A program made the position numbers and the translations under genes. The notes under the pieces are model-generated. The model saw nothing but the letters and a program-made list of their open reading frames with translations. It made no database searches and was not told where the DNA came from. Of a stretch of DNA of 64,000 nucleotides, positions 1 to 64,000 are shown one piece after another. The DNA lies in NCBI GenBank assembly GCA_030062745.1, contig CP099849.1, positions 21,936,144 through 22,000,143 on the forward strand, given 5' to 3'. Each line of letters starts with the position of its first letter. The first letter of the stretch is position 1. The DNA is from Capitulum mitella. Lineage: Eukaryota > Arthropoda > Thecostraca > Pollicipedomorpha > Pollicipedidae.

Positions 1-478
1 ATCCATTCTCTGGTTCCTGCAGGGACACCACTTCCAGTGCCCAGACACGCCGGGATGTGGAGCACTACAGGATTGAACCCATCGACAAATCCGCAAAGCT
101 TGTGCCCATTACCAAGTTTTTTTCAAACGAAGAAGAGAAGTGGAGAGAGGGACAATCAACAGAGACCCGTAGTTGTTGAAATGTGCAAGGTTTTGTCTGC
201 CCTGAACAAGGATGACTCCTGCGGTGACCAACTCCACGAATTTGAGGTCCATGAAAGAAGCCGTGCAGGGGTTATCAGACCAAGGCGTGACGCAGTCGGG
301 AAACCCATGGCCTGAAAACGGAAATCTAAATGGCACGAAAATTCAACCCGTTATATCCTGGAGCCCACCTCATTTCCACCTCAGCATAACATGCGACACA
401 AGTCCCTCATCCCTGTCACCAGGCGGATCACCAGCGAGATCCGGCAGTGCAGCCGGCTTCCCGCCCCCGCGCACTCAC
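1..478 (-). other. Intron 1 (partial) of the membrane-protein gene
   Basis: Sequence downstream, on the minus strand, of the splice donor GTGAGT that closes the exon at 479-989. It runs off the left edge of the window. Short reading frames here show no recognisable protein similarity. Composition falls from very GC-rich beside the exon to ordinary towards position 1, as expected when leaving a CpG island. Confidence 0.5.
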
Positions 479-1150
479 GTTTGCTCGCCGTCAGCAGGTG
501 ACCCATGAAGGCGAACACGATGAGCACGGCCACGAGCGGGTCCTGCACGTTGCAGCCCAGCCGGTTGCGGTGACGGCCGGCCAGAACGAGGAGGCCGCCG
601 AGTGCGCAGAGCGCGGCCGCGGCCGCCAGCCGGGCCGGCGGCGCCGGCCGGCCGCCGCGCCACCGCGCCACCGCGCCGGCCGGCAGCGCCAGCACCGCCG
701 TCAGCAGCGCCAGCGCCAGCGCCGCCGGGTAGGCGCCGACGCCGGCGGCGCGCGAGGCGTCGCGCAGCAGCGCCAGCTGGACTAGCAGCAGGGCGGCGAG
801 CGCGACCAGCAGGGCGCTGAGCAGGGCCAGGCGCGTGGCGCCGCCGCTCGGCGCCGGCCGTCGGTACGCCACGGCGAAGATCCAGGGCAGCTGGTCGGCG
901 GCGGACGGCGCGCGGCGCGCCGGCGGCGGCGTCGCGGCCGGGTCGGTCTCCTCGCAGGCGACCAGCGCCTGCCGGTCGTCGCCGGCCATGGTGCAGACGG
1001 TGGATCGGGGTCAGCTGGTGACCGGACCGCGGCCGACCCGGTCTGAAAGTGGACCTGCCGGCGAAAAACCGGGCCTGACTCGGAGACCGAGGGAGCCACC
1101 CGGCTCCGGCGGCGATGGGTGGTCACGGGCGGCGAGCTGCCGCCTCGTAG
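450..1150. promoter_or_regulatory. CpG island over the first exon of the membrane-protein gene
   Basis: Dense CpG and GC, including many GCGCC/GGCGC runs, covers the exon and about 160 bp upstream of its ATG on the minus strand. No TATA box is evident. The transcription start is probably between 1000 and 1200, but the sequence does not fix it. Confidence 0.45.
479..989 (-). CDS. First coding exon of an unidentified multipass membrane protein (partial gene)
   Basis: Open frame of 170 codons from an ATG at 989 (MAGDDRQ...) to a strong donor (AAAC|GTGAGTGCG) at 479/478, leaving phase 1. The first ~50 residues are polar and Pro/Ala-rich with acidic residues, then a basic PAPS-type linker. At least four hydrophobic segments follow, at about residues 53-75, 85-107, 118-138 and 148-166, separated by short Arg-rich loops, which suggests a multipass membrane protein with a cytoplasmic N-terminus. 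The only Cys residues outside the N-terminus are in segment 3 and in the GCNVQDP loop before segment 4. I do not recognise the family. The segment pattern would fit the first membrane bundle of an adenylyl cyclase, but no diagnostic motif is visible and this is speculation. Extreme GC and CpG content is consistent with a first exon in a CpG island. The remaining exons lie left of the window. Confidence 0.55.
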
Positions 1151-2100
1151 CCCTGGATCGGTGGCGGTCCCGCCGCGCCTTATTCAAACCATACATGACC
1201 GTCACCGATGACAACGCAAAATTAGGACGCAGGAATGGATGTCTTAAAATTCCGTTGCCACCAGATTTCAGCTCCATTAGATTTGGCTTTTATCTTATCC
1301 TTGGAAATTCCTAGCTTATATGACGTTTCTGGAGGCCGTTTAAAATTCCACCTGTTACTATCAGTCTCTATCAAAATTCCATTGTGGTGGAAATTAATGC
1401 TTCAGCAATTAAGGTAAGCTCGGCCAGGGGGCAGCCAGGATTTTCTTACCGGAGTGGGGGGCCGGAGCTCAGTGAGAACTAAAATCATACGAAAATCGCC
1501 TGATGGTAAGACGATGTGAAATGGGTTCCACTAAAAAATACAGGTCTAGGGGTCGTCCCCCGTCTAGCTGTGCCAATGAGCTAAGCACTGGGTTTGGAAA
1601 GTATCTCAAGCACAAAAAATGGCAGGACACAAATCATTTTGAACCTTGAAGCATTTCTTTACGTGGAAGATGTTCATTATTTGATTCATTCAAATAGGGC
1701 GTGCTGTATAAACATGCTCGTTAATGGTGGAACCTCATCCAAATTACTATTGTTGCCTGAGGAAATTTTAGGGTCATTCTTTCCATTTATTGCCAGGCGC
1801 CCAAGGACAGTTTTTAAGATTATCAGTGTTCCATCGGTATCACTAAAAGCACGCGCGGCTCTGCCCCTGATGTTCACTAGTCAGACATAATAACTACAGT
1901 TTGCTTGACGTTGCTACAAAGTAACTTCGGGCTGGTTTTTACCGAAGACAAAAACCCGTAACGTTGCTGTTAGCACAAATATTGAGTGCACCTTAATATA
2001 GGTCATCAGTTAAAAAAGGGCACTGATAAGTAGCACACAGGGATGTCGACTGTGTTCTTTTTCGGGACTTGGCCTCCCGCCCCCTTTAGCAAAAGAGATA
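1151..2100. other. Intergenic, AT-richer; truncated mobile-element end near 1425-1560
   Basis: No gene recognised. At 1430-1560 a G-rich segment begins GGGGGCAGCCAGGATTTT and later has GGTCGTCCCCCG. This resembles the G-rich hAT-like ends seen repeatedly at 39, 46 and 48 kb. Only one end is visible. Confidence 0.35.
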
Positions 2101-2103
2101 TAT

Positions 2104-2133
2104 TGGGTGAAAGTGCTCCGCCTCGCTGCAGCA
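2104..2133 (+). repeat. Inverted duplicate of the CpG block at 3016-3045 (left arm)
   Basis: About 30 bp beginning TTGGGTGAAAGTGCTCC reappears, inverted and exact as far as I can read, inside the CpG-rich block near 3 kb. Similarity weakens beyond it (CACGGCCACCGCC here, CGCCGCCGCCGCC there). Confidence 0.6.
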
Positions 2134-2880
2134 CGGCCACCGCCTTCGTTATATTATTGTATATATATAGATTATTTACATATATCTATGTACTGTATTG
2201 TTATATTATACATATTATTGTTATTGCATGTTATATGTTAAATTATTATGTATCATATTATACTTATATATGTTATATGTAGTTTGTTATTTGATAAATG
2301 ACGACAACAACAGAAGAAAACAAAAGTTATCTCCCGTTAAAATAAAATGGTTTTATAATCATGACAAACTTATCAGTAAAAAGATTTAAAAGACTTTGCG
2401 TGGCAAAACAAAAAGACAAAAACAAAAAGACAGACGGTACAATTTGGAGTTGCAAAGACCACTGCAAAGGCCAAATATGTTTTGCGGCATAGTTTGATGA
2501 AATCGCTATATCATTCAATTGTATCATCATATAAAGTATTCATTCAATAGTCAAATATAGAGAACTCGTGTATTAATCTGTTGTAGCTTTTTCCATATGC
2601 ACTTCGACAATCACGGCTGATAACAATACTTGATTGGACATCATTCGCAATAAGGATATCTTGCAATAAAGCAGAAAATGTACCGACGTGAGATAGCAAA
2701 CCGCTTCCGTGAAACGCGTGCTGCATTTACATTATGCAATGATGCTGTGACCCCATGATCCTAAGATTATGAGTTCAGCGCCAATGAGTTCCAGCAACAT
2801 ACAAATGAAATGCTATTTGGGTCCCTTGTTTACATTTCGATGAACCGAGCAGCGCGCCAGCCACTGACCTCTTCGCACTG
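2134..2880. other. AT-rich intergenic DNA
   Basis: Includes a TATA/ATT-rich stretch at 2150-2290. No gene, RNA or clear repeat unit recognised. Confidence 0.4.
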
Positions 2881-3300
2881 CAGTCACGCCACACGGCAGC
2901 GCGCGTCGCAGTCTCGCTTCTGCGGCGACCCTCCAGCCGCTCGGCCGTGCACTGACTGAAGCACGGCGGCACGGCACGCAGCCGCTCTCGGTTTCACCGC
3001 GGCGGCGGCGGCGGCGCTGCAGCGAGGCGGAGCACTTTCACCCAACCGACGACCGGACACGGGAGACTTCATCACGGCGGCGGGCGCTAGCACCGCGCGA
3101 CTGCAACGCGCCGGCGCCACCATCCCGCCCGGCCAAGGTCGAGTGGCGCGTGGACAGCATGAACTCCGGTCGTGCCCGACGATGGAGCCTGCGGCTTCCG
3201 GGCGCGTGCAGCCCGGTGACGTACTGCGGCCGGAGCTGAGAGGTCGCCGTGGGAGGTGTGACGGGAAACACGGCTTTAGCGGTGCCTCGTATGCTTCCCT
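2881..3300. promoter_or_regulatory. CpG-rich block, possible promoter/first exon of an unrecognised gene
   Basis: A sudden CpG-rich block with a (GGC)n tract at 2999-3016, surrounded by ordinary DNA. On the plus strand an ATG at about 3160 opens a short basic frame (MNSGRARRW...) followed about 50 nt later by GTGACG, a weak possible donor. On the minus strand the same block is open for about 150 codons of low-complexity Ala/Arg/Ser. Neither product is recognisable. The block could be a promoter island whose gene lies in unannotated flanking DNA. Confidence 0.3.
3016..3045 (-). repeat. Inverted duplicate of 2104-2133 (right arm)
   Basis: Reads TTGGGTGAAAGTGCTCC on the minus strand, matching the 2.1-kb copy in opposite orientation, with about 0.9 kb between the arms. 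Confidence 0.6.
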
Positions 3301-6300
3301 TAAATAACGGGTTGCTGTGGGATGTGTTTCTGACTTAGCCTGCGGTATTTCCGTCACCAAATCACCGCCTCCCCCGTGGAGAGCTCGTACGGAAACTTGA
3401 CAAACTATCTTGTATACCTTGACGTGTCTGACTGCCTAGTTTTATCTGTACGATTATCGCGCATGTGCTTCTCTGAAGTGACACGAGTCAAACAGTAATC
3501 CACGCGTTGGAATGATTCGCAAATAAACTGAACTGAGCTGGATTGAACTGAACTGAACCAAATTTAGCCCCGGAGAGAACCGGCCCTGCAGTAAAACCGT
3601 TTAGTCTGTGGAATCTCTTTCCGATTCCATCCGTTAAACTTCGTAAACAGTTATTTGCCGCGCCGCCATGTACCAGTCGCCGAGCACGCGTCCAAGTCGA
3701 GGACCCATTAAACGTCGGCACCGTTGGGTACGAGTGAGCAGTTTCGTAAAAACGGGTGGAACAGCACAACAATGGTAAACCTTTTTACACCAGCTCCCTT
3801 TCATAATCTTCCATTTGGTATATACTGTTTTCCTAGTTCAGTAGCATTGTTGTCAAAAGTGCAAAGAATTGCACGAAAGCGGTTTCATTACCCGAAAGTA
3901 ACTTTCTTCTTGATACAATGAAAATGCCGCAAAAATTTCGAAGCATTTTAAGTTTTGAGGTTCGCGAGCTCAAGAGACGGGAAGCCCAGTCTCACCAAAC
4001 ACATTGGATCAAACTGGAAAAACTGGTCACAAAATATGCGCCGCTTAGTTGCAATATCCACCAAATGCATATAACAACAGTAAATGAAATTCGCATCATA
4101 TTCAGTACCACACCTATGTGACAGCAAAATAGCGAGGGCAATCAAATAGCCCAACGTCCGGTGAAGTCCAGACCCAGTCACTCACCGGCATCAACAGCCA
4201 CCCATGATGCGCGTGACGTAGCCCCGACGTCGGCGGGTGACGTTCGTGTGACGCCATAAGGACGTCATGCGCCCCAGAGCCAGACGGTCGGACTGGCGCC
4301 TGCACTGCCCGCCGATGGTGGGCGGGCCTGACCGTGGCGGGTACACGGCGAGGGGAGGGGACACGGACAGGCTGATGGTTTCGAAACCGGCCAGCACGCG
4401 AGCCGGATCGACTCGTGACGCAGATAAGCTCGTGGCGGAACACGACGTGGAGCTGCGAGGAACGGGGAGCTGCCGTTAGAACGGACGTTTTCGAGACGCA
4501 GCGATAGAGGAAAACAGCGAGAAGCTACTGTCAGTGCACAGGAGGCCTCATTACCGAGGTGCAACGTTTGAGGAAAACCCGCAATCGTGTGGGATGAAGT
4601 CACGCTAGAGCTCTGCTGGTACTCGGCTGTAAAATGTGAGAGAAACATTTGGAAAGCCAAAACACCACAAAAGTGGGCGGTCGCTGTGAAGAAAGCTACT
4701 GGTAGTCAACGTCGTCTTAGCAATATAAACGAGACGAAAGGAACACGCATATTTTTCCATCACGTTTTTGAAACAAAGAAGGATGAAGACCCGAAATAAC
4801 CGTAGGTTCTTCGTGTCGCTGGTTTCCATGCTGGTGCGCTGTTCGATTTATTTCGTCGCCAACGCCTACCATCTGCTTACCGTAATGCGAACGCCAACAC
4901 AAATATACGGGCGAAGCGTGGCAATGATTTTACAACGAGATTTAGATTGTGAAGAAAATGCGCAAGAGAAAAGAGATAAAGCAACGGGAAATGTGGGGAA
5001 AACAAAAGCGATTCGCATAACAGTACAATTATTTCCTATCGTAGACAGGGACCCTTCGAGTTCAAGTTGAAGTTACGACTGGACCCTACACGCGGCAGGT
5101 TTGATGACGAACGCCTACCGTTTCAACTGGCAAACAGCCACTGGCTCAGCAGCTGCTCTTGGAGAACAACCATCGACTCAGCGGCTTCTCTCAGCGAGCG
5201 TTCACCAGCTCAGCAACTGGCCAAGGTCGTCAGTGCCGTGACAAACAGCTCGTGTAGCCGCGTCCATAATGCGATATGCGACGAGCGGACTGCATGCAAA
5301 GATCGCGCCACCCATGCGGCGGACGGCCACAAGGGCGACGGCGTTCGACAAGACGAGACCGCGGTCCGCGCCATGGGGTCTGTCGCGGTGGACGGTGACC
5401 AGTGACGGCTGGAAGCTCTGCACAAGCTGCGGGCATCCCCGGTGAGGCGGTATCTCACGCGGCGACGTACGCGACGTTCCGAAATCGAGTAACTCGTGCA
5501 CGACTTTACCACCATGTGCTCATCGTTGTTGCGCAGTACGTTTTCCCTGGACACGGCACCGGCGGAAATCGCTACGAGAGCCAGTATGTTAAGACTACTG
5601 CGCAGTTTCTCTCCGACACAGGCATGTTTTTTCAAGTACCTACAATCCGGTCTGCTTTCTCGTGCAAGGTGCAACAATCTTCGTCACAAACAGCTGGAGG
5701 CCCCAAAATGGAGGTTAATACAGATGATCTCCCATGGCTCGCGGATATCAATATGTGTTGTCATGGGCACCGCAGTTTTCCCAGTGTGGGAGAGTACAAA
5801 CCGTCCGAAACGAGGGGAATAAAACAAATATAAGGGGCGGCGGAAGTGCTGAGGAGCCCGTAACAGTGGGGTAATGCCCACCCCATCTTTTAACACTGAA
5901 ATGTAACACTGAATTTAAGGACTGACTTTAGCGAAATGGCTTAAAAATGGTTCGCGTCCCTCCTCGCCATAACAGCATTTTCATGCGGTGGATTTAGCTT
6001 GCAATCCATGCGGGGGAATTCAGTTCGCTTGAAATCCCTGCGAGGAGGAATTCACCCCCTCCCAAATCTGCAGATCTACTGGACCAGTTTCGATGAAACA
6101 GGACTTAACCGAAAGCTCGTGATCTTACTTGTACGCAAAAGTACCAGAACTCGCCAACGGTACCCCTATAAGAGACCACAGTAGGATAAACGACCAGTTT
6201 TTGTCCTCTGGCATACCACGCCACAAATACTGGCTCCGACTCTGTTGTCAACTTTTGGCGTTAGTCTGAAGTTAGCCTGAAGAGCACATATGCTGCGAGC

Positions 6301-6615
6301 ACATATATCGACTTCCACGTATCACCGGCTCCTGCCCACCAATTTTGCGTGCCCCAGCGGTAATAGTTTCGTGGCAATGAAGAGGAGGTGTTAATCGTTT
6401 GGGTACCTCGCGCTTCACGTGCAAGTTGCACCCTTCTTCCGCCCTGAATCCATCAAAATAAAACACATGCCTGAGGATTGCCACGTGGATTGGACGTGGG
6501 TGTCGATCACAAAAGTAAGTACACGTAAGTGAGGCCCATGTTGTCGTCAAAGCTTCAGTCAACAGCAGCCACCGTTACCCGTAATTAATTGCTAAAATTA
6601 ACTGCAGTGTATTAA

Positions 6616-6616
<1 letters not shown>
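3301..6616. other. Intergenic, no gene recognised
   Basis: Scattered frames up to about 155 codons at 4.2-4.7 kb and 5.2-5.7 kb lack domain motifs and codon coherence. A GC-rich patch at 4180-4480 is the only compositional feature. I see nothing I can support as a gene. Confidence 0.35.
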
Positions 6617-6680
<64 letters not shown>

Positions 6681-6683
6681 TAT
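6617..6683. repeat. (TA)n microsatellite
   Basis: Nearly uninterrupted alternating TA, with a short TACATA/TCTAAT decay at its 3' end. Confidence 0.95.
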
Positions 6684-6762
6684 CTAATATACATATGATT
6701 TGATATACATTATATATTATAAACGAATTAGCTGCAGAGGTGCAAGGACCTGCAGAGGTCCT

Positions 6763-6786
6763 GGCACGTGCCTCGTGGCACGTGCC
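6763..6786. promoter_or_regulatory. Paired palindromic E-boxes
   Basis: GGCACGTGCC occurs twice (6763-6772 and 6777-6786), separated by four bases. Each contains CACGTG, the class B bHLH (Myc/Max/USF/Clock-type) core. No adjacent gene is recognised, so function is unproven. Confidence 0.4.
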
Positions 6787-9700
6787 ATGCGCCACGAATC
6801 GCTTCGAACCCTGCATCACAATCTGTCCGACGGGTCGGCGCGCGGCTGACGATGTACGCGCCCTAGGCTCCGAAGCTTGGACACACGGACATAGTGACAA
6901 ACACCTCGACTTGAACTTGTCCGAGCGACTGCCATGTATGAAATCTCACTCGCTAAAAGCATGCAAAGCAGGCTTTGAACTCCTTCGATTTTGAATAAAT
7001 GGTAGCTTATATCACATATATCTAAACAGACGAACACGTTTCTGAAACGAACGCGAAATAGCCACATGCCTCTCAAAAACACCTGAAGCCCCTCCTGTTG
7101 GCTGGTTATTGGGGCTTAGGGGCGCACAGACTACTGGGTCATTTGGCGCCCACCCCTCCTGTTCTATGAAGGACGTTCAAATTTTGGCGAAAGGTGTACC
7201 AATAATAGGTGCAATGTCATCAGATTTCAGCATAATGGCGCAGACGGTTTGGCTTTGGTACCGGAAATACCTCCGGAGACAGAATCATCTCCCCTTCCCG
7301 CATGCCAACGGAGTTAAATCCGTACGTTGCACCGGCAATGTGTCACAGCAAGTAAAAATAGCTGTCGAGTAAATATGACCATACACGTCCCTGCCCGTAC
7401 AAGGTTGGTTGCAAATGAGGATTAAATTTTCTTTTTTCTGAGTGAACATGAATATGTGAGCAAATGGTTCAAGCTTTTAGCTCATATTGATAGTGATAAA
7501 TATCCAGAGAAGTGGTCCAGATAAACAGCTCACACCACACATTTTTTTTTTAAGCGGAGTAACGAAATACCCCCGCACGTTCGTTGGTAGCGCTCGTGCC
7601 TGCTATATCGTCCGTACAGTGAAGCTTGGCATCGTCCACCTAACCACCAATCGGGACCAGAATTCGTAAACAAATGGTTGGCGTAAAGCACGCTTCCACC
7701 TCGTGGTAAAACCGGACTGACGACATCTGCATTCCTGATGTGATAAGCAAACACGCAAAACGTGTTCGTGGCGGCATTGCCATTTCAGTAATCAAACGGC
7801 TAGGTCTTCTATGAATTGATAGAAGCCCTCTCCATCCAACCTCCAGATGAGGAAAGATGAATACAGTTTTATATAAGCATGACGCAGTGAAATCACAAGA
7901 TATCGTCATGTTGAGACACAGGCTCGTCCCCAGTTTTGCGTCGTTTCAGTTATCAGACTTTGACCGCTGGGGCGAAGAGACATCGGCGCATCCGACGCGG
8001 CTGTCAACACTCCCTGCTGCGCCTGACCCCATCGAATCACACACAAACTGCGATCTATGTAAAACCCAGCGCACCCGCCGTGCGCCGTATCTGTGACGTG
8101 CTAGGGTCTCAACTGGAGATTTCTCCACAGGACGGCGGCACGGGAGCTGTTCACGCAGCCTTCTCGCAGCCATGGTCGGTGCTGTCGGCGTGGCCGCCAT
8201 GGCAGTCCGGTTTGACTGGTACCAGCTGCGGAGAGCGTTTTTTTTTCAGCTGGTAGCGCTTGCTAAGCCGCTGTGTGATGGCCGCGAGGCCACTTGGCTG
8301 TTGTGATGCAGTCTTATAAGCCGTGAACAGGTGACGTATAACAGTCTAATAACAGGTGACAATCGCAACATGGAGCCGGCCGCTTTTCTCGACCCAACGA
8401 TTGCGTATCAGAACGTTTAGCGCCCGCCAAGGAACCCATTGTTTGCTCCAGTATTTCCGACCCAACGCACTGGAAAGCCTGAGAAAATCCCAGGACTTTC
8501 CCTCTGCTTTGTCATGAACGAACGTTTTAAACGCGCTACGAGATGTCAAAGATAACCACGCAGGCTTTCCGACGCCTAGCCAGATTGGAAATTTTGTATA
8601 CACGTATATAACGAGAAACGGACCAGCAGAAACGACTCATGTCCCAGCCAGACCGCGCTCGGGCTCGGCATCTGCTAATCTCGCGCGCAGTCACCCTCCG
8701 TGAAAGCCTCCCTGGCACGGCTCCAGCCGCCCGATCTGCTGGGATACCGGTGACTGGAGCTTCGACGGTGCGGCCGGCTACGGCCGCTCCTGGCCACAGG
8801 TTCCCTAGCACATGCCTTCTCCGCCGCCGTGCCTACACCAGGCTGCTTGTCCCGTGGCGTTTCGAGGTGGGTTCCGTTGGGTGTGTCGCGGGGTAATCGT
8901 GACACAAGCAATTGATGCATTTGACGGAGCCGCATGCTTATAACCAGGGTTGGAAATTTGGTTTGTTCTTGGTGTCGGAGTATAATTTGTTTCTGAGCAT
9001 AAAACTTCGCAGAGTAATGTTGATTTAATTTGGCATTATTGGTGTAAGTTAGTTATATCATACCTGCTTCTTACTGAACGGACACAGTCATTTGCTTGCC
9101 GAGTTAGAAACCTGTCAACATGGCTATAATGTAGTTTTTATTGGGGGGGGGGGGCAATATTCAACTTTTGGAGCATAAAGTGTTTTTGGAACACATATTC
9201 TCTGGTGGACCTCAGCAAAAAAAAAAAAAAAAAAAAAATCCAACCCTGCTTACAACCACAACTCGACAAATGACTAAGCTTTTATATGAAGAGATCCGCA
9301 CGAGCGTTGGGTACACTGCTTCAATTACATGTTTCCTCTTCAAGAACGTTCGCACCTCGTCATTCGTTCCTATTATCCTCTGTCTTTTCATTTACGTTTT
9401 ATGCGTATCTGATGAATGTAAACTGATCGCTTTTATAGGTACGCCTTCGATCTAACAGACTGAATTTAACTGAAATCAGGTACGACTACTACGGTCTTCT
9501 TAATGGAGCCTCATTTTCCGGACTCCCGACATCCGCAACGAAGCTCGTCTTCTAACCGAACCGCACCCCATCTGATCTCAACTGACACTCGTCACAAACA
9601 TGATCCGAAATCCGTGCTCTATTTGCAGTCCGTACACGCTGAGGTACAGTCACGTCCTGTGCGCCGCCGCCTCGGCCTGGCGCGCGCCGAAGACGAGCCG

Positions 9701-12429
9701 CCGCAGCCGAGACCGACAGCGATGCCGAGCCGCGGCCGATCGAGCGCCGTCCAGGGCCTGCAACAGTCCGGTGCCAGCGCTCAGCTGCTGAACTGGACCA
9801 GGGTCACGTCAGTCCGCCTCCACACGCCATGAGACGGGAGCCAACCGAACGTGTCGGCAGACAATGGCACAGAGCACCCGGTCGATAACAGGACGGCAAA
9901 ACAGGCGTTTCCTGTCTATGCGGCTCCATTTGGCTCAACAAACCTAGAGCAATAACTTACATCGAGTGACAACTCCATTTTCCGCAACGCCACTCCCACC
10001 AGCACTGCAGCTCGTTATAACGTAATATCTTTAGTACGTCAGATAACACATGCATCCGACCTTACCGCGATCCCGGAGTTACATTTTTGAGCATGAAGGC
10101 TTTTCGGAAGCAATATCATTACCAGCCCACAGTAAGATAAGTCAAACAGCTCAACACAGCTGGCATAAATCAAATATTTATCGATGGCTACCGAAGCATG
10201 GTCACTCGTGCGACCAACAGACGAGCAGATTCCCAGAATGCCTCGGAAACTCACCGCCAGTTGGGCTGCTGCACCCGTCCCTTCGTCAGCGCCGATCATC
10301 AGCCGGGGCCGTCGCAGCTCCGCCGAACACCAGGCATCTCGTGCCCAGCTTCCACTCGGCAGCTCAGGCGCACCATGTCACCGGTCACCTCCTTGACCCG
10401 GGTCAACCCACGCCGACCAGCTGTGGCATCGTGGACACGTGTCACACGAATCACACACACAGTCATGAGGTAAACACCGCTGTGGAAAATGATGCTTAGC
10501 CAGCTCGGACAGAAGCGTGATGACTGAACAAGCTTTGGTGAGATGATACTGGTACCACTCCTGCCCTTGACGGAGACATGACAGTCAACAAACACGATAG
10601 GAATGGTATTAACTGTCCACCTCCCTGAGTACTCCTAACAAACGTGGTCCATATCAAACAAAGTTCCATCGCCATCTTCAGTGAAGAAATTTTGCGCCTT
10701 CGTCCGTTGGTTCAATATGTGTCGTAACGGTAATACATGGATCGGATTTTTTTTTTTTTTTTTAGTACAAATCAGTGACGCTTGAACTAATGCGGGTATT
10801 TCTTAACCACATTGGCGTCAAATTTTCGTCCCTGACACATTCGGGGACAGTTTTCATCCACAAGCACGAACACAGTGTATGCTGATGCACATTTCTTTCC
10901 ATATGACCATCGGCATTCAAATTCTTTTTCGGTCAATCCCAAAGGTTCTGCCTGGTGATAAAATTCTGTCCGGCCAGTTCCGACTTCTGAACTAAATCCG
11001 CCAATTTTCATCTTACACAACCTGCACATGCTCGACCACTTCTCGTTAACTTAAGAGACGTTTCAGGTACGAAACTGCGTTTAATGCTGGCCGCTCAACA
11101 TATGGAGTTCCCATCATCAAACTTCGATGAGTATGAAGATCAATATTTTAACCTTCGAGATATGCATATGCATGGACAGTCGAGCTGCGGATTTCAAAGT
11201 TCGGATTCCCCGCAAGCCGCAATACAGTCCGGCTGGAGCCTGCCGGTCTCGAGCGGACGGCACGGACAGGCCCAGGCAACGACACAACAGCCTCGGTATT
11301 CTGCCAGATCCAACAGGCCAGACCTCGGCGTCCTATTACACTGCACACTATGGAACCCAGTGAGAAATATTCACACCTGGCGGCATCAAATTTAGTGTTC
11401 GCCAATAGGAATACCTTGCGCTTCCAATTAATGTGCGTACAGAATATGGTATCCATTATACGAAAAGTCACAATGTGCGTTGGGCTGTACGTGTCTCAGA
11501 GGGTGGTCATAAAACAAATGGACGCTTCTGACGACCCATCAAATTACCTAGTGAAGCCACCACCTGAGGCCATACTTCTTACCCATACATACCTATATAA
11601 GCGTATCTGAACAGACACGCACATATAGGTGTCTGAGCCTCTAACAGGCAGAAATATACAGCACACCTGGTCCATATATAAATATTAACAGGCTGCGGAT
11701 AAAACCGAAATGATGGAATCAAGAACCACAAGCTGTAAGAACTTGGGCGAATGATGCGAATGCATAGGTGCATTAGAGGTCGGCACTTCCCCCAAACTGA
11801 ATCATTTAAATCATAGCGTTTCGCAGGACTTCATTGCGCAGCATTCCAATACTGGATAACGAGTGGTCGCTGCCAGTTATGAACAATGTCTGGTGGCAAA
11901 TCAGCAAGTCATGCTTTAGATGATCATTCGTTGGCCTAGCAGCCATCCAATCAGATCAATGATCAGCGGTCAGCGACCGACAGTCGTAAAATCGCATCCG
12001 ATGCTCGACACCCTTACCTCAACTGTCAGGCAGTATGGTGCGAATCTCAACTGGTCCGACTCAAGGTCGCATTGCCATGTATGTAGCTGTTGACAACTGT
12101 CCATACTTTTGTTCTTCCCTCAGGCCGGCTAGTGCCCCTGCATATGGTACACTGGCACATGCGGCAGATGATAAATGCCGCCTTCGGGGAACAGCATGGC
12201 TGCATTCAGTCGAGGGTCGTCATAGGGTGAACGGAGACGAGATAGCGACAGGGTGGAGGCGAAATGGCATTTCTAAGGTCTAAATAACTGAGTTCCCAGG
12301 GAAAAGAAGAGGACACCATTCAAACTTTCAGCCGACTGTCAGCGCGGACAGTAAAATGTCACGGACATTTGGATCAGTTTAGCACGGCTTTTCCCGAAAA
12401 AGTCAATTTCATCACAAAAATAGTGAAAC
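6787..12429. other. Intergenic, no gene recognised
   Basis: Contains homopolymers at 9144-9155 (G), 9217-9238 (A) and 10746-10763 (T). A GC-rich patch at 9655-9770 looks exon-like in composition but has no recognisable product. Short frames throughout show no domain motifs. Confidence 0.35.
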
Positions 12430-12800
12430 TTAAAGGGAATGTTCTGCCATGGTCAACTTTCCGTGAGCTCGGTTGGTCTGAAAAATGTCGCTGAAAACGT
12501 TTTCAGTATTCGGTTTTCTGAGAAATGCCCATAGGTTGCAGGAAGAGTAAATAAACGATATATGATGCAGTTATTAGCCGAAATGGCGCCAAGCGCAAGC
12601 CATTATCCACCAGCCTACGTCCACGCGCGGTGCACGCAACGGCTGTACAAAGGACACCGCGGAATATGTGACAGGGGAAAACGGTGGAAAGTGACTTTGA
12701 GCCTCGGTAAATGTCGAGTTTTGAGACAGACGGCTCTACCAGTAGATTACAATTAGGCTATTTCAGTTCAAAACGGCTGACGGCGGAACATTCCCTTTTA
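12430..12800. mobile_element. Putative MITE with 19-bp terminal inverted repeats
   Basis: The left end TTAAAGGGAATGTTCTGCC and the right end GGCGGAACATTCCCTTTTA are inverted repeats matching at 17 of 19 positions, 371 bp apart. Both ends can be read with a flanking TA, the Tc1/mariner target, leaving ends that start AAGGG. There is no transposase frame inside. The same core (GGAACATTCC) recurs as a short hairpin at 15366-15404. The family assignment is inference. Confidence 0.45.
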
Positions 12801-15035
12801 TTTCTTCGGTGTTAAACAACATACTAGGCCCGAAATATTACTTTCAGAAACGGAACCCTTTCGGCAAATTACTTCACCTCAGAGTATAAATAAACCTCAG
12901 AATATCGGAGATACTACGGAAAGGAAAAAGCATGGGTACACAACATTCCATAAATTAATCACGAAGGGTGTTTTAGAACATAACACCGAAAATTGGTGGC
13001 GTTCAGAACGGCACAACGAAACAGCTGACCACCACCGGTCGTCACAATTAGCAAGTCAAAAGCGGACTGTACATGTGCCAACACTTTACACTGGTGACGA
13101 TAACTGCTCGTGATATCTATCCAAAACAGAAACGATGAGCTGTTGAATTGCATCATAGCAGCGTGCTAGTAGTCCAGAAATCTGTTGCCGAAGACCACCG
13201 GTAAACTGCAGTCCTGGAGATGATTTCTTTGCACAGTCTCCACGCGAAGCTTTCGACAGGCGGACCTAGACCAGTCACCCTCCGTCGGTACGCTTAACAG
13301 AGATAACTCTGCGTGAAATGCCAGCATTTCTAGCACAGAATGACCAATTAATGTTAAATTAAAAATTATTAAATTTAAATTAAATTAAATTAAAAAAAAC
13401 TGAATTAAAAAGTTACCAGACCTAGGAGTACCAGTCCCCTTCTCCCACACGTGTATGTAAGAAATTGGCGCCCCAAAGAATACAAAAATACTTTCCACTG
13501 CGTTGACATTGCAAATGTTTCCTGCGCAAAAACGGGGCAAAATCAAACGTATCAAAATCGACATAAAAAATGACACAATTTCAAGACTTCTCATGTCGAT
13601 TCAATAAGTTTGGCCGAGACTTTCCGGATCAAAATTACGAGGCGAGTGAAAACCCAAGTCTGAATACACCAAAGGAATCCTGCCACGAATGCAGTGACAA
13701 GAAAGGTTAACCAACACTGATGACACAGATAGGTTGTCATAGGACGTGCGCGAAACTTCTACACTTTCACGAGTACCGCATGTTCGATGGAATGTCCTGG
13801 CAAGTCACCTTCACCGGAAAGAAAGCGTGAATGTTGGGGCAGAAAACGACGACGTGCAGCACTTAAAGCTACGATACAATGGCACGGTGTAGTACACAGC
13901 AAACTTTACCCATGCCTGATGCGTGTAAAACTTTTCACCGACCAATTTAGTCAGCATTTTTCTACACCTCAGTACGAATGTCCTGAGTTTTTCAAGAGCA
14001 TGACACTGTTGGCAGTCATCGTCCCGGAAGACTAAAAAAAATGCCGAGAAATTATCACGGGTGTCACATGGGCCATACAACACGCGAGAAAGCCCAAGCA
14101 AGACAATTTCAAGAGGTGCACTCCGTATGCAGCATTATCGATGCTCAAATACTAATTATACTTCATACAAGCACGTTGTTCATCTTCTCGTTAGCACATG
14201 CCCATGCATTTCGGCGAGAGAATGGTACATACAATGACCGATTTAAGTAGCACGAAAACCTACGAAATATCAATTTTCTCGCTGGCTTCGCGGCACTACT
14301 AAAAGAACATTAAGGAGCCACCGCCACGTCGCCAAGTAACAGAGCGCAAAGCGGAATGTCATCACTGACCAGCTCACGATGCTAGTCACAGACATTACAA
14401 TATGGAGTCACTGAGAACTTCAGACTGGCATGAAGTACTATCGATAGAAAGCCAGAAGCAGAAGGCAACATCTGGTTATGTTGGATAGCTAGGGGATGGA
14501 GGAAACTGGGTCTTTTAAGTGCTGGGGCCCATACATGCAAGCTGTTGCAAGACCGAATATCGCAAAACCGACGTAAAGAATGAAGGTCAGAACGGCCTAT
14601 CGGTTAAAGCGTCGCTTTTCCAAGGTGACAAAGCATCCGCATGCCTTAGCGCTCTACCAGACAGCACGAGTATGCAGGAGAAAAAGACTTAGGGACATCA
14701 TTACGGGTTTTCGAATCGCGTTCACTGGCAAAACTTCTCAGAGCTCTAGTGCACTAGTGGCACGAACTACGCATGCGCGACCAGAAGAATGTAATGCAAG
14801 CCAACCGCAACGGCGCAACCATCTGGATTTTGACGGCAACTATGATGCAATATGCAAAATATTCTAGTCGAATACGGCAAGTCATAAGCGTCTCTACTTG
14901 AAAGCGTCGAAGACGTTAAACATCAGTTTAACCCCGCGGGGCTGTGATGTAAGAGGAACACCTTATGAAATCCCCACTTACAGATGGCATTTGCCGTAGG
15001 TTTATACGGGGCCCGCATACAGCGGCATATGGGGC
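12801..15035. other. Intergenic, no gene recognised
   Basis: AT-rich stretch with a TTAAATTAAA run at 13355-13395. At 14598-14680 there are faint tRNA-like box sequences (GGTTAAAGCGTCGC, and on the minus strand GGTAGAGCGCTAAGG), but no foldable tRNA. Confidence 0.35.
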
Positions 15036-15065
15036 TCCGAATGCGCGGTAACATGCGCATTCGGA
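15036..15065. repeat. Perfect 11-bp inverted repeat (hairpin)
   Basis: TCCGAATGCGC and GCGCATTCGGA flank an 8-nt loop. No downstream T-run and no recognised gene, so no terminator role is claimed. Confidence 0.6.
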
Positions 15066-15323
15066 ATGAGCAACAATGTCCAAAACTTGCAGCAGGAATA
15101 GTCGTAGAAACGTCTGTGGGTCCATTTGTTCGACACCAGCTACCATTTGCTTACGTCAACTCTTATTTCAAAGCTTGTTCAGGCCACGAGTTAAAGTGAT
15201 CGGCCGTTTCCGGGGAACACTTCACGAAGTACTGCACCTGGAAAATCTGACATGGTGAAAATCATTTGCAATCGCAAGGTACGTATGAGTGCATGCATTT
15301 AGTATAAAACGTCGATCCCTGCT

Positions 15324-15339
15324 TTGGCTGATCAGCCAA
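15324..15339. repeat. 16-bp perfect palindrome TTGGCTGATCAGCCAA
   Basis: Self-complementary over its full length, with an inverted half-site of the NF-I type (TTGGC...GCCAA, normally spaced by 5 bases; here 6 bases, TGATCA). Possible protein-binding site, no context. Confidence 0.4.
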
Positions 15340-16463
15340 TCGAGAGATGTGACCATAAAAAACGAAAGGGAATGTAACGCTGAACTAAACGGAACATTCC
15401 TTTTAACAAAAGAACTAACAAAAACGCTGCACATCAGTACAGTAACCGCACTTTATACGTCAGCGTTTTGCAAAAGGCTAGATCAGTCGATAACAAAGAT
15501 AAAGATAACGAAGGCTAACCAGAACACCAGACGGACCTCGAATTAAATCAGATGAGATATGGAACGACTGTGGCAAAATGTACGTCACGCATCCAACCGC
15601 GACTTGATTAACAAATCATGTCGACGTGAGCCAGGTGGCGCATTAACAGACGCGCACTTCTCAGTACTTGTTACTGTCACCAGTACTGCCTGCTGGTGGC
15701 GATTTCCAGTATACCTACCGAACATCGCAAACCGGATGGGTTCATATGCGACATGAATCTGCTCTCCACATCACTCGAGACGACAGCCACGTCTTCGGAG
15801 CATCGAAGGTCATTCGAATGTCTCTTAGCGGTCTCTTATACGCCATTTTCGATCAAGCCAGTCCTTCCGAATGATGGCAGTTCGCCATCACTTAAGGATG
15901 TTCATAGGAGTAATGAGTGAATAACAGGCTGCCAGCAGCCGATGTTTGCCATTTTTCTTTTATTCGACGTGATCTTCCACACAGATCTAGATAGGTGGCA
16001 TCCCTACCTATCAGCATACGTCCGAGTGAGTACAATGAGAGGGAAACCGGGACTCGATGTCGTCCCAAATGCTCGCCAGATGCACACTAGTTCAATTCCG
16101 CTTGGGCGATTCTGTTGTACCTCGGCTGATCAGTTTCTTTTTCTACTCCTGGGTGAAAAAACGCGGGTCGCGCTTTACCATCAAATCATTACGATGTCAA
16201 AAGGCAATACAATGAGATAGGATCCTACTAGGTCTCAAATGGATGAACTTATTAACTAAATGTCACGAAGCACATGTAAAATCGAACCCCATATTGGGCT
16301 ACTCGACGACACTTAACAGTACACAAATTCACACAGATTACTTCTGCGATTCTTCTGATGGACGACCCGCACAAACGCACGTTGCGCAGTCTGTTTTTGC
16401 GGGTGTGGGAGCATAGGTGCCTGCTCGGCCACTGCCTCCCTTAGTTTTCCAGTCGTCGCCCGC
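15340..16463. other. 3' flank of the DBHS gene
   Basis: Expected to hold the 3' UTR and poly(A) site of the minus-strand DBHS gene. One AATAAA on the minus strand lies at 15964-15959, about 500 nt past the stop; it is a candidate only. A short imperfect hairpin (AAAGGGAATGT / ACATTCCTTTT) lies at 15365-15404. Confidence 0.3.
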
Positions 16464-16634
16464 TCAGAACATTCGCGGACGCTTGTTGGGAAAGTCGTCG
16501 CCTTCGGCCTCCCTTCCTCGGCCCCCACGGGGGGCGCCCCGGAAACCTCCGCGGGCGCCACCTCGGCCGCCCCGGAATCCGCCCGGGGCGCCCCCGCGGC
16601 CGCGCCCGCCATAGCCCTGGTCCATACCGGCGCC
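16464..16634 (-). CDS. DBHS gene coding exon 9 (C-terminal RGG tail, stop)
   Basis: Begins after an acceptor CGTAG| and reads GAGMDQGYGGRGRGG..., then four RGG/RGA repeats, an acidic REAEGDD, and FPNKRPRMF before TGA at 16466-16464. The basic PNKR-type end matches the C-terminal nuclear localisation signal of DBHS proteins (vertebrate NONO ends in PNKRRRY). Phase 0; 56 residues. Confidence 0.88.
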   Translation of the reverse strand, partial: GAGMDQGYGGRGRGGAPGGFRGGRGGARGGFRGAPRGGRGREAEGDDFPNKRPRMF

Positions 16635-19600
16635 CTACGTGCAGCAGCGCGCGGCACGGGCAGAGAGGGAGAGAACAGAGAACATGGACCGTTAACGTCA
16701 GAACCGTGAACTGGGCACGGGCCTCCGGGGCGGGCGGGCACGACATATTTTCTCGCTTTCTCTCCAGAAACGGAACAGATACGGCCGCCATGCCGCCCCC
16801 GGGCGCTGTCACATGTCCTCGGCCAAGCGGACAAACGGCGGGATGGCCGTGTGAAGGATCTAGGTGTGAATTCATCATCACAAATCACCATTCACAACGT
16901 TCGGTTCTGTCACAGTCGCCGTCCCCAGATCCCATCTATCTATGACCAGATCCCATGTAGTCATTTTTTTCATCACAGGCAATCCATCACATTCATGTGA
17001 TGTCAGAAAGGAGGGATATTGGAACGTGCATCTTTCTGAAAGTCTGACGGAGTCATCGACAAATTTTTGTGCGATTTATGTCCTTCAGATGTCCGCATCC
17101 CGCAAATTTCTTCCTCGCTCTCCTGAGTTCAAACTGGACAATCCGACACATAACTATGCGGCGAAGATGAAGTAGTCCATGTACGTCCTGAGTTCAAATC
17201 AAACAGGTACGTGGCAAAAGTCGTACGACCATATTGTGGAAACACAAAAGTTAACACATCTTTAGGAGTGCAGCTGGCATATAATATAATTCGACTACTG
17301 ACCCTTGGCGCCAGTACGGTGAATATCTGGCATAATACAACAGCTACCACCCATACAGTACATTTGTTTCAACGTAGCCGGGCACAAAGTTTGACAGGAT
17401 TGTACGATAAACATGTTTTCAGTGTGAGTCAGGCACAGTTTTCGGCAGATGCCGCTTTGGTGCATCCATTACTGTCACCGCAATCCGGAAATCTGCGACA
17501 ACAAAAAACTACAACAAAATACCAAAATATCGACTTTGCTAGATGCCATAAAGATATGCACAGGAAAGGAAAAGATGGATAACTGAGGATCAGACATGGA
17601 TAAAAGATGACTGGCCCCATCGACGCCACTTTGCGGGAAAACGGGAAAAATATACGCCAAAATGCCTAAAATTCAACTAATGATAGTCTTGGGCCAGAAA
17701 TCGATGCCACTGGGTCTAATAGGCACGGTTTCAGTCACGTCCCAACTAAATACAGTCCACGTTTGACTTGCCCACACAAAAGGATGTAGGTCCAGTTTAC
17801 GTCTCGGATCGTCAGGTGCGTACTGCTATGGTACTAATTATTCGTAAGAAGTAACATGTTTACGAGCACAAGCCATTCATGCTTGGTTAGACGCAGAAAT
17901 ATCAGGCCGAAGACTACCCAGTTACACAGTCATTTATCACCCATGGGCACGGGGACAGCTTACAGGACATTTAAAAAGTTCTCTGATCCGTGGCATTACG
18001 ATCCGCCTCTGGCGCCTTGTCAGCATAAATAACCCCAGGCTTCAGTGCAGTTTTGTGGAAAATAAGAATGTTCGTCTGACGGGTGCGGTAGGAAAGGGAT
18101 AGACACGAACAGGTTGTCATTTTTTTAAGGCAATTTCCGCAAAACGAAATACTCATTCATCTGAGATAGGCAGCACCCCCGTGTATCAGTCCGAGCAAGG
18201 CGTGGGTTTTCGAACCACTTGAAAACTTCGGAGCACCCAAGGAGCGGAATGGCGGCCAATAATACTGAAATGAATCGTATGTAACTGGCGTCAAAAAAAA
18301 CGCAACACCAGTATCTGTTCTGTTTCTGGAGTTCAATTAAACATTGATGCATCCTGCAGATCTCTGCAACACACATGGTTCAAGTTAGATATGACAATAC
18401 TATTTTCATGTCAACCATCGAAGTGCGTACGCCAAATAATACATCATCGCAATTCAATCCCCGAAGTACAAACAAATCGAAGACAAGTTAGTACAGTTTA
18501 TGTATAAGAGCTCGCACTGGACGTCCGATAACGAGAAGGATGGTTCCAACGGCCGGAGCTAATTTCATTTCAGTATTAAGTATTCGTGCCACAACTTGAC
18601 CATCGCCCGCGCGGGCCCAGCACCAAAATGCTGAATGGGGGCAACATGAGGGCAAGGGGGGGGGGCATTGGCCGATACAACTATCGTCCCGGGAAACTCG
18701 GCTTCCAGCCCGTGTTGATTCTCATGTATCTGTACCATGTTATCTATCATACCTACATGTGTCAGGCGATATATGCATATATAGATGTTGATACAGATAC
18801 AAATGCAATTCATTCTGACAAGATGCGAAAAGCATAATGCACGGTATTGTGCTTTCGTTTTTGTTTCAGATAGCAGCGCCATTTGAAGTGCGACTCAATA
18901 CCTGCATGGCCGCAGCCATCTGCTCCGATTCGACAGTTCAAACGGGCGTGAGAACGCCGCTGCATCCAATTAAAATATTCTCTCAGACGGTTGTTTTCGG
19001 CGGTCCCAAATGTAGGAAAAATTGCGAGAGTTCGGCACCATAACTCCATTTTAACTACACACCCGCAGTAAAGATGGGAAATAGCTACTGCGGTACATAG
19101 TTCGTTTCTAAGTGGGCGTAACTTTATTCTCACGTGTAACTAGGGTCCCCAAGCACAAACTTCCTACTTCCATGTCGCAGCCAGCATGGCTTGCCTGAAC
19201 AGCTCTACAATGCCTTTAAGGACGCACGCAGCTTGGCAAACCTTGGAACATGTCCTCCGGGGCTGTTCTTGTTTCCCTCAACGACTGTGACGGTGCAATT
19301 CAGTATGAGCCACGGAAACCATGCTTCTCGCTCGTCACATATTTCACCTCCTCGTTAGTAATGCAAACAAGGCCCCGCACCAAAAGCGGTCGTCCAGTGC
19401 GAGCTCCATGGGGTAGTACAGCTTCCAGATATGTTACCAGCATCTGGTAATAACTCATCATTGCTAGTCCTCTTAAGGTCCCGCTCACAAATGATGAAAC
19501 TGACTGATGAGTCCCCAGTCCTTTCGGATTTTCTGTTTAAAACCGCCGCGCATGAACAAATGCGCAGGCAGTGTCTACAGAAAAATATTAAATGACCAAA

Positions 19601-22600
19601 TCGCGTGAAGGAAACACTGCACATAAGATGCAATAATCGGTAACCAGTCCTGCCCGTTTCAACATTCCCCAGTTCCCAATCGACTGACTAAGCTTCCACC
19701 ACTTGCGCCCTCCCCCCCCCATACCCTCACAGCCGAACAGATCACCTACCTGGCCGCCGCCACGCCCGCCGCGTCCCATACCGCCGCCTGCAACACCAGC
19801 CACGGCCCGGTCAGACGCAGCCGGGGCCCCAGCATCCCCGGCACACCGGATCGGAGATCAAGGAGCACTGGTGGCACTGCGAACCTCACAATCGTTCTTT
19901 TTTCTATCACTGGACGTCCTGGTTTTCCTCGCTTGATGATAGCCGCCAAAGGAACTTCTCGGACACAATAAAAGCGCCACAAAAATAAGAAACAACCCAC
20001 CTCGACCACAGCTTCCGAGCCAACGGTGAACAGCTCCACCACCACGGCCAATCGCCACTCACGGCCCTTTTCCTGTCAGACACGCAGGGCGGAGCGCCGA
20101 GGAGCCCCCCGCCAACCGGCTGGTACTCACCCATGCCGCCAAAACCGCCGGCCGGCGCGCCCCAGCCGCCGGGCTGGCCGAAGGCGGGGTCCTGGTCCCC
20201 GGGCGGTCCAGCGCCCACCACCTGGTCGCCCCAGATGACCGGGTCCTGCTGGTCCAGCAGGTTGCTCAGCTCGTTCGCCTGCAGGAGGACGGCGCCACTC
20301 AGTCGGCGCGGCGACCGAGACCGGGCCGACGAAAGGCAGCCGGCACGCGACATTGCACCAGAAAATTACGTGGTATCAATTATGATCCGAGGGAGTACGT
20401 GCAGTGCGCGCTTTGCCAACCTTAACAACTCAAAATATCTGGCTTCAAGCTCAAAGCACCTTTAAGGGAGAAACTAGATGGAATGCACGCATTATATTAC
20501 TGTAACTCACACAGTTAACTGTACGCGCATAAAAAAAAAAACGCATTACGGCGGTGAGTGGTTTGAAGCATATCGTGCAGCCACACTCCAGTCCGAGTCC
20601 TGGCCTCGCTGACCTTCATGAACAGCTGGTTTTCCTGCTGCCGCCGCTTCAGGTCTTCTTCCGACTGGCGCATGCGCGCCTGCATGGTCTCCTGGCGGCG
20701 CTGCATCTCCTCCTCGAGGCGGCGGCGCTCGTCCTCGCGCTGCTGCTGGCGCACGTCCCAGTCGCCCTTCGTGCGCTCTTGCTCCAGCTCGCGGCGACGC
20801 AGCTGCTCGCGCAGCATCTCCGTCTCGTGCTGCCGCCGGGCAAACTCCATCTGGTCGCGCAGCTTGTCCATCTCCATCTTGATCTCCTGCTCGAGCTGCT
20901 GGCGGCGCTCCTTCTCCAGCTCGTATAGCTGCTTCCAGCGACTGCCGTACTCGCTTTCGAAGGTACCAGGCTGCGCAAAGCGGGGCCCCACCTGCAAGTG
21001 CGTTAGTTGTTGAAGCGATGCACCAATGCGACCAGGTACGCATGTTCCTATCCCAAGGTGACAAAATGATACCTTTTCTGCGCGTACAACTTCAACATGT
21101 TAACTGCAGGCCAGAATAATATATCCTATGATATGCTGTTATAAAGATGCAACAATAAACAAAGAAACATAAAAGACATCAAAATTAAACAGCATATCAG
21201 GCAATAAAACCGAATACAATTATCCCCATCATCGACATTATTTACCGAGCGTTCGCGCCTGTATTCTTGATGTTTCTTTGGTAAAACTTTCTCACAGAGT
21301 CCCTCCTCTTCATCATCTTCTTTCAGTGCTTCCACTTCGACCGGGCACAAACTCCTGCCACAAAACCATGTGAATTGAAAAAAGAACAAGGTGTTTCTAT
21401 AAGCCTGGAAAAAGCTTTTATGCCAGCTTAAGATTTGCACTGAATAAACCAGATAATGTTGATTTAAGGCACCATTATATCCCATAATACTGGTTAGAGG
21501 ATGTATTCTATCAGCAATACAATAATAGCTGAGGAACACAGCACATGCAACATCTTTAACAGTACCAATCCAAACATCCAAAGCTATGGCCACTTTCATG
21601 AATGGGACACAGCCAGATCTCAGCATCAAGTACAAGGCAGTATCATCACAACATACTCACTCTGTGATGAAGAAGCTGCTCTCTGTGCACTTGTTCAAAC
21701 AGGCCATTGCACATGGCTTCTTGGCAAACTCCAAAATGCCCTCTCCCGTTGATTTGCCACGCTCGTCAACCACGACCACAGCTCGTTCAAGCTGGAACAA
21801 TGACAGTCACCATATGCTGTGAATGGGTAACTTGCAGTCGGCCAGGTCATGTATGCCATATCCCAGGCAATTAAAATGAGCCCAGTAATTTCCAACCAGA
21901 ACATGGTCAGATCCGTGCTTGTGTTTTAGTCCCAAATACTGGTGTAACTGTCCCAGTAGCGATGCAGGCATCCAAATACACAAACAAACAATGCATACAT
22001 TAACCTGAAAGCAATCATGGTTTTGTGGTCAATGTATTATGCTTCAGACCAAGTCTGAACGTCCAGACAAATATATTCTACAGCCAACAGGCTTCAGAGA
22101 CATCACGAGCAACATGTTCAATCACTCACAAAACAGCTTGGGTCTTCTCTGGTCCTTACCTCACCAAACACGGAGAATGCCAACTCCAAGAGTTCATTGC
22201 TGACCCATGGTGACAGACGTTTCACTTTCAGGCTGGTGCCCATCGCCGAAAAGCGCACCTTCAGCAGGCGACCATTCCTCTGAGTACCATTGAGTGCCTG
22301 GCGTGCCTTCTCCGCATTCTCTCTGTAGTCCTGAAAACCAAAGTACCCATTTTGAGGAAACTGCCAAATCACACAGGGTTGGAAAATGGATCCACTACTT
22401 GTTTTGGAGTAATGGACTTTTCGGCATGACACTTTTTGGCAAGACACAACAAGAAGTATTGCAAAGATTACAGGACTACAACACAAATGCCTTCCTGTTT
22501 GCATATACAATGCCTTGCAAATGCGCATAGTGATATTGCTAATTTGATATACTAATTGATTTATATCATTACAATACAATGATAACAAAATACATGCAAG

Positions 22601-25600
22601 CAAGTAGGAGACATCAAAACTGACAATATCAACATTATGAAAGATGCAATGAAATACATGCATGATTCTAAATAGTTTTTGCACACAAGACTGCAGGTAC
22701 AACAGTGCTAACTGGTAAACATACCACCACAAAACATAATGTTACTTACCAGCTTGATAAATCCAAATGCTTTTTCCAGGTTAAGGTATGGCTCAGCTGT
22801 TTCTCCAAACACTTTGAACATCTCCTGGAACTCTTCCATACTGGTTCCATCTGTCAGATTGCCAACAAACAGCCTGCATTTGTTTGTGAACTTCTTCGGC
22901 TCCTTGTCCTCCGAAACCGGAAGGTCATAAGTAGGCCCGGATATACTCTGCAGTTTCTCCATCAGACGATCCTGCAAGCAACATCAAGCATGCCACAGTT
23001 TAGTTATACTTTGCTGCTGTATTCAGTCTAATGGGCAACATAATTCCTGTACCACATCACGGCAAGGAGTTCCATCGCTTTTAATCTTTTAGATCAATTC
23101 CTAATACACAGTATGCCTCGAAGTTGTACTTCAAGGAGATTCCCCGCGAATTTCCCGTATCATTTTCAACAGTCCTACTGTCAACTGTTGCAAGATGTCA
23201 CGATCCGACAAGTGCCAAAGAACATTTGCCACAGACCCTTACAGAGTCATACCAGCAGTAGCCCAGGACTAAAGAAAGCAGCTTTTGTCCATTTACACCA
23301 TTTATTTCCCCTCATTTAAGTCTTTTAATGCACTGGGCACCATTTTTCAAGTCAAATCTATTCACAATTTCCTTTCTTCCTTTGCCATATTTCCAGGGGA
23401 CAGCAACAAAGCCAAATAATTTGTCCAATATGTTGAAGTCTCATGACTTTCTGTCAGTGACAACCAGAGGGGTTGCAGGAGTGCACTACGAGGGGCAGTG
23501 GGATTACAGGAGTGCATTATGCACTTGCAACATTTACCAGCCTTGTTCAAGACTGTACATTTATAAAACAAAAACAAAAGCAAATGTAGTGTGCTGAGAC
23601 ACAAACCTTTGATCATGGAACTTCCCTTCTGAGTTTAGAACCAATTATAATCCCTGCACACAGGTATAACCACTCCCATGTGGACAAAGCCACAAAGTCA
23701 CTTCATTTTATGAAGTTCATACAATCTCTGTTTCCCAACTGCATATGTAAGTGTGTCTCAATGGGCACTGCCTGAGATGTGTTTCAATGGTAGCCTGTTG
23801 CTCATGATAACGTTAATCACGAACAGTGCCAAAACTCTGTATGTTGGGATGGCACGTTTTGGCCTTGGCACCTCAGCAAGATGCAAAAAGTTGTCTGTGA
23901 AGTCAAATTTAGATTTAATTTCATTCATTTTTGCCTGGCATGGCTTAGCCTGGATCAACCAGGATTAAGCTGGGGGCAGGGGGATGGTAAGCTTGCCCCT
24001 ACCCCCTCTCAGCCAGGATTTTTGCTCTTCAAATAAGAAAGTGTGGATTTGCAAGGGCCAAGGAGCAAATCTGATCTAGTTCTTTGTTTTTCTTTTACCA
24101 TATAATGTAGCCAAAAAAATATTCCACACCATTTTTCATCTTGTGACCATACCTAGTGGCCAAAATAGGACAACAAAGGCAGGATTTTAGGCGTCTGCGT
24201 CCCTCCCGTTATTTGGAATCCTGTGTCCCTCTGACATTTTTTCGATACATGGCAAGGGATGGTCGAGGAGACTCTGCCCCTTGTAGTGTCCAAAAAATTT
24301 CTTGCCAGCTTAAGCTAGATCCCCTTGGGCAGTTACAGGGGCACTTTTGGTGGTGTCGGCCGTCTGCCGCGTCAGGACCCTAGTGATGTCAGGCTCCTTT
24401 TACATTTTCACGTGTACCTTCGAACGTCTCAGGCGCTCGTCTGGCGGTTTCAAGGGACACATCGGAATGTTTCGCGGACCTATCTGGCAGTTTCAAGGAT
24501 GCTTTGGCCATTTCAGGATCCCTTCTGTTGTCCTTAGGACATTTTTGCCATCAAGGAGCCTCTCAGGCAGTAAAAAAGGGCCCTCTATAAGGTCAAGCAC
24601 AGAGGTCGTTTGGCCATTTCAAGGAGCCACCTAGACATGTGAGTTTAGTGGTTTCATGGGCCCTTCTGGTCATCTCATAGGCCCTTATACCTAAAGACTG
24701 CTTGTTAATGGAAGCACCTCTAGCAATCTCAGTGGATTTCCTGTTGTTTAAGGTGTCCCTCTTGTCATTCCTAGCAAACATTTTTGCCATCTCTGGGGCC
24801 CTCTGGCACTTACAAGACCTTTCAGCGGTCTCCAGGCCTCAGTGCAGTGTCATGGGCCCCCTCAAGTCTCCTGGGGTGCTCATGGCTGTATCAGGGGGCT
24901 TTCTCTGTTACATGGGGTATATCAGGCAGTCTTAGAGCCCCTCTACCCAAATCAGGGACCTTTGATGACACTGCAGGGGATGCACTGTTAATCTCAGGGG
25001 ACCTTTTCCATGCTGGGAGGCTCCTTAAACATTCAGGGCCCCTCAACATCTACAGGCCCCTTAAGCTGTCTTACCAAACCCTTATCTCTGACTTACAGGG
25101 GCCCCTCTCACCCTTTTGGCAGTCTCAGGGGTCCTCTGCCTTGCAGAAATCCACCTTGCCATCTCAGGACCCACCTGATTTTCCCAGGGCCCCTGATGGC
25201 AAAAAGGGACATCCTGATGGCATCAAGAGCCCCTCAAATTTCCAAAAGTCAGTACAACCCATTTGGGGCCCCTCTTGAGGTTGAGAAGGTAACTCATGAG
25301 TTGCTATTCAGGGGGCCTCTCTGACTAGCCAGAGGTTCCTTTTGCCATCCTGGGCACCTAGTCTTGGCATTTAGGCATTTAGTCTTGCCATCTCAGGCCC
25401 TGGCACTTTCAGCAGTCTCATGGACCCTTTCCCATGCTGGGGCTGCTCTGCAGTCTCAGGGCCCTTGAGGTTCCAGAGGCTTTTCTATCCATCTTAGAAG
25501 TTATCTTGCCATCTCAGGACCTCATTACCCCCACCACCCCACCACTGCCCCAAGGCCCTCTGACTGCAATGAGAACCTTCAGCTTTTCACACAGGCCTAT

Positions 25601-26145
25601 GAAGTCCATTTGGGGAACCAATATTCCAGGGCCCTGGCACCTTCCTCAGGACTCAGTAATTGTATTTGCCACCTCAGGGACCCTTCTCACAGTCTCATAA
25701 GCACTCTGCAGTGATGAGGTCCTGCTATGGTGTTAGGGATTTCATTGGGAATTCCAGGTGCCCTGCTATCTATCTCAGGGCCCACCTAGCTCTCCCAACT
25801 GTCCCTTTAGTTTTTGTTTCATTTTGTTTGATATTCTCCAATTCTGTATCAAGAATTTCTTTCCCAGACAATTTAATTCACTGATTTTTAACTAGAACAT
25901 TTATGCATTTCTTTAAAATTATAACTGCACCTTACTATATTTTTGACTAATTACAAAATCCATACAAACTTGTTTCTTTCCAAAACAATTTACATTGCAT
26001 ATTAGTTATTTCCAAACCTTTTTCATTACTCTGGCTCAGACCTAAAAAAAAAAAAAAAAATATATAAATAAAAAAAAATAAAAAAAAAAAAATAAAAAAC
26101 CCTTTTTTTATATTTTTTTGGTTTTTAAAAAAAAATTTTTTTTTT

Positions 26146-26183
<38 letters not shown>

Positions 26184-26262
26184 TTTTTGTTTTTTTTTTA
26201 TTTTTTTTTTTTTTTTTATTTTTTTTTTTTTTTTTTTTTTTCCTTCATTTAAAACTTTTTTT

Positions 26263-26309
<47 letters not shown>

Positions 26310-27479
26310 CTTCCCAACATTAATAAATATTTTGAAGACCCAAAAAAAGGGGACAAATTGGTAATCCTTACCGATCGCACACCATGCGCAGAGTCGAGGG
26401 TAAGGTTAACGCGCGAGTGTAGTTTCCGATTTCGCCACCAGGGTGATATTCGTTCTTTTTCTCGCCGCTAGGAAGAGTACGTAAAAATACTGACATTCGC
26501 TAGGATGGTTCCGCTCAAGAACCAATGGTATGATAACCAATAGTTCGATTCGGCTGATTCGAACGCCAGTTGATAGCGCCGAACGTTTCGTTTCTGTGAC
26601 TTACACACTTTTACTTTTGACCCGCTGATGACGTCACAGGTGAGGTCAATCACGAAAAAAGGACCACTTTCTCCAGAATTGCCGAACTTCGATGGAAAGC
26701 AGATGAATTCGTTCAGACCAGACCTAACCTAACCTAACCTAACCTAACCTAACCTAACCTAACCTAACCTAGCCTAGCCTAACCTAACCGAACCTAACGA
26801 ATATTACCCTGGTGGCGAAATCGGAAACTACACTCGCGCGTTCTTGAGCGGAACCATCCTAGCGAATGTCAGTATTTTTACGTACTCTTCCTAGCGGCGA
26901 GAAAAAGAACGAATATCACCCTGGTGGCGAAATCGGAAACTACACTCGCGCGTTAACCTTACCCTCGACTCTGCGCATGGTGTGCGATCGGTAAGGATTA
27001 CCCAAATTGACACTTGGATTCACTTTTACACATTAATTTTTATCCTTCCGAAACTTCTTGTTGGAGAACGGGATCTCGGTGGAGCAGCAGGAATTAACAC
27101 AACTGTAACAGAGCCAATTCACTTTTCCATATAAAATGCACATAATTAAGTTTAAAAAAGAACTGCACTTAGAATTTAAATACTAAAACCACATGCTCAC
27201 CTCAGGGTTCCTCGAGCCGCCCATACCTCCTCTTCCTCCGCGAAAGCCGCCACCGCGACCTCTGTACTCCCCACCACCACGCCCTCCACGAAAGTCTCCA
27301 CCTCCACGGCCACCCCTGAATTCTCCACCACCACCACGTCCCCCACGGAACTCTCCACCTCCACCTCCACGGCCGAAGCCAAACCCACGGCCCCTGCCTC
27401 CTCTGCCACGGAATCCTCCACGGGGACTTCCCATGTTATGAACGTCTCCGTTACCGTTGTCCATAACTGCTTCTGCCAT
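16464..27479 (-). CDS. DBHS-family nuclear RNA-binding protein (NonA/NONO/SFPQ-like), nine coding exons
   Basis: Full gene span; exons are listed separately. Joining nine exons with GT-AG junctions and matching phases gives 548 residues plus a stop. The order is: RGG-rich N-terminus (about 15-93), RRM1 (about 126-195, RNP2 CRLFVGNL, RNP1 KAFGFIKL), RRM2 (about 200-268, TSLKVKRL and GEGILEFA), NOPS (about 270-325, EDDEEEGL then PRFAQPGTFE), a charged coiled coil (about 315-430), and a Gly/Pro/Arg tail ending FPNKRPRMF. This order is specific to DBHS proteins: dimers that bind RNA and DNA in the nucleus and act in transcription, splicing, RNA retention and, in vertebrates, paraspeckles. RGG tracts at both ends resemble insect NonA more than vertebrate NONO. 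I see no frameshift or internal stop in the joined exons. The exact paralogue name is uncertain; most arthropods have one gene of this type. Confidence 0.93.
16635..19749 (-). other. DBHS gene intron 8
   Basis: 3.1 kb between donor CAG|GTAGGT and acceptor CGTAG|. A G-run lies at 18657-18665. No nested gene or repeat element recognised. Confidence 0.7.
19750..19787 (-). CDS. DBHS gene coding exon 8 (38-bp micro-exon)
   Basis: Acceptor TTGCAG| and donor CAG|GTAGGT enclose 38 nt encoding GGMGRGGRGGGQ with the split Gly codon from exon 7. Both phases fit. Skipping it would put exon 9 out of frame (38 is not divisible by 3), so it must be included to reach the RGG tail. Confidence 0.82.
20131..20278 (-). 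CDS. DBHS gene coding exon 7
   Basis: Acceptor CTCCTGCAG| and donor ATGG|GTGAGT. Encodes ANELSNLLDQQDPVIWG followed by a Gly/Pro-rich stretch. Short leucine-rich segment just after the coiled coil, then low complexity. Ends in phase 1. The intron on its 3' side is 343 bp. Confidence 0.86.
20614..20991 (-). CDS. DBHS gene coding exon 6 (NOPS end and coiled coil)
   Basis: 126 codons, from acceptor TTGCAG| to donor ATGAAG|GTCAGC. Starts with VGPRFAQPGTFESEYGSRW, the conserved NOPS-to-helix junction of DBHS proteins. It then continues as an almost pure Glu/Arg/Gln/Lys/Leu heptad-like helix (DRRxxLEEEMQRRQET type) to QENQLFMK. This helix drives DBHS polymerisation. The strong codon bias (GC at third positions) makes both strands open, which explains several overlapping spurious frames. 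Confidence 0.95.
21246..21354 (-). CDS. DBHS gene coding exon 5 (NOPS)
   Basis: Acceptor TGGCAG| and donor GCTCG|GTAAAT. With two bases from exon 4 it reads ESLCPVEVEALKEDDEEEG and on to KKHQEYRRERS. The acidic EDDEEEGLCEK block is the signature of NOPS, which wraps RRM2 of the dimer partner. Confidence 0.94.
21661..21791 (-). CDS. DBHS gene coding exon 4 (RRM2, second half)
   Basis: Acceptor GTTCCAG| and donor ACAGA|GTGAGT. Encodes LERAVVVVDERGKSTGEGIL and on to SSFFITE. ERAVVVVDERG and the RNP1-like GEGILEFAKKP are diagnostic of DBHS RRM2. Ends in phase 2. Confidence 0.94.
22160..22330 (-). CDS. DBHS gene coding exon 3 (RRM1 end, RRM2 start)
   Basis: Acceptor GTTTTCAG| and donor GGTGAG|GTAAGG, phase 0 at both ends, 57 codons. 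Contains the end of RRM1 (ALNGTQRNGRLLKVRFSAM) and the start of RRM2 (TSLKVKRLSPWVSNELLELAF). The VSNELLE.AFSVFG segment is near-invariant in DBHS proteins. Confidence 0.95.
22750..22971 (-). CDS. DBHS gene coding exon 2 (RRM1)
   Basis: Acceptor GCTTGCAG| and donor AAGCTG|GTAAGT, 74 codons, phase 0 at both ends. Begins DRLMEKLQSISGPTYDLP. Contains RNP2 (CRLFVGNL) and RNP1 (KAFGFIKL) of RRM1. Confidence 0.95.
24315..25800. repeat. Degenerate ~33-bp minisatellite in DBHS intron 1
   Basis: Dozens of diverged units built on CTTGCCATCTCAGGGGCCCCT, with spacing about 30-36 bp. No two adjacent units are identical, so the array is old. The same unit type occurs at 50545-50760. Confidence 0.75.
26044..26309. 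repeat. Poly(A)-rich then poly(T)-rich tract
   Basis: About 57 bp of A-rich sequence followed by about 205 bp of near-pure T. This is long enough to pair as an A/T hairpin, and is also a likely site of sequencing or consensus error. It adjoins the fold-back element but is outside its inverted repeats. Confidence 0.8.
26354..26359. repeat. Target-site duplication CAAATT (left)
   Basis: Immediately left of the 163-bp inverted repeat and matched by CAAATT at 27003-27008. Confidence 0.6.
26360..27002. mobile_element. Fold-back element with 163-bp inverted repeats and internal AACCT telomere-type array
   Basis: A 643-bp element. Arms at 26360-26522 and 26840-27002 are inverted copies in which I find no mismatch, and 6-bp direct repeats (CAAATT) flank them. 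Between the arms: a CRE-like TGACGTCA at about 26630; 8-9 exact AACCT pentamers and several variants at 26723-26795, equal to TTAGG on the minus strand; and a direct ~45-bp copy of part of the right arm (about 26798-26840). There is no coding frame. Perfect arms imply recent insertion or conversion. The class is not certain: long-TIR MITE, fold-back element, or a subtelomeric fragment mobilised by a DNA transposon. Confidence 0.8.
26723..26795 (-). repeat. Interstitial TTAGG telomere-type repeat
   Basis: Tandem AACCT with a few variants (AGCCT, AACCG). TTAGG is the ancestral arthropod telomere unit. Here it is the core of the fold-back element rather than a chromosome end. Confidence 0.85.
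27003..27008. repeat. Target-site duplication CAAATT (right)
   Basis: Matches 26354-26359 and abuts the end of the inverted repeat. Confidence 0.6.
27201..27479 (-). CDS. DBHS gene coding exon 1 (start codon, RGG domain)
   Basis: ATG at 27479 (MAEAVMDNGNGDVHNMG...), with A at -3 and G at +4 (AGGATGG), gives a good initiation context. Donor CCTGAG|GTGAGC. Residues 18-90 are FRGGRGGG-type repeats, encoded by a degenerate ~27-30-bp in-frame repeat. RGG tracts bind RNA, are targets of arginine methylation and favour condensate formation. 93 codons, phase 0. Confidence 0.92.
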
Positions 27480-27600
27480 CCTTAAGCGAAAAGAAATGCA
27501 GACACGGAACAAGACAAATTATCTTTACTCTCAACTTGGTCCACGAGGGATACGCGCCGCACCCCACACGCCGGACGAGAGAGAGAGAAAATGGCGGATG
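27480..27600 (-). promoter_or_regulatory. 5' UTR/promoter of the DBHS gene with YY1-type motif
   Basis: Upstream of the ATG, the minus strand carries a CT-rich tract and CCGCCATTTT (27597-27588), a full match to the YY1 consensus CCGCCATNTT often found just downstream of starts in TATA-less housekeeping promoters. The start site is probably close to 27600; no TATA box is visible. Confidence 0.45.
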
Positions 27601-28014
27601 TATTGGTGAATCATAGTGTTAAATTTTTCCTACCAAAATGGAAGGCACACATTGCTTTTGGAACGACTTTTTCGGGGGCATTTTGATACATTTTTGTTTT
27701 TTATGCTTTACATGTTGCCAAAAAGAACAGTACTGCTGGTCGTTTTTCATCGTTATGATGCATACTTTACTGTGCTGCAGCTAAACTTAGTAGCTATTCT
27801 AGTGCATACATGTTCCACCATACAACACTAAGAATTTTTAGTGTAAAGGCTCCTTCGTGCACCACGCATTCGAATCCCGGCGGACGTCACCGCGCGCTGG
27901 TGCGGTCGATGACAGCAAGGTCGTTGCCAGGCTCAGGAGGTTGATAAGTAATACAAATATTCTTTTATTTGCTTTCTGGTCCTGAACTATTCTGGACCAT
28001 GCTGAAACTTGAAT
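27601..28014. other. Intergenic between the DBHS promoter and the hAT-like element
   Basis: No gene. At 27858-27880, GCATTCGAATCCCGG resembles a tRNA/SINE B-box, but no matching A-box or SINE body is clear. Confidence 0.35.
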
Positions 28015-28022
28015 CCCTGCAT
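28015..28022. repeat. 8-bp target duplication CCCTGCAT (left)
   Basis: Abuts the left terminal repeat and is repeated exactly at 30751-30758. Confidence 0.85.
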
Positions 28023-28581
28023 TAGGGATGCACCGGATATCCGGTCCGGCCGGATATCCGGCCGGATATTAGAGATTATCCGGTATCCGGCCGGATATTT
28101 TTGTGATCCGGCCGGATACTGCCGGATATTTAACCTCCCGGTGTACAATCAAGACGTTGCTCTAATGTCTGCGTCCAAAACCGTTTCAGGGGAAACGTGG
28201 CTTGTTGTGTTAGATTGTCGATGTAATTGGCAGTTCCAAGTCGGTTTGGAGACCTTGGAACCAATTCTTTTCTGTATTGGTCCGGGAGGGTTCGGACATA
28301 TCCTGCAAGAATGGGACTCAAGTTCAAAACTGTGAAACAATAGCCAGCATGCGGTCAGCAGCCCATCCTATGATTTCCTTTTTTCGAAATATTTCTTATC
28401 TTTCTCAAATTCTGACACAAATGCATTAAGGAAAAATATAAATTGTGGGCACTAGAAAATGAGGCAGTATTTAAAGTCATACCGTAAGCACATTTATTAC
28501 TGTATGAACATTAAACTTTGCGGAAATGTAGTCATAACCGTTGCGGTCAGTTCTTGCTTAATGGATCATCTCCATCACCTC

Positions 28582-29495
28582 TCATCTGTCGGCAACACGC
28601 ACGCGCCTGGGTACGCGCACCAGCATTTTACGCGGTATCTCTAGGTCCAGAGCAGCGATCACCTGGCTCATCCAGCGCTTTAGGGCGACTTTGGATGTTA
28701 CGTACCAGGCTCCCTGATACATCCTCTGCTTAATGCTGCCCCAGATGTCCTCAGTAGGACACACCTGGTGCACAAAGGGGGACTGCTGTCACGCACTACA
28801 TACGGCACTCTGGGCTCTTCCAGCAACTTGAGCGTTTTCTTCGCATAATGAGCACTGGCCAAGTCTGGCCAGATCAACATGTCCCTCTCGAAACAGTACT
28901 CATCCAAATATGGAATGAGCACATCTCCTACGCACTTCTCACGGTACGTGTTACCATCAACATTACCCATACCCGGCATGATAGCCGACTTTGTCACACC
29001 CCTGAGAGAGATGGCGGGCCACACGAAACGATTAGGGGGAAACTTGCTCTCTGGCCTCAGTTGTACTTTTGCTGGACTTCTGCTGGACGTGCTCCAACAG
29101 AGTACCCAAGGTTTCCTGACATATACCTCTCGTGGTAGGTGAAGTAGCTTTCGTCGTCCATGGCAATGTCCCGTTCTTTCCGATTTCATGTGATCCGCGT
29201 GACAGTTTCCGGGTGCGGGTCTTTTGGGCGACCTCTTGTTTTTGGTTGACCTGGGGTGACCTCTTGCTCTTTCGGTACCGAACCTTGTTTGCCACCAATA
29301 TTTTTTGTCACGTACGTTCTGGAGATTCCAAACCTTCCAGTCGGAACGCGTTATGACACCCGTTGTTTTTACAGCTCGAATCAGCTGTAGCTGTCTTAAC
29401 ACGCGCACTAGAATGGGGGTCTTTTTGTGCCCCCACCTGCTCTTCTTGAATATCTCGAGAACGCATCTGAGCTGGTTGCTGTTACTCTGTGACAT
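28582..29495 (-). pseudogene. Broken Tc1/mariner-superfamily transposase
   Basis: Three catalytic-motif segments are readable but lie in three different frames, which shows at least two frameshifts. First D in MDDESYF (Asp codon 29155-29153), second D in WPDLASAHYAKKTL (28865-28863), Glu in PTEDIWGSIKQRMY (28752-28750). Spacing is about 96 residues then about 37, giving a DDE catalytic triad of the IS630-Tc1-mariner type. NRFVWPAIS and NVDGNTYREK.V fit the usual WG.IS and YI..V segments. The N-terminal helix-turn-helix part is too decayed to read. Terminal repeats of this inner element were not found. Confidence 0.8.
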
Positions 29496-29705
29496 TTATG
29501 GCAATTGAATAACTCGTCGGATGGCGTAGGAAATTGGAAATCGGCTGGAAATTTTGAAGTTTCAAGCATTGGAAGTCAGGCAAACATCACGAAAACGACG
29601 GTTGTCGCTGACAAATGGGAACTTTGTGAAAGAACTGGCGTTCTACTTAAGACTACTGTTTGAACACAGTCAGGCGATGTCATTCGGGCATAAGTGATGG
29701 ACGTA

Positions 29706-30150
29706 CCAAGGCCACAGCCAGGGTCAATAAGGGTTAAGGGCATCAAAGGTCAAGGTTTGTGACCTGATCCAGATTTGCTTTGCAAGATGTCAGGTTGTAT
29801 GAAATATGCATTCGAAGGCCCTAATAAAAACACGTTTGCGCACACTGATACGCTTACATATTCCAAGGTCAGTGAAGGTCAAGGTCGTTAAAGGCCAAGG
29901 TCAAATATCTTGTAACCTTGCTCAGATTTCTTCTGCGACATATCGATTTGTATGAAATATGCATTCAAAGACCCTAATAAAGACACGTGTGCGCACATGC
30001 AGACGCATATATATATTGCAGAGTCATTTCAGGTCAAGGTCATCAAAGGTCAAGGGCAGGTTTCTGAGACCTGGTCCAGATTTGTTTTGCAATACATCGA
30101 TTTGTGTGAAATACGCATTCAAAGACCCTTATAAAACACGTTTGGCATAT
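29706..30150. repeat. Three ~150-bp tandem units rich in AAGGTCA
   Basis: Units share CCAGATTTG.TTTGCAA, TGTATGAAATATGCATTC and AAGACCCTAATAAA, at about 29770, 29920 and 30075. Between them are runs of GGTCAAGGTCA and CAAAGGTCAAGG. TCAAGGTCA is the extended half-site of NR5A/ERR-type nuclear receptors. Lies inside the hAT-like element. Confidence 0.75.
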
Positions 30151-30750
30151 TGATACTGACATGTATATACATAAATAGCTATACATACATACAGAAATAT
30201 AAACGCTGGAAATGACCAGATGTACCGATGTTGGCTACCTTCACTGAAAATACGCCAAAAGATACATGTCGCGCCCTCATTTGCTCTCAAACTGTCCCGT
30301 GTTGTTCGAAATCTGATCTGTAAAAGATGAAAAAAATGACGTCACAGGTCATTGACCTGACATGACCTCGACCCAAAATCCCCAGTCAAGACGCCAAATG
30401 AATGGAAGTTATCGTATTCCACGTTTTAACGGCCCAACAAACACCCCGTTTCGTTCGAAAAGTTATACGGAATGGCCTGTACAAGCCGACAAAGTGTCCA
30501 AAGTTGACCTTTTCCACCCCATTTGGCCTTGAAAATATCGACTCACAAGCTGTGGGCATTTTTTTACTAATTTTTCAGTTTCCCATATTTTTCTTTTCTA
30601 TTCAGTCTTTCCGGTTTCATTATTTCAAGAGAAATAGTAAACAAAAACATGTAAACATAATATCCGGTATCCGGCCGGATATCCGGCACCCCGATCCGGC
30701 ATATCCGGTATCCGGCCGGATCACAAAAATCCCGATCCGGTGCATCCCTA

Positions 30751-30758
30751 CCCTGCAT
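30751..30758. repeat. 8-bp target duplication CCCTGCAT (right)
   Basis: Exact copy of 28015-28022, abutting the right terminal repeat. Confidence 0.85.
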
Positions 30759-30999
30759 TTTAAGCATCCTGAGGACGCGGTTTGTATGAGTTCTCATGGC
30801 TTGAGATTTCCGAATATTATTGTGGGGGGGGGGGGAGCACGTAGGATTTTAGACCGTTTCATTCTAGCCACTGCCGTAGGCCTAATGCTAAAATCTCTGA
30901 ATATTGGGGTCCGGGCCTCCTCTCCTTGGGATCTCCAGCCTTGTAATTACAATCGTGTCACAGAGGGACGTTGTCAACGCCAGTACGCCAGGGACTCGT

Positions 31000-32223
31000 T
31001 TAACCCTATTCCCGGAGGGCTAGACGGTATGGCCGATTCCCGGCAGGGGGGGGGGGCGGATTCGGCCCCCCCCCTGAGATCTCGAGAACTACTTATCCGA
31101 TTTCATCGCAACAAACGGCAATCGATTTGCCGTGACGTGAACTACATTTTTATAAAAAGAAATTTCCAAAATTTTAAAATTTGTGGATACAGGGGGACAA
31201 AAATGTCAAAATGGGGGGTATTTTTTGACTTCTTATAACTCCGTTGTTTATGGACCGATTTCGATGAAATTGGCATCAATCGAGAGATTATGAATAGGGC
31301 TTTTACCATGGGTATGCAAATTTGAAATTTTGAGAAAATTCATGGGCGTTCACAGGGTTTCAAAAATAGGGGGATTAGTTTTCTAATAACGAAATGAACA
31401 AAAGAGGCCAAAACACTTTTTTAGCTTCTGCTAGTCATGTTATGCTAAAGAAGTACAAATCGCATTACAATGTTTGTATAATGTTAGCATAGGCGGTGCC
31501 AGGGACTTAAAAAAGGGGGAACTGTCATGGTCACACGTTCTTCAGATCAACTTGTGACCTTTGACCTTAAATGACCTCCAGTGACCTTGGGGTCACCTGG
31601 AATGATGTCGTGTGCATTCAATATTGTCTAAAAACGTTTTTAATCGATTAAAATCACTCTATTCCAAAAAATTCATTTTTTGACTTTTGCGATATAGGGT
31701 ACGTGCACTGACATTTTAGGTCATAGCTCCGTGACCCGACCTGATATCAAGCTGAAACTTGGTACACAAGTAGAGGGCATCTTTCTACGTCATATATATT
31801 CCGGGTTTGGCATTTGAAAAAACGGCGCCGAAATTATTGCGAAAAAACAAATTTTGACTTTTGACCTTGACCTGACCTTGTAAAGTGACCTCAGATAAAC
31901 AAAATTACATATGCACATTGCCCAACTATTTAACTATATACTCATATAAAGTTTTAAGTTCTATCTTAAAAACTCTATTCTTGGCAGACATTTTCCTTTT
32001 ACCCTCAACATGGCCAAAAATGACCTGAGGTGTCTCCCAAAAACGTTGCCTGGCTCCGCCCCTGAGCAAAATAGAATTTCGAAATTTTGTCACGGCGCGT
32101 AGAAGGAATAGCTAGGAAAAGTCACCAAGTTTCGTGAAGCTGCGTTAAAAAGCCTGGAATTGGCAAGCAAAAAACCCGAGGGGGGGCGGATTCCGCCCCC
32201 CCCCCTGCCGGGAATAGGGTTAA
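31000..32223. mobile_element. piggyBac-like non-autonomous element, copy A (TTAA-flanked, 1216 bp)
   Basis: TTAA at 31000-31003 and 32220-32223 bound an element starting CCCTATTCCCGG and ending CCGGGAATAGGG. TTAA duplication plus CCCT-type ends are characteristic of piggyBac. Inside each end is a C/G homopolymer hairpin (GGGGGCGGATTC...GCCCCCC). There is no long reading frame, so it would need a transposase in trans. The interior holds a DR1 motif at 31555-31567 and further TGACCT half-sites. Copy B is in the same orientation 4.9 kb away. Confidence 0.85.
31555..31567 (-). promoter_or_regulatory. DR1 nuclear-receptor motif in copy A
   Basis: TGACCTTTGACCT, that is AGGTCA-A-AGGTCA on the minus strand: a perfect direct repeat spaced by one, the consensus for RXR/HNF4/COUP-TF-type receptors. 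Conserved in copy B. Confidence 0.55.
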
Positions 32224-32868
32224 AGAAATTTGACTGTGGGGAGGCGTGAGATGATTTATTCTTTAATCTGCCAACTCATGAACAACACAGATACTGTCGA
32301 TGTTGAATGGCTCTTTGCCATGGTTCAGAAGAAAAATGATATTCGTTAGATGTGTAGTAGCTGAGTTTGGTCTAGATATTCCTGCATTTGGCCTAAAATT
32401 TTGGTTCCAAATGGCTATTGGCGGATCATAAACATTTGGCAAAAATCTAATTTTTTTCTTCTGTCTCGCTACATGCCCCCTAATATGAGCTGGGCAGAGC
32501 AAATGCAATGCAGGCTTAGCCTAACTGCGGTTATGCTTACTCCCGTGGGCAAGCATCGCCAATGTATGGCTCTCATGCTCCTACAAGCCTTCAGCGGCTA
32601 AGGCTTTCGTATTTAGCGCCCTTGCCCGCCGAGAATGCCTAAATGAGAAAATGGGGTAGGGGTGGGGCACCCGCTCTTCCCCCACCCCACCTCCCTCAGG
32701 AATCTTTTCGTCCACCTGTATATTGCATTTTCTCACTCTGTCCTTTATCTTTGAACATCACCAGGACTGCTTTTCTGTTTCCAAGGTTTCTTTTGCGTTG
32801 GAGTCTCTTCATCGCAGGCGAGGAAACGGCCTTTCTCTAACTTCTGCTTAAGATATCTGTACTGTCCG
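32224..32868. other. Spacer between piggyBac-like copy A and the pogo relic
   Basis: No gene recognised. A C/G-rich low-complexity stretch lies at 32655-32700. Confidence 0.4.
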
Positions 32869-33125
32869 CTGAGGAGTGGGCTGGCCCAGAGCTGACGTTC
32901 TCACCTGGCGGGTGAGCTGGCCCAGCGATGACATTTCCACCTAGGGGTAGGCTGACCCGGAGTTGACGTTCTCACCCGGGGAGTGGGCTGGCTCGGAGAT
33001 GACGCTTCCCACCTGGGAGGTGAGTTGCTTCCGCGTTGGCGTTCCCACCTGGGGGTGGCCTGGCCAGGAGTTGACGTTCCCAGCTGGTGAGTAGGATGTC
33101 CAGGCTCTGGTGTTAGCGTTCCCCT
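32869..33125. repeat. ~39-bp tandem repeat beside the pogo-like relic
   Basis: About six to seven units of the type GGGCTGGCCCGGAGTTGACGTT followed by CTCACCTGGGG. The minus strand reads through much of it in frame as 13-residue units (PGENVNSGSAHP-like), so the array may have extended the transposase C-terminus. Confidence 0.7.
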
Positions 33126-34420
33126 GGCGAGGAGGGTGTCGGCCGGTACTGTGCCGGAACGGTGCGGTAGACACCGTCGGAGGTCGGAATGTCATCAGTG
33201 CGAGAGGTGTTTTTCGTCGGCAGAGATGCAAAAAATGCTTCCGACGACTCGGAGGCATCTTTGTCCAACTGGTTAAAGTCCAGCAGATACATGCCACTTT
33301 TTCGGAAGCTGTTCACTACCCCTGACGGCTTCGCTGACCTGTGTTAGGCAGCCGTGAACTCTCGAAGATGCAGGCCTACTGAATAGCTTTGCCGGGTTGT
33401 AACGGGATTGGCTCTCATCCTTTTGGTGACCCACTCTCGATCTCCCTCTTGAAAGGCCCAAAGAAGGCTCTATCCATCGGTTGCAGTTCATGCGTTATGT
33501 TGGCTGGGACACGCATAACCTGTATCCGCAGCTCTTCAGCCTCCCCGGTGACGGAGCAAAACTGACGTGGCTCCTGTGGCCATGAACGACGAGCAGACAG
33601 TGCCCTGGCGGACGGTGACGGTTAAAGTGACCTAGCCAATCAGAAACGTACTGACATTGAAGTATGCTATGCCACTTAGGGCTTGGCCGGCACCCGGGGG
33701 CAAAGATTGACCAAAGTCTGGCTTCTGCCTCTGTCCCTTATACACCAGGAAGCGAGGAATGCACGCACCAGTTGCGTTTACAGCGCACATGATAGACGGT
33801 CTCGGCCTTCACGCTGGGAACTTGATGATGAACCCTCTTGCTTCTTCTGTAGGCCAACACTTTGGGTGCCAACCTCTGCGTCAGTTGGACTCCAGTTTCA
33901 TCAGCAATAAAAACGAGCTCGGAGCGGTCGTTGACTCTCAGTTCTTTCATCGCCATCTTGAGGAGCTCAATGTATGGGCGCATTGCATTCTTATTTAGTC
34001 CCTGTCATCTTCCGTAGGTCAGTTTTCCACTCTGCCTGATGCTGGTTGTGTTGTTGCGTTTGACAAAGTTGCGTGCCCAGCGATGGCCTGTGGCCTGGTC
34101 TTACCTGTCAAACGGGTTCGGCTTTCCAAGCATTTCGCTGCATTCGAACACCGCCGAGAGCAGTTCGTCTCTGGTAAGACAAAGGTCCAATTTCGCCAAC
34201 CTCAGCAGCCGCTGAAAAAGCGTTCTTTCTTCTTCGACGGAGAACAGCGGTGGTGCCCTCGCACCGCGTGCTCCAGATTGCTCTAGAGGTGATCACGAAG
34301 CGCACGGAGTGAAATGCTGAACGTGATCGACGCTTGCCGAAGAGACATGTCCTCATTTGTCGGAAATGCGATTGCCTGTTGCATGTCCTCTTTTCGCCCG
34401 ACAGACGCCATGTTCAACGA
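33090..34420 (-). pseudogene. Broken pogo/CENP-B-type (DDE_1) transposase
   Basis: Readable blocks in several frames, in the correct order on the minus strand. A helix-turn-helix block MSLRQASITFSISLRAL near 34350. The first catalytic Asp in FIADETGVQL, followed by APKVLAYRRSKRVHHQV (33790-33930). A frame-shifted second-Asp region resembling LLV..GH.SHVSF near 33580. The third in ITHELQPMDRAFFGPFKREI (about 33425-33510). The C-terminal AFRKSG-type motif NSFRKSGMYLLDF near 33290. These are diagnostic of the pogo/Tigger/Jerky family. Multiple frameshifts and stops show it is dead. Confidence 0.8.
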
Positions 34421-35754
34421 AGGAAATATTTGTTCAGTCGATTTGACCCGCAAAATATCGGAATTTTAAGGCAAATGGCTGAAAGCTCCGATTCAATATA
34501 AGACCGCATTATAAACACGACCTGCTGTGCGTTATTCAAGCACCCCTTGCCCTAAAAGTGCCCACCGAACATTTGGCGTCCTCTTTGATACGCAACATGC
34601 TCTATGTTATCCCGTTCTCCGCCATGCGAAAGGCGCCTCAGTTGTCTCTCCACTGCGCCATCACATTTCTTTGTCAACACCTCATACGCCAGAAGAAAAT
34701 GGCAAGGAACCACAATATCCCAATATTACATCAGACGATTTTTAGTTCATATTTCTGTGGCACTCGTTTTGGAAAACAAGTCCTACTTCCCGAACTGCTG
34801 AAGGTAAAAATCCGCGACTCACCTCGACGCCTGTAGAATTCTTCAGCGAACTGTTTTGAGTTTGACTTCTGCTTTGCAAACTATATGAACGCCATCTGTG
34901 CATCAGTAAGTCCTTGATGTGAGCTTTTAAGGAGTCTGCATTATAGGAGGGTCTTACCTTTTCATACACCCAATTCATATATTTTTCGGAAGCATTAATA
35001 TGCCACGAGAACTTATTCACCAAGAGTGACTCAATCCCGTTCGACCCAGGCTGACCTGATTCCACCTTTTGAAATATTATCCTCATCTTGAATGCGAAAA
35101 ACCTTTGTATGGCAACAATTGATAAGAATTACACCCATGCCTTCCTTCTGTACAGTTTTAATTGCCCCGATCGTCTCATTCTTGGTCGCCAAAAAAGCCT
35201 CGAGTTCGCGGCTAAATATAAAACTTTTTCATTGCGGCCGTGCCGACACCCGGTATATGAGTACCTTATGTGAAGAAAATGCTTTAGTGCGCAGGTTTCA
35301 TTATGTAGACGGGAAATCACTTATCCAATTTTAGAAAATTTTATGCTGTACCGTGTCCGATCAAAGGTAATGTGTCAGCAGATACGACAGACGCCAAAAA
35401 CATCCGAGTTTTAGGGCCAATACCTTCACCTTGGCTGACCTTGTCTGACTTTGATATGATAGTTGCAGACTTATTTTGCATGTCAGAGATACTTACTGCG
35501 TATTCAACCCAAGACACGTACCTATACATTCAGAGAGGCCAATGTTCTGGCTGTTACAAAAATGGCAATTTTTGGCCTGCATTTTCCGTTTTCCTTGCAA
35601 TGGCCAAATTTGGCTTCAAGTGCCCTTTTCGCACCTCATAGGAAAATCAGGTCTTTTTTCTGCTAAACCTTTATGGAGCCACGCAGAAACCTTGGTTATT
35701 AAAGTTTTCTGACAAAAATATCAACGGGCAATTTAACCTAAGATAACCTCCAGT
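34421..35754. other. Intergenic/repeat-derived, no gene recognised
   Basis: Several short frames (up to about 115 codons) without domain motifs. Nothing I can support as a gene. Confidence 0.35.
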
Positions 35755-35859
35755 CAGTGGCGTTGATTCGTATTGCTTTGAGAGGGCCCTGGCCCACCCA
35801 GTGTTGGTTCGGGCCAACCCATTGTTGGTTTGGACCTCCCCCAATATTTTCTGCCGGTT

Positions 35860-37079
35860 TTAACCCTATTCCCGGAGGGCTAGACGGTACGGCCAATTCC
35901 CGGCAGGGGGGGGGGGCGGATTCGGCCCCCCCTGAGATCTCGAGAACTACACATCCGATTTCATCGCAACAAACGGCAATCGATTTGCCGTCACGTGAAC
36001 TACATTTTTATAAAAAGAAATTTCCAAAAGTTTGAAATTTGTGGATACAGGGGGGCAAAAATGTCAAAATGGGGGGTACTTTTAGATTTCTTATAACTCC
36101 GTTGTTTATCGACCGATTTCAATGAAACTGGCATGAATCGAGAGATTATGAATAGGGCTTTTACCATGGGTCCACAAATCTGAAATTTTCAGAAAATTCA
36201 TGGGCGTTCAAAGGGTTTCAAAAATAGGAGGATTAGTTTTCTAACAACTCAACGAGCAAAAAAGGTAAAAACACTTTTTTGGCTTCTGCTAGTCATGTTA
36301 TACTAAAGAAGTACAAATCGCATTACAATATTTGCATAATGTTAGCATAGGCGGTCCCAGGGGCATAAAAAAGGGGGAACTGTCATGGTCACACGTTTCT
36401 CAGATCAACTTGTGACCTTTGACCTTGAATGACCTCAAGTGACCTTGGGGTCACTTGGAATGATCTCCTATGCATTTAATATTATCTTGAAACGTTTTCA
36501 ATTATTTGAATTCACTCTATTTCAAAAATTTCATTTTATGGCTCTTGCGATATAGGGTACGCGCACTGACATTTTAGGTCATAGCTCCGTGACCCGACCT
36601 CATATCAAGCTGAAACTTGGTACACGAGTAGAAGGCACCCTTCTACGTCATATATATTCCGGGTTTGGCATTTGAAAAAAACGGCGCCGAAATTATTACG
36701 AAAAAACAAATTTTGACTTTTAACCTTGACCTGACCTTGTAAAATGACCTCAGGTGGACAAAAGTACATCTGCACATGGCCCAACTATTTACCTATACAT
36801 CCATATAAAGTTTTAAGTCCTATCTTAAAAACTCTGCTTTTGGCAGACATTTTCCTTTTACCCTTAACATGGCCAAAAATGGCATGAGGTGCCTCCCAAA
36901 AACGTTGCCTGACTTCGCCCCTGAGCAAAGTAGAATTTTGAAATTTTGTCACGGCACGTAGAAAAAATAGGTAGGAAAAGTGACCAAGTTTCGTGAAGCT
37001 GCGTTAAAAAGCCTGGAATTGGCAAGCAAAAAACCCGAGGGGGGGCGGATTCCGCCCCCCCTGCCGGGAATAGGGTTAA
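35860..37079. mobile_element. piggyBac-like non-autonomous element, copy B (TTAA-flanked, 1212 bp)
   Basis: TTAA at 35860-35863 and 37076-37079, the same CCCTATTCCCGG / CCGGGAATAGGG ends as copy A, and close similarity throughout with scattered substitutions. Its insertion splits the MITE at 35755-37470; the related empty site at 56638-56641 has a single TTAA at the matching point. Confidence 0.88.
36413..36425 (-). promoter_or_regulatory. DR1 nuclear-receptor motif in copy B
   Basis: TGACCTTTGACCT retained exactly although surrounding bases differ from copy A. Confidence 0.55.
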
Positions 37080-37179
37080 AGGGAAATGAGTAATAATAAC
37101 GAAAAGAACCGCCGCAAAAAGTAAGAGATAGCAGAAAGCAAAGGATGAAGTCTAAAGCGATGTATCTGTGTGTCTTTCC

Positions 37180-37290
<111 letters not shown>

Positions 37291-37470
37291 GTATACGTCG
37301 GGATCACTGGAATTCTCCATTTCATAAAAAGTAACAAAAAACTGATAAATTTCCGTTGGTCAAGATAAAGTTGGCTAAATTCGTTGAGAAAGCCAATTTT
37401 GGGGAGGGGGAGGTTGGGTTGCCGGGTGCTCGGTTCGGCCCTCCCCCCCTCCAGACATTTAAGCAATCAA

Positions 37471-39038
37471 TATCGCTGTCTCGGGTGATCTTGATAGTGA
37501 CTTAACTGGAAAAAAGTCTAGGCGCTTTCTTCTAGCTTCGCCAAGGGCTTTCCACTGGTGTTTCCATTTTTCTGTGCGACTGACAGTTCTCGATATGTCA
37601 TGACCCCCCGGCCTGGTGAAGGTGGATCCCGTGGTCGGCCCGGCGATGGTTAAGTCACAGTCTTTGACGGTAGACCGTGGTCAGGACTGAAAATCCAGCT
37701 ATATCGAGGAGGGGGGAGGGGGATCAAGGTAGGGTTCAATGGCGGGATCACCAGGGATGATGAGGTAGTGAGGACAAGTTGCCCCCTTAACTCGGCAAAT
37801 TTTAACATAGTCCTCATGGCGATGCATGTGTAGCTGGTCAGGCGCGCTCCCACCGAAACGCTCAGCCCCAACGCGGGTGCGTCTGCGCCCGTCCCGGCCG
37901 GGCACATTTACAGCCTGCTCACCACCTTCCGATCACGGATCAGCGTGCCCAGGCTGATCCGTGGCCACAGAACGGCCGGCCCAGCCAGTTTATATTACCC
38001 AGGGCCGGCCAGCGTCCACACGATGCCTCCAGTAATAGTAACACCGTCGACGGCGTTGGAAACAGAAACCGATGGCTGTCGCTCGCTCGCCGGGTCCGCA
38101 CGTACTTCTCGCCACTTGTCAAGTTGTAAAACAACGACTTCGGTTTGCCGTTCGTGTCCGTGACATTTTGGCTGAAGTGAGCAATAATAGGATCTGGGAG
38201 CCTTCTCTCCCGCATCGCCCATCCCACTGAGAGAAAGGAAATCAAAAGACATTGTTGAGTGTGAGGGCGAGATCCTGCAAGCCCTGCAATATGAAATTGC
38301 TCGCTTTTGGCCACAATGTGTCTAGATACACTGCACTAATCCTCAGTTTATTTTACTCCTGGGAAGGCGCAATGGCCATCCAGATGCTTATTTTACTACG
38401 GGATACTTCACTTTTTCACGCTTGGAAACTTCATTAACACTGTAACGACTATTGTCCCATTTCTACTGATTTGAGGTTTTTGTCACCTCCAGTCACCTCA
38501 CCGCACCTCATTGGTGACACCGCGACTCGCTGTTTTTTTTTCTGGGTTAAAGAAATATTAACGTATGGTTATTTGCGTCGCGGTGGTTCGTGGGCACAAG
38601 CACACCCGGTCATCTGTTTATGGGTGACGATAAAAAAGAAGTAGAAACGAAATTTATCATTGCTGATCCCAATGCACGGCACCACCACTGCTCCGGACGC
38701 TACTGCTTTTCAGAAATTTGGCACGACACCCATAGGTGTAAGGGATTGGAGAGAAATAATCCTATTCCAGCCTCATGGCCCTCAGTAACTTGAAGGGGTC
38801 TCTAGCTATGCAGATGCCAGGCGGATAGACAGAACACAATGAGTGGCGTAGACGGTTTAGCTGATCGGATGGCAATTAATTTTATCTTTCGCTTTGGGTG
38901 AGAGTTTCTACTACCTGTGGAAGGTCCTGGTCCATGCAAGTTCGACGAAGGAAGTGGCAGACGAGGACCGATTGTCTCTAATGCTCCAAAAATGCAATGG
39001 GGAAAATAGACATGAACCCCGTGCGTTGCACACCGTCG
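37471..39038. other. Intergenic, no gene recognised
   Basis: Contains a T-run at 38533-38541 and GC-richer DNA at 37850-38110. The two overlapping minus-strand frames near 38.0-38.3 kb have no recognisable domain. Confidence 0.35.
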
Positions 39039-39917
39039 CAAGGGCGCAGCCAGGATTTTGCGACGGGGGATAACCGAAGTGGGCCCCCGTGAAAGCAGTG
39101 CAGCTATAAACACTACACCTATGTAGTTAAGTGATTTTGGGTATGAGCCCAATGACGTTCTAACTAGTTTCATTTTTTTGTTTTTGGGCCTGTTAATAAC
39201 AAATTATATGCACCTGTTTCTTATTTTTTTCCTCTCTCTTGCGAATCAGAAACAGTCAAAATTTACCCGCAGTATTGACATATTTTGTACGGACAGTCGC
39301 ACACACAATATTTTCCTAAGGTGGCGGTGGTGGGCAAGGCCTCGATGGAGCCCCTTATATGAGACTTCATGTGAATCCTTCGTGTGTCCCAAAATGAGTA
39401 GGTAAGCAGGAATTGCAGCGTTTGTTCATCAGAAAATATTGCTTTAAAATTTGGTCAGCAACAAAATTAACGAAATTTCTCGCGCCAAAGACGCTTGTAC
39501 ATTTTTACTCCTCGAAAGCTAGCTCTCATGATCTTTTTTGGATTGTGACGTAACGTAACACAACCGAATATTTCATTTACCATACATTATTCCATGCTAT
39601 TGTTGTAGGGCCCTTGGAGCTATTAGGAAGAATGCCTCCTCTTTGCAACCGTCCTGCCCTCCAGTTCTAGTCGGCACGTCATTTCGGTGAATAGCAAACG
39701 ATACATGTTTTGGTGCGCCGAAGGCGTGCCGAAAGCTTCGTCTCAAAAGATCACTTCCATCGTCCTTGAACTATGACATAGCTCGAATAGAGATAATCAT
39801 ACGTATTATCCATCATACCGCCATGTATACCTACAGGCTATATCAGACATTTCATTTGCCATGACGTCTGCTTTTCCGGCTTTTCTTTCTGCCTGAGACA
39901 TTTTAGAGACATTTGGT

Positions 39918-40530
39918 GATCTGGTGGGGCCCCTTTTACGGCCCAGCAAGGGATCCCTTTACACGACAGCAGGGGCCTCCTTACAGATCAGTAAAGGGCC
40001 CGGTTACAGCCCAGCAGACTGCGGGGCTCCAATTCACAGGCCAGCGATGTGCCTCTTACAGGTTAGTGCGGCTCCCCTGTACAGACCGGCAGGTTTCCTC
40101 GCGGACTAGCAGGGAGCCTCATTTACAACCCAGCAAGGGCCCAATTCACAGGCCAGCTGGATGCCTCTTTAATGTTAGTAGTGCCCTCTTCAAAGCCTAG
40201 CAGGGGGCCTTCTTACAGGCCAGTAAAGGCCCCTTTTACACGCCGGCGGGAGACCGCTTTGTAGACTAGCGGAGGACCTCGCTTACAGTCCAGATGGGGC
40301 CCCAATCGCAGCCCAGCCGAGTGCCTCTTTCAGGTCAGAGAGGTCTCCTTTGCAGGCCAGTAAAGAACCTTTGCAACGAATCAATAGGAGCCTCCCTGCA
40401 GACTAGCAGGGGATCCATTAACAGAATTCTCACTAGCCGGTAAGGCCCCTTTACAGACCAGGACCACCATTGCAGCCGTAGACATGCGGCAGGGTTCCCT
40501 TTACAGAGCCCCTCGGGTCCCTTTATTTCG
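39918..40530. repeat. Degenerate ~34-bp minisatellite (CCCTTTACAGGCCAGCAGGGG type)
   Basis: About 18 diverged units spaced roughly 30-36 bp. The same unit type forms the array at 46495-47150. Confidence 0.75.
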
Positions 40531-40749
40531 CCTAGAGGCCTAAGGGGCCTCTAGGCGACGTAGTCCAGAGAACCATCTGAACCATCTGAAGGGCCATCTG
40601 CGCAGGTGGCCCTTCAACCCGAATCCGGGGCCCCAATCCGTCAAGCGCGGAGGGGTCCGAAGGGGACTCCTCCGAGCTAAGCGAAGGGGTTCCAGCCCCT
40701 TGGCCCCCGCCCCGGGTGTGCCTCTGGGTCCTTCCCAGGCCTAAGAGCT

Positions 40750-41030
40750 CAAATGGGTCTTCTGCGGACCTGAGCTGCGCCCTTTCTGACCATAAGATGG
40801 GTGTTTTCCAGACCTGAAATGGGCCATTTTTGAGTTTAGGGCTAAAATGGGCTTTGCCCAGTCCTGAGATCGGGCCTTTCTGAGCCTAAAATGGGCGCTT
40901 TCTGGACCTGAGATTGGAGATTTCTGGACCTGGACCCCTTTCCGGGCATGAAAATGACATGGGTGTTTTCTGGACTTGCAGTGGGCCCTTTCCAGACATG
41001 ATATGGGCGTTTCCCGGAGCTGAGATGGAC
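40750..41030. repeat. Degenerate ~31-bp minisatellite (AATGGGCCCTTTCTGGACCTGAG type)
   Basis: Roughly nine diverged units, directly following the previous array. Confidence 0.7.
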
Positions 41031-41086
41031 TCCCTGAACCGCGAGGGGAGGGGCTATAGTCCCCCCTCCCTCTGGCTGCGTCCCTG

Positions 41087-44000
41087 CATCAACGACGCAA
41101 GTCACAAACAAGTTAAGGCGTTTTTGCCCGCCTCCGTCAAATAAGCGACATCATGTCACGAGTGATGCCGAGGGATGACACGAGACAGCCTGTACCATCC
41201 AATCAGGCGATGGTCGAGAACAGCGGACTCATGAACGGCCGCCAGTCCGCAGAAGCTTCCTTGTCGTCAGGTACGCGTCAGTGACAGGCACGTATTCGTG
41301 CCTACACGTGCCAGCTGTCAACAGAGGGCCACAAGGTCTCTGGTGAGAAAAGCAAAACAACACCGCCTAGGCCTAGCATATCTCATTAGCGGAAGTTGGG
41401 GGAATCTCATGCTAGGGACTTTGTTTGAATTATGGCCTGAAAGTGCTGTGTTTCCAAAGCTTCAAGATTAATTTAGCGTTAATTCAACGTCAAACTTTTA
41501 ATGTGGAGTGGTCGTTTGGGGTCACGTGGGGGGTAAAACAAATACATTTGCTTTTGCGACAACGGCTCATACGCATCCGTCTCTTTTTCATCTCTTTGTA
41601 TCGTAATCTGGCTAGACGGTTGCCCCTAATATATGCACCTATATGAGTAAGCAACAATACCTGGTTTTCCAGTGCTCGATGCTGAACGCTTGAAACAATG
41701 CACATCTGACATTTTGTTGCTGTATATGCATGCGACATGGCACGACCCGACAACTTTGGCTGCTGCATGCACAGGTCGGCAGTATGATCGGGCTGGGAAA
41801 TTTTTGCTGACGTAGACTCGTGTGGTTACTGTGGTTTTATCGGCGTCATATATGTATCGGTGTCTTACAGCTTCCAGTGTCTTTTCGGTAATTTGCATGG
41901 CAATGGCGCGATCCGTAACAGCCATTCGATGGATGAATTTCAGATGAAATATATATGTAATATATAACCTTACGGTATCGGTCGCGTGGCCACTCAGGCC
42001 GCGCCCCGTAGTTGGATGGACGACCCATAGGGGCGCTCGTGAGCCGCGTGTCGCTTTGTCCTTTGTTCATTTGTCCGCTCGGTCCCGGAGCGTCCTGGTG
42101 CGGTGCCGAGAGCAGAGTGTAAACGGAGTCTGAGCGTGGCGCGTAGTCACGTCCGACCGAGAATACAGAAACACGTGCTGCTGAGTGTGCAACGCCCAGT
42201 ACGTCGGCTGCGTAGTGGAGGCGATCAAGGAGCGCGCTACATATACATACATACATATTACCGCCAGAAGTCTCACTTTCCTATATCTGTCAAATGGTAC
42301 CTTCACCTTGTTCATACGTCATGACACCATGAAACATTTTTGCTGCCACAGTTGTGGTAAACAGGAACCTAGTATAAGAGGCGTTGGAAGCGGTGGGGGG
42401 GGGGCAGGGGGCAGCTGCCCCCAACTTTGAGCAACATGTAACATGAACCCTATGGCGTTGCATGGCAAGAAACGAGGTAAAATCACGCTTACCCCCTCTC
42501 CCCAGTTTCCACAGGGGTTCTACCGCTCCTGCCTAATATGCTCGGGTTGTGACCCACCCAAAATTTGGTGGGTCATTGTCCGCTAGGCTCCTTCATGCGC
42601 GCCCCTTCTCGCGCGGTCCAACGCATAGCTCCTCTGATTTAACGCGTCCTGTTCCGGAGAGTTCAGCTTTAAGTGTACGCGATTCGCGCGCGATGCGTCC
42701 GTCCGGTCGTCACCTAGCAACGGGCTATTCGTCGGCCCGCATCCTCCCAGCGTCAGAGATCAGTGGCGTGGGCTTTTGGCTTAGCGTGGGGTTGCAAGTC
42801 GGCCAGAGAATGTCAGGAATGCTCTGGATATCAGTATATTTAAATGGCGTGCGGAGCCAGGGAGACCAACCCGATCCCTGTTGTTGGTGGGCTGATGGGA
42901 CAGCGGTTTGTTGCCCTGTGTGGTGGAGTGCGGGTTACGTTCTCAGAAAAATTCGTAATGAAGATTCAAGATGAAGAGACAAAACAACATTGTTTTATGG
43001 GATCTCAGTCGATGCAGATACGTTTAACTGTTCTCGGTATCAGGCCCAGTTAGTATAGTGCATTGTCCAATGCATGGACAGTTTTGTTAAAAGCTGAGAA
43101 GTTTTCAACACCCAGTTTTCTTAGTAAGAAAACAACGTGCCCAGTAATAACTTTGCGAACCGGTACCAGGATGCAAGTGGCAGTATCACGACGCGTTTGA
43201 GACCGGAAGACGGAAGCCCCCGTCGTTGTATTATATGATCATTTATTTAGCACGTTGGATAGCGAAACGTAATGGCTGAATATGGTCGATGATCGTCGAG
43301 CACGCAACAGCTGACATGGTCTGACATTTTCTCGCCTACTTGTTCGGTATGGCAGTCATGAGACAATGTCTGATCGACGGATTGTCCCGCCAATTCAATG
43401 GGGATAAGCGTGCTACTTTTAATTTTGGCGTTTGGACTAAACGTTTTACTGTTTCGTTAAGATATGCCATCCTCCGCTGTTTGTGGAAATGCTAATTTGT
43501 CATTTTTTCTTTTATTTAGTCATCCGTGCGCGAAGTCCTCGCGATCAACATTCTTCCGTACTCGCGATGAGCGGCGTGAAATGATGCGATCCAAAATGAT
43601 CGAAGCTCTCGTGAACATCGATATAGAACCCAATGGCGAAGCAAATGCTCGCAACCTGATTCTAGCGTCGACGAAAATCACAAACGAACGCGTTTCCGTG
43701 TAACAGCCTCCTTGACGACTTTTTTGTCGTATCAGTTGGTTCCAATTAAAAATCAGGAAACGAAACATTTTGACCATCCATTGCCAGTCCTTTCGCAGCT
43801 ACGGTGAAGAACAACATGTCAGATCGACAAGCTGTTGGTGTATGCATCCAGTTTCGCTGTTTGACTGCACCCTTTGATTTGTCTTTCAGGGGTGTAGCAA
43901 CGCGACGAAAATTGGGGGGACCATTCGTCGAGGAGGAGTGCCAACCTCTAACTGGGGCGGCGATCTCAAGCAGAGGCGCCATCCACTTGGAATGAAACTG

Positions 44001-44499
44001 GTAGTTTACTTGCATTCATGTTTATGGAGATAAATGCACATATATCAACGCATTTTTATCTTTAGATATATGTACACGGACATCAGCGTTGCCAATAAAC
44101 CGGATGAGGAGAGACACCTTTGCTTGTGTTCTTGTGGCAATGTAACGTTCGATTTGAAACTACTGACTTCATTTTTTTCTGTTATTTCGGTTACTGATAC
44201 TGGTTTGAAACAGTTGCGTCACATGTGATTTTTCACCCTAAAACCTGCCTTATCTGGTCACGTACCGTTCAAACAGTTATCCAGGGTAAAAGGTTTTTAA
44301 GTCTTTCAGTATCCTTTAAAAAGTGACAATAGAGCTAGCCGTCATTCAAGCTTTTTAGTTTAAATTGTCATCTATGAGGACCATTAGTGCCTCACATCTA
44401 TGAGTACTGTATGCTGTTTCAGCTAAGGGTTAGTCTAATGAAGAGTAAAAAAACGAACGCATGAAGCAGAAATGAGCATGCACGCAACCAGCCTGGCAT
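41087..44499. other. Intergenic with truncated element ends
   Basis: G-rich mobile-element ends at 42389-42545 (GGGGGCAGGGGGCAGCTGCCCCC) and 43889-43990 (CAGGGGTGTAGCAACGCG). At 43518 a good acceptor (CTTTTATTTAG|) opens an 80-codon basic frame ending at a stop at 43703; I do not recognise it and cannot exclude a terminal exon. Confidence 0.35.
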
Positions 44500-44860
44500 G
44501 TACTGTGCACCTACCTTGCAAGACGTGCATGTTCTGTAAGGAGCGCGAAGTTCCGTTTCGGCGCCTGGTCTGTAGAGAAGGCGCCAAATACATGAAGGGT
44601 GCCTGATCTGTACGGGGCGCTTCGCTCGTCAAGGGCACCAAGCCCCCGAGGGACGCATGATCTATACGGGCGGCGCCTGACCTGCACGGGCCAACTGCAT
44701 CGTAGACGTGTCTGGTCTGTGTGAGGAGCCAGATTCCTTACAGGCGTCTCGCCCATACAAGAAAAAGGGCTGCTTGGCCAGTACGGGGCGCTAAGCCCGA
44801 CTGACGAGAGCTCTTACCTGTAAGGGGCGCCGTGCCCTATGGGATGCTTGAATAATACTT
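44500..44860. repeat. Degenerate minisatellite (GGGGCGC...CCTGATCTGTAC type)
   Basis: About ten diverged 30-36-bp units alternating GGCGCC-type cores with CTGGTCTGTA. Confidence 0.6.
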
Positions 44861-45234
44861 GGGGAGGAGGTGGCTGAAAGCTGATGGATGCTAAGGTCAA
44901 AAAGTCCTCCCCAGGAAAGAAAGACAGAAAAGGAGAAAAACGGATTTCGGTGTCTCTTTGGGATCGAGCTCGATGGATGTTTTTTCCTTCCAAGTCAATT
45001 TTTCGCTGCGGTTTAAAGGGGGCACCCGAATTACGGATGCCCCCTTTGTGTGTGGGACATATTCCCCGCCCCCCTCATTAATTACACCCTTGTTGTCTTT
45101 GCAGGCAGGTAGAGAAACTCAACACTCAAAGCCATACGATACAAAACAGCGTGTATTTGCATTTGTTCACAATGACAATAATCTCTTCTTGACCAGATGG
45201 CAGCGCTACGGATTTTGACTTGGAGCGGGGGGAG

Positions 45235-45645
45235 GGATTTTCCAGGGGGCCTCCTAAGCAAAATGGGGCCTCCCCGCAGGGGGCCTTCTGATTCATACGA
45301 GGGGCTTCCCGACCTAGCAAAGGGCCTCCTTATCCCCAAAAAAGGGCTTCCTGTTCCAGAATAGGGGGCATCTGATACATAGAGCAGGCCTCCTAATCAG
45401 GAAACAGGACCTCCTGATTCATAAAAGGATCTCCAAAGGGACCTCCAAGTCCAGCAAAGAGCCTCCTCATCTCATCGGGGGGGGAGGGGGGAGGATCCCG
45501 CTGCATAAAAGGGACCTCATGTTCCAGAACAAGGACTATCTAATCCATAAAGGGGGCCTCCTGATCCGGAAAGTGGTTTCTTGATGCAGAAAAGGGCCTC
45601 CAGAGCCCCATTAAGGACCACCTAGCTCAGTTACACGGGCTTCCT
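45235..45645. repeat. Degenerate minisatellite (GGGGGCCTCCTGATCCAGAAAA type)
   Basis: About twelve diverged units of 30-35 bp. Confidence 0.7.
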
Positions 45646-46351
45646 TGAACTGAATTACGACAACATGGGTAACTACAAAATTTTCAGTTAAGTAAAAGGG
45701 GTCTCCCAAATTTTCCTGGGGAACAAAAAGACACTCTTGCCTCTTGTCTGCGAACAGGGGGACTTCTTCCTCTGGCCTTCCCCCATTGCTGCGCCGCCAC
45801 TGTTCTTCAAGAACAGTGACTGTTATTGAATGTCCTTTCCAGCACCAGCCAGTTCCAGCTTGAATAAATAATAGATGAGATGACGCACGTCTTCGTTGAT
45901 TAAAGAAAGTCCACCGAAACACGTTAATTGTGCTCAAGGGCGCAGGGAGCGAGGGGGAGGGGCAGCTGCCCCAACTTTTTCGAAATTTAACACTGACCCT
46001 ATGGGCGTTGACGAAAAAGAATTGGACCAAAATGCTCTTTTGCCCCCCTCCCGAACTGTAGAGGAGTTCCCGCGCACCTAGTTGTTTCGATCATGTAGGT
46101 CTGTTCTATGTCATAAACATGGAGCAATACATTAACACTTCGTGATATGTGGAGACAGATTTTACGAAACATCTGGGCAACGCGATCATTATGGCTCTAG
46201 CATAAAATATAAACTATTATTTTCCATCGGCAGATAACAGCAGCGCACCCAGGATTTCACCAAAGTAGACGCTAGGCCTCCGGCTAAGAGGCCTGCAACT
46301 TCTGGGAACCTCCTCGTTCAGAACATGCATCGTGTTTACTTCGCATTTTAC
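45646..46351. other. Intergenic with G-rich mobile-element end at 45934-46085
   Basis: CAAGGGCGCAGGGAGCGAGG followed by GGGGCAGCTGCCCC. Similar to the ends at 42.4 and 48.2 kb. No gene. Confidence 0.35.
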
Positions 46352-47332
46352 AACCAGCGGCGAGCCCAGGATTTTCCTAAGTGGGATTGAACTGGACTCC
46401 GGTTTCAGTGGATCTCCTCGCGGGGCAGCCTGTATTGTCTTTTTGCGCAACTGCGTGCTAAAGTGGGACTCGAAAAAGTGAAATTCAAGGCTGCTAGGGT
46501 TCCTTTAAAGACGTGCAGGGGCACTTTTAGGGGCCAGCTTTGGGGCACTCTTTACAGAGCCACCTCTCTGAGTCCGCAGGAGCTCCTCTACAGGCCATCA
46601 GAGGGTTCCTTTACAGGGCAGCAGAGGGCCGCTTTACGGGCCAGCAGACTTCCCCTCTATACAGGCCAACAGAACAGGCATCAGAGGCCAGTTCAGAAGT
46701 TCGCAAAGGGCTATCCAAAGACCTGTAGCCGGACCCTTTGCAGGCGAGCATGGCCCTTTCATAGGTCAACAGGCCACCGCTTTACACACGTGCAGGGCTC
46801 CTTAACAGGCCGGAAAGGGCCTGTTAAGGAACAAACCCGTAACAAGCCAAAACCTGTTAACAACAAACCCGTAGGAGGGATCCTTACAGACCGGTATGGG
46901 ACCCCTCTATGGGTCAACAGGGCACTCTTTACATGGCGGCACGGGCCTCTTTACACGGTTCCTCTACAGACCCGCAAGCAACCATCTGAAGGCGACACGG
47001 GAACCTACAGTCTGACAGAGGCCGCACAACAGGTCGGTAGGTGGGCCCTTCACAAGTAGGCAGGGACTTTCTGCAAGTCGGTAGGGGCATCTTTACAGGC
47101 CAGGGTTCTCCTTCACAGGCCATCAATGATCCATTAGCTAGTCAAGTCACCTTAGCTAGTAACTAGCCTCTTAGTGGAAAGACTCCCTGACACTGGCGCC
47201 TCATGCCAGAGGGCCACCAATAAAGAGAAGTCTCATAGCGTGGAAGGGCACCTTTATCTGAATCTGGGGCCCGCTTTGCTAAGGGAGGGGCTCCGGCCCC
47301 CTGAGCCCCATCCTCCGGATGCGTCTGTGGCA
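46352..47332. mobile_element. Putative element bracketing a minisatellite
   Basis: The left end CAGCGGCGAGCCCAGGATTTT and the right end, read inverted, CAGACGCATCCGGAGGAT are weakly similar. The right interior has GGGGCTCCGGCCCCC. Encloses the array at 46495-47150. No target duplication found. Confidence 0.3.
46495..47150. repeat. Degenerate ~33-bp minisatellite (TTTACAGGCCAGCAGAGGG type)
   Basis: About 19 diverged units, related to the array at 39918-40530. Confidence 0.75.
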
Positions 47333-49571
47333 GATAATCACTGCTGACGAGCTGAAAATTACATGTGCGCGGATTACACAACGATGCAGCACTCTAGAAA
47401 AATACACCATTCATGATATTTCATACAGTTGTTTTTCTTGAATCCATTTCAAATGCGTCATTCGGAATCCCATCATCTTGTGACGAACGTCTTTTCTTCC
47501 GATAACTGCACCTCACGGCTGGGCTGAGGTACTGCGGGTCGACTTTGATTCGGCTCCCACCTGTGAACGAATTTGGTTTGTTTTTTTTTTAAATTATTAG
47601 GGTTTGCAAAGAAGATTGTTCACATCTATTTGCTGCTAAAAACGGTTGTTACCATTACTTAGCTTTACTCGAAACGACATAAACCACTCCTTAAGCAGAA
47701 AAACGCAGCAATTTTTTACATCCGGGGTGTTGGGTTTTGTATTTCCTCTGGAATGCCGTCGAGCGCATCCTCAATGAAGGTTAACAGCGCTTCGAAATCC
47801 GACAAGGCGTCAGAAAGCTATAGCATTCCATCGAAGCCGACATTCGCTTATACCTGTCAGGGCTGAAACAATGATGCCAGTAATTGTTGTAGAAAGAAAG
47901 CCGACCACGGAGTATAGCATGTAGGAGATGCTGTAGAATATTTCTATAGGGGACCTGAAACCATTCACCGCGTCATTTGTGCGCAAACATCCAGGCAACT
48001 TTGTTAGACGATAGATACCTACATATAGGCAAGGCAAACGTATCACACTCGTACCTGTACGATTCGTCCCATTCGTCCATGTCGTATGACTACTGCAGCA
48101 ATATAAAATAAACATAAAGCAGCAGCTTCCGTAAAAAAGGACAGCTCGTACAGCAGTCCCATGCTGGATAATTAAAACCACTGGCAGCTGTCATTCGCCT
48201 TCATCACTGAACGCTTGCCATGCGAAGCTATGAACAGCGACGGCGGAAAAGGGGGGGGGGGGGCAGGAGGGGCGGTCGCGCCCCAGCCATTAGGGTGGGG
48301 GGCAAAACTATGTTTTTGCCTCCCCCAGAAATTTTGGTCAGTGCATCAAGCAAAATCGTACAAAATCAGCCTTACGCTATTAAAAAAAAGACAAAACCAT
48401 TGTGGGAGCATCGGCAACAGACTGCTGCCTGATTAGAGCCAGCGTCTCGATAACAGTCTTTGCAAAATTTAGCACAAATCCGAAGGTTTTTTCAGATATG
48501 GTAGTCATTAAATTTGATGGTACGCGACGCCCATTACAAGACGCGACGATTTTGACGTTGATTTCAGGAGCAATCAGCACAAGTGTACGCGGCAGCCTTT
48601 TGTACAAAAGTGACTTCAGTAGGGAGAAATATGACCGTTTTTGTGGACATAAATACATGTGCGTAGAAACAGAGAGAGGGGCGTAGGACGGGACCATGGC
48701 CTCCACTTTTTAGAAATTTAGCATTAGCCCTATGGTGCAGATTATATCACGTTTGTTATATGCTACCCTTATGTGATTTTAGCGTCACTCAGCTTGATGT
48801 TTGTTCAGATTCTTTTTTATATACCATGCGTAGTAGTGTTAAACATGCAACTGATTGTTAATCCCTTGGGCACTCTTGCAAGACGGTTTTGTCCATTTTC
48901 CAGTGGCGTAGCCAAGGGGGGCAAAGGAGCCATCCCCCGCTGGGCGCCAAGCGGGGCCATCTGGCCGTCGAGCGGGACCCCTGGGGCCGAAGGCCCCAGT
49001 TCTTTGTGTGAGGCGTGAGGTGTGAGATGATAGCGTGAGGCACACGCTGGGTGTCTTACACTGTCCGAAACAGACAGTTAAAGAAAAACAGGAATATTTT
49101 AAACATTAACACGCCCCGACTGCAGGGGGGGGGGGCGGTTGCCATCCCCCTGAGGTTTTTCTAGGATTGCGAGAAAACGAACTAACACAGTGCCATGAAA
49201 CTTCGTGTCCCTTTTGTTTGGTCATTTTAACACCTTGTGTCAAAGTTTTGACCTCAGGTCAAGTCAGGCGTCTGACCTAGGTCAGGTCAAGCTGGCCTAT
49301 GTCCAAAAAAGTTCAGTGCCTTGTAACTTTTTCGCAAAACAAGATATCACAATAATACTTCCAGGGATTAGTGATCTTCATAGATGCAACAAATGTGTTA
49401 TCTCAGATTTTTTTGGAATTTTCTGGGTCATTAACCTAAGGTCAAGCCCATTTTTAAAACATGTGTTTTTTTTCGGAAATTGGCGGAATATTTTATAACA
49501 TTTTTAGTGTGGAGTGATGCAGACATCCAGTTCCCGTCATTGGGCAAAGTATCAGTGACTTGCAGCCATTG
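47333..49571. other. Intergenic with several truncated element ends
   Basis: G-run ends at 48250-48330, 48670-48740 and 48903-49010 (CAGTGGCGTAGCCAAGG), and a GGTCAGGTCAAG-rich patch at 49240-49290. No gene recognised. A minus-strand frame at 47810-48181 has hydrophobic stretches but no family match. Confidence 0.35.
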
Positions 49572-50071
49572 NNNNNNNNNNNNNNNNNNNNNNNNNNNNN
49601 NNNNNNNNNNNNNNNNNNNNNNNNNNNNNNNNNNNNNNNNNNNNNNNNNNNNNNNNNNNNNNNNNNNNNNNNNNNNNNNNNNNNNNNNNNNNNNNNNNNN
49701 NNNNNNNNNNNNNNNNNNNNNNNNNNNNNNNNNNNNNNNNNNNNNNNNNNNNNNNNNNNNNNNNNNNNNNNNNNNNNNNNNNNNNNNNNNNNNNNNNNNN
49801 NNNNNNNNNNNNNNNNNNNNNNNNNNNNNNNNNNNNNNNNNNNNNNNNNNNNNNNNNNNNNNNNNNNNNNNNNNNNNNNNNNNNNNNNNNNNNNNNNNNN
49901 NNNNNNNNNNNNNNNNNNNNNNNNNNNNNNNNNNNNNNNNNNNNNNNNNNNNNNNNNNNNNNNNNNNNNNNNNNNNNNNNNNNNNNNNNNNNNNNNNNNN
50001 NNNNNNNNNNNNNNNNNNNNNNNNNNNNNNNNNNNNNNNNNNNNNNNNNNNNNNNNNNNNNNNNNNNNNNN
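49572..50071. other. Assembly gap (500 Ns)
   Basis: Exactly 500 N, the conventional placeholder for a gap of unknown size. Frames that read through it are meaningless. Confidence 1.
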
Positions 50072-51900
50072 AAGTGTCATCCAGAGATGTCGGATGGAAG
50101 ACACTAGGGTGCCCTTGGCGAGTTTGAAACCACAAAATGTTGCAATGTTGCATGTGCGCGATAATCGGGATGTGTGCACGACTCGTTGTAATAGAGGTCA
50201 AATTTGACCCGATCTTTGACCCTGATCTTGTATGACTTCGGGTCTGAATATCAGACTGAGCTGTGGGAACATATTACCAAGCAAACTTCAGCCTCGTTCT
50301 TATTTTCTTTTTTTGTGATTTAACGGCTCTGGAGAAAATCGTCAGTTTTTTGCGCTTGACCTGACCTGTGACGCCATCAGCGGCCCGAAAGACAAAAAAT
50401 GCGTAAGACACAGGACCGCAAGGCTCGGCGCTGTCGTTTGCCGTGTGAATGAGACGAATTAGACGACTGACTCTCGAAGTAGACAGAGGGGAGGAGGCAT
50501 TAAAGGCCCCTCCCACAGTCAATGGAAGGTGGCGAAAAAAATCCAGTCAATACTGGGTATAGTTCTTGCCGTCTCAGGAGCCTCTCTCGCATTTTTAGCG
50601 GTTCGTGGACCCTTTGCCGTATTGGGGCCCCTCTTGCGGTTCCAGGGGCCCTTGAAAAGTTTCATGGACCCTCCTGTTCATCTTAAAGCCCATCTTGCCG
50701 TCTCAGGGTCTGATTAACCATCCCAGAAGCCCTCTGACTGCATCATAACCTGATCATCAGCTTCGATTCGAGTGCTCTGGCCATCAGAGGGCTAAACAAA
50801 CAAAACGGATATTTTTCCTTTTAATTCAATTGTAAATCCTTAACCAGGAACCATTTGGAATCTTCTGCCACGCGCAACAGCTGGAGAGGTTAAAATCGAG
50901 CCTCTCTCCTTCATATCTCAGAAACTGGGATTCCAGTCAACATGATTCAAACGGCAACAAAAAGATGTGTCTTTCTCATCTCAAATGTCAGACATAGCTG
51001 ACGATCGGGGGATGGGGGGGATGGGGGTCGGATCCCTTCTGTATTCAGGGATTTTAGCATAAGGTCAACAGTAATGACTGGAAAGGAACGTTATGAAATA
51101 CAGTATGATCCCGTCTCCCCTCCCCCACAATAAGTTTCGGGGAATCTCCAACCATGGCCATAGGTCACGACAATGTGCAATGCTTAACGTCTGGCATCTA
51201 GATCTAGGAAGCGTATCATTTATTTTTTATTTTATTTTTGCATTGAAGGCTCATCCACATAGCATGACCGAGGTCACTGGGGCTCTGCTCGAGCCCGAGT
51301 CAAATGATTACGAACTGTCAACGTGGAAGCGCTCTCATGACATACGACATACAATGAGATGTGTATATACAGGGTTATACGATAAGATCGGCATTGTGGC
51401 ACAAAAAATAGAGTCAAGAGCACTTAAACACACATGGGCGTCATCATCATTGAACAGTACTTGAGGCTGTCACCAGACGCCCCTTCAGAGCGCGTTTGAA
51501 ACACACCACGGACATATCTATGAACTCGGGCAGCAGGAAATTGTAAAAAAGGCTCACGGTACAAGAACTGCCTCTTACCGGCAGCGGAGCCCCTGATGCT
51601 TAGCAGGCTTAACTGGTTATCTTGCCTTTTGCTCTTTGCAAGGCCTGGTCGCTCGCTGCTTCCAACGAAAAATGTAGCCAATGGTTGGGGCTCACCAGTT
51701 CGGCGGATTTTATGCAACATTGTGAAGGTCTGGCGTTGAAATAGGCACCGGTGGCTCCAGCCATCCCAAACCTTCTCGCACGCCTGATATGTGATGAAAT
51801 CTGCGTTTACAAGAGATCACACAAGCGGCAAAATTTAGTATTTTTTGCAAGTCAGCCAAGTTTTTGCCAGACCCATTACCGTACACTGTCAGACATTAAC
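50072..51900. other. Intergenic; short minisatellite at 50545-50760
   Basis: The 50545-50760 stretch has 6-7 units of the CTTGCCGTCTCAGGGGCCC type, the same family as in DBHS intron 1. No gene recognised. Confidence 0.45.
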
Positions 51901-51939
51901 GGATATGCGAGAACACTAGGGCAGAGACAAGTATAGGAA

Positions 51940-52100
51940 GTATTGCACGAGTATTGGGACCGGTGAGATGCCGAAACCTTGCGTGATAGAGCGGACACGT
52001 AGTCGTTCCAAGAGAGGAGCCGGTCAAAGATAACACCAGGGTTTTTTGCTTCTGAGCAGGGATTGATGGAGCAATCTCGGAACTGTTCCTTTTGGCGCAG
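51940..52100 (-). pseudogene. LINE reverse-transcriptase fragment
   Basis: The minus strand reads SEAKNPGVIFDRLLSWNDYV then SALSRKVSASHR. The K.LGV.FD..LSW..HV pattern is the conserved segment after the catalytic YADD block in CR1/Jockey-type non-LTR reverse transcriptases. Only about 50 residues remain and no YADD box is visible, so this is a truncated scrap. Confidence 0.6.
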
Positions 52101-53844
52101 GGCGCAGGATCGCCAGAAGAACCAGGTGACGCGCGAGATCACGATGCATACCCGGGTAAGGCAATCCAGCTGGCTCACGGGACGCTCGAACCACTGCAGC
52201 AGCCAGACAATCGCGGGATTGCAGGACGCACACTTCAGGTCTTGCTTTGATCGCTCGGACGACGCCGCCTGCCAGCGGCCGCCGACGGCCGACGGCAGCC
52301 GACCCAGCCGACGACGCCAGTCGGGCCGCTCCGTGTAATGCACATCGCGTCATGGACACCGCGGTTTTTGTCGCACTGGTACAGTTTTGGCGCCGTTTCA
52401 TATAGAATGAAACAATAATTTTATGATCGGAAAATACTCATGATCTACGACTCAACTGCGTCTCAGTTCTGAGAAAGGTAGCTTTCAAAACTCCTAACAT
52501 GTTTAAGCCTTCATCTTATTCGTCTTGTATTGCTAAATATGAAGATGGGAATGGCTAAGAAGTTGACCCACACCATTCAATTGCCTGTTAAATTGCCTAC
52601 ACGACTATTAACATTTTTCTGTGCTTTTTCTAGGTGACATGGCAGAATTACCAAAGCAAGCCTCACCACGCGCCGGCCCACAACAAGCAGAATACAATAT
52701 GGATACAAAACTAAAATACAAAGCGATCCAATACTATGCCGGTAAATAAATGCAAGCGTTTATTGGCCGGCGCCCGATCGCCGTTGCGTCGCGACGTCAC
52801 GCATGACGCAACAGCTGTGAATAGGACACGGCCGTATAGGAGGCACGGGGAACTCCGGGGATGTTGTTTTGAACCTTTGCAACTGCAAAACTTCGAGATG
52901 CAATGCATATTACAGATCGGCCGTAATAAACAGGTTAGAGACTACAACTTGGTCATGTCAGCTGAAATCATGTGTTTGAATGGAACATTCTTTTAAGTCC
53001 AGTTCAGTCAGACGTCATTCAGTGCTATGTTTTCCTGGAATCGAATTATCGCCAGTGACCCCATTCGTACTACGAATACATACTTCTGACCCCTAAACGG
53101 CAGCTGAAATTTTGACTTATAACATGCCGTTTCACGCCCATCCTTTGGACGTGAAACGGATGGCGTGGTGAATATCGGGTTACCGGGCCGTAAGCTTAGG
53201 TCTTAGGTCCGGTACACCCGAACAAGCTTTTTCGGGCGTTTTTGAACCGCTCGGTAATGACAGCAAGCAACGCCATGAGCTTGCGTGATATTTGCACTTC
53301 CAGTTCCTCCGGTACAAAATAGCTAAACAGACGGACACATGTCTTCTCAAGCCATAGGCCATGTGGGCACGGTTCGTAATAAACATGTTTCGTACTTTGG
53401 TCGCTCCCCTCCGTGAGCAAGCCCCTGGCTGCGGTATTGGTGACACGTCGGCTGTAAAAGTCGGTGTATCGTGAATTTTGTCGGGCCGAGACTCATGACT
53501 CATGTTCTTCAAGACGATTCGGGAGTGACCGATGTTATACTCACAGTACTCTTTTGAGACGCATCCGGCCACCGCACCACGCACTTGCACCTTGGTTTGG
53601 CTTAATGCAGCGTTTTTGAATATTTGCATTCAAACTAAATTATCTTCACCGATAATTTAATCCACGTCAAAAGAAGCGTAATCATGTAAATGCAGCTCCT
53701 ATGGAATTCCACGAGACCTTTTGCTGCCTTCGTCTATTTCGGGATCCCAGATGACAGAAGATTTTCTTTGAAACTATAATCTTTAGAAAAGCACGACAGG
53801 ACGCACCGAATCACGAAAGTACCTTAAGACCAGATTGCACTGCA
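52101..53844. other. Intergenic; GC-rich open stretch at 52110-52345
   Basis: Directly upstream of the LINE scrap on the minus strand, a GC-rich frame reads MHYTERPDWRRRLGRLPSAV... with a GTATGC that could be a donor. The product is not recognised; it may be LINE-derived or an unrelated exon. The rest holds nothing I can support. Confidence 0.3.
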
Positions 53845-53852
53845 GCTAAACG

Positions 53853-54070
53853 CAGGGGTGTAGGATCGCAGAATCAGTTGGGGGGAGGGAATAACCTTGG
53901 GGCGATCAGCTTGGGGTACCCCAAATACTGTCTTCTCCCTGGAGTTGGGTCGTTTTGTGTTGCTATTCTGAAAAAGTTGGAGGCTGGTTCCCAGGATGGG
54001 GGCTGAGCTGCAAGCTGAGGGGGCTGGAGCCCGTCCCCCCCCTCCGACTGTACAGGATCCTACATCCCTG
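53853..54070. mobile_element. 218-bp hAT-like MITE
   Basis: Ends CAGGGGTGTAGGATC and GATCCTACATCCCTG are inverted repeats (14 of 15). Flanking octamers GCTAAACG and ACTAAACG match at 7 of 8 positions. G-rich inner flanks (GGGGGGAGGG / CCCCCCCCTCC) resemble the other truncated ends in the window. No coding capacity. Confidence 0.75.
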
Positions 54071-54078
54071 ACTAAACG

Positions 54079-55619
54079 AGCAAAAACGTAGCGGCCCGGT
54101 CTGTCGGCGGCACGCTCGGCCCGCAGCGAATCGGCACCAATGGTGTGTGACTGCTCGATGAGGTGATACGTTCAGTTACGTGCAGCTCCACATCCGCCAC
54201 GACCCCGAGCTCGAGAGCTGCGAACCCGGCGCCAGGAGGGGCTCAGGTGAGGTGACATGAGCCATTTGCTTTCTTTTTCTTCTTCTTTTCTACAAGCTCC
54301 TAGCTGATAAGCGCTTTTCCTAAAGCTGTCTTCATCGCACGTAGCTGTTCAGGCCCATGGTCTTGGAGATAATGCGGTTGCATTGCAGGTCCTATCAAAT
54401 CAACTAGTACAAAAAGAAAGCTTGGGGAGGCGTCACACTTATTGTCACGGTTATGCCTCAGTTTGCAGACCACGGCCAGGTGCCCGCAGTAACGAGCTGC
54501 TTCGCTCGCTTCAGACGAACTCCCGATGTGCAATGAGCCATGCAGGGCCTCAACAGGCACGGCGCAGAGATCCAGCGTTCATGCGCCATCACGCGCAGCT
54601 CCGCCTCACTCGGCGTGGGATGGAGGTCTTCCCGGGCGAGTGGGTGCGTGGGGTGCAAGACTCTACGCTCCCTCCCGCCGTACGCACACCGCTTCCCATC
54701 AAGGTCCCGTCATCTGGAGCAGGCTTAGGAGTCGTACTACCGTCCGTTCACGGAGCAAACGTGAGACTGTCTCGGACGGTGTGAGGCACTGTGCAAGGCG
54801 ACACCGTGGCGACTGGTTGGCAGATCTCCGGGTTTACCTTCGTGACATTCAGTTCCGTGAACTCATCGCTGCGATCGGTTTGGGATACCGGTTTTCCAGA
54901 TGTTCGTGGCCGTTAACTGCGTCGTTGGATGATACCCTAGCGACAGCATCTGGCTGCAGCTCCACGCTGCTTGTACTGAAAACTACCAACTTGGTGAGGA
55001 GCTTGGAGATATTCGAAGCCTGCGTCATCCAAGTCTTGCATATTTGTTCAGAAAAGACTCGCAGGTTGATCACATGGCTGCTGTTTCGTTTGGAATATTT
55101 TTTTATAGAAACCCCATACCCATCATCTCTGAAGGACCCCACAACAGTCTCGAGAAAGTGACACTCTTGGGTGACCGCACCGTAATTTCATGAGATATTT
55201 TTCACTTTTCGGCAATGCCTGAAAATGCGTGAAAAGCGAAGTTGGTGTTGAAACTTTGAGCACGTTTCTGGTCCGAGCAAAAATATCGTCGATCGTCCGC
55301 GATGTGGAAATATATCGCACAATGGTCCATGCCACGCGCCTCGCACTTTGCACGCGGCATGCGTGAGCACGTTCGAGGCGCCAGAAACGTCATCACTCAA
55401 AACGTGTTAATGCAAAAGTCAGCTAAACGGACAGCCACGCGTGACTGCAAGATGAAGACCAGGCCTGGTTCTGGCCGCCAGTGCAACGGTCACAATTCAT
55501 CTCCCGCTTAGAATGCCAGCGTTTGTGCTGAGCACGCCTGACGTTGAGGGCGGAGTGTCGCGCGCCTGCACGTCGGTCGTTTACGCTAAATATCGTGACG
55601 TCACGTCAGCTTGTGACAC
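54079..55619. other. Intergenic, GC-rich at 54480-54780
   Basis: Contains a 211-codon plus-strand frame at 54526-55161 with no recognisable domain, no hydrophobic pattern and no splice context I trust. Probably chance in GC-rich DNA. Confidence 0.3.
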
Positions 55620-55790
55620 GTCTGCCGCGGTGCCCTTGTGGCGGGTCTACCACTTGACCTGTATGACAGGTCTACTACTGGGCCCATGGGACGGGTATAC
55701 CACTGGGAACGTGTGTCGGGTCTACCACTGGGCCCATGTGATGACTATACCACTGGGCCCGGGTGGCGGGTCCGCCGCCGGCTGTGCACG
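55620..55790. repeat. ~33-bp minisatellite (GGTCTACCACTGGGCCCATGTGA type)
   Basis: Five or six units, better conserved than the other arrays in the window. Lies immediately before the CpG-rich segment at 55790-55964. Confidence 0.7.
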
Positions 55791-55964
55791 ATTGGTGTGC
55801 CGCGGCCTCAGGATCGCGCCGCGTGCTGCTCGGAGTGGACGGGCGGGAGGGTGGGCGGCGGCAGAAGCCACGGCGGCTCCGGCCGGGTCGGGCTGCTGTG
55901 CTGGTCTCGAGGGAAGTCGACCAGAACGCTCCAGCCGCGGAAGAAGAGTCCACACGCAGCACAA
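55790..55964 (+). other. Possible CpG-rich first exon (non-coding or short frame)
   Basis: GC/CpG-rich segment ending CACAAG|GTGAGAG, a strong donor match. No convincing start or product. It could be the first exon of a plus-strand gene whose other exons I cannot identify. Confidence 0.25.
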
Positions 55965-56535
55965 GGTGAGAGTTCTTGAGAAGCCTTTGGCTTCCTTGAG
56001 CCTGACTGGACATCAATGAAAATATCATTGACTGCAATTTGCAATGGAAGGGGACGTACTCCGTCTGGCGAGACTTGTGAGTTGGTCAAATGTGTGTCAA
56101 ATGTCCCGGAGACAGGAACATGGGAATCGAAAGATGCGTTTCAAAACCAAAGTCAAGTTTTTCGCATGCAGATGTTATCCTTTTGGAATGTGAAGCAACG
56201 ACAGAGTAAATAACTGCTGCACTTTATTCCAATTTACATTACGGTCATAAATTAAATGATGATGCGAGTGACATTTAAGCCGCCATTCCATATCGTTACC
56301 AAAGCCTGCAGGTGCAAAATCAACATACGATATTTTTTAACATAGGTTACAAGTTATCAGGAAAACATCGGTGCTATGCTCCGTGTTTCCTTCTGTGCTG
56401 TTATTGGCCCAATAAAACTCATATGACACCAGATTAATCAAAGCAGGATCATCGAACTGAATGTTGAGAAACTCATTCCCTCCGGGGGACAAAATGTGCA
56501 GAACCGTCATCGCTACATGTCTCCATCTGTGCAAT

Positions 56536-56935
56536 CAGGGTCGTCGATTTGTATTCTTTTGAGAGGGACCTGGCCCACCCAGTGTTGATCTTGGGCCCAC
56601 CCAAAGCTGGTTGGGCCCCCCAGTGTTTCCGCCGCTTTTAAAAACAAATGAACAATAATAAGGAAAAGAACGGCCGCAATAGACAAAAAGTAGGCAGAGA
56701 GTAAAGTCTAAACGAAACATTTATCCATTTTTTATCTTTTATCTGTACACATACCTGTATATATGAAGCAAATGCAATTTTTCGTCCGATAAATGGTAAC
56801 AAAAAATCATTAATTTCCATTGATCAATATAAAGTGGGCTAAATCCAATGAGAAACACACATTTGGGGGAAGTTAGGCTGACGGGCCCTCGGCTCTGCCC
56901 CTCCCCCCAATCATTTACAGAAATCGACACCCCTG
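56536..56935. mobile_element. 400-bp hAT-like MITE, uninterrupted copy
   Basis: Ends CAGGGTCGTCGATTTG and, inverted, CAGGGGTGTCGATTTC. Flanking octamers TGTGCAAT and CATACAAT differ only by transitions (5 of 8 identical), as expected for an old 8-bp duplication. It matches the split copy at 35755-37470 and has a single TTAA where that copy holds the piggyBac-like element. Confidence 0.7.
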
Positions 56936-56943
56936 CATACAAT

Positions 56944-59080
56944 CAATGAAGAATGAGCTTTATGCCTATGTGTGTGTGTGCATGTGCGTATGCATGCGTA
57001 TACGCATACACACTGTATAAATAGTCGTCCAGCTGCCCATAGTTTCCCAGGCAATGGCTTTACATGGCGCCATAAGATATTCTACACGGTTTTGGTCATG
57101 TGGCTAATATCTTTAACGTTGTGTTGACGGCCATACGTTCCATCATTATTGCAGAGTGCGTCGATAATACCGTGAAGGTGGAGACGGCTTGCGCGCCTGT
57201 TTGTCCGAATTTATCTCCGGTAACCACAAGACGGAGCCATGGGGCGAGCTGGTGACGTCATTTTCCGCCACGTCAGGACACGGCATTTTGGGGTGCGATT
57301 GGTCAGCTTGGCAGCAGGAGAAATATTCGAACGATGGTGTGCATTTTCATTTGCATTCATTCATCTATAATTTTTTGTTGTGGTACGCCGCCGGTGGCGT
57401 TTTCTGCCCGTTCTGTGAATATAATACCGTGAGGCCGAAAGCAATGTACATCGTGAGGCTTAACATTATTGCGGGGGAGTTAGACTTGTTAGAAGTCAGC
57501 GAAGTCCTAAAAGTCTTTCTATCACACACACACGCATATGACACTTTGCGCCTGTCCCGTAAAAGAAAACAGTGGTGCCGGCTGCGAAACAAAGATAAAA
57601 TCCAAGAAAGGAGGCTTGAAACAAATTAAATGCAATTAGGAATAATGCCCAGGACACGAAAAAGCAGGCAACGGGCAACACAACGAAGTTACAAAACACG
57701 AAGCATGCGAAAGGCAACAAACACACAGCATGTGAAGAGGAAATAGGTAGGGAAAATGAAGGGAATACGAGTTCAGAATCTCTTTAGCTTGAGCAGGACT
57801 GCCAAAGTAGCAGGAGTGTACGTCAAAACTAATAATTTGCGAGCCAGCGAGACGCCTGAAATTTGCAATACGTCAAAACATCAAAATACGTCAAACATCC
57901 AAAATGATGTTTAGCTCGAGCAGGACTGCCAAAGTGGCAGGAGAGTACGACAAAACTAATAATTGACGAGCCAGCGTGGCGCCTGAAATTTCCAATACGA
58001 ATACCTGAATAGTACAGCCAGTTGTTTCCAAAAAAAGAGTTGACCGGCCACCATAGGTCAGATTATATGACTTCATGAGTTGAATCGTAGACACTTTCCA
58101 GACACTCTGACTCCAGCATCTGTATTTTCCTTATAACATGGTTTGCAAAAGGTTTATCGGGGTATGGGTGGCACAAAGACCAAGCATCAGGTCATAGGAG
58201 TTATACGTGACCTTAAGTGAGTTCAACGTTGGTCAGTAGCTGGTTTTGCACAGGTTCCGTTCTGCATTTTCATTGAAACAAATCTATCCCTAAGCTACCA
58301 AAGCACTGTATATACTTAAAAACAAATGCAATAATTAAACAACAAAAGATCAAAGGTCAGGACATAACATAATTTGACCTCATGACCTAAGTTAGTCTTG
58401 GGTCGCGTTTTACAAAACACTGTTCGTTGTGCAGAATGGTCTCTTTTGGCACTACATAGTAGCTCATTCCCACCGTTGTTGCCCCGTTAACGTGCTTTTA
58501 AGTCTTCGGCAAATAACCGCCATAACGGTGAGCTTCAGTTAAAAAAATGGGAAATATATGGGGACTTACGGTGGCGGACTGTAAATTATCCTCTAAAGCA
58601 TCGAAATCGTACGACCAGTTCTCGACATGAACAGGGAAGCAAAAATGCCCCCAGTGATTCGAAGGTGGCAAAAACCCTCAGTTAGTGTTGGGACAAATAA
58701 TTAGTCAAGTCCGGAAATGGGAAATGGGGGAAACGATGTCTGTGGGACTAAAACAGCGCTGTATACCTTGAGAAATGAAACGACGGCCCGGAGTATAAGA
58801 ATTATACGCAGGTAAAGGTATTATTGACGCAATCAATATCTTGTTTGGCGAGCCTGCATTGCTGTTTTGCGTATGTAGCACATCTTATATTTGCGAAGCG
58901 CGTTACCACGCCACAATATTATGAACTGCCAGTGGCACCATTTTCCCGGTAATGATAATCAGTCCGGAGCGCCATTATTCCAAGGTGACCTGCGAAGCTG
59001 ACAGTGCATATAAGCAGTCGTAAAACTTTCTCTTCTGGTCCTGTCTAATGTTTAGATTTCCTGACGCTTATTGATAATTA
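56944..59080. other. Intergenic, no gene recognised
   Basis: Contains the tandem duplication at 57787-57998 and scattered AGGTCA half-sites near 58.2-58.4 kb. A 146-codon plus-strand frame at 57189-57629 has no recognisable domain. Confidence 0.35.
57787..57998. repeat. Two-copy tandem duplication, period 127 bp
   Basis: GAGCAGGACTGCCAAAGT begins at 57791 and again at 57918. Similarity continues through ACAAAACTAATAATT and GAGCCAGCG to CCTGAAATTT..CAATACG. Confidence 0.85.
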
Positions 59081-59099
59081 GCCTAGGCCGGAATGGCAC

Positions 59100-59320
59100 T
59101 CTGGCCAGAAGCCTCATTCGGTCGTAGCTGAGCCAATGGCGACGTTCCGGGTTGTGCTGTGCCGCTGTGTGCTGGCGTGTAACCGCCAATCGCGGCACCG
59201 CGCTCGTCACTGTTCAAAGCGCTTGGCACGCGCACTGCAGTCCAATACAAAGCTCTGGTCACACGCGCCACGGCTCCTCCAAAGCGATCGGCAGACCGTC
59301 GTCTGTGGAAAAGGATGATG
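59100..59320 (+). promoter_or_regulatory. Possible promoter of the SLC5-like gene
   Basis: CpG-rich, with CCAAT at 59133-59137 and 59186-59190. Lies 1.0 kb upstream of the coding start. A non-coding first exon here spliced to the acceptor at 60097-60098 is a reasonable inference, but nothing in the sequence proves it. Confidence 0.35.
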
Positions 59321-60105
59321 ACGCCATCGAGCCGGTTCGAGTCGAGCCGGGTTCTCTAAATATCCTCCCTAAGCCCGAACAGTGCAGCCGAGCCGTCAGG
59401 GCCAGGAGAAAAGGCTGCTCTGTCGGCCGTGTCAACACGTTCATGAAGGAAATGGCAGCCTTCTAGTGGCGACGAAGCGGAGTCTTTCGTGTAAATGCAC
59501 GGGTGGTTGTTTCTCTCGATGCGTCGCGTGTGGGCTACGAGGTTGGTTCGCAGTGTGGCAGTGAGTTCTCCGTTGGTACCGGGACAAATTCGACCGGAGG
59601 GCAGTACAGTGAAAGACCGAGAAAATCGTCATAGTCGTATGAAATAAGGATTGATTGGGAGATCACTTGAAACTATTAGCTTTGTTCTGATCTGATCGAA
59701 CAGAAAATGCTGTTTTGAACGACGTAAACCGTCTACGTACTCCTAAGTGTTATGTTTTACACCTTGCCATAGACGCACAACTCCGGTAATTTTTCGATAA
59801 TTGTCTCATTCGTTTTCCAGGTGGGAATAGTAATTAATGCGAGGGACTGATAGCTGGATAAATCACTTGGAGAATAATTCTGAGGTCTTGCCGACCAACA
59901 GATAAAAAAGGAAACTATTTGCGAAAGATGAGAGACTGGGGAAAACTAAATGATGTAAAGTCTCAGTGCATATTGACCAAAATTAATGATACTCTCACAA
60001 ATCGTAAAGCAGAACGATGTTAGAATGCACCGCATCCTTGACCATGCACCACATCTGTAATCCGTAAATGTACTCTTTTGTTTCTTCTGGAGTTCTAGGC
60101 ACGCC

Positions 60106-60261
60106 ATGGCCGCCCGCTCCCGTAAGCGTCACAGCCTGTCGCGCCGTCGCCGCCAACTCTCAGCCGATTTTCCGCCGTCCCCAGTCTCGGCGACGGTCGC
60201 AGCGCCTCGGCCAAGATGGCGGCGGCGGCGGCCGAGTTCGGCACCGTCAACTTCGTCGTGA
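60106..60261 (+). promoter_or_regulatory. Upstream ORF overlapping the SLC5 start codon
   Basis: ATG in an optimal context (GCCATGG) opens 51 codons, very Arg/Ser-rich, ending in TGA at 60259-60261. That is 46 nt inside the main frame and out of frame with it. It is in the mRNA only if the exon starts at the acceptor TTCTAG| (60098); an alternative acceptor CCCCAG| (60184) would exclude it. Confidence 0.45.
60214..60224 (+). promoter_or_regulatory. YY1-type motif over the SLC5 start codon
   Basis: AAGATGGCGGC is a complete match to the extended YY1 consensus AANATGGCGGC, with the translation start inside it. This arrangement is common near starts of TATA-less genes. Confidence 0.4.
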
Positions 60262-60414
60262 TGGCGGCTTTCGTGCTGGCGACGCTGGCGATCGGCGTGT
60301 ACTACGGCCTGCGCGGCGGTGATGCGCAGCAGCTGCTGATCGCGCACGACATGGGCGTGGCGCCCGTCTCGCTCTCGATGATGGCCACCTTCCTGTCGGC
60401 GATCCTGATCGTCG
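60216..60414 (+). CDS. SLC5-like coding exon 1
   Basis: ATG at 60216 (MAAAAAEFGTVNFVV) to donor GTCG|GTCAGT, 66 codons plus one base. The start is chosen because it gives the typical short SLC5 N-terminus and sits in a good context (A at -3, G at +4). Encodes TM1 and TM2. The GC-rich exon lies in a CpG island that extends from about 60100 to 60500. Confidence 0.88.
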
Positions 60415-61877
60415 GTCAGTGCAGCCGCGGCGAACCGTCGCGCCCGCGCCCCGCGTTTGCCTGTTCCCAGCCACGAACGCCGCCCGGCGCCGTCAGCGTT
60501 TTGATGGGATTCACCGAGGCTGCCACCCTTTTGGGGTCGGCTTGATCGGCTGTTCTCGGACCTCCCCGCTGGTAACTCGACTGTGCTTAGCGGGGTAGGT
60601 TACGTCCCGGGTCGTTACATTTCGGGACTCTATGTGTATGTTTATCGACGGAAGGTTCATTTACGGCAAATGCATAGGCACGCTACTCATCTGTCTCCCC
60701 ATGACCTTCGCTTTAACACATGCCATGGCGCTCTCTTCACTAGCCGATGCAGTGCATCTATAAATCGATGCTTGTTGTCGACATCGTCGACTTGGCTCAC
60801 GAGTTCACTATTACCCCATTGTATTCGCCCCTTGGCGAGTAGGAAACGCACTGTTACGGAATGGAGCCAGTCTGCACGACAGCTGACTGCATCCCAGAAA
60901 CGTGTCTTTTGCCGCAGGTTCTCCATCAGAAATATTCTACTTCGGCCTTGAATGGGGCATCGTGGCTTTCACCTTTCTTGTCGCCGGCACTGTCAGCGCC
61001 TTCGTCTTCCTCCCCATCTTCTACCGTCTCCAGCTGACGAGCGTCTACGAGGTGAAACAGCCGTCTCCGGAAAAGGCCTGATTGCGGCTCTGTGATAAAG
61101 ACACATCGTCTCGACACACGTCCTTGCCGTTACTGTTAGGATTCGCGCGCTCACACCGTTCGACTCGACAATAAGCATGAAATTCCGTCGTTGGATCGGA
61201 ATGACGGATTCAGAACGTGCACGACCTGGAAGCCAAATCTCTTTCTTAGCCTTTCCCAGATGCTGATTTGCCTTCGGATTCCAGTCATTTTGTTTCAGCG
61301 TTTTGATAAATAAGCATTTTTATGATTAATTTTGCATTTAAAAAATAAACGTACCGTAATCTCCGTAGAAAAACCAGGGGCCGAAAGATTTGTCGGTCCC
61401 GGTTTTCCACCGGAAGAGACCATGGCTCTGATGCCCCCGGCTCGCCGGTGAACACGATTGTCCGTTTTTTTTTTTTTTTTTAATTGGGTACGACGACAAC
61501 GCAGTCCTATATACCACATTTTTATTTTTTTCTTATATTGGCAGTAGTGTGGAGCCCAAGGCATTGGCATCGCTCCCACTCCCTGTTCAGCCAGCTATAT
61601 TTCGCCACGTCACAATGCCGTGCTTGTCCGTGCTCATCAAGCATGTCCAGCTCCTCAGCACGTTCAACGATCGCTACGACTGTTCCAGTACCTGGGCATG
61701 CGTTACGGCACACGGTTCATGACCGTGATGGGCACGTTGGCCTTCATGACGCAGAACCTGCTGTACACGGGCATCGCGCTGTACGCGCCCTCCATCGTGC
61801 TCAGCAACGTCACCGGCATCGCCAGCTCGCTGGCCATCTTACTGGTCGGCCTTCTCGGTGCTTCCTACACTGCTTTT
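60216..61877 (+). CDS. SLC5-family sodium/solute cotransporter, 5' part (three exons, incomplete)
   Basis: Gene span for the three coding exons listed below. They join in phase to 174 residues: a short Ala-rich N-terminus, TM1 (about 10-32, ending IGVYYGLRGG), TM2 (about 50-68, SLSMMATFLSAILIVG), a short PSEIFYFG loop, TM3 (ending FLPIFYRL), then LTSVYEYLGMRYG and the TQNLLYTGIALYAPSI helix. This order and these motifs match the start of SLC5A5/A6/A8/A12 proteins (iodide, multivitamin and monocarboxylate transporters), plasma-membrane symporters that use the sodium gradient. Substrate cannot be told from this part. The family is usually about 600 residues; the next expected segment (GG.KAV.WTD) is not found before the window ends. 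Confidence 0.9.
60918..61051 (+). CDS. SLC5-like coding exon 2
   Basis: Acceptor TTGCCGCAG| and donor TACGAG|GTGAAA. Completes a Gly codon, then reads SPSEIFYFGLEWGIVAFTF and on to FLPIFYRLQLTSVYE. The SPSE.(Y/F).FG and FLP.FY.L motifs are SLC5 signatures around TM3. Ends in phase 0. Confidence 0.92.
61689..61877 (+). CDS. SLC5-like coding exon 3
   Basis: Acceptor GACTGTTCCAG| and donor GCTTTT|GTGAGT, 63 codons, phase 0 at both ends. YLGMRYG continues the YEYLE.RF motif of the family. The exon ends in VTGIASSLAILLVGLLGASY plus TAF, just before the expected GG.KAV segment. Encodes two membrane helices. Confidence 0.9.
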
Positions 61878-62470
61878 GTGAGTGCACAGGGCCCGGTCAG
61901 TGCCTACTTCACCACTCTTGAGAGTACCCAAAGGCTGCTCGGTACCTCTCTGGCATGGCTGGAGGTTTCCGAACATTATGGGGGTGGGGTGGGGTCTGAT
62001 TAGGATTTTATACTGAATCCTTCAAGTCATTGCCGTAGCCCTAATGCTTAAAACTGGAAAAGTGAGTATCTATGTTATCCCCCGGACATCACCCCATTCC
62101 TCGTGCACCATCTTTGTAAATGCCTAGGGCCAGCTTGACGCTTCATATGACGCATTATGAATTGTCCAAGGCCTGTTTGGTCCCTCCCAAGCCACTTTCA
62201 TGGGTGTCCAGGGCCTGCTGGATATGTCCTACTCGACTTCTGCGAATTCCCTGCGCTTTTTCGGCACTTCCCAATCGTCTTCGCGAGTAGCGAGACCCTG
62301 CACAGCCTCTGATCTTATACTGCCCTCGTGAGTGTCCAGAGCGTGCTGGATACGTCCTACACCACCCTCGTGAGCGCCCAGGACCTGCACATGACCGATC
62401 TTCGTGGCCTGGGTACACACGAAGGCCCTGCTGTGAAGGGCCTTCGTGAGTACCCAGGCCATGCACAGCA
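61862..62470. repeat. Degenerate repeat resembling the exon-3/donor junction
   Basis: Elements of the form TCCTACAC...CTCGTGAGTGCCCAGGGCCTG recur on the plus strand at about 61863, 62320, 62357 and 62442 (partly), and on the opposite strand as CTTTCATGGGTGTCCAGGGC and similar at 62190-62220. Spacing is 30-40 bp where dense. At least two copies keep CTCGTGAG, a donor-like core. Confidence 0.6.
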
Positions 62471-64000
62471 CCTGATCCTGAACCGCCTCTGTGGGTACCC
62501 CGTCAGCTGTCGGCCGCCGTCGCCGCCGCCGTTGCCGTCAAACCCTCCCGGCCCGGTAGCGCCTCGACCTTGTCGTCGTCACCGACTCGCAAGGCTGAGA
62601 GCCTACCGCTGACCGCAGCGGGACGCGCTCGGAAAGGAGCTCATCCATGCGTCTGCAGGCCCGCTCCGTCTACTCCGTGCCACGACGGAACAGCGCTGGT
62701 GACATTTTGAGTTGACTTGCGCATGGCCACTGCGATAACGGAAGTACGAGTTCAGCTTAATGTATGTTGGCCTTGACCGGATTGCCAGGCCCGACGCGCC
62801 GACATTTCATCTGGTGTCCCGTCCCCACAGTCCAGTGCCCCGAGCCCCCGACATCCTTCCCGGTGCCCCAGGAGGTGGCACGTCACCGAGGTGTGAGCCT
62901 CGAAATTTAAAACTCGCATCGCTCAAGAGCCAGTTTAATGCACTCACTTACTGATCTTGGTCAGTGCATCACAATGCCTATGCAAGAACATGAACAAGGC
63001 TCTGGTAATCAAACTAGTCAAAATGTGGTGCTGATCGTCAACGTTGTCATCATGGTAGTACATACGTATATTTGAGTTGCTGTCTGCATCCAAACACAGT
63101 AGTCTTAAACCTATGGCAAGGGCGCTGATAGAACGATATACCAAGCAACAGCTGTGAGGTGAATAATTGATCATCAGGATTGCTGTCCTGCAACGTATCA
63201 ACTTAGGCCATACATATTTTTGACGTTGGATGAACTGCTCGGCGAGACAGATGAGCTGGGGAGGCTAATGGATGTTGTAATTGAATGAAATGCCAAGGCA
63301 GCTGTCGAACAGCGTTGCTTGACGCCAATATTGTTTAGATTAGGCCCTGCACACACTGCACCCGACACCCGATACCGACGTAAACAGGGGTCGTTCTTCA
63401 CCGGCGCGGTGTGCGCTGGGACGCTCTGAAACCAAGAGCTCGGCTTCGGTTTGACTTTTATGACAGTAAGAAGGCAGCTCCAATAATCCGAATGCTTTTA
63501 ATTCTATTTAATGATAAATTTTGATGTAATGGTAATGGTACAGACGTGAGATATCTCACGTAAATTTCACGTCTGTACGTGAGATGCCAGAACAAGGCGA
63601 AATATTTTGCAACCAAATAACATTACTAAAGGACTAAACATACCTGATAGTGATCACCAGACGCTTCATAGGTTCGATGGGCTTCTAGAATTGGGTAATG
63701 TAGTGCTCAAGCTGTTTGCCCACAGTGTGCGAATTTCCATCGAATCTTGAAGAAACCAACTAAAAAAAACCATAGCGTACATCGCGGCCTTCTCGACATC
63801 CTTAAAAAGCCACCAGAAACTTCAATACCGGACGGCGACATCCTTTTCATTCTGATGCCTTTATATACCCTCCGTACTGCTAAGGATGCGACATGATCGT
63901 GGGGTAACCAACATGACCGTTTACTGGCCAGTTGCCAACTGACCTATAACCAGCTGGGCCAAGTATCGAACGCCCAAGCTGCTCGAAACCGTCTTGCCAG
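61878..64000 (+). other. SLC5-like intron 3 (or gene 3' part missing)
   Basis: No SLC5 exon found to the window end. 61860-62470 carries a degenerate repeat that echoes the exon-3 end and donor. GC-rich DNA at 62500-62640; nothing else recognised. If the gene is intact, exon 4 is beyond 64000. Confidence 0.5.
63538..63585. repeat. Nested palindromes
   Basis: ACGTGAGATATCTCACGT (63544-63561) is an 18-bp perfect palindrome. GTACAGACGTGA (63538-63549) is also inverted as TCACGTCTGTAC (63567-63578), and ACGTGAGAT appears again at 63577-63585. Three alternative hairpins share the same sequence. Confidence 0.8.

Follow-up and report, generated by a model that had tools for sequence, protein, structure and literature searches.

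The palindrome and its host gene

The window (the whole stretch of 64,000 nucleotides that was analysed) carries on its minus strand a gene of the DBHS type, with the start codon at 27479. The first coding exon (27201-27479) encodes a Gly/Arg-rich N terminus and ends at 27201; the second (22750-22971, minus strand, splice sites placed by eye) holds the start of RRM1 and closes a host intron of 4,229 bp. This second exon matched PDB chains of SFPQ, PSPC1 and NONO (best E-value 9.6e-12). A Pfam search with the same exon brought no family to the 0.001 level, and a NOPS domain was detected in a downstream exon of the gene (Pfam, E-value 4.5e-9). Judged by these matches, the DBHS label of the host gene is sound. 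The palindrome that is our subject ends about 200 bp into the intron. A previous reading of the window, made from the sequence only, had placed it inside the first intron of a DBHS gene, and this placement is correct, the intron being the first coding one, between exons 27479-27201 and 22971-22750.

The element begins with a 163-bp left terminal inverted repeat (26360-26522, plus strand), which starts with GGTAATCCTTACC and has an imperfect palindromic tip, GGTAA-TCC-TTACC. It is followed by a core (26523-26704, plus strand; element positions 164-345) that is common to the arms of long fold-back relatives, by a short junction filler (26705-26721, plus strand, delimited by eye) containing ATTCGTTC, which also occurs at arm positions 89-96, and by an array of AACCT pentamers (26722-26798, plus strand; 15.4 units, 94% match) that reads TTAGG on the sense strand of the DBHS gene. 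Next comes a partial extra copy of the arm (26796-26842, minus strand) covering arm positions 49-95, 98% identical over 47 bp to 26908-26954. It adjoins the inner end of the 163-bp right terminal inverted repeat (26840-27002, minus strand), and at their join, inspected by eye, arm copy and arm end have the letters AAC in common. The two arms are exact reverse complements at 163 of 163 positions and are separated by a spacer of 317 bp. The hexamer CAAATT flanks the element on both sides, as left (26354-26359) and right (27003-27008) target-site duplication. Thus, the mismatch-free 163-bp arms, the CAAATT flanks, and the AACCT run with a partial arm copy between the arms are all present as the sequence-only reading had described them. 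The longest stop-to-stop frame contained in the element is 86 aa. When the 25 longest of 100 inverted pairs in the 64 kb were considered, this palindrome was the sole pair not of low complexity.

Several other features were observed in the window. On the minus strand, 28698-29495 holds an open frame of 265 aa with no Pfam match, which we take to resemble mariner. At 29757-30156, a unit of about 153 bp stands in 2.6 tandem copies. Two direct repeats of about 1 kb (30999-32116 and 35859-36975) lie 4.86 kb apart, with pieces 90-97% alike; perhaps they are the ends or copies of another mobile element.

A young, many-copied family

The genome that we searched comprises 477 Mb in 16 contigs. A 171-bp arm query returned 245 candidates; among the 40 that were scored, identity was 100% at six places including the one in the window, and the remaining full-length matches listed were at least 98% identical. 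The core query (the region of element positions 164-345) gave 512 candidates, of which 40 were scored. The 28-bp arm end, allowing up to two mismatches, had 202 matches in the genome (100 forward, 102 reverse), compared to none for the reversed control. Pairing of arm ends was done on 100 of these 202 matches, all free of mismatches, and inverted pairs less than 15 kb apart were counted. At least 36 such pairs were found among the 100 matches listed, and 28 arm ends had no partner among them. Most pairs (29 of the 36) span 575-643 bp; the other spans are 463, 483, 4,871 and 11,058 bp and, in three cases, 1,942-1,947 bp.

Besides the copy in the window, 35 further copies were examined. All of them come from the best-scoring list rather than from a random sample, so that the youth and completeness of the copies are overstated. 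Both arms are present in 31 of the 35, which together with the window makes 32 paired elements, 575-654 bp long and with arms of about 163 bp. Of the other four, three are the left ends of long elements, and the fourth is a copy (L050) with a homopolymer smear in place of the right arm; its 8-bp duplication, CTAGTCCT, is still readable by eye.

These elements are short, bounded by inverted terminal repeats and devoid of coding capacity, and they exist as many near-identical copies with target duplications (6-9 bp, one mismatched, in 27 of the 32 paired elements). The palindrome in the window is therefore one copy of a young, many-copied, non-coding mobile family. The family is new and of a familiar kind, that of fold-back MITEs. 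The sequence-only reading had proposed a young mobile palindrome and had set against itself two outcomes, arms occurring only once and a segmental duplication lacking target duplications. The 245 arm candidates, the 202 arm-end matches and the near-identical copies bear the proposal out; the arms are not single copy, and the duplications in 27 of 32 elements speak against the second outcome for the family.

Target duplications, age and quality of the flanks

Among the 32 paired elements, the flanking duplication is an exact 8-mer in 20, an exact 9-mer in four and an exact 7-mer in one. In one further element it is an 8-mer with one mismatch, in the window it is 6 bp long, and five elements have none. 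None of the 20 exact 8-mers has T as the first letter or A as the last. CAAATT is the only 6-bp case. Consequently, the 6-bp flanks reported earlier are indeed present in the window but do not represent the family, whose norm is mostly 8 bp and in some copies 9. The window's shorter duplication may result from the loss of two bases, either in the DNA or in the assembly.

Compared two by two, the 32 paired copies differ by a median of 3.3%. Between the copy in the window and its nearest relative, L040, 2 of 633 aligned sites differ; for L042 the count is 3 of 618. The two arms within an element are identical in two of the 32, the window and L049; this comparison was ungapped, and the counts for L054 and L072 are inflated by indels.

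Immediately left of the element, outside it, lies a smear of dense A and T homopolymers (26044-26330), unlike the rest of the window, which possibly represents a base-calling or assembly fault. Since this smear adjoins it, the left flank deserves less trust than any other part of the window element. When the window was divided into 300-bp tiles, a homopolymer content above 25% was reached in the smear and nowhere else. In 54 loci, 4 of 2,335 tiles exceed this value; one pair of them coincides with the smeared arm of L050, and the other pair lies in L052, 1.7 kb away from the element there.

Long relatives and the origin of the short form

In three loci (L046, L060 and L062), the similarity to the window element covers positions 1 to about 345 and stops there, giving way to other sequence that these loci have in common; second elements located beside L058 and L064 behave alike, with this same other sequence beyond about 345. 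The long element of L060 measures 4,871 bp and stands between GTTTGTGA and GTTTGTGT; its arms, about 1.5 kb long, are 92% identical, and it contains tandem units of about 189 bp. A long-arm query gave 721 candidates; several of the 40 that were scored form inverted pairs at distances of about 3 to 12 kb. Long arms partly composed of tandem repeats, the hallmark of Foldback elements, are thus seen in the 4,871-bp relative, and the copy in the window corresponds to the outer arm only. Reading from its left end, the window element consists of 345 bp of arm, filler, AACCT tract, arm piece 49-95 and 163 bp of the other arm. With this composition, the window element appears to be a short, rearranged derivative of a long fold-back. 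We infer that the long form gave rise to the short one and that the short form was born once. The window also holds a decayed relic (50169-50459, minus strand) akin to the core and arm sequences of the long fold-back family, with 76% identity over 132 columns and 71.5% over 281 columns. The relic lies just beyond a gap of 500 N (49572-50071).

The three pairs spanning 1,942-1,947 bp were considered as a candidate autonomous form, and this was rejected: the one of the three that we read, L100, proved to be a copy of the MITE that carries a nested insert of 1,343 bp at 352-1710. An 8-bp repeat, TGGAAAGC, stands on both sides of the insert, whose ends are GGCTAACAGTAAG and GGTCAACAGTAAG. By its sequence, the insert reads as a nested transposon with TTAGG-type arrays of its own. 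L100 as a whole is flanked by a 9-bp duplication, CATTGTGGG. The near-equal length of the three pairs, one of which was read, suggests that MITE and insert were moved together as one unit.

The AACCT tract

A run of at least two perfect AACCT units is present in all 32 paired copies, in keeping with the mobile palindrome with a telomere-repeat core of which the sequence-only reading spoke, and the longest run varies from 2 to 9 units. The tract sits in one and the same junction, GTTCAGACC ... AACGAAT. A fixed pattern fits 25 of the 32 copies, and the other seven keep the junction but depart from the pattern by about one letter each. The AACCGAACCTAACG end is common to the window, L040, L042, L043, L047, L058 and L067. 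In L047, it is an AGACC unit that has expanded in place of AACCT. This growth of AGACC, along with a tract length that differs between copies, fits slippage of pentamers, which would make telomerase unnecessary.

It had also been suggested that the element derives from subtelomeric DNA. The copies listed lie at least 0.24 Mb from contig ends wherever the end position is known. Exact (TTAGG)12 was matched 452 times, counting overlaps, at dispersed places in the genome, and the reversed control not at all; among the 100 of these matches listed, none is at a contig end of known position. No telomere array was found at 16 ends of 8 contigs, where there were at most 9 AACCT or AGGTT per 5 kb and one N in the parts read; the assembly may lack telomeres. 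With the listed copies inside contigs, a short, slippage-like tract and dispersed (TTAGG)12, the subtelomeric origin is unsupported.

Discussion

We consider it very probable that the palindrome is a recent non-autonomous fold-back MITE that was rearranged from a long fold-back element, is moved by a transposase of the Mutator/Foldback type and carries a tract varied by slippage. According to this schema, a long fold-back element would have been rearranged such that one end retained 345 bp of the long arm and the other end 163 bp. The gap would then have been closed by error-prone repair, leaving behind the filler, a short AACCT tract and the 47-bp re-copied piece of the arm. The ATTCGTTC of the filler, equal to arm positions 89-96, and the AAC at the join of the arm copy, both noted by eye, might be traces of template switches during gap repair. 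Recognition of the shared arms would fall to a transposase encoded elsewhere, for which the Mutator/Foldback type is the most likely, and this enzyme would move the whole unit by cut and paste, producing the 8-9 bp duplications, and pentamer slippage would later have altered the length of the AACCT tract. Some observations do not sit easily with the schema: five of the 32 paired copies have no duplication, and a search for arm similarity in the 3.2-kb loci around the six genome hits of the MULE domain (PF10551) linked no transposase gene to these arms.

Two alternatives concern the palindrome as such. The homopolymer smear beside it could point to a sequencing or assembly artefact, and inverted duplicates are described, in the excerpt of the source available, to degrade nanopore base calls (PMC7229812). 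However, the same build recurs in 31 of the 35 other copies, on many contigs, with an exact duplication of 7-9 bp in 25 of the 31 other paired copies, and the 400-bp flanks of all 31 are free of smears. In view of these 31 clean copies, the smear as a fault of inverted repeats is at best a weak, possible link, and an artefact is scarcely credible; for the family, the chimera about which the sequence-only reading had cautioned is refuted. The other alternative gives the element a regulatory role in the DBHS gene, as a functional RNA hairpin that is edited or diced. It lies within a coding intron, some 200 bp from its start, and its transcribed strand has a predicted fold of -424 kcal/mol compared to a mean of -191 for 20 shuffles. 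The 163-bp perfect duplex proposed earlier for the pre-mRNA is thus reproduced by folding, but this follows from the perfection of the arms: the fold only restates them and would be expected of any perfect palindrome. The family is, moreover, present at many places in the genome. We regard the regulatory hairpin as highly improbable, and any effect on DBHS, such as ADAR editing, cutting by Dicer or nuclear retention, would be a matter of prediction from the modelled fold.

The remaining two alternatives accept the mobile element and differ in what moves it or in how the tract arose. The fold-back build, the duplications of 8-9 bp and the palindromic tip match arthropod MULEs, Tm1 and Tetris, and for this reason the Mutator/Foldback-type assignment is probable by analogy; the duplications are exactly 8 or 9 bp, within the 8-10 bp of Mutator, in 24 of the 32 paired elements, that of the window copy being 6 bp. 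The hAT superfamily makes duplications of strictly 8 bp. The present family departs from this, as four of the 32 elements have exact 9-bp duplications for which an 8-bp reading fails. Merlin transposition, on the other hand, makes duplications of 8-9 bp, and a transposase of this or another such superfamily might be the mover. The Merlin-type domain PF12762 has 36 hits in the genome, one of them about 0.6 kb from the family copy at L054, in a transposase-like IS1595/Merlin-type frame (at about 20-940) starting about 70 bp away from that copy. By rough arithmetic, chance would place one such neighbour within 1 kb about once in 200 cases. Yet the frame lies outside both arms, which form a complete short copy, and the combination of long repeat-built fold-back arms, palindromic tip and 8-9 bp duplications is the pattern of arthropod MULEs (PMC5225508), also seen in Tm1 (PMC3169594) and Tetris (PMC4079207), as far as the excerpts of these reports go. 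We therefore hold a mover other than Mutator/Foldback to be decidedly unlikely, although the frame near L054 does count against our preferred reading. As for the tract, the birth of the short form may have involved a double-strand break at which AACCT was seeded by telomerase or captured from telomeric DNA; in that case the MITE would now spread telomere-type seeds. On the minus strand, proceeding from the right arm inward, the end of the arm copy, ...ATTCGTT, runs straight into TTAGG, with overlapping letters and in the direction in which telomerase extends a 3' end (by eye). Repaired breaks in mammals can acquire short telomeric inserts, often with such overlaps (PMC7215372, from an excerpt), and AACCT is given as the major telomeric repeat in penaeid shrimp in the excerpted part of PMC7878876. 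Nonetheless, the arm itself holds TTAACCTTACC, so local sequence could supply the seed; pentamer expansion has also struck AGACC; (TTAGG)12 is dispersed throughout the genome; and the 16 contig ends were read without meeting a TTAGG telomere array. The telomeric seeding of the tract is therefore possible but doubtful. One may go a step further and imagine that the whole short family was born by telomerase-made TTAGG repair of a cut fold-back transposon, and that its spread scattered telomere-type seeds growing by slippage, including a hairpin in a gene intron; we think this unlikely.

On our preferred reading, the element is a clear and recent example of how a long fold-back apparently becomes a MITE: the junction can be read in 32 of 32 paired copies, and long relatives persist. 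The telomere link is the one remaining point of interest in the family. The element also shows one route by which telomere-type pentamers reach interior sites, namely as transposon cargo, and the copies would permit dating of the growth of the tract as well as a test of telomerase seeding.

Relationship to known elements

Literature searches on fold-back elements or MITEs together with TTAGG yielded nothing that we recognised as this family, and the arm 10-mer in combination with TTAGG and telomer had no match; neither result shows the family to be unpublished. Pattern scans of viral contigs for the element gave 0 matches. The 30 bacterial stretches matching an 18-mer were dismissed as chance, their best matches to the element being only 20-29 bases.

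The following comparisons draw on excerpts of the respective publications. The MULEs of Aedes aegypti have duplications of 8-9 bp and, in 12 of 14 families, arms longer than 100 bp (PMC5225508). Among them, Muta1 resembles the present family in its 10-bp imperfect palindromic tip and its more than 300 putative non-autonomous derivatives (PMC5225508), but differs in having 12-bp subterminal repeats and a known transposase, compared to repeats of about 189 bp in the long form and no linked transposase here. Tm1, a Mutator/Foldback group of root-knot nematodes, has composite arms of variable length, MITE-like forms and duplications of 8-10 bp (PMC3169594); these are mostly 9 bp, whereas ours are mostly 8, and one Tm1 group encodes a putative transposase. 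The microsatellite-carrying transposons of penaeid shrimp likewise bear growing simple repeats (PMC7878876), but they belong to another genome, in which AACCT is the major telomeric repeat, and the likeness is one of description. A further likeness is with Tetris, a fold-back element of Drosophila virilis, and its related MITE DAIBAM: they are non-coding, have internal tandem repeats and duplications of 8-10 bp, include a MITE with the same arm ends and, in the excerpt of the report, are without an autonomous copy found (PMC4079207). By reasoning similar to ours, its authors suggest that Tetris belongs to Mutator (PMC4079207). Against this background, to which our family is likened by description only, the AACCT tract and the re-copied arm piece are the marks of the short form described here.
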